From the NCBI GenBank assembly GCA_040757595.1, contig JBFLWP010000023.1:1-42369 (forward strand): a stretch of DNA of 42,369 bases, given 5' to 3'. A program made the translations under genes and the position numbers. Below are positions 1-42,369 of the stretch, piece by piece. Source of the stretch: Nitrospirota bacterium. Its GTDB lineage: Bacteria; Nitrospirota; Nitrospiria; Nitrospirales; Nitrospiraceae. Numbering within the stretch: position 1 is the first letter of the stretch; each line of letters begins with the position of its first letter. A model generated the notes under the pieces. It had not been told where the DNA came from. It did not search any database and saw only the letters and a program-made list of their open reading frames with translations.

Positions 1-2
1 TG

Positions 3-242
3 CTGATTCCGTATGTCCGCTGGGGGTATTACAAGGGCGGCTTCAAGAACAACGCGGCGGCGGCGGCCGACAACAGCATTTTGTATGTGGGCATGGTGTG
101 GGAGCCGGACACGCACCTGCGGCTGGTCACAGAATGGATCACCGAGAACCGGCTGACCCAGGTGGGCATGCAGTTCGGGCAGCCCCAGCAAGAAGTCAAC
201 GGGAACATGCTCCGGTTCCAGATCCAGTGGTTCTGGAACTGA
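3..242 (+). CDS. C-terminal fragment of an outer-membrane porin-like beta-barrel protein
   Basis: The reading frame is open from the left edge of the window and ends with TGA at 240-242, leaving 79 residues. It shows alternating polar/aromatic strands of a beta-barrel (stretches such as LIPYVRWGYYKGG, LRLVTEWITE, MLRFQIQWFWN) and ends in aromatic residues, as many porins do. The pattern resembles the last strands of phosphate-selective porin O/P family proteins, but only the tail is visible, so the family call is inference. The start and most of the gene lie outside the window. Confidence 0.55.
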   Translation: MIPYVRWGYYKGGFKNNAAAAADNSILYVGMVWEPDTHLRLVTEWITENRLTQVGMQFGQPQQEVNGNMLRFQIQWFWN

Positions 243-348
243 GACAACCTTCGTTCTCCCTTCTCCGGTTTTGGCCCGGGCTCCCGCGGAGAGCCTCGCT
301 GGAAAGGGCACGCGCATCACCTCCGTGAGTGCAAAGGTGGTCAGAGCC

Positions 349-594
349 CTATTCGGTGTTCTTAATCACCCAGCCCTTCTTCCGCATGCACCGCTCCGTC
401 GCTTCGAGCAGGAGGTACCGGCTCCCCTGCTGGAGCTTGGGGTCGCGCAACGCGTCGCCCTCGCACCTGTTGTAGTCCTGGGTGAATTCCTCCTGCGGCT
501 TGTTCGGATGGACCCAGGACGGGCCCGAGCAGGCCGCGAGGTGCAGGGCACAGCCGATACAGATCGTGAGAACAGCGGATCGCCATGTCGTCAT
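349..594 (-). CDS. Small predicted lipoprotein
   Basis: An 81-residue protein with a hydrophobic signal segment (residues 5-21) ending in a lipobox-like LAAC, so Cys22 would be the lipidated residue. The mature part is about 60 residues, polar, with two further cysteines (Cys44, Cys69) that could form a disulfide. The start is supported by an AGGAGGAG ribosome site about 6 bases upstream. It faces the porin fragment convergently. I do not recognise the family; envelope localisation is the only supported inference. Confidence 0.65.
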   Translation of the reverse strand: MTTWRSAVLTICIGCALHLAACSGPSWVHPNKPQEEFTQDYNRCEGDALRDPKLQQGSRYLLLEATERCMRKKGWVIKNTE

Positions 595-714
595 GAGCCG
601 TCTCCTCCTGAGGTAAACTCCGAAAGGCCGGTTGGAGGATAATCCCGTTCACCCATCGCGTCAAGCGGTCCGACCCTTGCCAGGGCAAAGCCCATCGTGT
701 ACCCTCACCCCTGG

Positions 715-791
715 GCTGGCGTAGCTCAACTCGGCAGAGCAGCGGTTTTGTAAACCGCCGGTTGGAGGTTCAAGTCCTCTCGCCAGCTCCA
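715..791 (+). tRNA. tRNA-Thr (anticodon TGT)
   Basis: A full cloverleaf can be drawn. The acceptor stem GCTGGCG (715-721) pairs with CGCCAGC (781-787), followed by discriminator T788 and an encoded CCA (789-791). The D stem is GCTC/GAGC, the anticodon stem GCGGT/ACCGC encloses the loop TTTGTAA giving anticodon TGT, and the T arm carries GGTTCAAGTCC. No integration scar is visible beside it. Confidence 0.95.
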
Positions 792-970
792 CGCCTCGCT
801 AGCGGGGCGGGAGCCTCAATGCTTGTGGCGATCCGCTAAACGCCACCAGCGGTTGCTTTTCTGTTCCCGAGCTTGCTCGGCGGGAGCGCCGAAGCGCGAT
901 CCGCTCGTTTCAGTTTTAGTAAAGGTTCACCGTCTCTGCTGCCATGAGGAATGGGGGAAGCATGCCATCC

Positions 971-1795
971 ATGAGACTGTCTTTTATACCAATGGCAGGA
1001 CTTCTATTCTGGGTACTAGCCCATTCCACCGCTCTTGGAGAGGAGGCTCTGCTCCGGTGGGGACAGTCTACCTCCAGAGGCCTCTACGCGGGCGCCTTCG
1101 GTGGCCTTGGGAATTCCAGTAACGGAGGTCTCGCGCAGCGCGGAACGGCCTTTTCCGGCGGTGGGCCCATCTCCGTTAACGCCGTGGGCAATGCTGACAC
1201 CAAGACGGCGGCGATCGGTGGACTGCACGTTGGTTACGAATGGCCTGGGTGGTGGTACGGCAGGGAGGAATCGAGATGGGGACTGCTACCCGCTGCCGAG
1301 TTGGAAGGCTACTATCTCGGGAGCACCCAGAGCGGGCAACTGACCAGTTCGGACTCAATTCCCAATCGCCGCTTTCAGGTCTCCTTTCCCATGCACATGG
1401 GGGTCTTCTTGACCAACGCACTCGTGTCTCTCCACACTCCCTACAAGGTTCACCCCTACATCGGTGGCGGCGTGGGAACGGCGTTCGTGTCCGTCTCGGG
1501 AGCCGAGTCCTTTCAGGTGAATCCGGCTGAGCCGGGCATCAACCACTTCAATTCGAAACCGGACGCCTCCAGTTGGAGCTTTGCCGCACAGGCGAAGACC
1601 GGCTTCCGCACCGAGATTGACGAGCGTTGGTCGGTCTTCGCCGAATACCGGTTTCTCTATCTTGCCCCAACCAGTTACACCTTTGGCGCCACGGAGTATT
1701 CCACCCACGTTCCGACCACTCAATGGAACGTCCACTTCGGAGGCATGTTCTACAACATCGCTGTGGCCGGCCTTGGGTATAGTTTCTCTCAATAG
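971..1795 (+). CDS. Outer-membrane beta-barrel protein with signal peptide
   Basis: About 274 residues from the ATG at 971, which lies about 10 bases after GGGGGAAG; an in-frame ATG at 962 sits too close to that ribosome site. The N-terminus (MRLSFIPMAGLLFWVLAHSTALG) is a signal peptide. The rest has glycine-rich, aromatic-alternating strands (LYAGAFGG, GLHVGYEW, WSVFAEYRFLYL, GGMFYNIAVAGLGYSF) typical of the eight-stranded OmpA-like porin family domain. It probably resides in the outer membrane; no substrate can be assigned. A second envelope gene follows on the same strand 67 bases on. Confidence 0.75.
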   Translation: MRLSFIPMAGLLFWVLAHSTALGEEALLRWGQSTSRGLYAGAFGGLGNSSNGGLAQRGTAFSGGGPISVNAVGNADTKTAAIGGLHVGYEWPGWWYGREESRWGLLPAAELEGYYLGSTQSGQLTSSDSIPNRRFQVSFPMHMGVFLTNALVSLHTPYKVHPYIGGGVGTAFVSVSGAESFQVNPAEPGINHFNSKPDASSWSFAAQAKTGFRTEIDERWSVFAEYRFLYLAPTSYTFGATEYSTHVPTTQWNVHFGGMFYNIAVAGLGYSFSQ

Positions 1796-1862
1796 GCTGG
1801 AGAAGGTCAGAAAGACAGTGAGAAAAAAGAGACAGTTGCGACACTGCCCGATATCTCCGACC

Positions 1863-2291
1863 ATGCCCAGCCGGCTGCTTATCCTGTTCCTCCTGGCGCC
1901 GCTCGTGAGCGCCGCCTGCTCCCCATCCTTGGCCTATCGCGAAGGGCATGGGTTCTACTCCGAGCAGCTCACGCAAGCTCAAGTCGAGCAGGCCATCCAA
2001 GCGGGCACCGTGACGAAGGCCGGGCGGATCACCATCGAGTCGTCCGATTGCGGGCTCTACTCGGAGCGAGCCGCCGACGAGGCCCTCATCGTGGTCCCGT
2101 TGAAGGAGAAGCTTCGGGAGATGGGCGCCAACGCCGCCACGCACGTCTCGGCGACCGAGAGGCCGGTTTTCATCCTGCTCAGCTTCATCACTCTGCCCAT
2201 GGGGTGCGCCGACTGGACCATCCGCGGCGAGGCGTGGCTGGTGGATGGCCAAGGCATCCCATCAGGTCCGGCTTCTCGTTCCGGACCTTGA
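1863..2291 (+). CDS. Predicted lipoprotein
   Basis: 142 residues starting at ATG 1863 with a signal segment (LLILFLLAPLVSAAC) whose lipobox places the lipidated cysteine at about residue 17. The frame is open further upstream inside the barrel gene, but the lipoprotein signal fixes the start. The mature domain has two central cysteines and a hydrophobic FILLSFITLPMG segment near residue 105. It follows the barrel gene on the same strand and may be co-transcribed. Function is unknown. Confidence 0.65.
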   Translation: MPSRLLILFLLAPLVSAACSPSLAYREGHGFYSEQLTQAQVEQAIQAGTVTKAGRITIESSDCGLYSERAADEALIVVPLKEKLREMGANAATHVSATERPVFILLSFITLPMGCADWTIRGEAWLVDGQGIPSGPASRSGP

Positions 2292-2366
2292 CGGCCGGAG
2301 CTTGATGCCTATCTCCAGCCTTGAGACCGAAGAATTGTTTCCGCTCGCTTCTTGGAGCCGCCGCTG

Positions 2367-2573
2367 ATGGCTACACGAGACCGGGAATGGCCGGCTTACA
2401 CCCAGTGGTACTGCTGTCCCGTTTGCCGGCGCCTCTGGACCTCTCAAGGAACCGACGTCGTGGCGTTGGACCAGTGCCACGCACTGGGTCCCGCCTACCC
2501 TACCGATGGGGTCCCGGCCAAGCTTTGCACGGTCTGCGAAGGGGAGCGGACCATGCCGGTCGCCGAGATCTGA
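2367..2573 (+). CDS. Small protein with a zinc-ribbon-like cysteine pattern
   Basis: 68 residues from ATG 2367, with GGAG about 9 bases upstream. It carries CPVC (residues 17-20) and CTVC (residues 54-57), a spacing compatible with a treble-clef or ribbon zinc site. The family is not recognised. The gene lies between the lipoprotein and a convergent membrane-protein gene. Confidence 0.5.
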   Translation: MATRDREWPAYTQWYCCPVCRRLWTSQGTDVVALDQCHALGPAYPTDGVPAKLCTVCEGERTMPVAEI

Positions 2574-2647
2574 CCGAAATCCGTCAATCGTCACGCGTAT
2601 CTCGTCTCTCGTCTTGCGCTTCACGAGAGACGCTTCACGTTGCCTTC

Positions 2648-3463
2648 CTACCCCTCGCCTTCTGTCCGCTGCCGGAAGAGCCGCTGCCGCCGGGACGAGC
2701 CGTGAAGGGCCGCGAACAGGTGGCCGCGGAAGATCAGCATGGCCACGGCCACGGGAGGCGTGAGGAGCACCACGAGCCCGGAGCTGGCCAGGTCCGGCAG
2801 CCCCAGGTAGCTCAGCCAGGCGGTCAGCAGCGTGAACGGCAGGATCAGAATCTGGAAGAAATCGAGCCCCGCGCCGCGACCGAGGCGGCCGGAGATCCCG
2901 AAGAAGAACGAGAGGCCGAACGGAGCCACCACCACCGCCAGGGGCAGGAACCACTCGATCCAGTTGTCGAGCACGAACTCGTAGCTCTCCCGGATCACGT
3001 CCAGCGGGGAGTCGTGGCGTACCTGATAGATGACCTCGGGAGCCGGGTTCAGCAGGATGAACAGGAGCAGGAAGATGGCGGCGGCCAGGAACGGGCCGTT
3101 CGGATTGGCCGCCAGGCCCTTTTCCAGCAGCATCATCGGCACCCACAGGACGAAGCCCAGCCCGATCACGTCCCAGAAGTGCTGGCCCAGGCTTTCCCAG
3201 ATGTCGTGGAATCCGAGGCGGCGAGGGCTGCCGACGGCCTGCTCGATCAGCCCAAGCGTGGCTCCGATCAACAGGGCGTTGACGGCCCCCAGGATGAACC
3301 CGCCGATCAACCCGAGCGGCGCCACGATGGACGTGGCCAGGACCATCGCGGCGCCGAAGAGCACGACCGCGATGACGAGGACCCAGCTCCGGAGAAACGA
3401 CTGAACGGTGGCGCGCAGGGCGTTCTGGTACAGACGCAGGGTGGCGCGGAGAATTTCGGTCAT
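2648..3463 (-). CDS. Polytopic integral membrane protein
   Basis: 271 residues with about six hydrophobic segments (near residues 27-45, 48-70, 100-117, 125-140, 165-190, 205-222, 230-248), so an inner-membrane protein. The arrangement of paired helices around a short cytoplasmic helix resembles DUF4013/YciC-like membrane proteins, but I cannot name the family firmly. The C-terminus is basic. The start lies 10 bases downstream of the stop of the dehydrogenase gene on the same strand, so the two form an operon. Confidence 0.7.
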   Translation of the reverse strand: MTEILRATLRLYQNALRATVQSFLRSWVLVIAVVLFGAAMVLATSIVAPLGLIGGFILGAVNALLIGATLGLIEQAVGSPRRLGFHDIWESLGQHFWDVIGLGFVLWVPMMLLEKGLAANPNGPFLAAAIFLLLFILLNPAPEVIYQVRHDSPLDVIRESYEFVLDNWIEWFLPLAVVVAPFGLSFFFGISGRLGRGAGLDFFQILILPFTLLTAWLSYLGLPDLASSGLVVLLTPPVAVAMLIFRGHLFAALHGSSRRQRLFRQRTEGEG

Positions 3464-3473
3464 GGGCCGGCGA

Positions 3474-4262
3474 TCACCTCGACTTCCTCATCCAGCTCGC
3501 GGCTCCCCGTGCGAGCAGTCTCCTGGGCACCCAGCGTCCCAACCGGTCCACCAGGGCACCGCTCCAGTTGGTCGTCACGACCGCCGGCCCACGGTCGAGG
3601 GCTGCCAGCGAAACGGCGACCACCTCCATCGAGGTCTGGGCCTTGAACGGGTTCCGCGGCTTGAACTGGGCCGTCTCGTGGAAGTCAGTGATCGTGGAAC
3701 CGGGGCAGCAGGCCTGCACGCGCACGTTCGAGGCCCGCACTTCCTCCGCCAAAGCCTGTGAGAACGTGATCAGGAAGGCTTTCGTGGCGGCGTACTCCGC
3801 GATGTACGCGAGCGGCATGAACCCGGCCGTCGAGGCGACGTTGATGATCCCGCCGGACCGGCGCTCGATCATCCCCGGCAGAAAGAGGCGGATGCTCTCG
3901 ACGACCGTGTTGACGTGGAGGCGCAGCATCTCCTGAATGCGGGGCATGGGTTGTTCGGCGAAGGGGCCGAAGAGGCCGAAGCCGGCGTTGTTGATCAGCA
4001 GGTCGGTCGCCGGCCGGCGCTCGCGCGCGGCGGTGAAGAGCCGGTTGGCCGCCTCCGGGAGGGCCAGATCCAGCACCGCCACGTCCGCGGCGACGGGGAA
4101 GCGGCCGGCGAGTTCCGAGGCCAGCCGCTCCAGACGGTCCCGGGCCCGAGCCACGAGGAGCAGATCGTACCCCCTGGCGGCCAGGGCCCTGGCATAGTCG
4201 GCCCCGATCCCGCGGGAGGCGCCGGTGATCACGGCGAAGGGATTCGTTGTGGAGTGGGACAT
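3474..4262 (-). CDS. Short-chain dehydrogenase/reductase (SDR family)
   Basis: 262 residues from ATG 4262; the longer open frame upstream is polar non-coding sequence. The Rossmann nucleotide-binding motif TGASRGIG (residues 12-19), the NNAG motif near residue 92, a catalytic Ser-Tyr-Lys set (NVAS..., then YAATK near residue 155) and PGSTITDF following it are all present, so this should be an active classical SDR using NAD(P)H. The closest named relatives are YqjQ/DltE-type oxidoreductases. The substrate is unknown. The membrane protein gene follows in the same operon. Confidence 0.88.
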   Translation of the reverse strand: MSHSTTNPFAVITGASRGIGADYARALAARGYDLLLVARARDRLERLASELAGRFPVAADVAVLDLALPEAANRLFTAARERRPATDLLINNAGFGLFGPFAEQPMPRIQEMLRLHVNTVVESIRLFLPGMIERRSGGIINVASTAGFMPLAYIAEYAATKAFLITFSQALAEEVRASNVRVQACCPGSTITDFHETAQFKPRNPFKAQTSMEVVAVSLAALDRGPAVVTTNWSGALVDRLGRWVPRRLLARGAASWMRKSR

Positions 4263-4404
4263 CGTCGAGGACTCAATCGGACAATAGTCCGGTTGCCCCT
4301 CTTCGGTCAAGGTCCCTTCACGACCGGCCGGCCCGGCGTCTCCGCAAGCTTGACCCTCCCTCTCCCCTCCTCTATAAGGTCGTTTTAGGTGAGGGCCGTG
4401 CGCC

Positions 4405-4635
4405 ATGATCGATCGGGCCTACGCGGGTCATGCCGGAGAAGCAGGACAGGCCTGGCTCCCGCACGAGGTGATGGCAGGGCTCATCCTCCTCGCGGGCTTG
4501 GTCCTCTTTCTACTCATCGGCCTGGCGGTGTCGTTCTGGCGCATCAGACAACTGGACCGGCGGCTGCGGACCGTTGAGCGGTGTGTCGCATCAGATGCCG
4601 ATCGAGCGTCTTCAGCCGGGCGCCAGGAGCCGTGA
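4405..4635 (+). CDS. Small single-pass membrane protein
   Basis: 76 residues with one strong transmembrane helix (VMAGLILLAGLVLFLLIGLAVSF, about residues 23-45) followed by a charged R/E-rich helix able to coil. No clear ribosome site precedes it, so the start is uncertain. It lies between the divergent SDR gene and clpB. Function unknown. Confidence 0.45.
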   Translation: MIDRAYAGHAGEAGQAWLPHEVMAGLILLAGLVLFLLIGLAVSFWRIRQLDRRLRTVERCVASDADRASSAGRQEP

Positions 4636-4761
4636 GGATCTCACCTGCTCGGAGCGTTTCTCCGTTCGAGGTCTCGATAAGTCGGGCCCATCGGTTGACT
4701 TGCGGCTCAGGGTGATTAGCTCTGTTAGCGACGCGGCCTCCGTCGCACGGGAGAACGACCC

Positions 4762-7365
4762 ATGGACATGAACCACATGACCGTCAAGCTCCAGGAGGCG
4801 CTCCAGACCGCCTCGGCGCAAGCGATGCGCCGGAGCCACCAGGGAATTGATGTCGAGCACCTGCTCCTGGCCCTGCTGGAGCAGGGGGAAGGCTTGACCG
4901 TTCCCCTCCTGGAGCAAGCGGGCGTCTCTGTCTCTTCGGTCCGGAGCGCCGTCGAGCAGGCCCTGGCCAGGCTGCCCCAGGTGCAAGGGGGCGGGGCCAC
5001 TCCCGGGCAAGTGCACATCACCAACCGTCTGGCTCAGGTCCTCACCAGAGCCGAGCAAGAGATGCAGGCCCTGAAGGACGAGTACCTGAGCGTCGAGCAC
5101 GTGCTTCTCGCGATGGTGGAAGAAGGGGGCGTCTTCCAGCGTCTGGGGTTGACGAGGGACCGGGTGCTGGCTTCGCTCCAGCAGGTGCGGGGCCACCAGC
5201 GGGTGACCAGCCAGGATCCGGAAGGGACCTACCAGGCGCTGGAGAAATACGGACGCGACCTCACCAGGCTGGCCGGCCAGGGCAAGCTGGACCCGGTGGT
5301 CGGGCGGGACGAGGAGATCCGGCGGGTCATCCAGATCCTGTCACGGCGGACCAAGAACAATCCGGTGCTCATCGGCGAGCCGGGCGTCGGCAAGACCGCG
5401 ATCGTGGAAGGCTTGGCCCAGCGGATCCTCAAGGGCGACGTGCCGGAGGGGCTCAAACACAAACGCCTCATCGTGCTCGACATGGGCGCGCTGATCGCCG
5501 GGGCCAAGTTCCGCGGCGAGTTCGAGGAGCGGTTGAAGGCCGTGCTCAAGGAGATCCAGGCCTCCCAGGGACAGGTCCTCCTGTTCGTGGACGAGCTCCA
5601 CACGGTCGTGGGGGCCGGGGCGGCCGAAGGGGCCATGGACGCGGCCAACCTGCTCAAGCCGATGCTGGCCCGTGGCGAGCTCCACATGATCGGCGCGACT
5701 ACGCTCGACGAGTACCGCAAGCACATCGAGAAAGACGCGGCGCTGGAGCGACGCTTCCAACCCGTGCTGGTGGACCAGCCCTCGGTCGAAGATACGATTT
5801 CGATCCTGCGGGGTCTCAAGGAGCGGTACGAGGTCCATCACGGGGTCCGGATCAAGGATGCGGCGCTCGTGGCCGCGGCGAAACTGTCCCACCGGTACAT
5901 CGGGGACCGGTTCCTGCCGGACAAGGCGATTGACTTGGTGGACGAAGCGGCGGCGCGCCTGCGGACGGAGATCGACAGTCTGCCCGCCGAGCTGGACGAA
6001 GTGTCCCGCAAGGTCATGCAGCTGGAGATCGAGCGGGAGGCCCTCCGCAAGGAGAGCGATCCGGGGAGCCGGGCCAGGTTGGAGACGCTGGAGCAGGAGC
6101 TGGCCGAGAAGAACCGCGACCTGAGCGCGCTGAAGACCAGGTGGGAAACGGAGAAGGCCGCGGTCGGGCGCCTCCGCAAGATCCGCCAGCAGATCGAGGA
6201 CGTGAAACACCAGATCGAGCGGGCGGAACGGGCCTACGATCTCAACCGCGTGGCCGAGCTCCGCTACGGCGAACTGCCCAGGCTCGAACGGGAGCTGACC
6301 CTCGAAGCGCAGCACCTGGCGAAAAAGCAGGGAGAGAGCCGCCTGCTCAAGGAGGAAGTGGACGAGGACGACATCGCGCTGGTCGTCAGTCGCTGGACCG
6401 GCATCCCGGTCACCCGCCTGATGGAGGGCGAGCTGGACAAGCTCCTGAAGCTGGAGGAGTTGCTGCACCGGCGGGTCGTCGGGCAGGACGAAGCGGTCCG
6501 GGCCGTAGCCGACGCGGTCCTGCGGGCCCGCTCCGGCATCAAGGACCCGAACCGGCCGATCGGCTCGTTCTTGTTTTTGGGCCCGACGGGCGTGGGCAAG
6601 ACCGAGCTGGCCCGCGCCCTGGCGGCGAGCCTGTTCGACGACGAGGCGAACCTGGTCCGGATCGACATGTCCGAGTACATGGAGAAGCACACGGTCGCAC
6701 GGCTGATCGGCGCCCCGCCCGGCTACGTCGGGTACGAGGAAGGCGGCCAACTCACCGAGGCGGTCCGGCGCCGGCCCTTCTCGGTCATCCTCTTCGACGA
6801 GATCGAAAAGGCCCACTATGACGTGTTCAACATCCTCCTCCAGGTCCTGGACGACGGCCGGTTGACCGATTCGCACGGCCGCACCGTGGATTTCAAGAAC
6901 ACGGTGCTGATCATGACTTCGAATCTGGGCAGCCAGGAGATCCTCGAGGCCCAGCAGCGGCGCGCCTCCTATGAAGAGGTCCGGGACCTGGTCATGGCCG
7001 AGCTGCGGCGGCATTTCCGCCCCGAGTTTCTGAACCGGGTTGACGAGACCGTGGTCTTCCACCCGTTGACCGACGAGCAATTGACCAGGATCGTGGACAT
7101 CCAACTGGGCCGGCTGCGGGACCGGCTGGCGGAGCGGCGGATCCTGCTGGCCCTGACTCCGGCGGCGGTGACCGACCTGGCCCGCCGCGGGTACGATCCG
7201 GTTTTCGGCGCCCGCCCGCTCAAGCGGCTGCTCCAGCAAGACGTCGAGACCCCGATTGCACGGCTGCTGGTCAGGGGCGAGCTTCGGGACGGAGACACGG
7301 CGACAGTGGACATGAAGGACGGCCGCATGCTCGTCGTCCCCACCGTCGAGACGAAACAGGACTGA
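4762..7365 (+). CDS. clpB: ATP-dependent chaperone ClpB
   Basis: 867 residues, the usual full length for the Hsp100 disaggregase. In order: the N-terminal Clp repeat domain (residues 1-150), AAA+ module 1 with Walker A GEPGVGKT near residue 205, the long coiled-coil middle domain (about 405-540, rich in LEQELAEKN-type heptads), and AAA+ module 2 with Walker A GPTGVGKT near residue 607 and the small C-terminal domain. It works as a hexamer that pulls aggregated proteins apart together with DnaK. The middle domain, absent in ClpA/ClpC, makes the ClpB call secure. The start has GGGAGA 8 bases upstream; ATG 4768 is an alternative. hsp20 follows 150 bases downstream, a heat-shock pair. Confidence 0.97.
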
Positions 7366-7411
7366 GCGCCCGGGGGCTTGACCGGCGGCCCGGCGGTGTT
7401 ATCTCCAATTT

Positions 7412-7427
7412 CCGTCGGCGCCGACGG
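7412..7427. repeat. Perfect 16-bp palindrome between clpB and hsp20
   Basis: CCGTCGGCGCCGACGG is its own reverse complement. It lies 90 bases ahead of the hsp20 start. It could be an operator or a small hairpin attenuating clpB transcription; no T tract follows, so a plain terminator is unlikely. Confidence 0.4.
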
Positions 7428-7518
7428 ACGTTGAGCGAGCGTTGACGGGACAACGGCAAGCGGGAACGGATGGCTTGCCGATCGAGCCGAGGGATGTGAA
7501 AGTGGAAAGGAGGAGGCC

Positions 7519-7935
7519 ATGCAGCTCGCGACCTATACGCCGTTTGATCTTCAGATCGACAGGTTCTTGAACGATGCGTTGAGCACCGTCGTCCGGCCGA
7601 TCCGGACCTGGGCCCCGGCCTGCAACGTCTACGAGGATGCGGACGGGTTCCACGTGGAGGCTGCCCTGCCGGGCATGTCGGCGAAGGATATCGAGATCGT
7701 GGCGGAAGACGGGGTGCTGACGATCAAGGGCGAGCGGAAAGAGGAGGCGGTTGAGCCCGAGCGGACCTACCTGGTTCGCGAGCTGGGCCGGGGCTCGTTT
7801 TCCCGTTCGTTCGCGATCCCGACCCACGTGGATCACAACAAGGCGTCGGCGACCTACAGGGACGGGGTGTTGTTCGTTCAGCTCCCCAAGCTGGAGGAAG
7901 CCAAGCCGCGCCGGATCGTCATCGAAACGAAGTGA
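7519..7935 (+). CDS. Hsp20/alpha-crystallin family small heat-shock protein
   Basis: 138 residues, normal for bacterial sHSPs. The alpha-crystallin domain starts near residue 32 (APACNVYEDADGFHVEAALPGMSAKDIEIVA) and includes LTIKGERK and the GVLFVQLPK strand before the IVIE tail motif. These proteins form oligomers that hold unfolding clients for DnaK/ClpB. A strong AAAGGAGG ribosome site lies 5 bases from the ATG. The position behind clpB supports a proteostasis role. Confidence 0.95.
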   Translation: MQLATYTPFDLQIDRFLNDALSTVVRPIRTWAPACNVYEDADGFHVEAALPGMSAKDIEIVAEDGVLTIKGERKEEAVEPERTYLVRELGRGSFSRSFAIPTHVDHNKASATYRDGVLFVQLPKLEEAKPRRIVIETK

Positions 7936-7953
7936 CTCACCTGAGGGATGCTT

Positions 7954-7987
7954 GAGCCGCCGGCTCGTGCCGGCGGCTCTTTGTTAT
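7954..7987 (+). terminator. Rho-independent terminator of hsp20
   Basis: A perfect 11-bp GC stem (7954-7964 with 7969-7979) closed by loop TCGT and followed by TTTGTTAT. It sits 18 bases after the hsp20 stop and slightly overlaps the end of the convergent gene. Confidence 0.85.
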
Positions 7988-8409
7988 CCGATCGCGGCCG
8001 ATTTCCCTTCCAGGTCCGTCTGCCCGCCGCTCATTTTTTTCTTCTCGACGCGCCACTCGGTCGGCGAAATCTGCAGGATATGGCCCCGCACCGTCCGGAA
8101 CTCCCCTTCCCGGAGCGTCACGCGCCCGTCCTCCTTCAACTCGGCCCGCAGGACGACCTTGCCGGTCTCCAGGTTTTTGAGCGTGAGGCTGGTCCGGGTC
8201 CTGGTCAGCTCGTGCGCCCGGCGCTCGTTGAACTGCAAGGCGCTGTCCACGACCTTGGCGATGACCCGTCCGGCCTCGTCATAGGTGATGAAGTTGATCA
8301 GAAGGGGGCCTCCCGGCTTGGGGAGGGTCAGGGTGATCTGGGGCACCCCTTCGACCTCCACCGTGCCGTCCGTGTTGCGGTACAGGTGCGATCCAATCTC
8401 GATGTCCAT
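7984..8409 (-). CDS. Conserved hypothetical protein, paralogue of the protein encoded at 32.5-33.0 kb
   Basis: 141 residues. It opens with MDIEIGSHLYRNTDGTVEVEG and ends ...SAAIG. The protein at 32538-33014 opens MDLRIGSNVFRNTNGILKVRG and ends ...AAAIG, so the two are homologous end to end. The middle has beta-rich segments (ITLTLP, INFITYDEAGRVIAKV, SLTLKNLETGKVVLRAEL) suggesting an all-beta fold; no signal peptide or catalytic motif is evident. The ribosome site GGGAGAAGAG directly precedes the ATG. It may share a transcript with comM and the small membrane gene upstream. Function unknown. Confidence 0.7.
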   Translation of the reverse strand: MDIEIGSHLYRNTDGTVEVEGVPQITLTLPKPGGPLLINFITYDEAGRVIAKVVDSALQFNERRAHELTRTRTSLTLKNLETGKVVLRAELKEDGRVTLREGEFRTVRGHILQISPTEWRVEKKKMSGGQTDLEGKSAAIG

Positions 8410-8440
8410 CTCTTCTCCCTCGTCCCTTACGCCTCGCCTC

Positions 8441-8668
8441 TTACGGTTTCTTGATCCGATCCAGGATGAGCGCGATGCAGCCGCCCAACAATCCGCCCCC
8501 GACGATCGCCGTGAGCAGCTCGACGAGCTTGACCTCCCAGAGCGATCCCTGGGCCTGCATGATCTCCCGGATGCCGCCCTCCAGCATGATCACCGACAGG
8601 GCCATGGTGGCGCCCACCATGAACCACCAGGAGAAAATCCTGACCGAGGGAGGAAGCCCGTTCTTCAC
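8441..8668 (-). CDS. Small two-helix membrane protein
   Basis: 75 residues with two transmembrane segments (about 11-33 and 46-68) and a KKP end. It begins with a GTG that overlaps the comM stop (GTGA), so it is translationally coupled to comM. Family not recognised. Confidence 0.65.
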   Translation of the reverse strand: MKNGLPPSVRIFSWWFMVGATMALSVIMLEGGIREIMQAQGSLWEVKLVELLTAIVGGGLLGGCIALILDRIKKP

Positions 8669-9552
8669 GGGAGGTCTCCGCGGCGGTCCAGGCTCCGGTA
8701 CTGGATCGCCTCCGCCAAGTGCGCGGGCTCGATACGATCGGAGCCGGCCAGGTCGGCGATCGTCCGCGCGACTCGCAGGATGCGCCCGTAGGCGCGGGCC
8801 GACAGGCCCAGCCGGCTCATGGCCTGCTCCAGCAGGTCACGCCCGGTTCCGTCAATCGCGCAGTGGGTCTTCAGGTGGCGCGGCTTGAGTTGGGCGTTGC
8901 AGAAGAGCCCGTCCTTCCGATAACGGGCCGCCTGCCGTGCCCGGACGGACCTCACCCGCTCGCGAATCGCGGCGGACGGTTCCCGGCGGTCCGCTCGCCC
9001 CAGTTCCCGGACCGGCACCGGCGGGACTTCGACGTGGATGTCCAGCCGGTCCAGAAGCGGGCCGGAAAGCCGTGACCGGTACTTTCTGATCTCGTGGGGC
9101 GTGCAGCGGCATTCCCGGGTCGTGTCCCCGTAATAGCCGCAGGGGCAGGGATTCATGGCCGCCACCAGCATGACCCTGGCCGGGTAGCGGAGCGACCCAC
9201 TCGCCCGCGTCAACACCATGGTCCCGTCTTCAAGGGGTTGGCGAAGCCCGTCGAGCACGTGGCGCTTGAATTCCAGGACCTCGTCTAGAAACAGCACGCC
9301 GTTGTGGGCCAGGGACACCTCACCGGGGCGCGGAACGGTCCCGCCGCCGATGAGGCCCGCGTCCGAGATGCTGTGGTGCGGGGCGCGGAACGGGCGGGCC
9401 GTGACGAGCGGTCGTCCGTTGGGCAGGATTCCCCCCACGCTGTGCACCCTGGTGGTCTCGATCGCTTCCTCCATCTCCATCGGCGGGAGGATGCCGGGCA
9501 ACCGGCGGGCCAGCATGGTCTTGCCCGATCCCGGAGGGCCGATCATGAGCAC
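8665..9552 (-). pseudogene. comM: ComM (YifB) Mg-chelatase-like AAA+ protein, 5' part removed by element insertion
   Basis: The remaining 295 codons start right at Walker A (LMIGPPGSGKTMLARR) and include Walker B/sensor sequence FLDEVLEFKRHVLDGLRQPLEDG, AAMNPCPCGYYGD, and the Mg_chelatase C-terminal domain. Intact ComM is about 500 residues, with a Lon-protease-like N-terminal domain; that 200-residue part is missing and is not found elsewhere in the window. ComM is a hexameric helicase promoting branch migration during natural transformation. The remnant could still be translated: its ATG at 9546 overlaps the recombinase stop (ATGA), or from GTG 9552. Whether a protein lacking the N-domain works is doubtful. 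Confidence 0.9.
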
Positions 9553-9560
9553 GATTGAGA
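9540..9560. other. Probable attachment-site junction (attL/attR) within comM
   Basis: On the minus strand, comM homology begins at GTGCTCATGATCGGC (codons VLMIG). Upstream of it the usual GGHN codons are replaced by the last codons of the serine recombinase (SQSCS stop). The crossover therefore lies between about 9546 and 9556. Serine integrases need only a 2-bp core, so the exact core cannot be set without the other junction. Confidence 0.7.
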
Positions 9561-11168
9561 CTCAATTCCATATCCCCTTGCTTTCATCCTCAATAAATCA
9601 ATAATTCCAATCAGTTCGATACTATGATCCTGATGATACCATATCCCAATCTGCGGCGATTTATCCCTGGGGTCTGGGTTCAAAAACAGCAATTTCAGAA
9701 GAGTACGCTTATCAGGGAATGTAAGAGTCTCGCAGGCGCGTTTCTGAAGCGAGGCCATCCACACTGTATTGATTGACTTCACTCGCGCAAGCCGGCGCTG
9801 ATCGGACCAAGCAACAGTCAGCTGCTCTTCTAAGGTCTTCATCTCCGTTTTCAACTTCAATAACTGCGGATGAACTTCTTCATCGATTGCCCCAATCATA
9901 TAGAGGTTGATTAACCGTGCTTTTTCTTTTCTCCGCATTTCAAGAAGCCGTTCGATGCGACGGGGGTCACGAACGCCATCCCCTTGTGCGGCGTCAGTTC
10001 CATGGTTCGCCCGCTGTATCGCCTGATGAAGCACGTCAGGCTGAGAGAGCAACGACGTCACTGCTTTCCAGACGGCTTCCTCGACCCAGTCAGCACGGCA
10101 AGCCGGGACCGGACAGGGAGCCAATCTAGAGATCTTCCGTCGTCTATTCCAGCAAACGTAGTAGCGCTGTTCGTTCGCGTAGCATTCACCTGTCATCCGA
10201 CACCCACAAGAAGCACACCAGAGAATCCCTCCTAACAAATACTCTCGCTTGGTATTGCGGCTCGACAGCGTTTTCCGGCTGTTCAAGGCCAGCTGAGCCG
10301 CCTCAAATGTCTCTTTCGTGACGATCGCTGGAACTTCCACGGTCACCTGCTCGGACAATGGCCGCGGCGCTAAACGGCCGATCGCTCCTCGTCGCCCAAT
10401 GCCAGGATCCTCTCGTTTCCATTTCCATCGAACAAAGGCGCCGGCGTATTTAGAGTCATGCAAGATTCGAACAACGGAAGATTTTGACCACGGCGTCCGT
10501 TGCCCCAATGGGGTCAAATACCCTGCGGCGGTGAGTGCATGAGGAATGATCTCGCAACTCTCCCCATTCAGACACCGCTGAAAAATCTCCCGAACGACCG
10601 CCGCTTCCTCCTCACGGATCTCAAACCGTCCCTCGACAATCTGATAGCCATACGGTCGTCTTCCGCCAATGAACCGACCTTGCCGGACCTTCTCGAGTTT
10701 CCCACGCATGGCCCGGCGCAAAAATTTCCTCTTTTCCAGTGCGCTAAGACGGCTAAAGATATCCGAGATAAACTCGTGGTCTTCGTTAGCAAAATCATAG
10801 ACTTGCGAAGGCGTGATGACATAGATGCAGTGGCGTCGGCAGATGTCCTTGATGATTTCCCAATCGATAGATTTCCGGGCACGGGTCATTCGGTCCAGAT
10901 CAATCACAAAGATGGCGTCGAAGAGGTCTCGCTCGGCATCATCGAGCAACCGCAGCATGCCTGGCCGCTCGTTGATCGTCTCGCCAGAGACCCCATCATC
11001 AACATACGGCTCATCTACTAACTCATAGCCATGCTGTCGCACGATCCCGGGCATGACCGATAATTGAGAGGCGATCGTGTGCCGTTCCCGTTGTTGTTCT
11101 GTGCTCACACGGGCGTAGATAACGGCACGTTTAGGCTTGGCGGCATCCATGACGGAAGTATTGTTCAC
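9543..11168 (-). CDS. Large serine recombinase (site-specific integrase)
   Basis: 541 residues from GTG 11168 (AGGCGGTGA upstream); ATG 11150 is an alternative. Domains in order: resolvase catalytic domain (residues 13-160) with the nucleophile Ser22 in YARVSTEQQ, the recombinase domain (about 190-290: RPYGYQIVEGRFEI..., GYLTPLGQRTPWSKSSVVRILHDSKYAGAF), a zinc ribbon (WCASCGCRMTGEC..., then CWNRRRK...PCPVPAC) and a coiled-coil C-terminal part. This is the architecture of phiC31-like integrases that insert an element at a short attB. Its stop lies exactly at the comM junction, the expected place for an integrase next to its att site. Base composition is visibly less GC-rich than the flanks, consistent with transfer. 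Confidence 0.95.
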   Translation of the reverse strand: MNNTSVMDAAKPKRAVIYARVSTEQQRERHTIASQLSVMPGIVRQHGYELVDEPYVDDGVSGETINERPGMLRLLDDAERDLFDAIFVIDLDRMTRARKSIDWEIIKDICRRHCIYVITPSQVYDFANEDHEFISDIFSRLSALEKRKFLRRAMRGKLEKVRQGRFIGGRRPYGYQIVEGRFEIREEEAAVVREIFQRCLNGESCEIIPHALTAAGYLTPLGQRTPWSKSSVVRILHDSKYAGAFVRWKWKREDPGIGRRGAIGRLAPRPLSEQVTVEVPAIVTKETFEAAQLALNSRKTLSSRNTKREYLLGGILWCASCGCRMTGECYANEQRYYVCWNRRRKISRLAPCPVPACRADWVEEAVWKAVTSLLSQPDVLHQAIQRANHGTDAAQGDGVRDPRRIERLLEMRRKEKARLINLYMIGAIDEEVHPQLLKLKTEMKTLEEQLTVAWSDQRRLARVKSINTVWMASLQKRACETLTFPDKRTLLKLLFLNPDPRDKSPQIGIWYHQDHSIELIGIIDLLRMKARGYGIESQSCS

Positions 11169-11194
11169 AGATCACCGCCTGCCGTCAAGCAAGT

Positions 11195-11809
11195 TTATCG
11201 CAGTTGAGGGTACCGCTGCCGACGCGCTCGGCCAAACCGCTCGGCAAAGAGCCGGTAGAGGACCGCTTGCCGAAGGAGGGGTTGATCCGGCTGAAGGCCC
11301 AGGCTGTGAAAGTCCTGCAAGGCCGCCTGCTCGAATGCCTGCCGTTCCGAGACCGGAAGATGCCGGTACATCGCCAAGAGATCCCGCCGATCCTCCTCCG
11401 TGAGGCTCACCAGCACCGTTTCGATCGAAGGGACGACTTGGCCGCGGTGTGGGGGGGCGGCCCGACGGAGCTCCACCTGATAGGTCGAGGCCTTTCCCGG
11501 GGCGCCCGGATCGAGCACCGTGACTAGTTCTTTGGATTGCAGGAGACGAAAGGCCCGGACCAACGTGCTGTTGGGCATCCCGGTGAGGCGCCGGAGTTGG
11601 GCCATCCCGATCGTGACCTGATTGACACCCCGGCCGACGGTCTCGCGGACCAACTGGAGATACAGGCGCTGGGCCGGGAGCGATAGGTCAGTGAGTCCCC
11701 CGTCCAGCAACCTATGCAGGGCCACGCAATAGGCAAAGGGTGAACCGAACGCAGCCTCCGCACCCTGATCATCGATCTGGCTGTGATCCTCAGATGCCTC
11801 TGATTCCAT
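11195..11809 (-). CDS. Winged-helix DNA-binding protein (replication- or regulator-like)
   Basis: 204 residues from ATG 11809; the frame is open further upstream but that sequence is low in coding character. Residues 45-125 (LSLPAQRLYLQLVRETVGRG...VTIGMAQLRRLTGMPNSTLVRAFRLLQSKELVTVLD) form a winged helix with a typical recognition helix. The C-terminal half is helical and acidic. Similar folds occur in plasmid/phage replication initiators and MarR-type regulators; sequence alone does not decide. It ends 26 bases before the integrase start, so the two are one transcription unit behind the motif at 11911. It may control integrase expression. Confidence 0.65.
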   Translation of the reverse strand: MESEASEDHSQIDDQGAEAAFGSPFAYCVALHRLLDGGLTDLSLPAQRLYLQLVRETVGRGVNQVTIGMAQLRRLTGMPNSTLVRAFRLLQSKELVTVLDPGAPGKASTYQVELRRAAPPHRGQVVPSIETVLVSLTEEDRRDLLAMYRHLPVSERQAFEQAALQDFHSLGLQPDQPLLRQAVLYRLFAERFGRARRQRYPQLR

Positions 11810-11904
11810 AATCAATTCAGCATACTCACAACAGTCCAACTCTTTCTGACAAAACAGAATTCTGCGCCTTCCATGACTCCATGTATCTCGGTTGCGATTC
11901 TCTC

Positions 11905-11920
11905 GATAGTTATTACGACC
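11905..11920 (-). promoter_or_regulatory. Element motif copy a (GGTCGTAATA) ahead of the winged-helix/integrase operon
   Basis: The minus strand reads GGTCGTAATAACTATCGA. The plus-strand core TATTACGACC is shared with six other intergenic sites in the element. The hexamer TAATAA could act as a -10 box; no TTGACA-like -35 lies 16-18 bases upstream. The start of the winged-helix gene is about 100 bases downstream. Confidence 0.55.
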
Positions 11921-12061
11921 GTCCATTGCCATACAGCCGCCCTATGCGGCAATGAAGCGCTGGGCCTGGCCTTCCCCGTAATTCCCCGGCTTGACCTCCG
12001 CCGTCGTTTCGCGTATCCGATGTCTATGCTCCCAATCGTCCGGCCCCAAGCTTCCCCGGCT

Positions 12062-12205
12062 CTTGCCGAACCACTCGTCCAGGCCGTCAAGGACATGCTC
12101 CACCATGCGGATCTCGAGACCACGATGATCTACGCCCATTCGGTCGATCGGGTCACGAACGGCGCGGAGCGCGCGATCACGCAGATCGAAGGCGGTGGTC
12201 GTCCG
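12062..12205 (+). pseudogene. C-terminal remnant of a tyrosine recombinase
   Basis: In the plus frame beginning at 12074 the translation reads LVQAVKDMLHHADLETTMIYAHSVDRV, matching the end of phage-integrase/XerCD-type recombinases (LGH...TTxIYxH with the tyrosine nucleophile). The upstream catalytic domain with the first arginine is absent, so only about 45 codons survive. It is a trace of an earlier, different integrase at this end of the element. Confidence 0.65.
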
Positions 12206-12243
12206 ACTCGCGCACAAGGGCGTCTCACCCGGGAGGTCCTGTC

Positions 12244-12648
12244 ATGCGGCTCGCCACAGGCCGATCGCGTCGTCTCGCTCCGATTCTCCTGCTCCTCGCG
12301 ATGCTCAGCCTCCTGCCTTCAGTGGCCGCTGCGCAAACGGCCGCGACGGCACCACTGCTTCGCTTCCTGTCCGGGTGTCCTCCCACTCTGCCGATCACTC
12401 CGGCTCTGTTCTCAGGGTTGCCGTGTGGGCTCCCGTTCTTGTGGTTTCCGCCAGGATGGCCACCTGGCCAGGAAATGCCAAATGAGCAGGCGTTCTGGGA
12501 TGAAGTGTTCCCGCTGCCAGCCATCCCTGAGGATCCCGACGAGGAGGTGGTGCCGATGTGTGTGGATGTGGACCAGGTGATGTGGTGGAGGAGCGAGGCG
12601 CCGTTCAGCCTGATGTGCCGCGGCGAGCCATCGATTTCATCCCAGTAG
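12244..12648 (+). CDS. Secreted hypothetical protein
   Basis: 134 residues with a clear Sec signal peptide (RRLAPILLLLAMLSLLPSVAAAQ, cleavage after about residue 30). The mature part is rich in proline, tryptophan and acidic residues (PFLWFPPGWPPGQE; EDPDEEVVPMC) with four cysteines. GGGAGG lies 7 bases before the ATG. It is one of very few plus-strand genes inside the element and overlaps the tail of the recombinase relic frame. Function unknown. Confidence 0.6.
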   Translation: MRLATGRSRRLAPILLLLAMLSLLPSVAAAQTAATAPLLRFLSGCPPTLPITPALFSGLPCGLPFLWFPPGWPPGQEMPNEQAFWDEVFPLPAIPEDPDEEVVPMCVDVDQVMWWRSEAPFSLMCRGEPSISSQ

Positions 12649-12682
12649 AGCGTTCACACGACTCTGCGGATCAGCACCTCTC

Positions 12683-12716
12683 ATCCCACGGCTGAAGCCA
12701 TGGGCTTTCTGGCGTG
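12683..12716. repeat. IS200/IS605-type terminal hairpin relic
   Basis: A CCCACGGCT...AGCCATGGG imperfect hairpin (12685-12704) preceded by CTCAT and followed by GCTTTCTGGCG. This arrangement is typical of subterminal hairpins of IS200/IS605 elements. No transposase is adjacent, so it is an orphan end at best. Confidence 0.4.
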
Positions 12717-12764
12717 AATGCTGTAAGAGAACGTTTTCTTTCAGTGCAACACGCGGAGGTCTAG

Positions 12765-13300
12765 TCAGGAAATGTGGATCTTGACAAAACCTCCATCCGA
12801 CTTGTCCGGGCGATCGACTACCGCCCTGTGGAGTTGTAGGACTCTTATCCGAAAGAGGTCCCCGATTTCCTCCTTCAGCTTCGCCAAGCCGCCGGCATCC
12901 TTCCCGACAACCGGACGAAGCTGCTCTTGTGGGTCTCCAATCCTTCTGGAAGCGCGGTGTAGAGCACCACCGGCACAAAGCCGGATCTCTTGATGCTCTC
13001 CAAAATCTGGACGCCGGTCTGTTCACCACCCGGCCGGGCGGTCCCGCGGTAGACGTCGAGGATGACCAAGTCAGCCTTGTGCTCCCTGATGACGTTCAGG
13101 GCCGCGGGCAGATCCGCAATGCCCGAAATGTTCAACTTTCCGGAGGCGAATTCCTCCCCATCGAGGTATTCCACTACCTGGCGCCTGATGTTCTCGTCGT
13201 ACTCGACCACGAGGACGTTCCAGGCGTCCGCACCCGCCGCGCCTTCTTCAGGTATCCCTTTTTCCAAGTCGCTTTCTACTGGCTGCTTCCCATGGCTCAA
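12765..13300 (-). pseudogene. Receiver-domain protein, frameshifted
   Basis: The frame from ATG 13300 encodes a response-regulator receiver (WNVLVVEYDENIRRQVVEYL..., phosphoacceptor region ADLVILDVYRG, then VPVVLYTALPEGL), but ends early at 12875. In the next frame the sequence continues naturally (VGKDAGGLAKLKEEIGDLF...) to TGA at 12765-12767, so one base is missing at about 12914-12918. No output domain is present. The gene lies 32 bases after a lipoprotein gene under motif copy b. Either a true mutation or a sequence error is possible. Confidence 0.7.
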
Positions 13301-13332
13301 GCCAGGAGCTGGCGCTCGCTCCTGTGGTCATC

Positions 13333-13533
13333 TCACTCGCCCAGGCAGGCTCGAATAAAGTCCTGCTTCATCAATGCCCGGCCCCGTTCGACGTCCGTCT
13401 TCGTCGCCTGGTTGTCTTGAATGGAGGCAGGCGGCGCATAGGACTCCCGCCATTGCCGCTCGCAGTCCAGGTAGGCGCAGCCGCTGCCCACAATGCACGC
13501 GGTCATGAGGAAGATGCTGCCGATCGCTTTCAC
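13333..13533 (-). CDS. Small lipoprotein
   Basis: 66 residues from GTG 13533 with GGGGGGA 5 bases upstream. The signal segment MKAIGSIFLMTACIVGSGC ends in a lipobox, so Cys19 is lipidated. The mature region has one more cysteine pair member (CERQW) and a charged C-terminus. It is the first gene behind motif copy b and precedes the broken receiver gene. Family unknown. Confidence 0.65.
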   Translation of the reverse strand: MKAIGSIFLMTACIVGSGCAYLDCERQWRESYAPPASIQDNQATKTDVERGRALMKQDFIRACLGE

Positions 13534-13571
13534 GGATTCCCCCCCTTGGAACGCTGGTCAAGGTGACCATA

Positions 13572-13595
13572 GGCTGTATTTCGGTATTACGGCCA
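13572..13595 (-). promoter_or_regulatory. Element motif copy b ahead of the lipoprotein/receiver operon
   Basis: The minus strand reads CTGGCCGTAATACCGAAATA; TATTAC is at 13585-13590. A TGGTCA/TGACCA hairpin (loop CCT) follows within 25 bases, before the GTG start at 13533. It has the same core as the other element motifs and no convincing -35. Confidence 0.55.
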
Positions 13596-13622
13596 GTCTT
13601 TCAAGTACAGCGTGCTCCTGGC

Positions 13623-13660
13623 AAAAAAAGGCCCCGGAGCGGATCGCTCCAGGGCCTTTT
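13623..13660 (-). terminator. Terminator of the barrel-dnaN operon
   Basis: A 12-bp stem with one mismatch (13630-13641 with 13645-13656, loop GAT). On the minus strand it is followed by a run of seven T. It lies 20 bases after the dnaN stop and just before motif copy b. Confidence 0.85.
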
Positions 13661-13678
13661 CATCGGTATGGGACGCCG

Positions 13679-14854
13679 TTACTTCTTGATGGGCATGATG
13701 ATACAGATCGTGCGATCCTCGTGGCCCGTCAGCACGACCGGGGCCGGCTGATTGACGACTTGCGACCATTCGACCTGTTCGGCGCGCAGGATCTCCAACG
13801 CCTCGAGCAGGAAATGGGGGTTGAGGCAGACGGTATGCGGCTCGCCGTCGTACTCGGCCTGCATGGTTTCTTCGGCCTGGCCGATGTCGCTCTGCGTGCT
13901 GACCGTGAGCGCCCCCTTGGTCAACTGGCAGTCCATGGACGGATAACTGGGGGAAGCCAGGAGCGCGATCCGCTGGACGGCGGCGATCGCCTCCTCCCGA
14001 CCCACCCTCAGGGAATTGGTGTGCGGCTGAGCCGCCGGATTGGCCGGCACGACGGCCTTCCAGTTGGGGTATGGCCCCGGCTGATAGTCCGTTCGGAGAT
14101 GCCAGGACCCCACCGTGAGATCCATCCCGTCCTGCCGGAAGGTCATCGTGGCCCAGGCCGCCGCGTCCCCTTCCGTGCGATCCTTGGAAGCCGCCGCCAG
14201 CATGCCGATGAGGGCCCGGACGGCAATGGCCGGGATGATCGCGGTCCTGGGCGGCAGCGTCCAGGTTCCGAGCGGATCGACCGGCTCCCAGACGGTCACC
14301 AGACGGCACCCATCGGTCCCGACCAGGCGGAGCCGATCCCGCTCCACTTCCACGAGCACTCCCTGCATCATGGGGCGCGTTCTGTCGTGCTGGTTGACGC
14401 ACGAGCTGGCTTGCTCGAGCAGGGTCCCGAGGCGAATGGCCGACAGGATCACCTGGTTCTGAGGGGGTCCCTCCGCCACCGGGGCTTTGGCCGTCACGGA
14501 AGTGCTGGCGGTATACAGCGTCGTCTTGAACGACCCGACTTGCATGGTGACGACGTTGTCCTTCTGCGTCATCGCCAGATCGCCGGACAGCATTCGGACG
14601 GTCTCCCGCAGCTTCCTGGCCGGCATCATGAGAACGGTGCGAGCAGCCGTTTCGCACGGGAGCGTGACACGGATCTCGGTCGCCTGATTGGCGGCCCGCA
14701 GCCGCAGGGAGCCGGGTTCGATCGCCAGTTCCACGACCTCGTCATTCTGGTAATGATCCGCGGTCACCGGCGCGAGCCGATCGAGCGCCTCGGCCAATTG
14801 TCGGGCCGGAATGGTCCACGTGGCCGTGACGGGCAGGGTTGCGCTTTTTGTCAT
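13679..14854 (-). CDS. dnaN: DNA polymerase III beta subunit (sliding clamp) paralogue
   Basis: 391 residues from ATG 14854, where GGAGGA fits; ATG 14866 overlaps the upstream stop. Three clamp domains are visible: N-terminal (ATWTIPARQLAEALDRLAPVT...), middle (QVILSAIRLGTLLEQASSCVNQHDRTRPMMQGVLVEV) and C-terminal (PHTVCLNPHFLLEALEIL...), ending IIMPIKK like the conserved PM(R/K)L tail. The clamp forms a ring dimer that tethers polymerases. It is slightly longer than the usual 366-375 residues and divergent, and lies far from dnaA or gyrB. An element-borne copy suggests the element supplies its own processivity factor, perhaps for replication after excision. Confidence 0.92.
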   Translation of the reverse strand: MTKSATLPVTATWTIPARQLAEALDRLAPVTADHYQNDEVVELAIEPGSLRLRAANQATEIRVTLPCETAARTVLMMPARKLRETVRMLSGDLAMTQKDNVVTMQVGSFKTTLYTASTSVTAKAPVAEGPPQNQVILSAIRLGTLLEQASSCVNQHDRTRPMMQGVLVEVERDRLRLVGTDGCRLVTVWEPVDPLGTWTLPPRTAIIPAIAVRALIGMLAAASKDRTEGDAAAWATMTFRQDGMDLTVGSWHLRTDYQPGPYPNWKAVVPANPAAQPHTNSLRVGREEAIAAVQRIALLASPSYPSMDCQLTKGALTVSTQSDIGQAEETMQAEYDGEPHTVCLNPHFLLEALEILRAEQVEWSQVVNQPAPVVLTGHEDRTICIIMPIKK

Positions 14855-14865
14855 CTGTTCCTCCA

Positions 14866-15798
14866 TTAAAAGGTGGCGGAAGCGCTGAAATAGTACAGCT
14901 GGCTTTGGCGAGCCGCCCCGTTGAATTGGACTTCACTGGACGTGCCGTTGGAGAAGAAGGTCCTGGCGGTGCCGCGGCCGGTCTCCATCCACTGCCAGCG
15001 CCAGCCGAGACTCATCCAGGCGCGATCTTTCAGAAACGACCATGCCAGGGCCGCATCCGTCCCGACTCCCCAGCCGGTGGCCGTATGGGTGAAACTCGGA
15101 TCTTGCCGGAGATCCGATCGGCGGTTCCAGGTCCCTTGGCCGTCGTATCGGAGCCACGGCCACCAGGCCACTTCCCCCGTGAGCGCAAACGCGCTCCGGC
15201 CGAGCGGGAGATACTCTTTCAGTCCGAGCTCGGGCCCGTACCAGCGGGCCCGGTAGGTGCTGTTCAGCCGATCGATGGCGCTGAGAGTCGGGACGTCTTG
15301 GACCCCGTCCACGATGCGATAGGTTTGCTGGCTGAAGATGCCGCCGATCCGGAGCCAGCTCTGGCTCCAGGACTGATTCAGCCACCGATACTCTACGCCG
15401 CCGCGAGCCGCCCAGAGCATGTTGCCGTCGATCTGGCTCATGCTCCTGATTAACAACCCTTGTCTGTTGTTTCCAGCGAAGTCCTCGTCCCGCACGCTGC
15501 CGGATTGCAGGACTCCGCCGTCGAGTTCCAGGTCGAGTCTCCAGTCCTGGTGGCGCCAGGCGCTTTTGACGAATCCGACTACGGTCTCGGTTCGCTGAAA
15601 CGTGAGTTCTGAGAGGATATTCGGCCGTCCTCCCGGGCCGGCGATACTCCACGCCAACCGTTCGGATCCGATCCCGGTCCCGAGCGTGACGTCGATCTCC
15701 GCGAACGCCGGCCCGGGGAGACACAGCAGGCACCCCCACCATCCCAGGATTTCACACGCCAATAGCAGAGTGTTGCACATGCGCATCTTCTTGTTCAT
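14866..15798 (-). CDS. Outer-membrane beta-barrel protein coupled to dnaN
   Basis: 310 residues from ATG 15798 (GGAGAAGCG upstream). Signal peptide residues 1-33 end PGPAFA. The body has amphipathic, aromatic strands (WRLDLELDGGVL, GGVEYRWLNQSW, SWLRIGGIF, AWMSLGWRWQWMETGRG) and ends in SATF, the terminal phenylalanine that the BAM complex recognises. Its stop TAA overlaps the ATG at 14866 (TAATG), so dnaN is translationally tied to it. Barrel fold and outer-membrane location are well supported; the reason for pairing with a clamp is not known. Confidence 0.75.
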   Translation of the reverse strand: MNKKMRMCNTLLLACEILGWWGCLLCLPGPAFAEIDVTLGTGIGSERLAWSIAGPGGRPNILSELTFQRTETVVGFVKSAWRHQDWRLDLELDGGVLQSGSVRDEDFAGNNRQGLLIRSMSQIDGNMLWAARGGVEYRWLNQSWSQSWLRIGGIFSQQTYRIVDGVQDVPTLSAIDRLNSTYRARWYGPELGLKEYLPLGRSAFALTGEVAWWPWLRYDGQGTWNRRSDLRQDPSFTHTATGWGVGTDAALAWSFLKDRAWMSLGWRWQWMETGRGTARTFFSNGTSSEVQFNGAARQSQLYYFSASATF

Positions 15799-15856
15799 CG
15801 CTTCTCCGAATGTCGTGATCGGTGCATTCGCCATCAAGGTGGAACCGGCGGGTGAG

Positions 15857-16285
15857 TCAGCACCGGAGATCCACCAACCGTTGATCGAGATCCGCCGCGT
15901 GGCGAACCATGGTGTGCTTGAGACTCGCGATCGCGCGGTTCATTTCCTCCGGAACCTCCATGAACCGGCCGATCTCTTCCAGAAACGTCCAGAAGGCCCC
16001 GAGCTGACTGCGGTTGCATACCATCGTCAGGTAGTGGGCGGTCTGGAGCAGCCGTTGCGTCTCCAGTTGTCTGTAGACGCCGGGCGTGAGCGGGAACCCG
16101 ATTTCCATCCGCCAGTCTTGGCAGATACCTTCATGTAGGTGTTGGACGGGAACGCGGACACTGAAGCTGATGTGCCGACGATCCTGATCCAGCGGCAACG
16201 TCGTCAGCGTCACGACAATGTCAAAACAGTCATTGAGCTGATTCAACGTCGCCTTGGAGTGGATCGTCCAAAGCATGGGACTCAT
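15857..16285 (-). CDS. Hypothetical protein
   Basis: 142 residues, no signal peptide or membrane segment. An N-terminal beta-rich half (LNDCFDIVVTLTTLPLDQDRRHISFSVRVPVQHLHEG) is followed by a helical half. AAAGGAGG lies 14 bases upstream of the ATG, unusually far, so the true start may differ. It is the second clear gene of the motif c operon, 58 bases ahead of the barrel gene. Family not recognised. Confidence 0.6.
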   Translation of the reverse strand: MSPMLWTIHSKATLNQLNDCFDIVVTLTTLPLDQDRRHISFSVRVPVQHLHEGICQDWRMEIGFPLTPGVYRQLETQRLLQTAHYLTMVCNRSQLGAFWTFLEEIGRFMEVPEEMNRAIASLKHTMVRHAADLDQRLVDLRC

Positions 16286-16327
16286 CTCGAACGTGCAATC
16301 CTCCTTTGAGGTGAAGAGGGGTGACGC

Positions 16328-16606
16328 TTACGCCGCCAACGCATAACGGGCCGGTCCGGTTCGGAGGCAGTGGCGTTGCGCGATCTGCCGAACTTTCTCT
16401 TTCCAGTGCGCTGTGGAAGTCGGCCGACGCGGCCCGATCTCCGCGTAGAGCGCCTGCAGATCCGCCTCGCCGCCCAGCCGCCGAAGGGCGGCTTCGAAGG
16501 CCTGTCGCCAGACCGATCCCGACGCCATCGAGCGGGTGAGGATCTGTCGGTAGGAATCCGGCATGCCCAGAATTTCTGTGAGCTGATCGTAGAGGGCAAA
16601 GCCCAC
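16328..16606 (-). CDS. Small protein with a HARE-HTH-like winged-helix region
   Basis: 92 residues from GTG 16606; a stop lies just upstream in frame, so the start is bracketed. The C-terminal half (AALRRLGGEADLQALYAEIGPRRPTSTAHWKEKVRQIAQRHCLRTGPARYAL) follows the pattern of HARE-HTH/Mrr-N winged helices: a helix pair, a conserved W-K-x-x-I/V-R-x-x-x-Q stretch, then a G-x-Y-x-L end. Such domains read DNA, often in restriction or modification proteins. The fold call is inference. First clear gene after leader c. Confidence 0.55.
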   Translation of the reverse strand: MGFALYDQLTEILGMPDSYRQILTRSMASGSVWRQAFEAALRRLGGEADLQALYAEIGPRRPTSTAHWKEKVRQIAQRHCLRTGPARYALAA

Positions 16607-16621
16607 GAGGGTCCGCTGCCA

Positions 16622-16660
16622 TCAAGGCGGGAGAGCCTCTGTCATCAAACAAGTCGCCAA
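16622..16660 (-). CDS. Possible 12-codon upstream ORF in leader c
   Basis: A strong AAAGGAGG lies 6 bases before TTG 16660, which opens a 12-residue frame (MATCLMTEALPP) ending at TGA 16622. The next gene starts at GTG 16606 without a good ribosome site of its own. That arrangement would suit translational coupling or a leader peptide, but a real downstream start in another frame cannot be excluded. Confidence 0.3.
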   Translation of the reverse strand: MATCLMTEALPP

Positions 16661-16729
16661 CGATTACCTCCTTTGTAATGCAACATGGAAAGAATGGGCG
16701 CGTAACTGCTGATATTTGCAGTGGAAATG

Positions 16730-16826
16730 GCGCGTGTACGGGAGAGCGAAAGACGAGACGCAGCACAATTCGGCACTGGCAGAGCCAGGCCTACCGCAGA
16801 GACACTTCTCCTTGTGTATTACAGCC
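16730..16826 (-). promoter_or_regulatory. Element motif copy c and conserved structured leader
   Basis: The minus strand reads CGGCTGTAATACACAAGG, with TATTAC at 16817-16822. It continues through GCGGTAG, a hairpin (CTGGC-TCT-GCCAG extended by GGC/GCC with one bulged T) and CGAATTG (16766-16773). A second block CGCTCTCCCGTACACGCGC (16730-16748) is shared with leader g. The region lies just downstream of a terminator. Together this is a promoter-like motif followed by a 5' leader of about 150 bases before the first ribosome site. Confidence 0.6.
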
Positions 16827-16855
16827 GAGAACTTGATTGTGAGGGTCCAAAAGGC

Positions 16856-16889
16856 AAAAAGCCTCGGACCCTGCTCGGGTCCGAGGCTT
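16856..16889 (-). terminator. Rho-independent terminator upstream of leader c
   Basis: A perfect 13-bp stem (16859-16871 with 16877-16889), loop TGCTC. On the minus strand it is followed by TTTTTGCC. It ends whatever is transcribed leftward from about 17.2 kb and insulates motif c. Confidence 0.85.
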
Positions 16890-17020
16890 GCTTTCAAGAG
16901 GTTTAGAGTGAATCTGCCTCTTCATTGGCGAGCAGCCGTAGGAATATCGGGCAGCCCCTCTCCCGCGAGTCTCCTGTTCACGAGCTTCGCGAGAAATCTG
17001 GTAGTCGAGTGGCATGATCG
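16890..17020. other. Gap with no confident gene
   Basis: On the minus strand a frame from ATG 17015 runs straight through the terminator, which argues against it. Short alternative frames end at 16903 and 16922. The terminator at 16856 implies that some transcript ends here, so a decayed or very small gene is possible. Confidence 0.3.
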
Positions 17021-17245
17021 CTACCGTTTAGTGAGGGCCGGGTGTCCGACGATCAAGACTAGGTCTTGGGTCACGACGGCGGCCAAGAGCTCGCTCAGCT
17101 GTAGACTGATCCGAAATCGTTCGCGCGGGTCCATACTGGCTCGGAACGAGGACGCGAGGTGCCGGATTCTCCACCGCAGCCATGTTCGCTTTAGGCCAAG
17201 CATCGGCTTTGTACTCCCTTCTTTTGGAGGATTGCCTTGGCTCAC
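17021..17245 (-). CDS. Doubtful small basic protein
   Basis: 74 residues from GTG 17245, basic N-terminal half, then a helix-like MDPRERFRISLQLSELLAAVVTQDLVLIV. There is no clear ribosome site. It is bracketed by an IS605-like end and a terminator, so it may be a remnant. Confidence 0.3.
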   Translation of the reverse strand: MSQGNPPKEGSTKPMLGLKRTWLRWRIRHLASSFRASMDPRERFRISLQLSELLAAVVTQDLVLIVGHPALTKR

Positions 17246-17308
17246 TCTGTTTACCGAAGCAGGACCCCCGAAGCGATTCGGGCCGCTGGCGGGGTCTAAA
17301 CGCCGTAG

Positions 17309-17342
17309 GAATCGCCGGCCTTCAGGCCGGGGAGGATGTCAA
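17309..17342 (+). repeat. IS200/IS605-type right-end hairpin relic
   Basis: GAATCGCCGGCCTTCAGGCC followed by GGGGAGGATGTCAA matches the usual form of IS200/IS605 right ends (a GC hairpin with a small T-rich loop followed by GGAGGATGTCAA). No TnpA or TnpB gene is attached; the plus frame just before it may be a decayed TnpB tail. It is a transposition scar. Confidence 0.55.
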
Positions 17343-17382
17343 GTCCTGAGGCGGCGATCGATCGGTCGGCGATATTCAGCAC

Positions 17383-17431
17383 AAAAAAGAGGCGGAGCGG
17401 GGCTCCCTTTGCGGGGAATCCCGTCCGCCTC
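17383..17431 (-). terminator. Terminator of the macro-domain operon
   Basis: Outer stem GAGGCGGA/TCCGCCTC (17389-17396 with 17424-17431) with an inner GC-rich hairpin. On the minus strand a run of six T follows. It lies 6 bases after the last small gene of the operon. Confidence 0.8.
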
Positions 17432-17436
17432 GTCTG

Positions 17437-17604
17437 TTATTGGGGCTGGGTAAGCCCCTCGATCACCTCGAGCAACCAGGCCACATCCTCGGCGTAATGC
17501 TGGCTCAGCGCCTTTACCGCCGGCTGATCACCCGGCCGCTCGACCACCGAACGCGCCTCTTTGACACGATCGCGCAGGACCCGCTTTTTCTCTTCCAGCA
17601 ACAT
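17437..17604 (-). CDS. Small helical protein
   Basis: 55 residues from ATG 17604 with GGGGAG 6 bases upstream. The sequence is charged and helical (MLLEEKKRVLRDRVKEARSV..., then QHYAEDVAWLLEVIEGL). It is the last gene of the motif d operon, directly before the terminator, which supports it being real. Family unknown. Confidence 0.6.
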   Translation of the reverse strand: MLLEEKKRVLRDRVKEARSVVERPGDQPAVKALSQHYAEDVAWLLEVIEGLTQPQ

Positions 17605-17655
17605 GGCTCGCTCCCCTTGAGACGTGCGCTGGTCAGTCTCCGTTCAGGCTGGTGC

Positions 17656-17850
17656 TCACAGCAAGGAACAGAGGGCCAGCATCACGATTGCCATGAGTAC
17701 GCCAAGCCCGATCATCCGATTCCGAACCATCCGGCGAAGCGCAAGATACTCTCCGCGGGTCATGTCCGGAAAGTCCGGATGATGGAGCTTGCTGAGCGCG
17801 TATCGTACCGATAACTGTTCAGTTGAGACCGCGAGGCTCTTATTCCGCAT
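17656..17850 (-). CDS. Small C-tail-anchored membrane protein
   Basis: 64 residues with a single hydrophobic helix at the very C-terminus (MIGLGVLMAIVMLALCSLL). The cytoplasmic part is basic. GAGGTGG precedes the ATG by 4 bases. It lies between small genes in the motif d operon. Confidence 0.6.
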   Translation of the reverse strand: MRNKSLAVSTEQLSVRYALSKLHHPDFPDMTRGEYLALRRMVRNRMIGLGVLMAIVMLALCSLL

Positions 17851-17883
17851 GTGGCCACCTCATACTGCTGCCAAGCGCGATCC

Positions 17884-17973
17884 TCAGGCGCCAGACGGAA
17901 CACGGGCGACCACCTCCCGTTGCCGCATGATCGGGACCTGAGTGTGAGATCTGTAGGCAATGGCGTCGGTCAT
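17884..17973 (-). CDS. Possible 29-residue protein
   Basis: An ATG 5 bases after the upstream stop opens a 29-codon frame (MTDAIAYRSHTQVPIMRQRE...) ending 33 bases before the next start. Tight packing suits the operon style here, but there is no independent support. Confidence 0.35.
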   Translation of the reverse strand: MTDAIAYRSHTQVPIMRQREVVARVPSGA

Positions 17974-17978
17974 GGAGA

Positions 17979-18251
17979 TCAGTCTTGGCTGGCGGTATCC
18001 ACCAGATCCACCTGTTTGCACAGGGCATCGAGGGACCGCGCCAGCTGCGCGGTGTTGATGCCGCCACCTGGCAGGCCCTTCCAGTCTTTCGCAGTTTGGC
18101 GCGCCACGCTGAGCAACGTCAGCAGTTCCGGCGCCGGTTCCACGTCCACCCAGTGGGTCGGGTTGTCCGATCTGTCGCAGTCCGCTCGCCGACAGGTCGG
18201 CTCCTTCCGTTCGTCGAGCCGCACCAGTCTCCGTTTCTGTCGCATGTTCAT
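17979..18251 (-). CDS. Small hypothetical protein
   Basis: 90 residues from ATG 18251, preceded by GGAGGAG with 4 bases spacing; a longer open frame upstream overlaps the macro-domain gene and is rejected. The N-terminal part is basic with two cysteines (CRRADC), the rest helical (PELLTLLSVARQTAKDW...). It follows the macro-domain gene by 13 bases. Family not recognised. Confidence 0.6.
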   Translation of the reverse strand: MNMRQKRRLVRLDERKEPTCRRADCDRSDNPTHWVDVEPAPELLTLLSVARQTAKDWKGLPGGGINTAQLARSLDALCKQVDLVDTASQD

Positions 18252-18264
18252 TTGCTCCTCCGTC

Positions 18265-18732
18265 TCAGATTTCCTGACGATGCACGACGAGGACCCGGTC
18301 ATCCCACATTTCCTGCAGGATTGGTCGCACCTCCACCTCCCAATGCAACAATCCCGCTCCACAGCCTGGGCGTGGGACTGCCACCGTGCTCCACCCGTTC
18401 GCGTCGATCAGGTCGCGCAGGGCAGACGCGGAGCGCTGGATCAGGGCGAGATCAGCGGTCCGGTCTCGCCAATCGTGCTTCGTCGGAAACGTCACCAGTC
18501 GGTAGTCTGGCCACCAGTAGAGGCGATTGCCCTCTGTCCGGAGCCGCAGCCCCAGGCGGACCGGTAAGGCTGGAAACCGTGCTGCCGCCTCCTTGGCGCA
18601 GCCTTTCCCCATGACGGCCACGCCGGCGCGGGTGACTGCGCCGTTGGTCGTGACCGCGACGATGATCCCCTGGGCGTGGCAATCCCAGAGATTCACGGTG
18701 GCTTCACGCATCGTCCTTGGCTTCCGTTTCAC
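18265..18732 (-). CDS. Macro-domain (ADP-ribose-binding) protein
   Basis: 155 residues. Macro-fold features: N-terminal strand NLWDCHAQGIIVAVTTNGAVTRAGVAVMGKGCAKEAA, where the TNG segment and the following glycine-rich loop would hold ADP-ribose, and the C-terminal VPRPGCGAGLLHWEVEVRPIL with the phosphate-binding GCGAG loop. Family members bind or hydrolyse ADP-ribosyl groups; phage versions are common, and DarG-type macro domains reverse toxin-catalysed ADP-ribosylation. No DarT-like toxin is next to it. Its ATG overlaps the upstream stop (ATGA). Confidence 0.8.
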   Translation of the reverse strand: MKRKPRTMREATVNLWDCHAQGIIVAVTTNGAVTRAGVAVMGKGCAKEAAARFPALPVRLGLRLRTEGNRLYWWPDYRLVTFPTKHDWRDRTADLALIQRSASALRDLIDANGWSTVAVPRPGCGAGLLHWEVEVRPILQEMWDDRVLVVHRQEI

Positions 18733-18944
18733 CGAGGAGCACTGGACGCCGTGGACTGCGCCTGCCTCATCTCTTCCCAGTCTAGGTCCACGTGATAGAC
18801 CGCACCGCTCTCTTTGTCATGCACCGTAAAGACGTTGGCCGAGCTGTCCGGACGGCGCATCGCTTCCCAGGCCTGCTGCGCGGCCTCCCGGGGCGATTGG
18901 GCGTCGTCGATGTCCATTTCCCACTCAACGAAGTAATCAGGCAT
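18729..18944 (-). CDS. Small acidic hypothetical protein
   Basis: 71 residues: MPDYFVEWEMDIDDAQSPREAAQQAWEAMRR then a short beta segment (VFTVHDKESGAVYHVDL). The pattern is common in small phage/plasmid proteins; no function is known. AAAGGAGG precedes the ATG. It is the first gene behind leader d and overlaps the macro-domain gene by ATGA. Confidence 0.65.
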   Translation of the reverse strand: MPDYFVEWEMDIDDAQSPREAAQQAWEAMRRPDSSANVFTVHDKESGAVYHVDLDWEEMRQAQSTASSAPR

Positions 18945-19245
18945 ACGCTGGCCTCCTTTGTGCTGGTGGTGTACGTGAGGTTCTAATGGCTACAGGGTCG
19001 GGACCACCATCGCGAGCAACTGGCGATACTCTTCCCTGTTGAATCAGCCGCGGATTCGGCCCTGAAACAGAAACTCCTTCTCCTCGGCAAGGGGGATGTC
19101 AACACCTACGTTGTCGTTTCTGCGATTGTTTTTCCGATTGGACGGGTCGGTCTCTCAATGGAGGTTGCTTGCCCCTGCTTAAAGACAAACTCCTAACTGA
19201 GCGGGATTTCAGGCGAAAAGATGGGTCTTGCGAAAAAAACAAGGC
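18945..19245 (-). other. Long untranslated stretch between leader d and its operon
   Basis: About 300 bases with no good gene. A short in-frame piece (NREEYRQLLAMVVPTL, stop near 18991) hints at coding decay or a small ORF. The region ends in CACAAAGGAGG before ATG 18944. Confidence 0.4.
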
Positions 19246-19321
19246 AGCAGCACGGTCAATTCGGAAATGCCCGAAGGCACACCTACGGCAGAGACACAAC
19301 TTCTATTGAGATATTACGGCC
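19246..19321 (-). promoter_or_regulatory. Element motif copy d and conserved structured leader
   Basis: The minus strand reads GGCCGTAATATCTCAATAGA, with TATTAC at 19312-19317. It continues through GTGTCTCTGCCGTAGG, a hairpin TGCC-TTCG-GGCA (a C(UUCG)G tetraloop in RNA) and CGAATTG (19257-19263). The order and spacing equal leader c although the hairpin sequence differs. It lies 30 bases after a terminator and heads the macro-domain operon. Confidence 0.62.
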
Positions 19322-19350
19322 GGCCGGGCCGGTTTTTAGGTTGGAGGCAG

Positions 19351-19389
19351 AAAAAAAGCCCCGGATCCATGGAGGACCCGGGGCTTTTG
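19351..19389 (-). terminator. Terminator of the nrdJ-radC region
   Basis: Stem AGCCCCGG/CCGGGGCT (19357-19364 with 19378-19385) with an internal GGATCC/GGACC pairing. The minus strand then has seven T. It follows the small gene after radC. Confidence 0.85.
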
Positions 19390-19403
19390 ACGCGAGATGT
19401 CCT

Positions 19404-19529
19404 TCACGACGATTCCACGAGGCATGGGCCGCAGGAGAGGGCTCTCCCTGCCACGACCACGCGAAGCTTCATAAACCGCCTGGCATGCCCAAGCCGGCGT
19501 TGGTAGGCAAGACGGCGGAGCGAGATCAC
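19404..19529 (-). CDS. Possible 41-residue basic protein with a CxxC motif
   Basis: A GTG overlapping the radC stop (GTGA) opens 41 codons: MISLRRLAYQRRLGHARRF..., then LSCGPCLVESS. The overlap is the coupling style used throughout this element, and a terminator follows 15 bases after the stop. Basic N-terminus and a CGPC pair are the only features. Confidence 0.4.
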   Translation of the reverse strand: MISLRRLAYQRRLGHARRFMKLRVVVAGRALSCGPCLVESS

Positions 19530-20191
19530 GCGGGCGCGTTTTCCGGCTCCCATGCTTTCAGTTCCTCCCGAATCGGGCCGTACTGACGCCAGAACCAGGT
19601 TATGGCCTCCTTGGCTTCCCTGCCGGCGATCGGCTGATCCTGGTCCAGCTTCTCTTCGAATCGGGCAAAGTGGCGTTCGACCAGGAGATGCAGTTCTTCG
19701 AGGGCTTCGTACTGAAGAATCGCCTGGTCGCCACCGCTTGGCAGCTCCGGCAGTTGGCCGTGGTCCGCCATACTCCAATACCCTCGTTCCACGAACACGA
19801 TGTGATCCATGATCTGGACCCCGAGGAGTTGGCCGCACGCGACCATCCGCGCGGTCAGGGCCAGGTCCTCCTTGCTCGGCGTCGGATCACCGCTTGGATG
19901 ATTGTGGGCCAGGATGATCCCAGCGGGATTCATCAGGAGCGCGGCCTTCCAGACTTCCCGGGGATGCACCAAACTTCGAGTCAGGGTGCCGATTGCAACC
20001 GTGTGCATCCCGATGATCTCATTTTTGGCGTTGATCGCCACGATCTTCATGTGCTCCCGATCGAGACCCGAGAAGTGTCCGGCCATCAGCCGATGAAAGT
20101 CCTCCGAAGTCTTCACACGTTCGGCGATCGTGGTGTCATCCACGGAAGGATCTCGGACCAGCCTAAGCTGGTACTGAGGGATCTGGTACAT
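19526..20191 (-). CDS. radC: RadC-family JAB/MPN metalloprotease-fold protein
   Basis: 221 residues. The JAB1/MPN metal-binding motif is intact: an upstream glutamate region (EHMKIVAINAKNEIIGMHTVAIGTL), HNHPSGDPTPSKED with the two histidines, serine and aspartate, and the MDHIVF strand. The helix-hairpin-helix domain usually found at the N-terminus of chromosomal RadC is missing, while a helical C-terminal extension of about 70 residues is added, as in many mobile-element versions. Despite its name, RadC is not proven to act in repair. It is the end of the nrdJ-downstream operon. Confidence 0.9.
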   Translation of the reverse strand: MYQIPQYQLRLVRDPSVDDTTIAERVKTSEDFHRLMAGHFSGLDREHMKIVAINAKNEIIGMHTVAIGTLTRSLVHPREVWKAALLMNPAGIILAHNHPSGDPTPSKEDLALTARMVACGQLLGVQIMDHIVFVERGYWSMADHGQLPELPSGGDQAILQYEALEELHLLVERHFARFEEKLDQDQPIAGREAKEAITWFWRQYGPIREELKAWEPENAPA

Positions 20192-20194
20192 GCG

Positions 20195-20404
20195 TCAGGC
20201 ATCCTCCGTTCGGTCGCAGATGTGGAGAAGCTTGGCGAGCGTATCCCGGCAGCGGATCTTACCGTTCGGACTCACGACGCCGGGTGTGTGCGCGCGGGGT
20301 GTCTGTTCATGGACCCAGGACAACCCGGCAAATGGCCCTGCCGCGGGTTTCCACCCGTAGCGGGCCAGCTTGCGAACGAGCTGAGCCTCGCCGAGGTCAC
20401 GCAT
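20195..20404 (-). CDS. Small hypothetical protein
   Basis: 69 residues from ATG 20404: MRDLGEAQLVRKLARYGWKPAAGPFAGLSWVHEQT..., ending in a cysteine-containing helix. It starts 17 bases after the upstream stop and ends 3 bases before radC. No recognised domain. The longer open frame upstream is antisense-like shadow. Confidence 0.5.
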   Translation of the reverse strand: MRDLGEAQLVRKLARYGWKPAAGPFAGLSWVHEQTPRAHTPGVVSPNGKIRCRDTLAKLLHICDRTEDA

Positions 20405-20421
20405 GACGTATGCGTGCCGCC

Positions 20422-20679
20422 TCAGCGATCGGCGCCATCGAGGCCTTGCGATTCGAACTGGTAGTTGAGATGCGCCATCTCGTGGAGGGCCTGCCAGTTC
20501 ACCTTGTGTTGCGCGGCGTAGTGCATCATGTCGGTCAGGAGGTCCTGCAGCTCGTCCTCCCCAAAGACCGGACCGCCCTCGCGAAGCTCGTGTTCTTTGT
20601 AGTAGGTCAGCGTGCCCGCCACCCGCTTGGCCCGCTCCTGATTCCGTTCGGTCTTCTGATAGGTACTGGCCCGGGTCAT
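20422..20679 (-). CDS. Small hypothetical protein
   Basis: 85 residues, helical and charged (ERNQERAKRVAGTLTYYKEHEL..., DELQDLLTDMMHYAAQHKVNWQALHEMAHLNYQFE). HEMAH recalls an HExxH zinc motif only loosely (HEMAH lacks a second-histidine spacing of HExxH), so no protease call is made. The ATG overlaps the upstream stop (ATGA). Confidence 0.6.
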   Translation of the reverse strand: MTRASTYQKTERNQERAKRVAGTLTYYKEHELREGGPVFGEDELQDLLTDMMHYAAQHKVNWQALHEMAHLNYQFESQGLDGADR

Positions 20680-21095
20680 TCCTGGTCCTCCCAGTCCGCG
20701 TCCATCCCGGCCCCGTCATAGGGACCGTCCCAGCCGGCTGCCTCGAGGGCCGCGGCGGCGATGGCGGCCTGGCGGGCGGCGCCCCTCTTGCCTTTGAGCT
20801 CGACGTGGAAGGTGATGGTCTCGTTGCAGTCGTCCGTACGGGCGATGTGAAATGCCTGCATGGTTACCTCCGATGCGGGTTTCGAATTCGGTCCCGATGG
20901 GCCGGTGATACCGTTCTGTATCCGCCCCCAGGTGTCCTTCGGCATGGCCGAAAGCGGCTTCGAATCGAGAAGCCGTGAGGTTTCCTCTCCCATCCGGATG
21001 TTGTCCCAATCCACCAGATGCACGGAGGTTCGAGCCGGATCGTCCGCGTAGACGGCCTGAACCATCCCATGCTTCACTTCGATGACAATGTTCAT
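20676..21095 (-). CDS. Hypothetical protein
   Basis: 139 residues from ATG 21095, with AAGGAG 8 bases upstream. N-terminal beta segment (MNIVIEVKHGMVQAVYADDPARTSVHLVDWDN) resembles small phage/plasmid proteins that begin IxIxVxGGxVxxVyad; the C-terminal part (AFHIARTDDCNETITFHVELKG) is also beta-rich. It follows nrdJ after a strong hairpin. Function unknown. Confidence 0.6.
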   Translation of the reverse strand: MNIVIEVKHGMVQAVYADDPARTSVHLVDWDNIRMGEETSRLLDSKPLSAMPKDTWGRIQNGITGPSGPNSKPASEVTMQAFHIARTDDCNETITFHVELKGKRGAARQAAIAAAALEAAGWDGPYDGAGMDADWEDQE

Positions 21096-21131
21096 GTTCG
21101 ATGCTCCTTCGCTCATTCGGGGTTCTCATCG

Positions 21132-21169
21132 CACATGGCTGCTGTCCCTTTCGAGACAGCAGCCATGTG
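21132..21169. other. Perfect 15-bp inverted repeat after nrdJ
   Basis: 21132-21146 pairs exactly with 21155-21169, loop CCTTTCGA. There is no T run on either side. It could be an mRNA-stabilising or partial-termination hairpin between nrdJ and the small genes behind it. Confidence 0.6.
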
Positions 21170-21192
21170 GCGCGGAATCACGGGGACGATCC

Positions 21193-24100
21193 CTATTCGC
21201 ACTTGCTCCAGGTACAGGAGACGCATTTGAGACAGCCCTCCTGGAACACCAGGACGCCCGCGCATTTGGGGCACGCCGTCTTGGCGGAGCTCTCGGTCTG
21301 CGTCATCCGGAACGCCCGGAGAATGGCCGCCGGAATCGTGCTGACCGAGCCGAACTTCTTGTTGGCTCCGTCCAACTGCTTGAGCAGCTTCTCCAACGGA
21401 ACGCCGTGCTTCAGGGCGGTGGAGAAGATCCGCGAGAAGGCCTCGTAAATCTCCTCGTGCTTGGCTTCCTCGGACGTTGTCGTAAAGATTTCGACCGGGT
21501 TTCCGTCCAGGTACGAAATGTGGACGTAGATCGGCCCGTCCGGACTCTCGACGCGGATGCGCTTCGCGTCCAAGACCGCCGGGAGCGCGTCCTTGGTCTG
21601 CACGGGAGGCGCGGACGACGACGAGGCAGTCACTGAGCCCGGCGATCCGGTAGGATGCCCGTGGCCGTTCCCGTTGGCCTTGGCCGGGTCGGCCGACTTG
21701 GCTTGTCCGACGTTGAGCACCTGATCTTTCCGGGAACCATCCCGGTAGACCGTGATGCCCTTGCAGCCCAGTTTCCAGGCCAGCGTGTAGGCCTTGGAGA
21801 CATCCTCCACCGTGGCCGTGTAAGCCATGTTGATGGTTTTGCTCACCGCCGAGTCCACGTGCTGCTGCACGGTGGCCTGCATACGGACGTGCCATTCCGG
21901 CGCGATATCGTGCGCCGTGGCAAAGATCCGTTGCCATTTCTCAGGCACCGCGGCCAGCCCTCGGCAGGATCCGTGGTTGGCCTGGATCTGCTCCAGCAGA
22001 TCGTTCGACCACCAGCCTTCCGCCCTGGCGACTCGCTCAAACGGCTCACAGACATAGGGAATTTTCTTCCCGTCCATGACCCGCTTGAACCAGATCAGAG
22101 AGTATTCCGGCTCGATACCGGAACTCGTGTGGGCAATCATGCTGGTCGTCCCAGTGGGGGCGATCGTCAGCACGAAGCTGTTCCGAACCTTCGAGCTCGT
22201 GGTCTCGTGTAGACTCCCGGTCCAGGCCGGGTAGACCCCCCGGACCATCGCCAGGGCGGTGGAGCATTCCCACGCCCACTGCTTGATCCGTCCCATGATC
22301 CGGTCCACCTCGGTCAGGGCGGCTTCCGAGTCGTAGGGGATCTCCTTGGCGATGAGGACCCGGGCGAGTCCCATGACGCCCAACCCGATCTGTCTGGTCT
22401 GTCTGGTCCGTTCGTTGATCTCCGGCAAGGGATGACGGTTCGCATCCACCACGTTATCCAGGAATCGCACGCCGAGCTGCACCGTGTCTTTGAGCCGGCT
22501 CCAGTCCAAGTCCATCCGGCCGGTTTCGGGATGGCGGACCAGATGCCGCTCCAAGTTCACGTGGCCGAGCGTGCAGGCATCCCAGGGATGCAGCGGTTTT
22601 TCGCCGCAATTCGCAATGACCATCCCGTTTGCCACAAAGGTATGGGTGATGGGCTCCGTCAGGCAGTACACGTCTTCGACCCCATCGGGCACTAGGGCTT
22701 TGAATCGCACCCAGAACGTCTCCCGATATGGCCCTCCGTCATACTTCCCGAGCAGATCCACGAGCCGCTGTTGCTTCTTAGGAAGGAGGAAGCCCAGCCG
22801 CTCTGCGAATCGTTCCACATTGGACTTCGAGATCACCAAATCGTGATACGGCCGCGTCTGATACAGCGTGCGCCCACCGTGCCCGTCTGGCAAAAGACGC
22901 ATATCGTCAAGCCTACGGTTCTGGTAGATTGCCGAGGCAATCCCCCAGTTCAGCAGGAGCCGCTGAACGTCCTGAAGCAGCGGCAGGCTGATCGAGCATA
23001 ACCTGACCGAGACGCCCTTGTTGGGCGCACCGATCACTGTCCCGTCAGCCGTGAACAAGGCTTGGAGAAAGCCCTGCTGCATCTCAGCCGAGCCAGCGAG
23101 CACCGCCTTTGGAACCGTGAGCTTGTTCTGCTCCGTGAGCCCATGTTCCTCTACGACCTTCCGCAGGCGCGTCGAAGACACCTGATGCGTTGCCAAGGTC
23201 GGAACGGAGATCGCTGAGACGGGATCGTGCTTGCGTCTCCCATCTCCATCCGGAACCAACCGCTGCACCGCCTCCGCAAACATAGGCGCAAGCTCCGCCT
23301 TGTCGCCGTGGAAATCGAGGCAGGCGTCGGTGCTGGTGAGAAAGCCGTCCCCGACGATCCATCCGAGCACCAAGCCCATGTCTCGGGAACCGTCCGCTCC
23401 GAAGGCGCCTCCCTGGGACAAGAGCCGAATCGTGTCGCCCGGGATCAGCTCCTCGGCCGGGACCATACCGCGTTGCGTCTTGATCTTATGGTCCCTCGTG
23501 AGCCGGAGCGTGTACCCCTCGACCGTTTCGAGCCGGAAAACCGGCTGCTGGCTCGCCGTCTTGAACATGGGCGTGGCAGGCGAGCAACAGTCCAGCCCTT
23601 CCACCACCGCATCGACAGGCTGGCCGCTGGCCACCAAGTCTCCGACACGCTGGAGGCCGTTGGCCGTATACACCAGCGCGTCCGCGGTGATGCACGGATT
23701 GGTCGCCTCGATCCGCCCCAGCCGCGGAAGCGGATTGTGGGCGTTCGCGTGATCGATAAAGAACAGCCCAGGCTCGCCGTTTTTCCAGGCGTGCTCCACG
23801 AGCACGTTCCAGAGCGCACGAGCCTGGATGCGCTTGACCACCTGGCCGGAGTGCGGATTGACCAGCGGCCAATCCGTGTCGTTCTCGACCGCCCGCATGA
23901 AGTCGTCGGTGACCGCCACCGAAATGTTGAAGTTGCGGATCTGGCCGTCCTCCGACTTGCAGCGTACGAACTCCAGGATGTCCGGGTGATCGCACGAGAG
24001 GATGCCCATGTTGGCGCCCCTCCTGGTGCCCCCTTGCCGCACCTGCTCCGTGGCTTGGTCGATGATTTTCATGAACGACACCGGCCCGGAGGCCACCCCT

Positions 24101-24537
24101 CCGGACGACCGGACACGGTCGCCTTTGGGACGGAGACAGCTGAACGAGTACCCGGTGCCTCCTCCAGACTTGTGGATCAGCAGGGCTGCCGTGATGGCCT
24201 CCCCGATTCCCCGCATGTCATCCGGGACCGGGATGACGAAGCAGGCGGAATACTGTTGCATGGCCCCTGGCCGCCCCGCATTGCTAAGGGTCGGCGTATT
24301 CGGCATGAAGCGGTTCTCCGCCATCATCCGATAGAACTCTTCCGTGACGGCCGCGATCCCCGGCTCACCGACGCCGTAGAGCCGCTCGGACTCGGCGATG
24401 CACCGGGCGACCCGGCGAAACAGGTCCTCCGGCGTTTCGATGATGGCCCCCGTCTCCGGATCCTTCGCGAGATAGCGTTCCCGGAGGACATCCAGGGCCT
24501 GGGGCGTTAAGGTCGGTTGCGTGTCAGTCGGCTGCAT
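21193..24537 (-). CDS. nrdJ: Vitamin B12-dependent ribonucleotide reductase (class II) with an intein
   Basis: 1114 residues: about 752 of reductase plus a 362-residue intein. Extein features: N-terminal AdoB12-RNR region with FMPNTPTLSNAG, YSACFVIPV, KSGGGTGYSFSCLRP, GGVASGPVSFMKIID, the split active-site NP-C-GEKPL, then PTGTTSMIAHTSSGIEPEYSL and GCKGITVYRDGSRKDQVL. The C-terminal part has DUF-like VYVHISYLDG and a CPKC...CLKCVSC zinc/redox tail. It reduces ribonucleotides to deoxyribonucleotides using adenosylcobalamin, so the element brings its own dNTP supply. AAAGGAGG lies 7 bases before ATG 24537 and motif e lies about 33 bases upstream. Confidence 0.95.
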   Translation of the reverse strand: MQPTDTQPTLTPQALDVLRERYLAKDPETGAIIETPEDLFRRVARCIAESERLYGVGEPGIAAVTEEFYRMMAENRFMPNTPTLSNAGRPGAMQQYSACFVIPVPDDMRGIGEAITAALLIHKSGGGTGYSFSCLRPKGDRVRSSGGVASGPVSFMKIIDQATEQVRQGGTRRGANMGILSCDHPDILEFVRCKSEDGQIRNFNISVAVTDDFMRAVENDTDWPLVNPHSGQVVKRIQARALWNVLVEHAWKNGEPGLFFIDHANAHNPLPRLGRIEATNPCITADALVYTANGLQRVGDLVASGQPVDAVVEGLDCCSPATPMFKTASQQPVFRLETVEGYTLRLTRDHKIKTQRGMVPAEELIPGDTIRLLSQGGAFGADGSRDMGLVLGWIVGDGFLTSTDACLDFHGDKAELAPMFAEAVQRLVPDGDGRRKHDPVSAISVPTLATHQVSSTRLRKVVEEHGLTEQNKLTVPKAVLAGSAEMQQGFLQALFTADGTVIGAPNKGVSVRLCSISLPLLQDVQRLLLNWGIASAIYQNRRLDDMRLLPDGHGGRTLYQTRPYHDLVISKSNVERFAERLGFLLPKKQQRLVDLLGKYDGGPYRETFWVRFKALVPDGVEDVYCLTEPITHTFVANGMVIANCGEKPLHPWDACTLGHVNLERHLVRHPETGRMDLDWSRLKDTVQLGVRFLDNVVDANRHPLPEINERTRQTRQIGLGVMGLARVLIAKEIPYDSEAALTEVDRIMGRIKQWAWECSTALAMVRGVYPAWTGSLHETTSSKVRNSFVLTIAPTGTTSMIAHTSSGIEPEYSLIWFKRVMDGKKIPYVCEPFERVARAEGWWSNDLLEQIQANHGSCRGLAAVPEKWQRIFATAHDIAPEWHVRMQATVQQHVDSAVSKTINMAYTATVEDVSKAYTLAWKLGCKGITVYRDGSRKDQVLNVGQAKSADPAKANGNGHGHPTGSPGSVTASSSSAPPVQTKDALPAVLDAKRIRVESPDGPIYVHISYLDGNPVEIFTTTSEEAKHEEIYEAFSRIFSTALKHGVPLEKLLKQLDGANKKFGSVSTIPAAILRAFRMTQTESSAKTACPKCAGVLVFQEGCLKCVSCTWSKCE
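22609..23694 (-). mobile_element. Intein with LAGLIDADG homing endonuclease in nrdJ
   Basis: Residues 282-643 of NrdJ. It begins at Cys282 (NP|CITADALVYTANG) and ends VIAN, followed by Cys644 (|CGEKPL), so ligation restores NPCGEKPL. Block B is LTRDHKIKT. Two LAGLIDADG-like helices occur: LGWIVGDGFL (391-400) and LQALFTADGT (491-500), so a full homing endonuclease is likely. The penultimate residue is Ala rather than the common His, a known but less frequent variant. The site is the RNR active-site motif, a familiar intein niche. Confidence 0.9.
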
Positions 24538-24554
24538 CTCTGGCCTCCTTTCCA

Positions 24555-24578
24555 GGCTTCATTGCGATATTACGGCGT
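24555..24578 (-). promoter_or_regulatory. Element motif copy e ahead of nrdJ
   Basis: The minus strand reads CGCCGTAATATCGCAATGAAG; TATTAC is at 24568-24573. The nrdJ ATG is about 31 bases downstream, so a start 7-9 bases after TAATAT would leave a short leader holding only the ribosome site. This copy lacks the hairpin leader of copies c, d and g. Confidence 0.55.
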
Positions 24579-24598
24579 GTCGTGGACGCGGTCGGCGC

Positions 24599-24703
24599 CT
24601 AACGAGCAACCGAGATGGACGGGGCCGATCGATGAAGCGGACGCACGGCAATCATCGCTGCCAGGAGTACCAGCCAGACGGTGAGAAGTAAGCGTAATCC
24701 CAC
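24599..24703 (-). CDS. 34-residue single-pass membrane peptide
   Basis: GTG 24703, with AAAGGA 7 bases upstream, opens MGLRLLLTVWLVLLAAMIAVRPLHRSAPSISVAR. Residues 4-20 form a transmembrane helix, followed by a basic tail. It lies just before motif e and may be the last gene of the copy f transcript. Too short for family recognition. Confidence 0.5.
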   Translation of the reverse strand: MGLRLLLTVWLVLLAAMIAVRPLHRSAPSISVAR

Positions 24704-24758
24704 AGCATTGTCCTTTCGTGCAGCATGGGTCATGAGGGGTGGAAGGCCAACGTGGCCT

Positions 24759-25067
24759 TCAGTTGAGGGCGCAGGGCCGTTTCTCGCCAGTCCGAAGCGC
24801 GAAAAACTTCTCGTGGAGTCGTTGCATTATCGCGACGATCTCCTCGTGTCGGATATCGAGGGGGAGGTATCCGAGTGACAGGCTGCGATTCGCCAGCGTG
24901 GCGGACCGCTCAGCCAATTGCTCGCGGTTGTCCGTGTCGATCAGCCGAGCGCATGTCTCGCAAGCGGCCCAGGCACCCTCCGAGCCGACCGGCACGCCGT
25001 CCAGATAGAAACTCCGGCAGGGGTACGCAAAGACAGGCAGACTGCTGGAACAGAAGTCGCACAACAT
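24759..25067 (-). CDS. Small cysteine-pair protein
   Basis: 102 residues from ATG 25067 with GGAGG upstream. N-terminal CDFC (residues 3-6) and later CETC (36-39) could bind zinc in a ribbon. The rest is helical. It is placed after the 25095 gene in the same direction. Function unknown. Confidence 0.6.
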   Translation of the reverse strand: MLCDFCSSSLPVFAYPCRSFYLDGVPVGSEGAWAACETCARLIDTDNREQLAERSATLANRSLSLGYLPLDIRHEEIVAIMQRLHEKFFALRTGEKRPCALN

Positions 25068-25094
25068 CACACATGCCTCCGAGTTGAGGGGCAG

Positions 25095-25553
25095 TCAGGC
25101 TGATTGAAGGTCGTGGCTCAGGCGGTCCCTCACCGCGAGGAAGCGTGACGGATGCCCGGCCTGGTAGGCGAGATCCAGGTCATCCAGCCGTTTCAACACG
25201 GCCGGAAACCGTGGATCGCTGGAGGGGATGTCCTGGACCATCTCCGCGACCCGAGACCACTCGCGCAGCCAGCTGAACGCCGGTGGCGGGGTCTTGTCGG
25301 ACACAGCGATGGTGTCGTCGAGGCCGTACTGCTTGACCAGCCAGGCCCGAATCGGACGGTCGTTCTCGCAGAGGGCGATGCTGACGATCCAGCTCGGACG
25401 GATCCGCTCCTGGTTCGGGAGGCGGACCCATTTGTCCGTGGCTTGGGCCCGTCGGATCGGGTCAAGGTTCGGCACCGCACACCCGTTCAACCGGTTGTCG
25501 TGATTCCGGTACGCGATCTGGTAGGAGATGGTCGGTTTTGGGGGCTCAGCCAT
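25095..25553 (-). CDS. Hypothetical protein
   Basis: 152 residues from ATG 25553 (MAEPPKPTISYQIAYRNHDNRLNGCAVPNL). Mixed alpha/beta, no known motif. The ATG follows TAATAT of motif f by only 9 bases, so if that is the -10 box the mRNA would be leaderless; the longer frame upstream runs through the preceding gene and is rejected. Confidence 0.6.
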   Translation of the reverse strand: MAEPPKPTISYQIAYRNHDNRLNGCAVPNLDPIRRAQATDKWVRLPNQERIRPSWIVSIALCENDRPIRAWLVKQYGLDDTIAVSDKTPPPAFSWLREWSRVAEMVQDIPSSDPRFPAVLKRLDDLDLAYQAGHPSRFLAVRDRLSHDLQSA

Positions 25554-25574
25554 ACAGGATGATATTACGCCCTT
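25551..25574 (-). promoter_or_regulatory. Element motif copy f
   Basis: The minus strand reads AGGGCGTAATATCATCCTG; TATTAC is at 25563-25568 and the stop codon TAA of the preceding gene is part of the motif. It lies immediately before ATG 25553. It is the weakest copy upstream of the core. Confidence 0.45.
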
Positions 25575-25861
25575 GCGAGGCTCGCCCGGGTCAACCGCAG
25601 GAGTGATTTGGCCCGGTTCCGAATGATGACCGGGTCCAGGACCTCCCCGCAATTGACACACTTCTTGGCCGCGCCCCATCCGTCCTCCGCATCAAACACT
25701 GCGGAGGCATCCGAAATGTAGTCGCGCAACCCAAGGATATCGACCATGAAACCCTGACAGCGGGGACAGCGCGTGTCCTGCGCACAGGGGTCTTGGCGGG
25801 GTTCTTGAATAGATACGTCCTGCGACATGCACGCAGGATCAGGAAACAGCAGCAGTTGCAT
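25565..25861 (-). CDS. Small zinc-ribbon protein
   Basis: 98 residues. CPRC (residues 32-35) and CVNC (68-71) sit about 33 residues apart, a zinc-ribbon spacing. The segment FMVDILGLRDYISD lies between, and the C-terminus is a basic helix. GGAG lies 7 bases before the ATG. It follows a terminator, so it depends on readthrough or an unseen promoter. Confidence 0.65.
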   Translation of the reverse strand: MQLLLFPDPACMSQDVSIQEPRQDPCAQDTRCPRCQGFMVDILGLRDYISDASAVFDAEDGWGAAKKCVNCGEVLDPVIIRNRAKSLLRLTRASLARA

Positions 25862-25872
25862 GGTTCGGCTCC

Positions 25873-25923
25873 ATTAAAAGAAATCCCCCAGGAGCCACCA
25901 GTTGGCTGCATCACCTGGGGGAT
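25873..25923 (-). terminator. Terminator after the small-membrane-protein operon
   Basis: Stem ATCCCCCAGG/CCTGGGGGAT (25883-25892 with 25914-25923) encloses a second small hairpin (AGCCA/TGGCT). The minus strand continues TTCTTTTAAT. It separates 25944 from 25861. Confidence 0.75.
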
Positions 25924-25943
25924 CTCGTATCGCTGGATCGCCG

Positions 25944-26111
25944 CTAGTGCCGGCGTCGCTCCAGGGAGAGCAAGTTGACCATCTGAGACACGCTGGCCGG
26001 CATGAAGCTCCGGCGTCGCACCCACTTGAACCGCCTGAAGATCCGGGCGAGCGGCTTCCGATCCGCCGCCCCCACCGTCATCCGATTGCCCATCCAACAC
26101 AGGGTCATCAT
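25944..26111 (-). CDS. Small basic protein
   Basis: 55 residues from ATG 26111, with AAGGAG 7 bases upstream. Strongly basic helix (LARIFRRFKWVRRRSFMPASVSQMVNLLSLERRRH). It might bind nucleic acid. Last gene before the terminator of the motif g operon. Confidence 0.55.
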   Translation of the reverse strand: MMTLCWMGNRMTVGAADRKPLARIFRRFKWVRRRSFMPASVSQMVNLLSLERRRH

Positions 26112-26143
26112 GGCGAACTCCTTCCGGTGTGTGAGCGAGTGTG

Positions 26144-26272
26144 TTACGGCATGGGGATCGTCTCGATGGTGGCAACCCTCTTCTCCATCAACTTCTGGAA
26201 GTCGCTGACCACCAGATTGCCGAGATACATGCCTGTCAGCAGCAGCAGGCCAATCAACATGAAACGTACCAT
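26144..26272 (-). CDS. 42-residue single-pass membrane protein
   Basis: ATG 26272 preceded by AAGGAGGA. MVRFMLIGLLLLTGMYLGNLVV forms an N-terminal transmembrane helix; a short charged tail follows (SDFQKLMEKRVATIETIPMP). The layout (helix then a 20-residue tail) is the same as its upstream neighbour, which suggests duplicated or co-working peptides. Confidence 0.6.
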   Translation of the reverse strand: MVRFMLIGLLLLTGMYLGNLVVSDFQKLMEKRVATIETIPMP

Positions 26273-26332
26273 GGGGTCCTCCTTGGATCGTCCGACCGGA
26301 CGTCCGGTTGTGTGCAGTGATGGCAGTGATGG

Positions 26333-26479
26333 TTAATAGCCCGTGGCCTCGGTCATCTTGCCCACTTGCGCCGTGATCGTTTCGGCCAGGGTCGGGCTGT
26401 TCACGTAGTCGGTGATCACGTAGACGGCCGTTGCCAGCATGACGACGGTGAAGATTATCGCCGTGACGTAGGGTTTCAT
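26333..26479 (-). CDS. 48-residue single-pass membrane protein
   Basis: ATG 26479 with GGAGG 5 bases upstream; the longer frame starting upstream is not needed. MKPYVTAIIFTVVMLATAVYVITDYV is a transmembrane helix, then NSPTLAETITAQVGKMTEATGY. Family unknown. Part of the motif g operon. Confidence 0.6.
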   Translation of the reverse strand: MKPYVTAIIFTVVMLATAVYVITDYVNSPTLAETITAQVGKMTEATGY

Positions 26480-26541
26480 GGTGTCCTCCAGGATGTGTGT
26501 GACAGGATGAGGGGACAAACAGAGGAACCGCCTGCGAGAAG

Positions 26542-26751
26542 TCAGCCGGCGTTACGCGCGGCCTGGCGCTGATAGCGGAGCGCGATATCCCGAAACTCAT
26601 GCTTCGGATAGCTCTCCAACCAGCACCGGACTTTCTCGGGGTATTCCTCCATCAGATCGATGAGCCGACGCCGCACCTTCTTCTGATGCCGGCGATCGGT
26701 GGCGTACGTGTGAATGGCAGCCTTCTCTCGCGCAGAGCACCGCATAGCCAT
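26542..26751 (-). CDS. Small basic helical protein
   Basis: 69 residues from ATG 26751, where AAGGAG has 9-base spacing; ATG 26757 overlaps the ribosome site. Basic helices (HQKKVRRRLIDLMEEYPEKVRCWLESYPKHEFRDIALRYQRQAARNAG). Unknown family. Confidence 0.55.
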   Translation of the reverse strand: MAMRCSAREKAAIHTYATDRRHQKKVRRRLIDLMEEYPEKVRCWLESYPKHEFRDIALRYQRQAARNAG

Positions 26752-26857
26752 GGGCATTCTCCTTGGTTGTAGGGAACGTTGCGTGAACGTACGTGCGTGA
26801 AAACAACGGTGGCGATGTCAGAATAGGAAACGACGGGCGCGTGGATGAGCGATGCGC

Positions 26858-27052
26858 TTACAGATTCGGAAGGAGGGCGGGCAGCAGCGGAATGAGTTCC
26901 TGCTCCGTCATGGAGCTCAGCTGCCGAACCGTAACTTCGGGGGCCGGGCTGGAGTGCTTCGGCCAGTATTCCCCGAGATATTCCTTCGCGAACGACGCCA
27001 GAGCCGAGGGAGACAGCAAATCCTGTTCTCTTGTGAAATAGCGGGTTTGCAT
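26858..27052 (-). CDS. Small hypothetical protein
   Basis: 64 residues from ATG 27052; AAAGGAGG lies 6 bases upstream. Helical, mildly acidic, ends LPALLPNL. It is the first gene after leader g, about 250 bases from the motif. Unknown family. Confidence 0.6.
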   Translation of the reverse strand: MQTRYFTREQDLLSPSALASFAKEYLGEYWPKHSSPAPEVTVRQLSSMTEQELIPLLPALLPNL

Positions 27053-27119
27053 AGAAATCCTCCTTTGTCGTGAAATGGTAAATGACGATGATGAGTCATC
27101 GGACGAAATGGAACAGTCA

Positions 27120-27322
27120 GCGCGTGGAACGGGAGAGCGAGAAGCGCCGAGGACAAAGACTGAACGAAAGGATGCCAGGTGAAAGACGGGAACGGCTAAG
27201 CGAGACGGATCGAGGACCGGTCACCGATCAACGAAGGCACGAAAGGGATCGCGGGGGGGGGTGAAATTCGACTCTCAATGGAGTCTACGGCATCAACACT
27301 GTCTACTCCTGTATTACGACCG
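27120..27322 (-). promoter_or_regulatory. Element motif copy g and conserved structured leader
   Basis: The minus strand reads CGGTCGTAATACAGGAGTAG, with TATTAC at 27312-27317. It continues through GATGCCGTAG, a hairpin (GACTC-CATT-GAG, bulge, GTC) and CGAATT (27265-27270). The block shared with leader c (GCGCGTGGAACGGGAGAGCG on the plus strand) is at 27120-27139. A run of nine C in the transcript and a long pyrimidine-rich stretch lie between them. This is the most upstream copy and probably marks the element's right part. Confidence 0.6.
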
Positions 27323-27546
27323 TTTAAGTGACAAAATTTGTCTCTTTGAGATTCTGTTGAAAATTATTTGATTCGCTGGCAGCGGTGTGGGAGAGAGTGA
27401 TCGGGTTCGCCGATTCTCGGGTACGCCAGGAGGCATTCTGCATGGACGAGAACGGCCCGTTAGGTGCCGAACGCTTTGAAATATAGAGGCTTTCAGCTCA
27501 AGACATAGCTGCGGATGCGACGCTCAAAGCGAGGTTTTGAAGTTGC
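27323..27546. other. Gap at the probable right side of the element
   Basis: AT-richer than the surroundings just beside motif g (27330-27370), then mixed sequence up to the IS256 fragment. No gene, no comM sequence and no copy of the left junction can be seen. Confidence 0.4.
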
Positions 27547-27744
27547 AGCACCAACGCCATCGAGCGGCTGAATGAAGAATTCCGCCGCCGGGTCAAAACC
27601 CAAGGGGCCCTGCCGACAGCCCAGACCGCGGAGGGGCTCTTCTATGGCCTGTTGCTCACGGGGCAAATTCGGCTGCGGCGCCTCGATGGGGGGCGCGAGG
27701 TGGCGGCGATCCCGGCGGCCTTGGCGACGACGGTGGCCGCGTGA
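27547..27744 (+). pseudogene. C-terminal fragment of an IS256-family (mutator type) transposase
   Basis: 66 codons beginning STNAIERLNEEFRRRVKTQGALPTAQTAEGLFYGLLLTGQIRLRRLDG and ending at TGA 27742. The S/TNAIERLNEEFRRR motif is the signature near the third catalytic residue of IS256 transposases. The N-terminal 300 residues are missing and no start codon is present. Confidence 0.85.
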
Positions 27745-27945
27745 GGGGGATAGCGCAGATCAGGCCGCATGCCGATCGCCTCGTAGAAGGCAAATACGGA
27801 GGTCATGATTCAGAGGGAGACGCGGGGAGAAGCCAATTTCAACAGGAATCGGGCCACACCCCCCCCCGGACGGCCCACTACAGCCCGGCGTCAGCACTGT
27901 CAAGCAAGCGTATCCCTCGTGATGGAATCTTCAATTCCCTTGCAC

Positions 27946-27984
27946 GCGCCCGCGTTCCGCCGGCGTGAACGACGACGAAGAAAT
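27946..27984 (+). repeat. 39-bp exact direct repeat, copy 1
   Basis: Begins GCGCCCGCGTTCCGCCGGCG and continues GTGAACGACGACGAAGAAAT. Identical to 28903-28941. The two copies flank the RelE/ParE-Phd module and the iteron-like repeats. Confidence 0.9.
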
Positions 27985-28119
27985 GGCTCTTCCGGAAATC
28001 GTGTGGGTTGCCACTTCTTGTATTTTCCAGACCTTCGAAGGCTAACGAACGATTCCGAGCTTTGTAGACCTCAGCTAAGTTTGCTAGGGCAAAACAGCTT
28101 GCTCCTCCCCCGCCCCCAA

Positions 28120-28150
28120 AACCGTCACCGAACCGTCACAAAACCGTCAC
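28120..28150 (+). repeat. Three AACCGTCAC direct repeats with 11-bp period
   Basis: Copies at 28120-28128, 28131-28139 and 28142-28150 are identical 9-mers one helical turn apart, a spacing typical of protein-binding iterons. They lie 45 bases beyond the 3' end of the toxin gene. Confidence 0.6.
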
Positions 28151-28193
28151 CAAAAATCCACGTAAATGAGAGGCGGGACGCGGTATTGCTGAG

Positions 28194-28514
28194 TTACCGA
28201 AGGAGGGAGCGAAGGCGGAGCAGTTTTTTCGCTAAGGTGTAAATGTCTTTCTTGCTCCCTTCCTTTCGGATGCCCATCGCGAGCACTTCAACCGTGTTCG
28301 TCTCTGCGTGGATCTGATAGACAACCCGGTAGCGCTGTCCGACCGCGCGGAGGCTTCGATACCGGATCAAATCGCCCGTGAGGGCCTTGCCCTGTTTATC
28401 CGGTTCCTCGACCAACCGATCAATGCTCTCTCGAAGCTTTTCCTGGATACGGCGGTCCGGCACCGCCCTGAGCATGGCAAGGGCCGAGGGAGTGACCTCG
28501 ATCCGATAGCTCAC
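28194..28514 (-). CDS. RelE/ParE-family toxin
   Basis: 106 residues. N-terminal MSYRIEVTPSALAMLRAVPDRRIQEKL, then DPDKQGKALTGDLIRYRSLRAVGQRYRVVYQIHAETNTVEVLAMGIRKEG follows the RelE/ParE fold, with the RYRVVY strand and a basic C-terminus. RelE types cut mRNA on the ribosome; the catalytic set cannot be fixed by eye. The ATG overlaps the antitoxin stop by ATGA. The frame is intact. Confidence 0.88.
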   Translation of the reverse strand: MSYRIEVTPSALAMLRAVPDRRIQEKLRESIDRLVEEPDKQGKALTGDLIRYRSLRAVGQRYRVVYQIHAETNTVEVLAMGIRKEGSKKDIYTLAKKLLRLRSLLR

Positions 28515-28780
28515 AGTTTCAGCTCACGCTTCGCGTCCTCCCAAGGAATGCTCTTCCCAGCTTCGGCTTCGGCCACCCCTTGCCGCAGCGCGGCCATCAG
28601 ATCCTCGTCCTCCAGAATGTCCAAGGTCTCAACAAGGGATTCGTAGAGGGCCCAGGGCAGAATCGCCAGAACCGGCTTCCCTCGCCGCGTAACGGCAACC
28701 GTGGCGGGTGCCTTCGCCAGCCGTTTCGGCAGCGACGTTAACTCGTGTCGAGCTTCAGTGATGGGGATTTCTTTCACCAC
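28511..28780 (-). CDS. Phd/YefM-family antitoxin
   Basis: 89 residues from GTG 28780 with GAGGAGGG upstream. MVKEIPITEARHELTSLPKRLAKAPATVAVTRRGKPVLAILPWALYESLVETLDILED is a complete Phd/YefM DNA-binding domain, followed by an acidic toxin-wrapping tail. It is the first gene of the operon and should repress it, alone or with the toxin. A TGTAC/GTACA inverted repeat lies just upstream. Confidence 0.88.
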   Translation of the reverse strand: MVKEIPITEARHELTSLPKRLAKAPATVAVTRRGKPVLAILPWALYESLVETLDILEDEDLMAALRQGVAEAEAGKSIPWEDAKRELKL

Positions 28781-28800
28781 GGTCTCTGTCCCTCCTCTAG

Positions 28801-28818
28801 TGTACCTTTACCTGTACA
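28801..28818. promoter_or_regulatory. Putative operator of the toxin-antitoxin operon
   Basis: TGTACCTTTACCTGTACA: half-sites TGTAC and GTACA separated by 8 bases, 20 bases ahead of the antitoxin start. Phd/YefM proteins commonly bind TGTACA-type palindromes. Confidence 0.6.
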
Positions 28819-28902
28819 GCAAAAGGGTCAGAAAAGCAACACCGTTCACGACACACGAGTCCGCGAGGGGGAGTCTTCGCCCCCCCTGCCTCCCCCCAGG
28901 AT

Positions 28903-28941
28903 GCGCCCGCGTTCCGCCGGCGTGAACGACGACGAAGAAAT
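28903..28941 (+). repeat. 39-bp exact direct repeat, copy 2
   Basis: Identical to 27946-27984. In the minus frame it interrupts the MazF remnant after the GDAEPGRGAI segment, so this copy may be an inserted or recombined sequence. Confidence 0.9.
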
Positions 28942-29055
28942 AGCGCCCCGGCCAGGCTCGGCATCGCCAGTGAGGTTGGTCGTGAGCGGGACCACCAGCG
29001 TCGAGGGATGGCCCGCGTCCAGGAGCGCCTGGGCTTGGACGATGAGAACGGGGCG
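28942..29055 (-). pseudogene. MazF-type toxin remnant
   Basis: One minus frame reads RPVLIVQAQALLDAGHPSTLVVPLTTNLTGDAEP, matching the central strands of MazF/PemK endoribonucleases (RPVLVVQ... VVPLTT). The first 20-25 residues, including the catalytic arginine region, and the C-terminal half are missing. A short upstream frame (VRKESLRVNAEFAAIERAPDA) may be the tail of its antitoxin. Confidence 0.6.
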
Positions 29056-29359
29056 CGTCAGGCATCAGGGGCCCGCTCGATGGCCGCGAATTCGGCGTTC
29101 ACCCGCAGGCTTTCTTTGCGGACCTTCCGGGAACCGAACGGGAGAAGCAGAGAAGACCGAGGGAACCGGTCATCAATCGTTGGACGTGATATCAGGCCAT
29201 CTATGATGCGATGAGAGGAATCGGGGCACCGGGGTTCAACCTGGCGCTCCGTCAGACGCTGGAGGCACCATCCGGGAAGGACGCACTCAGCACCGCGACG
29301 GGGGGAAATCGATGCGGAGGAGAAACCGGCAGGGGCCCCGACCAACAACGGTTCGCAGC

Positions 29360-29473
29360 TTACGCGAGCATCAACCGATGTCCCTTCGGTTCAGGGACCG
29401 GATGGCCGAACTCCTTCGCGGTGTCAATCCAGAGGCGTATGGCATCGTTCGCATTCGCGAGAGCGACTTCCTG
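29360..29473 (-). pseudogene. HicB antitoxin C-terminal remnant
   Basis: A minus frame ending at TAA 29360 reads EVALANANDAIRLWIDTAKEFGHPVPEPKG then HRLMLA. This is the conserved end of HicB-like antitoxins (EAIxLWIETAxExGxPIPEPKG). Upstream in frame a stop occurs at once, so the HicB core is lost. No hicA is present. Confidence 0.65.
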
Positions 29474-29545
29474 ACCTCACCTATCGGCTCGCCTCCTCCC
29501 GGTCTTGAAGCCGTCCAGTTTCGCCTACGCTGGTCTGCAAGAACT

Positions 29546-31303
29546 TCACGGACTTCCGCGCTCAAGGAGGCGCCCACCGCCTTTCTTGAGCAGATCAGGG
29601 CTTGCCAGCAGCTGCGGCGTCTGCTCCATGTTGTATTGCCTTCGCGCCACCCGCTGCACGTTCGGCTTCACATATTCGAACAGCTCCGCAAGCTCGATTG
29701 CGCCATCCTTGTCCAGATCGCCCTCACCCTGCAGACCCTTGAGCAAAAAATAGGTAAGCAGCCCATGCCCCTGCTCCAGATAGGTGTTAGAGATCTGGGA
29801 GCCGGAGCTCGCCGCCAAGACGACGACCTTGCCGGCGGCTAGCACCGGGTTCTCAACGGAAATGACCATGGGCCGGGAGCCCTTGGCAAGCACCGAACGC
29901 CCTCCGGCTCCGGAGAAGCAGGAGTCCAGCACTACCGTGATGTCTTTGGCCGGCAGCTTGTCCAGCGCCGCGTAGAGCCGCTTGAGGGGAAAGCCGGTTG
30001 AGTCCACAAAGTTAGGGTCCCCGTCGTAGGGCACCAAGTAGGCGTCGCCGGTCCTGGGGTTGGGCGCCCCATGTCCGGAGTAGTAGACAAAGACCGACCC
30101 GTCTTTCTCCACGTTGTTCCGCAGCCACTCCTCGAAATACTTTTCCAGATCGGTCTTGGCCGCCTTCTCGTTGAGCCGGACGACGACATTCTCCTCCGGA
30201 TAACCCAACACCTTTACCAGATAGTCACCCATTAACCTGGCGTCACGGTCGGCGAAGTCCGCCTTGGGAAGCTTCTCGCGGTACTGCTCGATGCCTATGA
30301 CCACGGCATAGACGTGTGGTCTCATTACGGCCTTCGCAGGCGGGAGCCGATCTACATCACTGAGGGAACCCGTCGGCCGGGACGGTGGGGTGACGCCTTC
30401 GATACCAACTGCAGGAGACTTTACTCCTGCTAAATATGCAGCCTCTGCCTGCTGGAGAATCCGAATGAGCGTGGTGTTGCCCCCCTCCTGCGCCACCATC
30501 AGCGGAGTCTTTGCCTCACGGTCCGATTCAAGGGGATCCGCTCCGTGTTCGAGCAGAAGCGCCACCACACGCACCTTGCCGTAATACACCGCAAGGTGCA
30601 AGGGAGTTCTCGCACCGTTATTCTTGGCCTTCACATTAGCACCGCGCTCCAGTAAGAGAGCGGCCACATCAAGATGCCCGGCCGCGGCAGCCGCGTGCAA
30701 CGGTGTCCAACCTCCTCCGATACCCGCTTGACTATCTTTCAGGTTTACATCTGCGCCGCGGTTCAGCAAGACTTTCGCAACCTCAAGGTTCCCGCTTCTC
30801 GATGCTTCCATTAACAACGTCGAGCCAAACGCGTCCCTTTGATTCGCATTGAGACCCCGGTCAAGCAATAGGCTCATCACCTCAGTATTTATATTTCCGC
30901 ACACCGACTCACCTCGTATTTGAGCCCCCCTGTCAAGCAAGAGTCTGACCACTTCCACATGACCCGCACTCGTTGCATCGCACAGCGGCGGAGGACCGGA
31001 GTCCCCCGTGCTCGAGCGCCTCTCATTGACCTTTGCCCCGTGGTCCAACAGAAGCCGCACTATGTCTGTTTGGCCTTGACGACTCGCCACATTCAAGGGT
31101 TTACGGCCATACCCATCATCTGCCTCGACATCCGCCCCGTGATCTAGCAACGTGCGCACGCGCTCGATATTTCCGTCTGTGACAGCCGCGACCAACTGCG
31201 CGCCGGTTGGCCTGGGCGTCACACAGCCGCTCAAAGGCAACAGTAGGCTACCGCTGATGAGAGCGCTGAGGGATACCTTGCTTGTGAGGGTCATCGTCTT
31301 CAT
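29546..31303 (-). CDS. Ankyrin-repeat caspase-like (peptidase C14) lipoprotein
   Basis: 585 residues. A signal peptide with lipobox LSGC puts lipidation at Cys27. Seven or so ankyrin repeats span 33-285 (GADVEADDGYGRKPLNVAS-type units). A linker (290-325) leads to a caspase/orthocaspase domain (328-570): VYAVVIGIEQY, catalytic His411 in YYSGHGAP, catalytic Cys462 in VVLDSCFSGAGG. An EF-hand-like loop DLDKDGAIELAE (529-540: D-D-D-G-I-E pattern) follows. Both catalytic residues are intact. It should sit in the periplasm or outer membrane and cleave after Arg/Lys, possibly with calcium. The partner recognised by the ankyrins is unknown. Confidence 0.9.
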   Translation of the reverse strand: MKTMTLTSKVSLSALISGSLLLPLSGCVTPRPTGAQLVAAVTDGNIERVRTLLDHGADVEADDGYGRKPLNVASRQGQTDIVRLLLDHGAKVNERRSSTGDSGPPPLCDATSAGHVEVVRLLLDRGAQIRGESVCGNINTEVMSLLLDRGLNANQRDAFGSTLLMEASRSGNLEVAKVLLNRGADVNLKDSQAGIGGGWTPLHAAAAAGHLDVAALLLERGANVKAKNNGARTPLHLAVYYGKVRVVALLLEHGADPLESDREAKTPLMVAQEGGNTTLIRILQQAEAAYLAGVKSPAVGIEGVTPPSRPTGSLSDVDRLPPAKAVMRPHVYAVVIGIEQYREKLPKADFADRDARLMGDYLVKVLGYPEENVVVRLNEKAAKTDLEKYFEEWLRNNVEKDGSVFVYYSGHGAPNPRTGDAYLVPYDGDPNFVDSTGFPLKRLYAALDKLPAKDITVVLDSCFSGAGGRSVLAKGSRPMVISVENPVLAAGKVVVLAASSGSQISNTYLEQGHGLLTYFLLKGLQGEGDLDKDGAIELAELFEYVKPNVQRVARRQYNMEQTPQLLASPDLLKKGGGRLLERGSP

Positions 31304-31360
31304 CGCTTTCGGGGAATTTGATACTCCCCCGAGGTCTTGTCAAGAGGTGTGGAAATGGAA

Positions 31361-31912
31361 TCAGGCGGCGACCTCCTTCGGCGTGGCCGGTTGCTGCACG
31401 CCATTGACGAATCGGACGCCGACGTGGACCAGCGGCAGGAGCTCCGGCGCATTGAGCCGTCGGAAGGACTGTTCGGCGACTTGGAGCAGCTTCCAGATCA
31501 ACGCCGTGGCGGACTCGACCCGTTTGTCCCGCTTGGCCGCGGTGGTCCGCAGCCGGACCGCCGCAAACGGCGACTCGACCACGTTCGTCGTGCGCAGATG
31601 CCGCCAGTGCTCCCGCGGGAACGGATAAAACGTGACGAGCCGCTCCCAGTCATGGCCTAGCCGCGCGACGGCTTTAGGCGCCAGCGGTCGGAATCCGCTG
31701 GCTGAACTGGGCCCGGCGCCGCTCGCACGCAGCCTGCGTCTCGGCATACGGCATGGCCCTGAGCAAGGCCTTCGCCTCCCCATGGAGTGTCTTGGGCAGA
31801 GCGTCCAGCACGTTGAGGATCCGGTGGTTCCAACAGCGCTGCTCGACCGCCGTGGGTTGTTGTTCGGCCAGGGCCGCCCAGATCCCGAGATGGCCATCGG
31901 CCACCGTACAGC
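31361..31912 (-). pseudogene. IS256-family transposase remnant, frameshifted
   Basis: Two frames add up to the transposase C-terminal half: [48 protein letters not shown]..., then after a shift near 31690 the frame [51 protein letters not shown]... to TGA 31361. The N-terminal half is absent. It abuts an IS110 fragment at about 31912. Confidence 0.85.
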
Positions 31913-32398
31913 GCCAGGGCTGGAGCCCCCGCGCCCGTCAGGGACGCTCACCGCATACTTGGCCAGCGTCGCGTGCATCCGATTCTTCAACTGCGTCCGC
32001 TGCCGCACCAACACCATCCGCGTCCGCGGCAGGTCGCGCTGGTCGCGCAACGCCCCCGGGGGGATCCAGACGGTCGGCAGGGTGCCGGTGCGCTGGAGCC
32101 GATTGAGCCCGCGTGCGTCCAGCTTGTCCGTTTTGTTGAACATCCCCATCATCAGCTTCGCCTTGCGCGCGTGCACCAGCTGCGGTACCATCCCCGCCGC
32201 CTCAATCTCCTCCACACTCCAATACCAACTCCCGATCGTCTCCACGGCAACCGGAGAACCCCGGTCACACCCTTGCAAAAACTCCTGCAGTGCGCCCCGT
32301 TCGTGGGGGGACGCGCGCCTCTCGGGCGGGCCCACCAGTCGCTGGTTCCACAGACGCCAGCGTGTAATGCTTATGCGAGTCGAACGCGATATACTGCA
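31913..32398 (-). pseudogene. IS110-family transposase remnant, frameshifted and truncated
   Basis: Starts at ATG 32398 with [18 protein letters not shown] (DEDD-type IS110 N-terminus), shifts frame after REARVP, and continues [27 protein letters not shown]...[47 protein letters not shown]..., ending where the IS256 sequence begins. The C-terminal serine domain is missing. The long open frame covering both fragments is an accident of fusion. Confidence 0.85.
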
Positions 32399-32537
32399 TG
32401 CTGCGCCTCCCTCCTGCAGCGTCGCCGCGGTTGATTCCCCAACGCAGGATACCACCTGCGTGAGGGAGGCGCGCACCTTCATAACATCACATCTTTTGGT
32501 TATATCTCCCCGTGCTTAGGCGTCACCGTTCACGCAT
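32399..32537. other. Short non-coding stretch next to the IS110 fragment
   Basis: Holds a TCTTTTGGTTATATCTCC stretch (32492-32509) nearly repeated at 41174-41190 beside the IS1595 right end. Nothing else is supported. Confidence 0.4.
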
Positions 32538-33014
32538 CTATCCGATCGCGGCCGCGTCTCCGTGCGTGTCCAGGACATGACCAAAGAGGGTGAGTCTGCC
32601 GATCAACCGGCAGACATGCGGGGTGATCACGACCGGCTGTCCGGTATGGGCATGGAACTGACCGCTCAGAATATGCACGCTGGTGCGGTCCACGCGGACC
32701 ACGTCAAGCACGACTTCCTGGGTGGTGCTATCCGTGATGGTGAGTCTGGCCGGTTCTTGGAGGAGGAAGTCTTCTGGCGGCCGCACGCTCACGGCGAAGC
32801 GATCCTTTTCATTGAGGACCCAGGCATTGCGTCGGAGATGGGCGATCTGGGCGCCCTTGGCGGTATAGAGGTCCATCGTCAGCCACAGCCGAGCGGGCGA
32901 GGCATCGAGTTCCAGCACGAGTTGCTCTTTGCCTCGTACTTTCAGGATCCCGTTCGTGTTGCGGAAGACGTTGGAGCCTATTCGAAGATCCATCGTCTGA
33001 ATCTGCGCTCCCAT
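32538..33014 (-). CDS. Conserved hypothetical protein, paralogue of the protein at 8.0-8.4 kb
   Basis: 158 residues from ATG 33014 (GGAGAGGACC upstream). MDLRIGSNVFRNTNGILKVRGKEQLVLELDASPARLWLTMDLYTAKGAQIAHL aligns with the hsp20-proximal protein over its full length, and both end AAAIG/SAAIG. The C-terminal end differs in length. It follows the hybrid kinase gene by 40 bases, so it may be part of the signalling operon. Predicted all-beta, function unknown. Confidence 0.65.
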   Translation of the reverse strand: MGAQIQTMDLRIGSNVFRNTNGILKVRGKEQLVLELDASPARLWLTMDLYTAKGAQIAHLRRNAWVLNEKDRFAVSVRPPEDFLLQEPARLTITDSTTQEVVLDVVRVDRTSVHILSGQFHAHTGQPVVITPHVCRLIGRLTLFGHVLDTHGDAAAIG

Positions 33015-33054
33015 GGTCCTCTCCAAGACGTGGTCTGCCCTGCGCGAGACCATC

Positions 33055-36000
33055 TTACCGATTGAGCACCTCACGGATCTTGGCCGTGAGGGCGGCCGGC
33101 GTGAAGGGCTTCTGGATCAGGGCAATGCCGGGTTCCAACACCCCATGACGCGCGATCGCATCACTCGTGTATCCGGACATATAGAGCACCTTCATGTCCG
33201 GTCGCTGCGGGGTCAGACGATGGGCCAGCTCACGACCGCTCATCCCCGGCATGACCACATCGGTGAGCAAGAGGTGGATCGGCGCCTCATGGCGGGCGCT
33301 GATGGCCAGCGCCTCGTCGCCATGGCGGGCTTCGAGCACCCGGTAGCCCGCACTCTTCAGCGCCTCCCCTAAGAGCTCTCGGACAGCATCCTCGTCCTCG
33401 ACCAAGAGGACGGTCTCAGAGCCTGCAACGGGTTCCCCGGGGCGTTCTGACGGCGCGATTCGGTCTGGCTGGCCTGAGACCCGTGGCAGGTAGACCGTGA
33501 AGGTCGTGCCCTGCCCTGGCGCGCTGTGCACGGTAATGGCGCCCCCGCTCTGCGTCACGATCCCGTAGACGCTCGCCAGCCCGAGTCCCGTTCCCTGTCC
33601 CTGTGCCTTCGTAGTAAAGAACGGCTCGAAAATGCGGGCCTGGGTCTCGGCGTCCATGCCGTGGCCCGTGTCGGTGACCGCCAGCGACACATAGGGGCCG
33701 GGTGGGACCTCACCGAGAGATTTGGCCTGGCCGGTGTCCAGCTCGACGTTCGCCGTGGTGATCGTCAGCGTCCCACCATCCGGCATGGCGTCGCGGGCGT
33801 TGAGGACCAGGTTCATGATGACCTGCTCGATCTGGGCCTGGTCGGCCTGCACGCATCCGAGCCCGGGGTCGCGCACGTTTGCCAAGTGGATGTGCTCCCC
33901 GATGAGCCGCTGGAGCATCGTGCTCATGGCCGTCACGCAGTCGTTGAGACTCAGCACCCGGGGTTCCAGCACCTGCCTTCGGCCGAACGCCAGCAATTGA
34001 TGGGTTAGCGCGGCCGCCCGGTCCCCGGCTTTCTGGATTTCCAGTGGCAAACGGCGCAGCGGATGGTCCGCCCCGAGCTGCCGCACCAGGGCCGCACTGT
34101 ATCCGTTGATGACCGTCAGCAGGTTGTTGAAATCGTGGGCGATGCCGCCTGCCAGCCGGCCGATGGCCTCCAGTTTCTGCGCCTGCCACAGCTGGGCATG
34201 AAGGGCGGCTTCACGTTGCCGACGACGATCACTATCGAGGAGGACCCCGGCCGCCTGCGTCAGAAACTCCAGGGTGGCTTGCTCCGCCTCCGTGTACCCG
34301 CCCGGCCGATTCGCGACGCCGATCATGCCGACCACCTCCGGTCCGTGCAGGATGGGCACGCCGAGAAAGGCGTGGAGGGGCGGATGCCCAGCGGGGAGTC
34401 CTTTCGCCCGGGGATCCTGCTGCGGGGCGTTTGACAGGACCGTCGTCCCGGTGGTGATGACCCGACCGAACAAATTGTCGAGCGTCGTGAACTCCAGGTA
34501 GCCCACGGTCTGATAGGTGCGTAACGCCTGCTCGTAGAATGCGCGGTTGACCTCCCGGTCCCACCCGATGCCTTCGTGGGCGAGGATGCGCAGCACCGGC
34601 CCATCCGCAACAATTCCCACAAACCCGGATTCGCTGCGGGTCAGCCTCATCGCCGCCCGTAAGAACCGCAGGCTGGCGGCCCGCCAATCTCCATCCTCTA
34701 AGAACTTCGTCATGGCGTCGCTGACCGCCTGGACCTGGTCGGTTTTGGCCTGCAGCGCCTGCTCGGTGCGGACTCGGTCGGTGATGTCGTAACAGGACCC
34801 GATGTATCCGGCAAACCGGCCGTCGAGATCATGGTAGGGACGCCCCACGTCCAGGAGCCACCGATAGGTGCCATCGTACCGGCGCAGGCGGTATTCCATT
34901 TCAAAGGGCCGGCGCGCCTGGAAGGCCTCCTGGTACGTGGCGCGGCACCGACGTTCGTCCTCCGGATGGACGCCTTCGGCCCAGCCGTCGCCGAGCTCCT
35001 GCTCCAAGGCCCGACCAGTGAAGGCCAACCAGCTCGTGTTGAAGTAATCGCACCGGGCATCGACCCCTGATCGCCAGATCGGCGTGGGAAAGTCGTCGAA
35101 GAGATGCCAGACAAAATCGCGCGAGCGCGCGAGGCTTTGCTCGGCCTGTCGTTGCTGGGTGATGTCACGCATGCTCCAGACCCGCCCGACCGCCTGAGGG
35201 CCCAGGCGCCGGACGAGCGCGGCCACTTCCACGGTTCTCCCGTCCTTCACGGTCCAGACCGTCCGGCTCTCGGCCTCGGGATGGGAGGCGAGGTGCTGCG
35301 CCTGCGCAAGAAAGTCCCCCTGGTCCTGCAAGTGCGCGGCCACCAGCTCCAGCACGCGGGTCCCGTCCCCGGTTGCCAGCACGGGCTCGGGAATGGACCA
35401 CATCTCGAAGAATCTCCGATTCCCGTTCTCGATCATCCCGCGATGATCGAGCACGAGGATCCCATCCGTGGCCGCTTCCAGCGTCGCGCGAAGGAGCGAC
35501 AGCGTGTGCGCGAGGTCCCGGTCCGTCTGCTTGCGGGCCGTACAGTCCCGGGCGATGCCGGCGGTGGCGTGGAAGCGGCGCTGGCGATCGTAGACTCCGG
35601 CGGCACTGACTTCGAAATCCCGGGCGGTGCCGGCCTTGGTCAGGAGTCGGACATCCAGACGGCGGGTCGCCCGGATCCCGGTCCGCCGCTCATGAAACTG
35701 GCGACCGCAACGGGGAAAGTCCTCCGGGTGAAAGAATCGGGAGTAGTGCGTCCCGAGGACCTCCTCGGGCTGGTACCCGAGGATGGAGGTCACGGCCGCG
35801 CTGATGTAGCGGAAACAGCCCGCCTCATCCAGCTCATAGACGATATCGGTCATGTTCTCGATGAGGCGGCGGTAGCGGTCCTCCGTGCGCGCCAGCAGGA
35901 AGCGCAGGTGGCGCTTGTCCAGCACCTCCCGGACCACCAGGGGGACTTCCAGGAGGAGATTGCGGGACTTGGCCAGGTAGTAGTCGGCGCCGGCCCGCAT

Positions 36001-36294
36001 CGCCTGCACCGCCACATGCTCGTCGCCGTGGCCGGTCAGCATGATGAGGCCGGCGTCAGGGGCCAGTTGCCTGAACTCTGGGAGCGCCTCCAACCCGCTC
36101 TGCCCGGGGAGCTTGTTATCCAACAGGATCAACGTCACGTCCAGGCGCGCGACCTTGGCCAGCCCCTCTTCTGCCGAGCGGGCGACTTCAATGGCACACC
36201 CTGGGCATTCTTCCGACAGGGCGAGGGTCGCGAGCTCGATGTCATCCGGCTGATCGTCCACGATCAGCACTCGTTCGCCGTGCGTCTCAGTCAT
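33055..36294 (-). CDS. Hybrid sensor histidine kinase (REC-PAS-PAS-PAS-GAF-HisKA-HATPase-REC)
   Basis: 1079 residues from ATG 36294; the frame upstream to 36363 is arginine-rich spacer. Order: receiver (about 5-120, VLIVDDQ, LILLDNKLPG), PAS (140-255), PAS (270-390), PAS (400-525, with the PAC end RWLLDVGRPYHDLDG), GAF (555-705), HisKA with His in LAGGIAHDFNNLL (about 745), HATPase with NLVLNARDAM, DTGHGM, GTGLGLASVYG (850-960), and a C-terminal receiver (VLLVEDED, LLLTDVVMPG, KPFT). No transmembrane helix, so it is cytosolic and probably fed by phosphotransfer. Confidence 0.93.
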   Translation of the reverse strand: MTETHGERVLIVDDQPDDIELATLALSEECPGCAIEVARSAEEGLAKVARLDVTLILLDNKLPGQSGLEALPEFRQLAPDAGLIMLTGHGDEHVAVQAMRAGADYYLAKSRNLLLEVPLVVREVLDKRHLRFLLARTEDRYRRLIENMTDIVYELDEAGCFRYISAAVTSILGYQPEEVLGTHYSRFFHPEDFPRCGRQFHERRTGIRATRRLDVRLLTKAGTARDFEVSAAGVYDRQRRFHATAGIARDCTARKQTDRDLAHTLSLLRATLEAATDGILVLDHRGMIENGNRRFFEMWSIPEPVLATGDGTRVLELVAAHLQDQGDFLAQAQHLASHPEAESRTVWTVKDGRTVEVAALVRRLGPQAVGRVWSMRDITQQRQAEQSLARSRDFVWHLFDDFPTPIWRSGVDARCDYFNTSWLAFTGRALEQELGDGWAEGVHPEDERRCRATYQEAFQARRPFEMEYRLRRYDGTYRWLLDVGRPYHDLDGRFAGYIGSCYDITDRVRTEQALQAKTDQVQAVSDAMTKFLEDGDWRAASLRFLRAAMRLTRSESGFVGIVADGPVLRILAHEGIGWDREVNRAFYEQALRTYQTVGYLEFTTLDNLFGRVITTGTTVLSNAPQQDPRAKGLPAGHPPLHAFLGVPILHGPEVVGMIGVANRPGGYTEAEQATLEFLTQAAGVLLDSDRRRQREAALHAQLWQAQKLEAIGRLAGGIAHDFNNLLTVINGYSAALVRQLGADHPLRRLPLEIQKAGDRAAALTHQLLAFGRRQVLEPRVLSLNDCVTAMSTMLQRLIGEHIHLANVRDPGLGCVQADQAQIEQVIMNLVLNARDAMPDGGTLTITTANVELDTGQAKSLGEVPPGPYVSLAVTDTGHGMDAETQARIFEPFFTTKAQGQGTGLGLASVYGIVTQSGGAITVHSAPGQGTTFTVYLPRVSGQPDRIAPSERPGEPVAGSETVLLVEDEDAVRELLGEALKSAGYRVLEARHGDEALAISARHEAPIHLLLTDVVMPGMSGRELAHRLTPQRPDMKVLYMSGYTSDAIARHGVLEPGIALIQKPFTPAALTAKIREVLNR

Positions 36295-36355
36295 TGCACC
36301 GTCTCGTGGTGGCCTGGTCGTGCGTCTGCGCTCGGGGCTCCGACGTGACGGGCGG

Positions 36356-36823
36356 TTACGCACCCGGGCCGCCGCCGCGCCCGTTCAGGACCGGCGGGGT
36401 GTTGGTGAGCACCCAGTAGAGTTCTAGCGTCTTGATCGTCTCAATGAACTTTTCGAACAGGACGGGCTTCTGGATATAGGAGTTCACCCCCAGGTCGTAG
36501 GAACGGACGATGTCCTCGTCCCGCTTGGAGGTCGTGAGCACCACGACCGGAATGCGCCGCAAAATGGGTTCCTGCTTGATCCGCTGGAGGACCTGGATGC
36601 CGTCCACGAGGGGCAGCCGGAGGTCCAGCAGGATCAGGCCGGGCAGTCTGGCCGGCGGCGTCGGGGTCGGGCCTGCGCCGAAGAGATATCGTATGGCAGC
36701 CTCCCCATCCCGGATCACGGTCAACTGATTGACCACCTTCCCGGCGCTCAACGCTTCTTGGGTCAGTTCGATGTCGTCTTGGTTGTCTTCGACCAGGAGA
36801 ATGTCCACGGATTCCATTGTCAC
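36356..36823 (-). CDS. Rcp1-type single-domain response regulator
   Basis: 155 residues from GTG 36823 (ATG 36817 also possible, GGAG upstream). Acidic pocket VEDNQDD, phosphoacceptor in LILLDLRLPLVDG, Thr/Ser in VVLTTS, Lys in IQKPV, then the C-terminal helix ELYWVLTNTPP typical of Rcp1/phytochrome-kinase partners. No output domain, so it passes phosphate between kinases. It sits between the two kinase genes in one operon. Confidence 0.92.
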   Translation of the reverse strand: MTMESVDILLVEDNQDDIELTQEALSAGKVVNQLTVIRDGEAAIRYLFGAGPTPTPPARLPGLILLDLRLPLVDGIQVLQRIKQEPILRRIPVVVLTTSKRDEDIVRSYDLGVNSYIQKPVLFEKFIETIKTLELYWVLTNTPPVLNGRGGGPGA

Positions 36824-36877
36824 AGTGCTCCTTCTCGCCCCGTCGGTCGGTTGTTGCGTCCAAGGACTGCAGGAGGG

Positions 36878-39595
36878 TCATGGACCTGATGAGCTGGAAT
36901 CGTCCTGTGCGCGATCGGCGGGCTCGCCTCCTTCAGGCACGCGAGGAATCGTGAAGAAGAAGGTGCTGCCCTGGCCCTCGACCGACTCCACCCAGATCCG
37001 GCCCCGATGAAAGTCCACGATCCGCTTCGCGATGGCCAGGCCGATCCCCGTGCCTTCATACTGCTCCGGCAGGTGGAGTCGGCGGAATAACTGGAAGATC
37101 TGGTCATGAAAGCGCGAGGGAATGCCGATCCCCTGGTCCCGGACCCAGAAGGTGGCCGTCCCGTCCTCCGCGCGGCCGCCCACGGTGATCCGCGGCGGCT
37201 CCCCGGGTCTCACGTACTTGATCGCGTTCGTCAGCAGGTTCTGCCAGACCTGCGCCAAGCGGACCCGATCGCCCCAGACGTCCGGCAGCGTCCCTTCGTA
37301 GCGCAGCTCGGCCCCGTGCCTCTGCAGCGATTCGCCGAGCTCCGCCCGGACCTGGCCGACCACCTGCTCCATGCGGACCATCTCGAAGGGATGGGTGATC
37401 CGCTCGATCCGGGAGTATTCCAGGAGATCGTTGATCAGATTCGCCATTCGCCTGCTGCCGGACTGGATGCGGGCGAGATAATGCCGCTCTCGCTCATCCA
37501 GCCGTCCCGCTGTCCGCTTGAGGAGCAGCTCGGCAAAGCCGTGGATGCCCCGTAGGGGCGTCTGGAGATCATGCGAAACGGCATAGACGAAGCTCTCCAG
37601 TTCCGCGTTGCTCGTCCGGAGGGCGGCCTCCAATCGTTTGGCGGCCGTGATGTCCTTGCTGAGGCCGACGGTGCCCAGCGGCCGACCCTCAGGATCCCGG
37701 TGGGGCGAGAGGGTCAGGCTGATCGTCACCGGACGGCCGTCCTTGGCGCGGAGCCGGACCTCCCGGCCGACGACATGGCCCGTTGCCTCCAACTCGGCCA
37801 GGACCGCCTGCCGCTCCTGGGGGTCCCCATACAGGTCCGCGATCGGCGTGCCAAGCACCTCGGCTGCCGCATAGCCCAGCACCTGCTCCGCCCCCCGGTT
37901 GAACCGGGTGATCCGTCCCTCTCGATCGGTGAAGATGATGAGGTCCGGCGAATGGTCCAGCACGTTCGCCAGTTGCGCCTGGGCCGCCCGGTGCTGCGCT
38001 TCGGCCTGGCGCACCTCGTCCAGCAGCCGGACATTCTCGATCACGACGCCAGCCTGGGCCGCCAGCGCCGCGATCACCTGCGCGTCGGTCTCGGTGAACT
38101 CCTCCGTCCCCTGTTTCTCCGTGAGGTAGAGCTGTCCAAAGGGCTGGCCATGGGCCCGGATCACGACCCCCAGGAAGGACCGCATGGGCGGGTGATGGGG
38201 TGGGAACCCCACCGACGCCGGATGATGCGTGAGATCCGTCAGACGCAGGACGGAGCCGTCGGGTGGGAGGGCTCCCAACAGCCCCCGGCCCGTGGGGAGC
38301 CCGCCAATCGCCCGCTGGGTGGCGTCATCCATCCCGGAGACGATGAACGGGGGGAGTCGGGGATCGCCGGACTGGGGCAATGCGAGGGCGGCATACCGCG
38401 CCCCCGTCAGGTTCCGGGCCGCCTCCGTGATCTGCGACAGCAGGCGTTCCAAGTTGGGCTCGGCCGTGAGCGTCCGCGCCGTCTCGATCAAGGTCTGCAG
38501 CGCGGCGGCCCGTTCCTCGCTGACACGCACGGACGCCGTTAAGGCCTGGCTGGTCTCGTGCAGCGCCCGCTCTTCCCGCACCAACCACCGCACCGCCCAC
38601 ACCCCGAAGCCGGTCAGCGGCGCCACCACGAGCAGGCCGATGCCGCCCACCCGCCAGATGAGGCGGTCGATCGGCGCGTAGACGGCCGCGCGGTCCAGCC
38701 GCGCCAGGACGGTCCAGTCCAAGCCAAGGAAGCGGCCATAGCCGTGCGTCCGGGCATAGCCGGTCACGACCGGGACCCGGCGGCGGACATGCAATTCCTC
38801 CACAAAGCCGGACTGTCCCGCTCGCGCCTCCGCGGCTAGCCTGGCGGAGGGGAGCCCCTCTTCCAGCAGGTTCACCGGGCCTCCTGATTGAGGGGTCCGC
38901 TCCGTGATCACCGTGCCCTGACGATCCAGAAGCACCCAGTCATAGGGATGCCCCGCTTCCGCGGCCAGCCGACTCACCTGGTCCAGGAAGCGGCGCAGAA
39001 CGTCCAGCGAGATCCGGCTGCTCACCACCCCGCGGATCTCCCCATGTGGTCCACGGATGGGGGCGGAAAACGAAAGGGTCCCCGGCTGCCCACTCCCCGG
39101 AGCCAGCGAGGGGCCTTCGACCACCGGAGCGGGCACGGATCGCCGTCCCGCGACAAACCAGGCTTCCTGGCTCGCATCCCGGTCCAGTCGGCTCGAATCG
39201 GTGGAGGCCCGAACCCGCCCAGTGGCATCGGCGAGGTCGATCCAGGCGTAGTACCCGTAGGCGTCGCGCGCGAGCCGCAAGGCCGTCGCTTGCTCAGCCG
39301 ACGTGCCGGCGTGCAACGCCGGATGCTCGGCCAAGAGCTGGATGTCGCCCACCCGTTCGAACAGGAACCGGTCTAGGGCCTCGGCGGTGCTGACCGCGCG
39401 ACCGGCCAAGGCCGTCCCCCAGTCACGCACCAGCGCGGCCCGGACTGCGGCCAGCACATAGAGCCCCAACGCGACCCCGACGGTAAAGCAGACGAGGAGG
39501 ATCACGGGGAGGGTCACGCCAGACCACCGATGACGGTCCCGGGGAAGAGTGGGGGCGAGACCTCCTATGCGTGTATCGACGGAGCGGAGGATCAT
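36878..39595 (-). CDS. Membrane sensor histidine kinase (dCache-GAF-PAS-HisKA-HATPase)
   Basis: 905 residues from ATG 39595. Transmembrane helix 1 (about 27-50), periplasmic double-Cache sensor (50-330: WIDLADATGRVRASTD, QEAWFVAGR, FSAPIRGPHGEIRGVV), transmembrane helix 2 (about 338-362), GAF (395-550), PAS/PAC (570-690), HisKA with His in YAVSHDLQTPLRG (about 715), HATPase with NLLTNAIKY, DQGIGIP, GTGIGLAIAKRIV. It senses a small extracellular ligand. The Rcp1-type regulator is the next gene. Confidence 0.93.
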   Translation of the reverse strand: MILRSVDTRIGGLAPTLPRDRHRWSGVTLPVILLVCFTVGVALGLYVLAAVRAALVRDWGTALAGRAVSTAEALDRFLFERVGDIQLLAEHPALHAGTSAEQATALRLARDAYGYYAWIDLADATGRVRASTDSSRLDRDASQEAWFVAGRRSVPAPVVEGPSLAPGSGQPGTLSFSAPIRGPHGEIRGVVSSRISLDVLRRFLDQVSRLAAEAGHPYDWVLLDRQGTVITERTPQSGGPVNLLEEGLPSARLAAEARAGQSGFVEELHVRRRVPVVTGYARTHGYGRFLGLDWTVLARLDRAAVYAPIDRLIWRVGGIGLLVVAPLTGFGVWAVRWLVREERALHETSQALTASVRVSEERAAALQTLIETARTLTAEPNLERLLSQITEAARNLTGARYAALALPQSGDPRLPPFIVSGMDDATQRAIGGLPTGRGLLGALPPDGSVLRLTDLTHHPASVGFPPHHPPMRSFLGVVIRAHGQPFGQLYLTEKQGTEEFTETDAQVIAALAAQAGVVIENVRLLDEVRQAEAQHRAAQAQLANVLDHSPDLIIFTDREGRITRFNRGAEQVLGYAAAEVLGTPIADLYGDPQERQAVLAELEATGHVVGREVRLRAKDGRPVTISLTLSPHRDPEGRPLGTVGLSKDITAAKRLEAALRTSNAELESFVYAVSHDLQTPLRGIHGFAELLLKRTAGRLDERERHYLARIQSGSRRMANLINDLLEYSRIERITHPFEMVRMEQVVGQVRAELGESLQRHGAELRYEGTLPDVWGDRVRLAQVWQNLLTNAIKYVRPGEPPRITVGGRAEDGTATFWVRDQGIGIPSRFHDQIFQLFRRLHLPEQYEGTGIGLAIAKRIVDFHRGRIWVESVEGQGSTFFFTIPRVPEGGEPADRAQDDSSSSGP

Positions 39596-39809
39596 CAATG
39601 TGGCCGTACCTTCTCGCACATCGCTCAAACCTCTGTCAACACGAGGCAGGCCAGTGTCCCGCTCGGATCCACCAACGCACACCAACGGGACACAATGGAG
39701 CGAACCAGGCGATGGGACGTGGTCACGCCAGCCTCGTCACCGAGTCCCTTGCCCGCGTAGCGTCTCCATCCCCACCGCGGGGACCGGGCGTCGCGCCCGC
39801 GCGTGACCG

Positions 39810-40243
39810 TCAGGGGAAGCGTTCCGTGCCAGGACACGTCGCCGCTCCACTGGACAGACCAGGCGGAAGCGGCTGGCCCTTCAAGACGCGTTGGACGACG
39901 TCCTGTAGCGTCGCGAGGCGAACCGGCTTGTTAAGGAACGCCGTGACCCCATACCGGGCCGCACTAGTTCTGGTCGTCCAATCGCTGCAGGCGGTCACCA
40001 AGAGGATCGGCCGGTGTGGGATCATCGTGCAAAGCCATTCCAAGTACGCGAAACTCCCGCCGAGCATCTTCAAATCCGTGATAATCAGGGCCGGCGGCGA
40101 TTCCCGCACCACCGCAAGGCCTCGTCCCCGCTGTGGGCTTCGAGGAACCGGCTGGCGAGCCCCTTGAGCGCGTCGCCGATTACCTGTCGCATGGCCGGAT
40201 CATCGTCCGCCACGAGCACCACGGGGTTGTCTGCTTGCACCAT
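39810..40243 (-). pseudogene. Receiver-domain response regulator, frameshifted
   Basis: From ATG 40243 (GAGAGGAG upstream) the frame reads VVLVADDDPAMRQVIGDALKGLASRFLEAHSGDEAL, then is lost; the next frame continues VRESPPALIITDLKMLGGSFAYLEWL...ILLVTACSDW...FLNKPV to 39810. One base is missing near 40110. It would have been the first gene of the signalling operon. The IS1595 element lies 40 bases upstream. Confidence 0.75.
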
Positions 40244-40283
40244 CTCCTCTCCCTGTCCTGGATGCGCGAGGCTCGTCGAGATA

Positions 40284-41175
40284 GGTGATTGTAAAGCATC
40301 TGGCACCAGAATTAGGCTGGTGCCATGCGCGTTCGAGCCTTTGAAGCCCTGATTCGGAGCGAGGCCGCGGCCCTCCGAGTCCTGCGGCGGAAGCGGTACA
40401 AAAACGGGCGGCTCATTTGTCACGCGTGTGCGAGCCGCACCGTCTATCGGTTGAGCCGTGGACGCATTCGGTGTGGACGCTGCCGCTACACCTTCGGCAT
40501 CTTGACCGGGACCTGGGTCGGACAGGCGCGGATTCCGCTGACGACCTGGCTGTGGCTGGTCAAGTTGTTTGAACTGGAAGTCACGGCCCGACAGGCGGCG
40601 ATCCAGACCGGGGTGAGTTACCCGACGGCGCTCGGCATCTTCACCACGATCCGCCGGGCGCTGATCGCGCAAGAATATCCTGAGTTGTTGCGGGGGGAGG
40701 TCGAGGCCGACGAATCGTACTTCGGCGGACGACGCAAGGGCCGCCGTGGGCGCGGCGCCGCCGGCAACGTGTCCGTCTTTGGCATCCTGGAGCGGCGTGG
40801 ACGGGGCTCGGTCACCGTGGTGCCGAATGTCACGGCCCAGACACTCCTGCAGGAGACGGTCAAGATCGTCAAGCGCGGCACGTTGGTATACACGGATAAA
40901 GTTCGCGGCTATGATACGCTCACATTCTGCGGGTATCGCCGTCTTGCGGTCAACCACAGCACACGGTTCACACGGGGCAAAGTCCATATCAACGGCCTTG
41001 AAGGCTTCTGGAGTTACGCGAAGGGGAAGCGGCTCAAGCACCATGGCGTCTCGCCCCAGAAATTCCCCTTGTACTTGTATGAAATGCAATTCCGGTACAA
41101 TCATCGGCACGAGGACCTCTTTCAATTACTCCTCAATGCCCTCACGAAACCGGTGCCAGATGTTTGATGATCACC
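40284..41175 (+). mobile_element. Complete IS1595-family insertion sequence
   Basis: Terminal inverted repeats of 26 bp at 40284-40309 and 41150-41175 agree at about 21 positions; both contain GGTGAT and CATCTGGCACC. They frame a single transposase gene. The 8-bp flanks (TCGAGATA and TTTTGGTT) are not identical, so no target duplication is visible. The element is 892 bp and looks intact. Confidence 0.85.
40325..41167 (+). CDS. IS1595-family transposase (ISXO2-like)
   Basis: 280 residues. An N-terminal zinc ribbon (CHAC...CGRC, residues 35-57) and a DDE-type ISXO2 domain: EVEADESYFGGRRKGRRGR (first Asp), YTDKVRGYDTL (second Asp), and the third acid after HINGLEGFWSYAKGKRLKHHG. All key residues are present and the frame is unbroken, so it may be active. 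The right terminal repeat begins inside the last codons. Confidence 0.93.
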   Translation: MRVRAFEALIRSEAAALRVLRRKRYKNGRLICHACASRTVYRLSRGRIRCGRCRYTFGILTGTWVGQARIPLTTWLWLVKLFELEVTARQAAIQTGVSYPTALGIFTTIRRALIAQEYPELLRGEVEADESYFGGRRKGRRGRGAAGNVSVFGILERRGRGSVTVVPNVTAQTLLQETVKIVKRGTLVYTDKVRGYDTLTFCGYRRLAVNHSTRFTRGKVHINGLEGFWSYAKGKRLKHHGVSPQKFPLYLYEMQFRYNHRHEDLFQLLLNALTKPVPDV

Positions 41176-41377
41176 TTTTGGTTATACCTCGGGAGAGACG
41201 CCTGGATGTCATCGAGTTTGTCCTCATTGCGAAAGCTGTTTCAGCCGATCCCTGTCTGTTAATGCGGCGGATTCAAGCTTCATAGGCTCCTTCTTCCTGC
41301 ACTTCTGCAGGCCGCTCACGAAGACCCTACCTGGGTTCGAGCCGTTGCTTCCTCAGCACGACGACCACAAATTGTAG

Positions 41378-41407
41378 TTGCCAGTGGTGTAGCATATAAG
41401 CTATAAT
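41378..41407 (+). promoter_or_regulatory. Promoter/operator of the HigB-HigA-like operon
   Basis: A -35 TTGCCA (41378-41383), 18-base spacer and -10 TATAAT (41402-41407). An inverted repeat AGCAT...ATGCT (41391-41410) overlaps the -10 box, a likely antitoxin operator. Transcription would start about 3 bases before the ATG at 41417. Confidence 0.75.
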
Positions 41408-41416
41408 GCTGCCTGT

Positions 41417-41752
41417 ATGGAGCCGGGGCCTAGGACCCTTGAGTTTTACGTGACAGAGAGTGGCAAGGCTCCCTTTGCTCTATGGGTGGATAGCCTGCGC
41501 GATAAACACGCCCGGGCCACCATTCACCGTCGGTTGGCTCGTGTTCGCCTGGGGCTTCTTGGAGATTACAAGTCCGTAGGCGACGGGGTGTACGAATTTC
41601 GGATCGATACCGGGCCGGGCTATCGCGTCTACTTCGCGTTTGCGGGCCGGGCTGTCATTCTGCTGCTCTGCGGGGGCGAGAAACACTCCCAGGCGGCCGA
41701 TATTGAAAAAGCCAAGTCGTACTGGCGCGACTACCAGGAGAGATCACCATGA
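41417..41752 (+). CDS. RelE/HigB-like toxin (addiction module killer protein)
   Basis: 111 residues: TLEFYVTESGKAPFALWVDSLRDKHARATIHRRLARVRLGLLGDYKSVGDGVYEFRIDTGPGYRVYFAFAGRAVILLLCGGEKHSQAADIEKAKSYW is a full HigB_toxin/RelE-like (Gp49 or DUF891 group) fold, with the GYRVYF strand and the GGEKHSQ...DI end. These toxins degrade mRNA. Toxin-first order and ATGA overlap with the next gene are typical. Near-leaderless start. Confidence 0.9.
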   Translation: MEPGPRTLEFYVTESGKAPFALWVDSLRDKHARATIHRRLARVRLGLLGDYKSVGDGVYEFRIDTGPGYRVYFAFAGRAVILLLCGGEKHSQAADIEKAKSYWRDYQERSP

Positions 41753-42198
41753 GCACCGCGATCAAAATGCGGGGTCCCCACAAGACCAAGGTCCCAGCCA
41801 GCCAACCCTATGAGCCCTGGCTGAAAGAACGGCTGGCTGCCGATCCCCAGGAGGCCAAGCTGTATCTTGAGGCCGCGATGGAGGATGACGATCCACGGGT
41901 CTTCCTTCTGGCTTTGAAGGATGTCGCGGATGCCTACGGCGGCATGGGGAGACTGGCTCAGGCGACGGGTTTGAATCGAGAGAACCTGTATCGGATGCTG
42001 TCCGCAAAAGGCAACCCGGAGCTGGCCAGCCTCTCGCGCGTGTTGCAGGCGCTCGGACTCCGGTTGAAGGTGGAACCGGTCGACCGCGCGCGCTTCCGAT
42101 CCGCCCGGCTTCTGAAGAACGTTCGACGGAGCGGCTGGCCTAGGAAGTCCGCAGCCCGACGTGGCGGCCGCCGGCCAGCAAAACCGGTTCTTGCCTGA
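41749..42198 (+). CDS. HigA-like antitoxin (helix-turn-helix addiction antidote)
   Basis: 149 residues. The core (PYEPWLKERLAADPQEAKLYLEAAMEDDDPRVFLLALKDVADAYGGMGRLAQATGLNRENLYRMLSAKGNPELASLSRVLQALGLRLKVEP) is the usual 100-residue antidote with a helix-turn-helix near residues 65-90. Unusual is the C-terminal extension of about 45 residues, highly basic (FRSARLLKNVRRSGWPRKSAARRGGRRPAK), and an N-terminal 20-residue extension. It probably binds the upstream palindrome. Confidence 0.9.
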   Translation: MSTAIKMRGPHKTKVPASQPYEPWLKERLAADPQEAKLYLEAAMEDDDPRVFLLALKDVADAYGGMGRLAQATGLNRENLYRMLSAKGNPELASLSRVLQALGLRLKVEPVDRARFRSARLLKNVRRSGWPRKSAARRGGRRPAKPVLA

Positions 42199-42319
42199 TA
42201 CCGCGGGCCCCTCTACTGTGGACTGGGTTTGAGAAGAAAGTTGCTGTCCTCCTTCGAGTCTGGTCCCGTTGCGGGAGCCCGTCCTCCTCGCCGGAGTCGC
42301 CTTGAAGAATCAGTTCAAT

Positions 42320-42348
42320 TTGACCTTTCTGACTCAATCGGATAAAAT
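42320..42348 (+). promoter_or_regulatory. Promoter at the right edge
   Basis: TTGACC (42320-42325), 17-base spacer, TAAAAT (42343-42348). An ATG at 42356 opens a frame (MKGH...) that leaves the window at once. If that is the gene, its mRNA would be nearly leaderless. Confidence 0.55.
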
Positions 42349-42369
42349 GTCTTCCATGAAAGGCCATGC

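Follow-up and report, generated by a model that had tools for sequence, protein, structure and literature searches.

A covarying hairpin leader at the start of eight mRNAs of one integrative conjugative element from a Nitrospirota bacterium

The window analysed here (the whole stretch of 42,369 nucleotides, contig JBFLWP010000023.1 of Nitrospirota assembly GCA_040757595.1, called C23 below) carries on its minus strand the promoter-proximal leaders c, d and g, the operon behind leader c, and a large serine recombinase gene at the end of an element; their positions are collected in Table 1. The operon behind leader c also gave a phrog_947 match at 1e-42. The recombinase gene abuts the C-terminal half of comM, and the N-terminal half of comM (ChlI plus profile positions 1-27) lies at C2:114061-114669, on another contig of the same genome. 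Since comM profile positions 1-27 on C2 and 27-205 in the window are what a single insertion into one gene would leave, the window probably represents the far end of the element that starts on C2, and we infer from the sequences a join between the two contigs. Contig C2 carries the F-type transfer genes TraC, TraF, TraG, TraH, TraN, TraE, TrbC and TrbI, along with a Gp3-like excision factor, ParB, a ParM-like protein, helicases and methyltransferases. With a recombinase, F-type transfer genes and an insertion site in comM, the element qualifies as integrative and conjugative; contigs C22 and C26, as well as the remainder of C2, presumably belong to it too, because they share its promoters and leaders.

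Table 1. Positions of leaders, promoters and genes within the window.
Feature	Position	Strand	Remarks
Strong intrinsic terminator just 5' of promoter c	16859..16889	-	13 pairs, then T run
Promoter of leader c, GGCTG-TAATAC	16816..16826	-	-10 hexamer 16821-16816; +1 inferred ~16809
Linear motif GTGTCTCTGCGGTA of leader c	16792..16805	-	conserved
Covarying hairpin of leader c and conserved GAA	16769..16791	-	hairpin 16791-16772, GAA 16771-16769
C-rich untranslated stretch, leader c	16667..16768	-	3' end is ribosome site AAAGGAGG, 16674-16667
Operon behind leader c	13679..16285	-	142-aa protein, Pom-like protein, DnaN-like clamp
142-aa protein	16285-15857	-	in leader c operon
Pom-like outer membrane protein	15798-14866	-	Pfam Pom 6e-20
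DnaN-like clamp	14854-13679	-	DNA_pol3_beta_3 1e-15
Element-type promoter without hairpin, behind clamp gene	13584..13594	-	pattern and matrix scan
Leader d	19258..19321	-	promoter 19321-19311, hairpin 19283-19263, GAATT; frame shared with c at 19289-19258
Element-type promoter without hairpin, directly 5' of 1114-aa ORF	24567..24577	-	matrix score 17.8
Leader g	27265..27321	-	promoter 27321-27311, hairpin 27285-27270, GAATT; frame shared with c at 27291-27265
Large serine recombinase, element end	9543..11150	-	Resolvase 6e-22, Recombinase 5e-16, zinc ribbon 3e-13
comM C-terminal half	8665..9546	-	Mg_chelatase profile positions 27-205 plus Mg_chelatase_C

Leader c, read along the minus strand from 16826, has the sequence GGCTGTAATAC-ACAAGG-AGAAGTGTCTCTGCGGTA[GGCCTGGCTCTGCCAGTGCC]GAATTG; down to 16769 this comprises a promoter-like box, the linear motif GTGTYNNTGCNGTA, a hairpin with G-C as its closing pair, and GAA. 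Within it GCGGTA (16797-16792) leads directly into the hairpin GGCCTGGC-TCT-GCCAG-T-GCC (16791-16772), which is followed by GAATT (16771-16767). The sequence-only reading of the window had described a conserved hairpin leader at this site, with leaders d and g keeping the same frame around different stem sequences that still pair; direct reading of the sequences confirms the observation, leaders d and g are genuine copies, and the same genome holds five more. The estimate of a leader of about 150 bases ending in AAAGGAGG was correct, with transcription inferred to start at about 16809 and the ribosome site at 16674-16667, and the "motif c" noted upstream proved to be a shared promoter, repeated about 28 times. 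The proposed upstream ORF of 12 codons did not hold up: from the TTG at 16660 the frame continues through a TGA into a 92-residue ORF (16606-16328), and its sequence reads as an interrupted frame, not clearly as a separate upstream ORF. This first frame behind leader c (16660-16328, minus strand), which has a good ribosome site before its TTG and the in-frame TGA at codon 13, may reflect a disrupted gene, an error in the sequence or a restart further downstream.

Four of the further copies (C2:120920, C2:166190, C22:41768 and C26:17476) were found by direct reading; the eighth, C2:115059, was found with a covariance model built from the other seven (40.6 bits, E 2e-8, such E-values being rough). 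The leader module thus makes up the first ~45 transcribed bases of eight mRNAs of one integrative conjugative element, its orientation always follows transcription, and it always stands directly downstream of a promoter. The operons behind it are of different kinds (methyltransferase-helicase; EAL domain-nuclease-excision factor; AAA ATPase; small proteins; porin-clamp), and the leader is not peculiar to the barrel-clamp operon, which is one among several that carry it. Conserved across the copies are the linear motif GTGTYNNTGCNGTA and the GAA, with one copy starting CTGT and one having TGACGTA; as RNA the motif is GUGUYNNUGCNGUA, and the hairpin flanks are GUA and GAA. All eight hairpins pair, the closing G-C pair joining the 5' GTA to the 3' GAA, and it could be that GUA opposite GAA makes an internal pairing of the bulged-G type. 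Loop length (3-13) and loop sequence vary, and the hairpin lies ~18 nt from the transcription start, as inferred from sequence, in all eight copies. A four-codon mini-ORF (GTG NNN NTG NNG TAG) lies over the linear motif in seven of the eight and was dismissed, neither its peptide nor a ribosome site being conserved.

The pairing was assessed by permutation and by alignment, on the sequences of eight copies from one genome. When the two arms of each copy were scored together the total was 43; all re-pairings of arms between copies gave a mean of 26.5 (sd 3.5), and only 2 of 40,320 reached 43. In a 7-row MAFFT alignment nine cells were changed on both sides with pairing kept; shuffling gave 3.3, with 0 of 500 shuffles reaching nine, and every shift of the 3' arm lowered the score. 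The 78.6% of positions paired in this alignment is an underestimate, because two stems are misplaced in it. The claim that leader c is a base-paired, covarying 5' leader was thereby borne out, and a permutation and shuffle form of the covariation check suggested for c, d and g, with the other copies included, found pairing kept beyond expectation. Compensatory changes of this kind are what is expected of a structured cis-acting RNA leader, and we have very little doubt that this is one. It belongs to no Rfam family: at gathering score Rfam 15 matched only a tRNA in the whole window, nothing related was seen around the leader up to E 10, and the eight leader-bearing loci gave no match.

The promoters ahead of the leaders conform to the consensus GGYCG-TAATAY-N6-purine, for which a weight matrix finds ~28 clear sites; 0-2 would be expected in first-order random sequence of the same length. 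Across the genome GGYYGTAATAY gives 16 sites and the reversed pattern one, and the sites of the former are mostly clustered on C2 (115-176 kb), C22, C23 (the window) and C26. In nearly all of them TAATAY is preceded by GGYCG and followed by six bases and then a purine, often AG, and no common -35 box was seen by eye. About 20 promoters of the type have no hairpin. One such site lies ~20 nt before a tRNA-Met (CAT) gene at C26:10127 (L022), which supports the reading as promoters. An element-specific promoter set is, in our judgement, well supported. Extended -10 promoters are a known class in the sigma-70 family, and the element promoters resemble them in the TAATAY hexamer and in the purine start 7 nt downstream, but differ in lacking a -35 box, in the conserved GGYCG upstream, and in having as candidate a sigma factor with region 2 only. 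The TAATAC also recalls T7, and a promoter for a phage-type single-subunit RNA polymerase was considered and rejected, because the start-site spacing fits a -10 hexamer instead; PF00940 (phage-type polymerase) had no match in the genome, which is a weak negative as control genomes were silent too.

The candidate sigma factor is encoded by the element itself (C2:125300-125899; L056:5300-5899) and has 199 residues. All nine aligned homologues match sigma region 2 (PF04542, Sigma70_r2; best 4.8e-10), the element's own copy does so at 6e-4, under the curated cut-off, and at E 1 region 4 was matched by none of the nine. In sigma factors at large the -10 element is read by region 2, so that a sigma with region 2 only and a promoter with a -10 only fit one another; the element promoters are most likely recognised by this sigma. 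Its gene also lies behind a perfect sigma-70 promoter, TTGACA-17-TATAAT, at C2:125224-125252, which suggests a cascade from a host sigma to the element sigma. A second element protein, of 210 aa (C2:167796-168428; L058:7796-8428) and with a TAATAT site of its own, is a stand-alone S1-KH-KH protein that matched NusA structures in phmmer (4mtn, E 6e-5; 2asb, E 0.002). The matched part of NusA begins at about residue 134; the S1-KH-KH RNA-binding part is therefore present, and the N-terminal polymerase-binding domain is absent. Homologues of 39-46% identity occur in 16 other genomes of the family, housekeeping NusA being at ~26-30%, and most relatives have a TAATAC or GTAATAY box ahead of the gene. 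Among the family genomes covered by both searches, 11 had both proteins, 2 had the NusA-like protein only and none the sigma only (Fisher p near 1e-13 with ~120 genomes, the shared-genome number being estimated); in most genomes the two genes share a contig, at a distance of 28-47 kb. Searches for related loci with the sigma, and with the clamp in viral contigs, returned nothing, and a literature search on element-encoded region-2 sigmas or NusA paralogs found nothing relevant.

The leader is distributed more narrowly than the two proteins. Further homologues in other genomes had been anticipated for a covariance-model search; that search turned up none that was convincing in 175 genomes of the family, and the homologous elements in relatives with sigma and NusA-like protein had no convincing hairpin leader either. 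Pattern searches gave seven matches in IMG/VR, none with a hairpin, and eight in GTDB representatives, none with a paired hairpin. The match in Nitrospira lenta was rejected, as it lies inside a gene also matched in genus g10 relatives, and weak model matches in relatives (e.g., G009) look like the same coding gene. That this gene of the family relatives comes close to a Nitrospira lenta record suggests a Nitrospiraceae-type organism. Scans of the relatives' elements yielded only the hairpin [GAGACCGAGTCTC]GAAC in G297 and G332, which was not above control counts; in G297 (C15:54737) and sister genomes it stands behind a TAATAC box and ahead of the NusA-like gene, and is possibly a diverged leader. 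Sigma, NusA-like protein and promoter set are thus common to the element family, and the hairpin leader comes so far from one element. Because relatives with both proteins lack a convincing leader, these proteins and the leader are not strictly linked.

Promoters with a hairpin are followed by long untranslated stretches. In seven of the eight copies 133-342 untranslated bases run up to the ribosome site (gene starts were taken from a simple script, and that on C26 is uncertain). The C/G ratio after the hairpin is 1.94 for c, 1.12 for d, 2.14 for g, 2.07 for C2:115059, 2.28 for C2:120920, 1.80 for C2:166190, 1.29 for C22 and 1.22 for C26; it is at least 1.8 in five of the eight leaders, and those of d, C22 and C26 are mildly C-rich only. 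In control stretches upstream of 138 other genes the median ratio was 0.95, and the 95th percentile lay at 1.42. Behind promoters without a hairpin there is mostly a start codon with ribosome site within 11-95 nt and a C/G near or under 1, an exception being the sigma gene promoter at C2:125129 (C/G 2.0 over 157 nt, no hairpin). Strong terminators lie just 5' of leaders c and C2:120920.

A module that is promoter-proximal, specific in sequence and structure, and placed before a long, mostly C-rich, ribosome-free leader suggests a polymerase-modifying signal. We tentatively read it, at a probability of about 0.4, as an element-specific elongation or antitermination signal. Transcription would start at the GGYCG-TAATAY-N6-purine sites by means of the element sigma; the nascent RNA would then present the linear motif and the G-C-closed hairpin flanked by GUA and GAA; a protein would bind this module co-transcriptionally; and the polymerase would get through the long leader, C-rich and free of ribosomes, and the rest of the operon without being stopped, for instance by Rho (Rho dependence being judged here from base composition only). 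The best candidate for the binding protein is the stand-alone NusA-like S1-KH-KH protein, possibly the reader of the module by virtue of its co-residence on the element. As expected of an antitermination element, the module is transcribed near the operon start in all eight cases, given the inferred starts. Eight covarying copies, long and mostly C-rich leaders, the element sigma, the NusA-like protein, the joint occurrence of these two proteins in related genomes and the upstream terminators all favour an elongation signal; the relatives with both proteins but no convincing leader, the three mildly C-rich leaders, and the finding of few intrinsic terminators inside the operons, count against it. 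A wider version, in which a region-2-only sigma, a NusA-like protein without polymerase-binding domain and an RNA tag form a private programme, such that only polymerases from the element's own promoters complete its operons, is conceivable but doubtful.

The same module might instead act after transcription. Its hairpin could stabilise the 5' end by shielding long, unstructured, ribosome-free leaders from a 5'-end-dependent RNase, and the distance of ~18 nt from the inferred start, the restriction of long untranslated stretches to hairpin promoters (with one clear exception) and the freedom of stem and loop sequences to vary would all suit this; but a plain stabiliser has no need of the conserved linear motif and the GUA/GAA flanks, and we consider it rather unlikely. 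A switch in which a protein or ligand, once bound to the module, governs how the element mRNAs are translated or decay would account for an RNA module, specific in sequence and structure, being common to several operons, and the genome has one CsrA gene. We think such a switch distinctly unlikely, however, as in seven copies 94-300 nt separate the module from the ribosome site, to which it has no complementarity by eye, and as it lacks the GGA loop pattern for CsrA and matches no Rfam family. CsrA itself was set aside as reader, its single gene being at C2:61 kb, outside the element, and the GGA loop pattern being absent.

The conserved block could also be recognised as DNA. The GCNGTAG core, present in seven of the eight leaders, resembles the ops core GGCGGTAGC, and there is a NusG paralog at C12:19980 that an ops-like element might recruit in the manner of RfaH. 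Yet the two NusG-family genes are on C1 and C12, none on the element contigs, so that no NusG paralog is carried with the element; the C12 paralog adjoins a nucleotide-sugar epimerase-like gene, and ops needs no long covarying hairpin. This reading is improbable. The block, which always stands directly downstream of a promoter, might act as a promoter part or, during transfer, as single-stranded DNA in folded form; this is very improbable, in that ~20 promoters of the same type have no block, the block is always oriented with transcription, and its presence goes with long leaders.

An elongation or antitermination signal of this form would have relatives by description among known systems. A linear motif and a hairpin near the start of early mobile-element transcripts are found in lambda nut and HK022 put. 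The present leader differs from nut and put in having no boxA, no conserved loop, a single hairpin, and the element's NusA-like protein as candidate reader. Among conjugative elements, antitermination by a cis-acting RNA is known from canT of Tn916 (PMC11658703, where put and EAR are also named) and from conAn (conAn1/conAn2) of pLS20 (PMC8955417); these too are promoter-proximal RNAs in a conjugative element that serve, or may serve, processive antitermination of its operons, a likeness drawn here from their descriptions. They are Gram-positive, with one leader each, whereas here one short hairpin module is repeated in eight transcripts from element-specific promoters, its role in antitermination being putative. 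In the LoaP system a small RNA hairpin, dfn, likewise lies in long leaders of several operons and is needed for antitermination (PMC12691694), but the protein there, LoaP, is a paralog of NusG and binds a hairpin of the UNCG type, whereas this element has no NusG paralog, and its loops vary while the stem base is conserved. The ops/RfaH system on F-like plasmids (PMC8955417) is similar in the likeness of its core to GCNGTAG and in the F-type transfer genes; ops, however, is recognised in the DNA by a NusG paralog of the host, and here a covarying hairpin follows and no such paralog is carried. A review names host RfaH as the only such system known on Gram-negative conjugation operons (PMC8955417), and RNA-based antitermination in conjugative elements has been described for Gram-positive bacteria (PMC8955417, PMC11658703). 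If the elongation-signal reading is right, the repeated leader, the element's own sigma and its NusA-like protein would constitute an element-borne antitermination system in another phylum, in which the hairpin may mark the element's transcripts for copying to their end. The pairing of NusA-like protein and sigma in eleven family genomes offers a testable handle on how element genes are silenced or switched on.

Two minor observations in the window concern its other parts. The 1114-aa ORF (21193-24537, minus strand), with its promoter at 24577, has a C-terminal end that by eye looks like a B12-dependent ribonucleotide reductase. A 51-nt direct repeat occurs at 27937-27987 and 28894-28944, the two copies being 90% identical and 957 nt apart.
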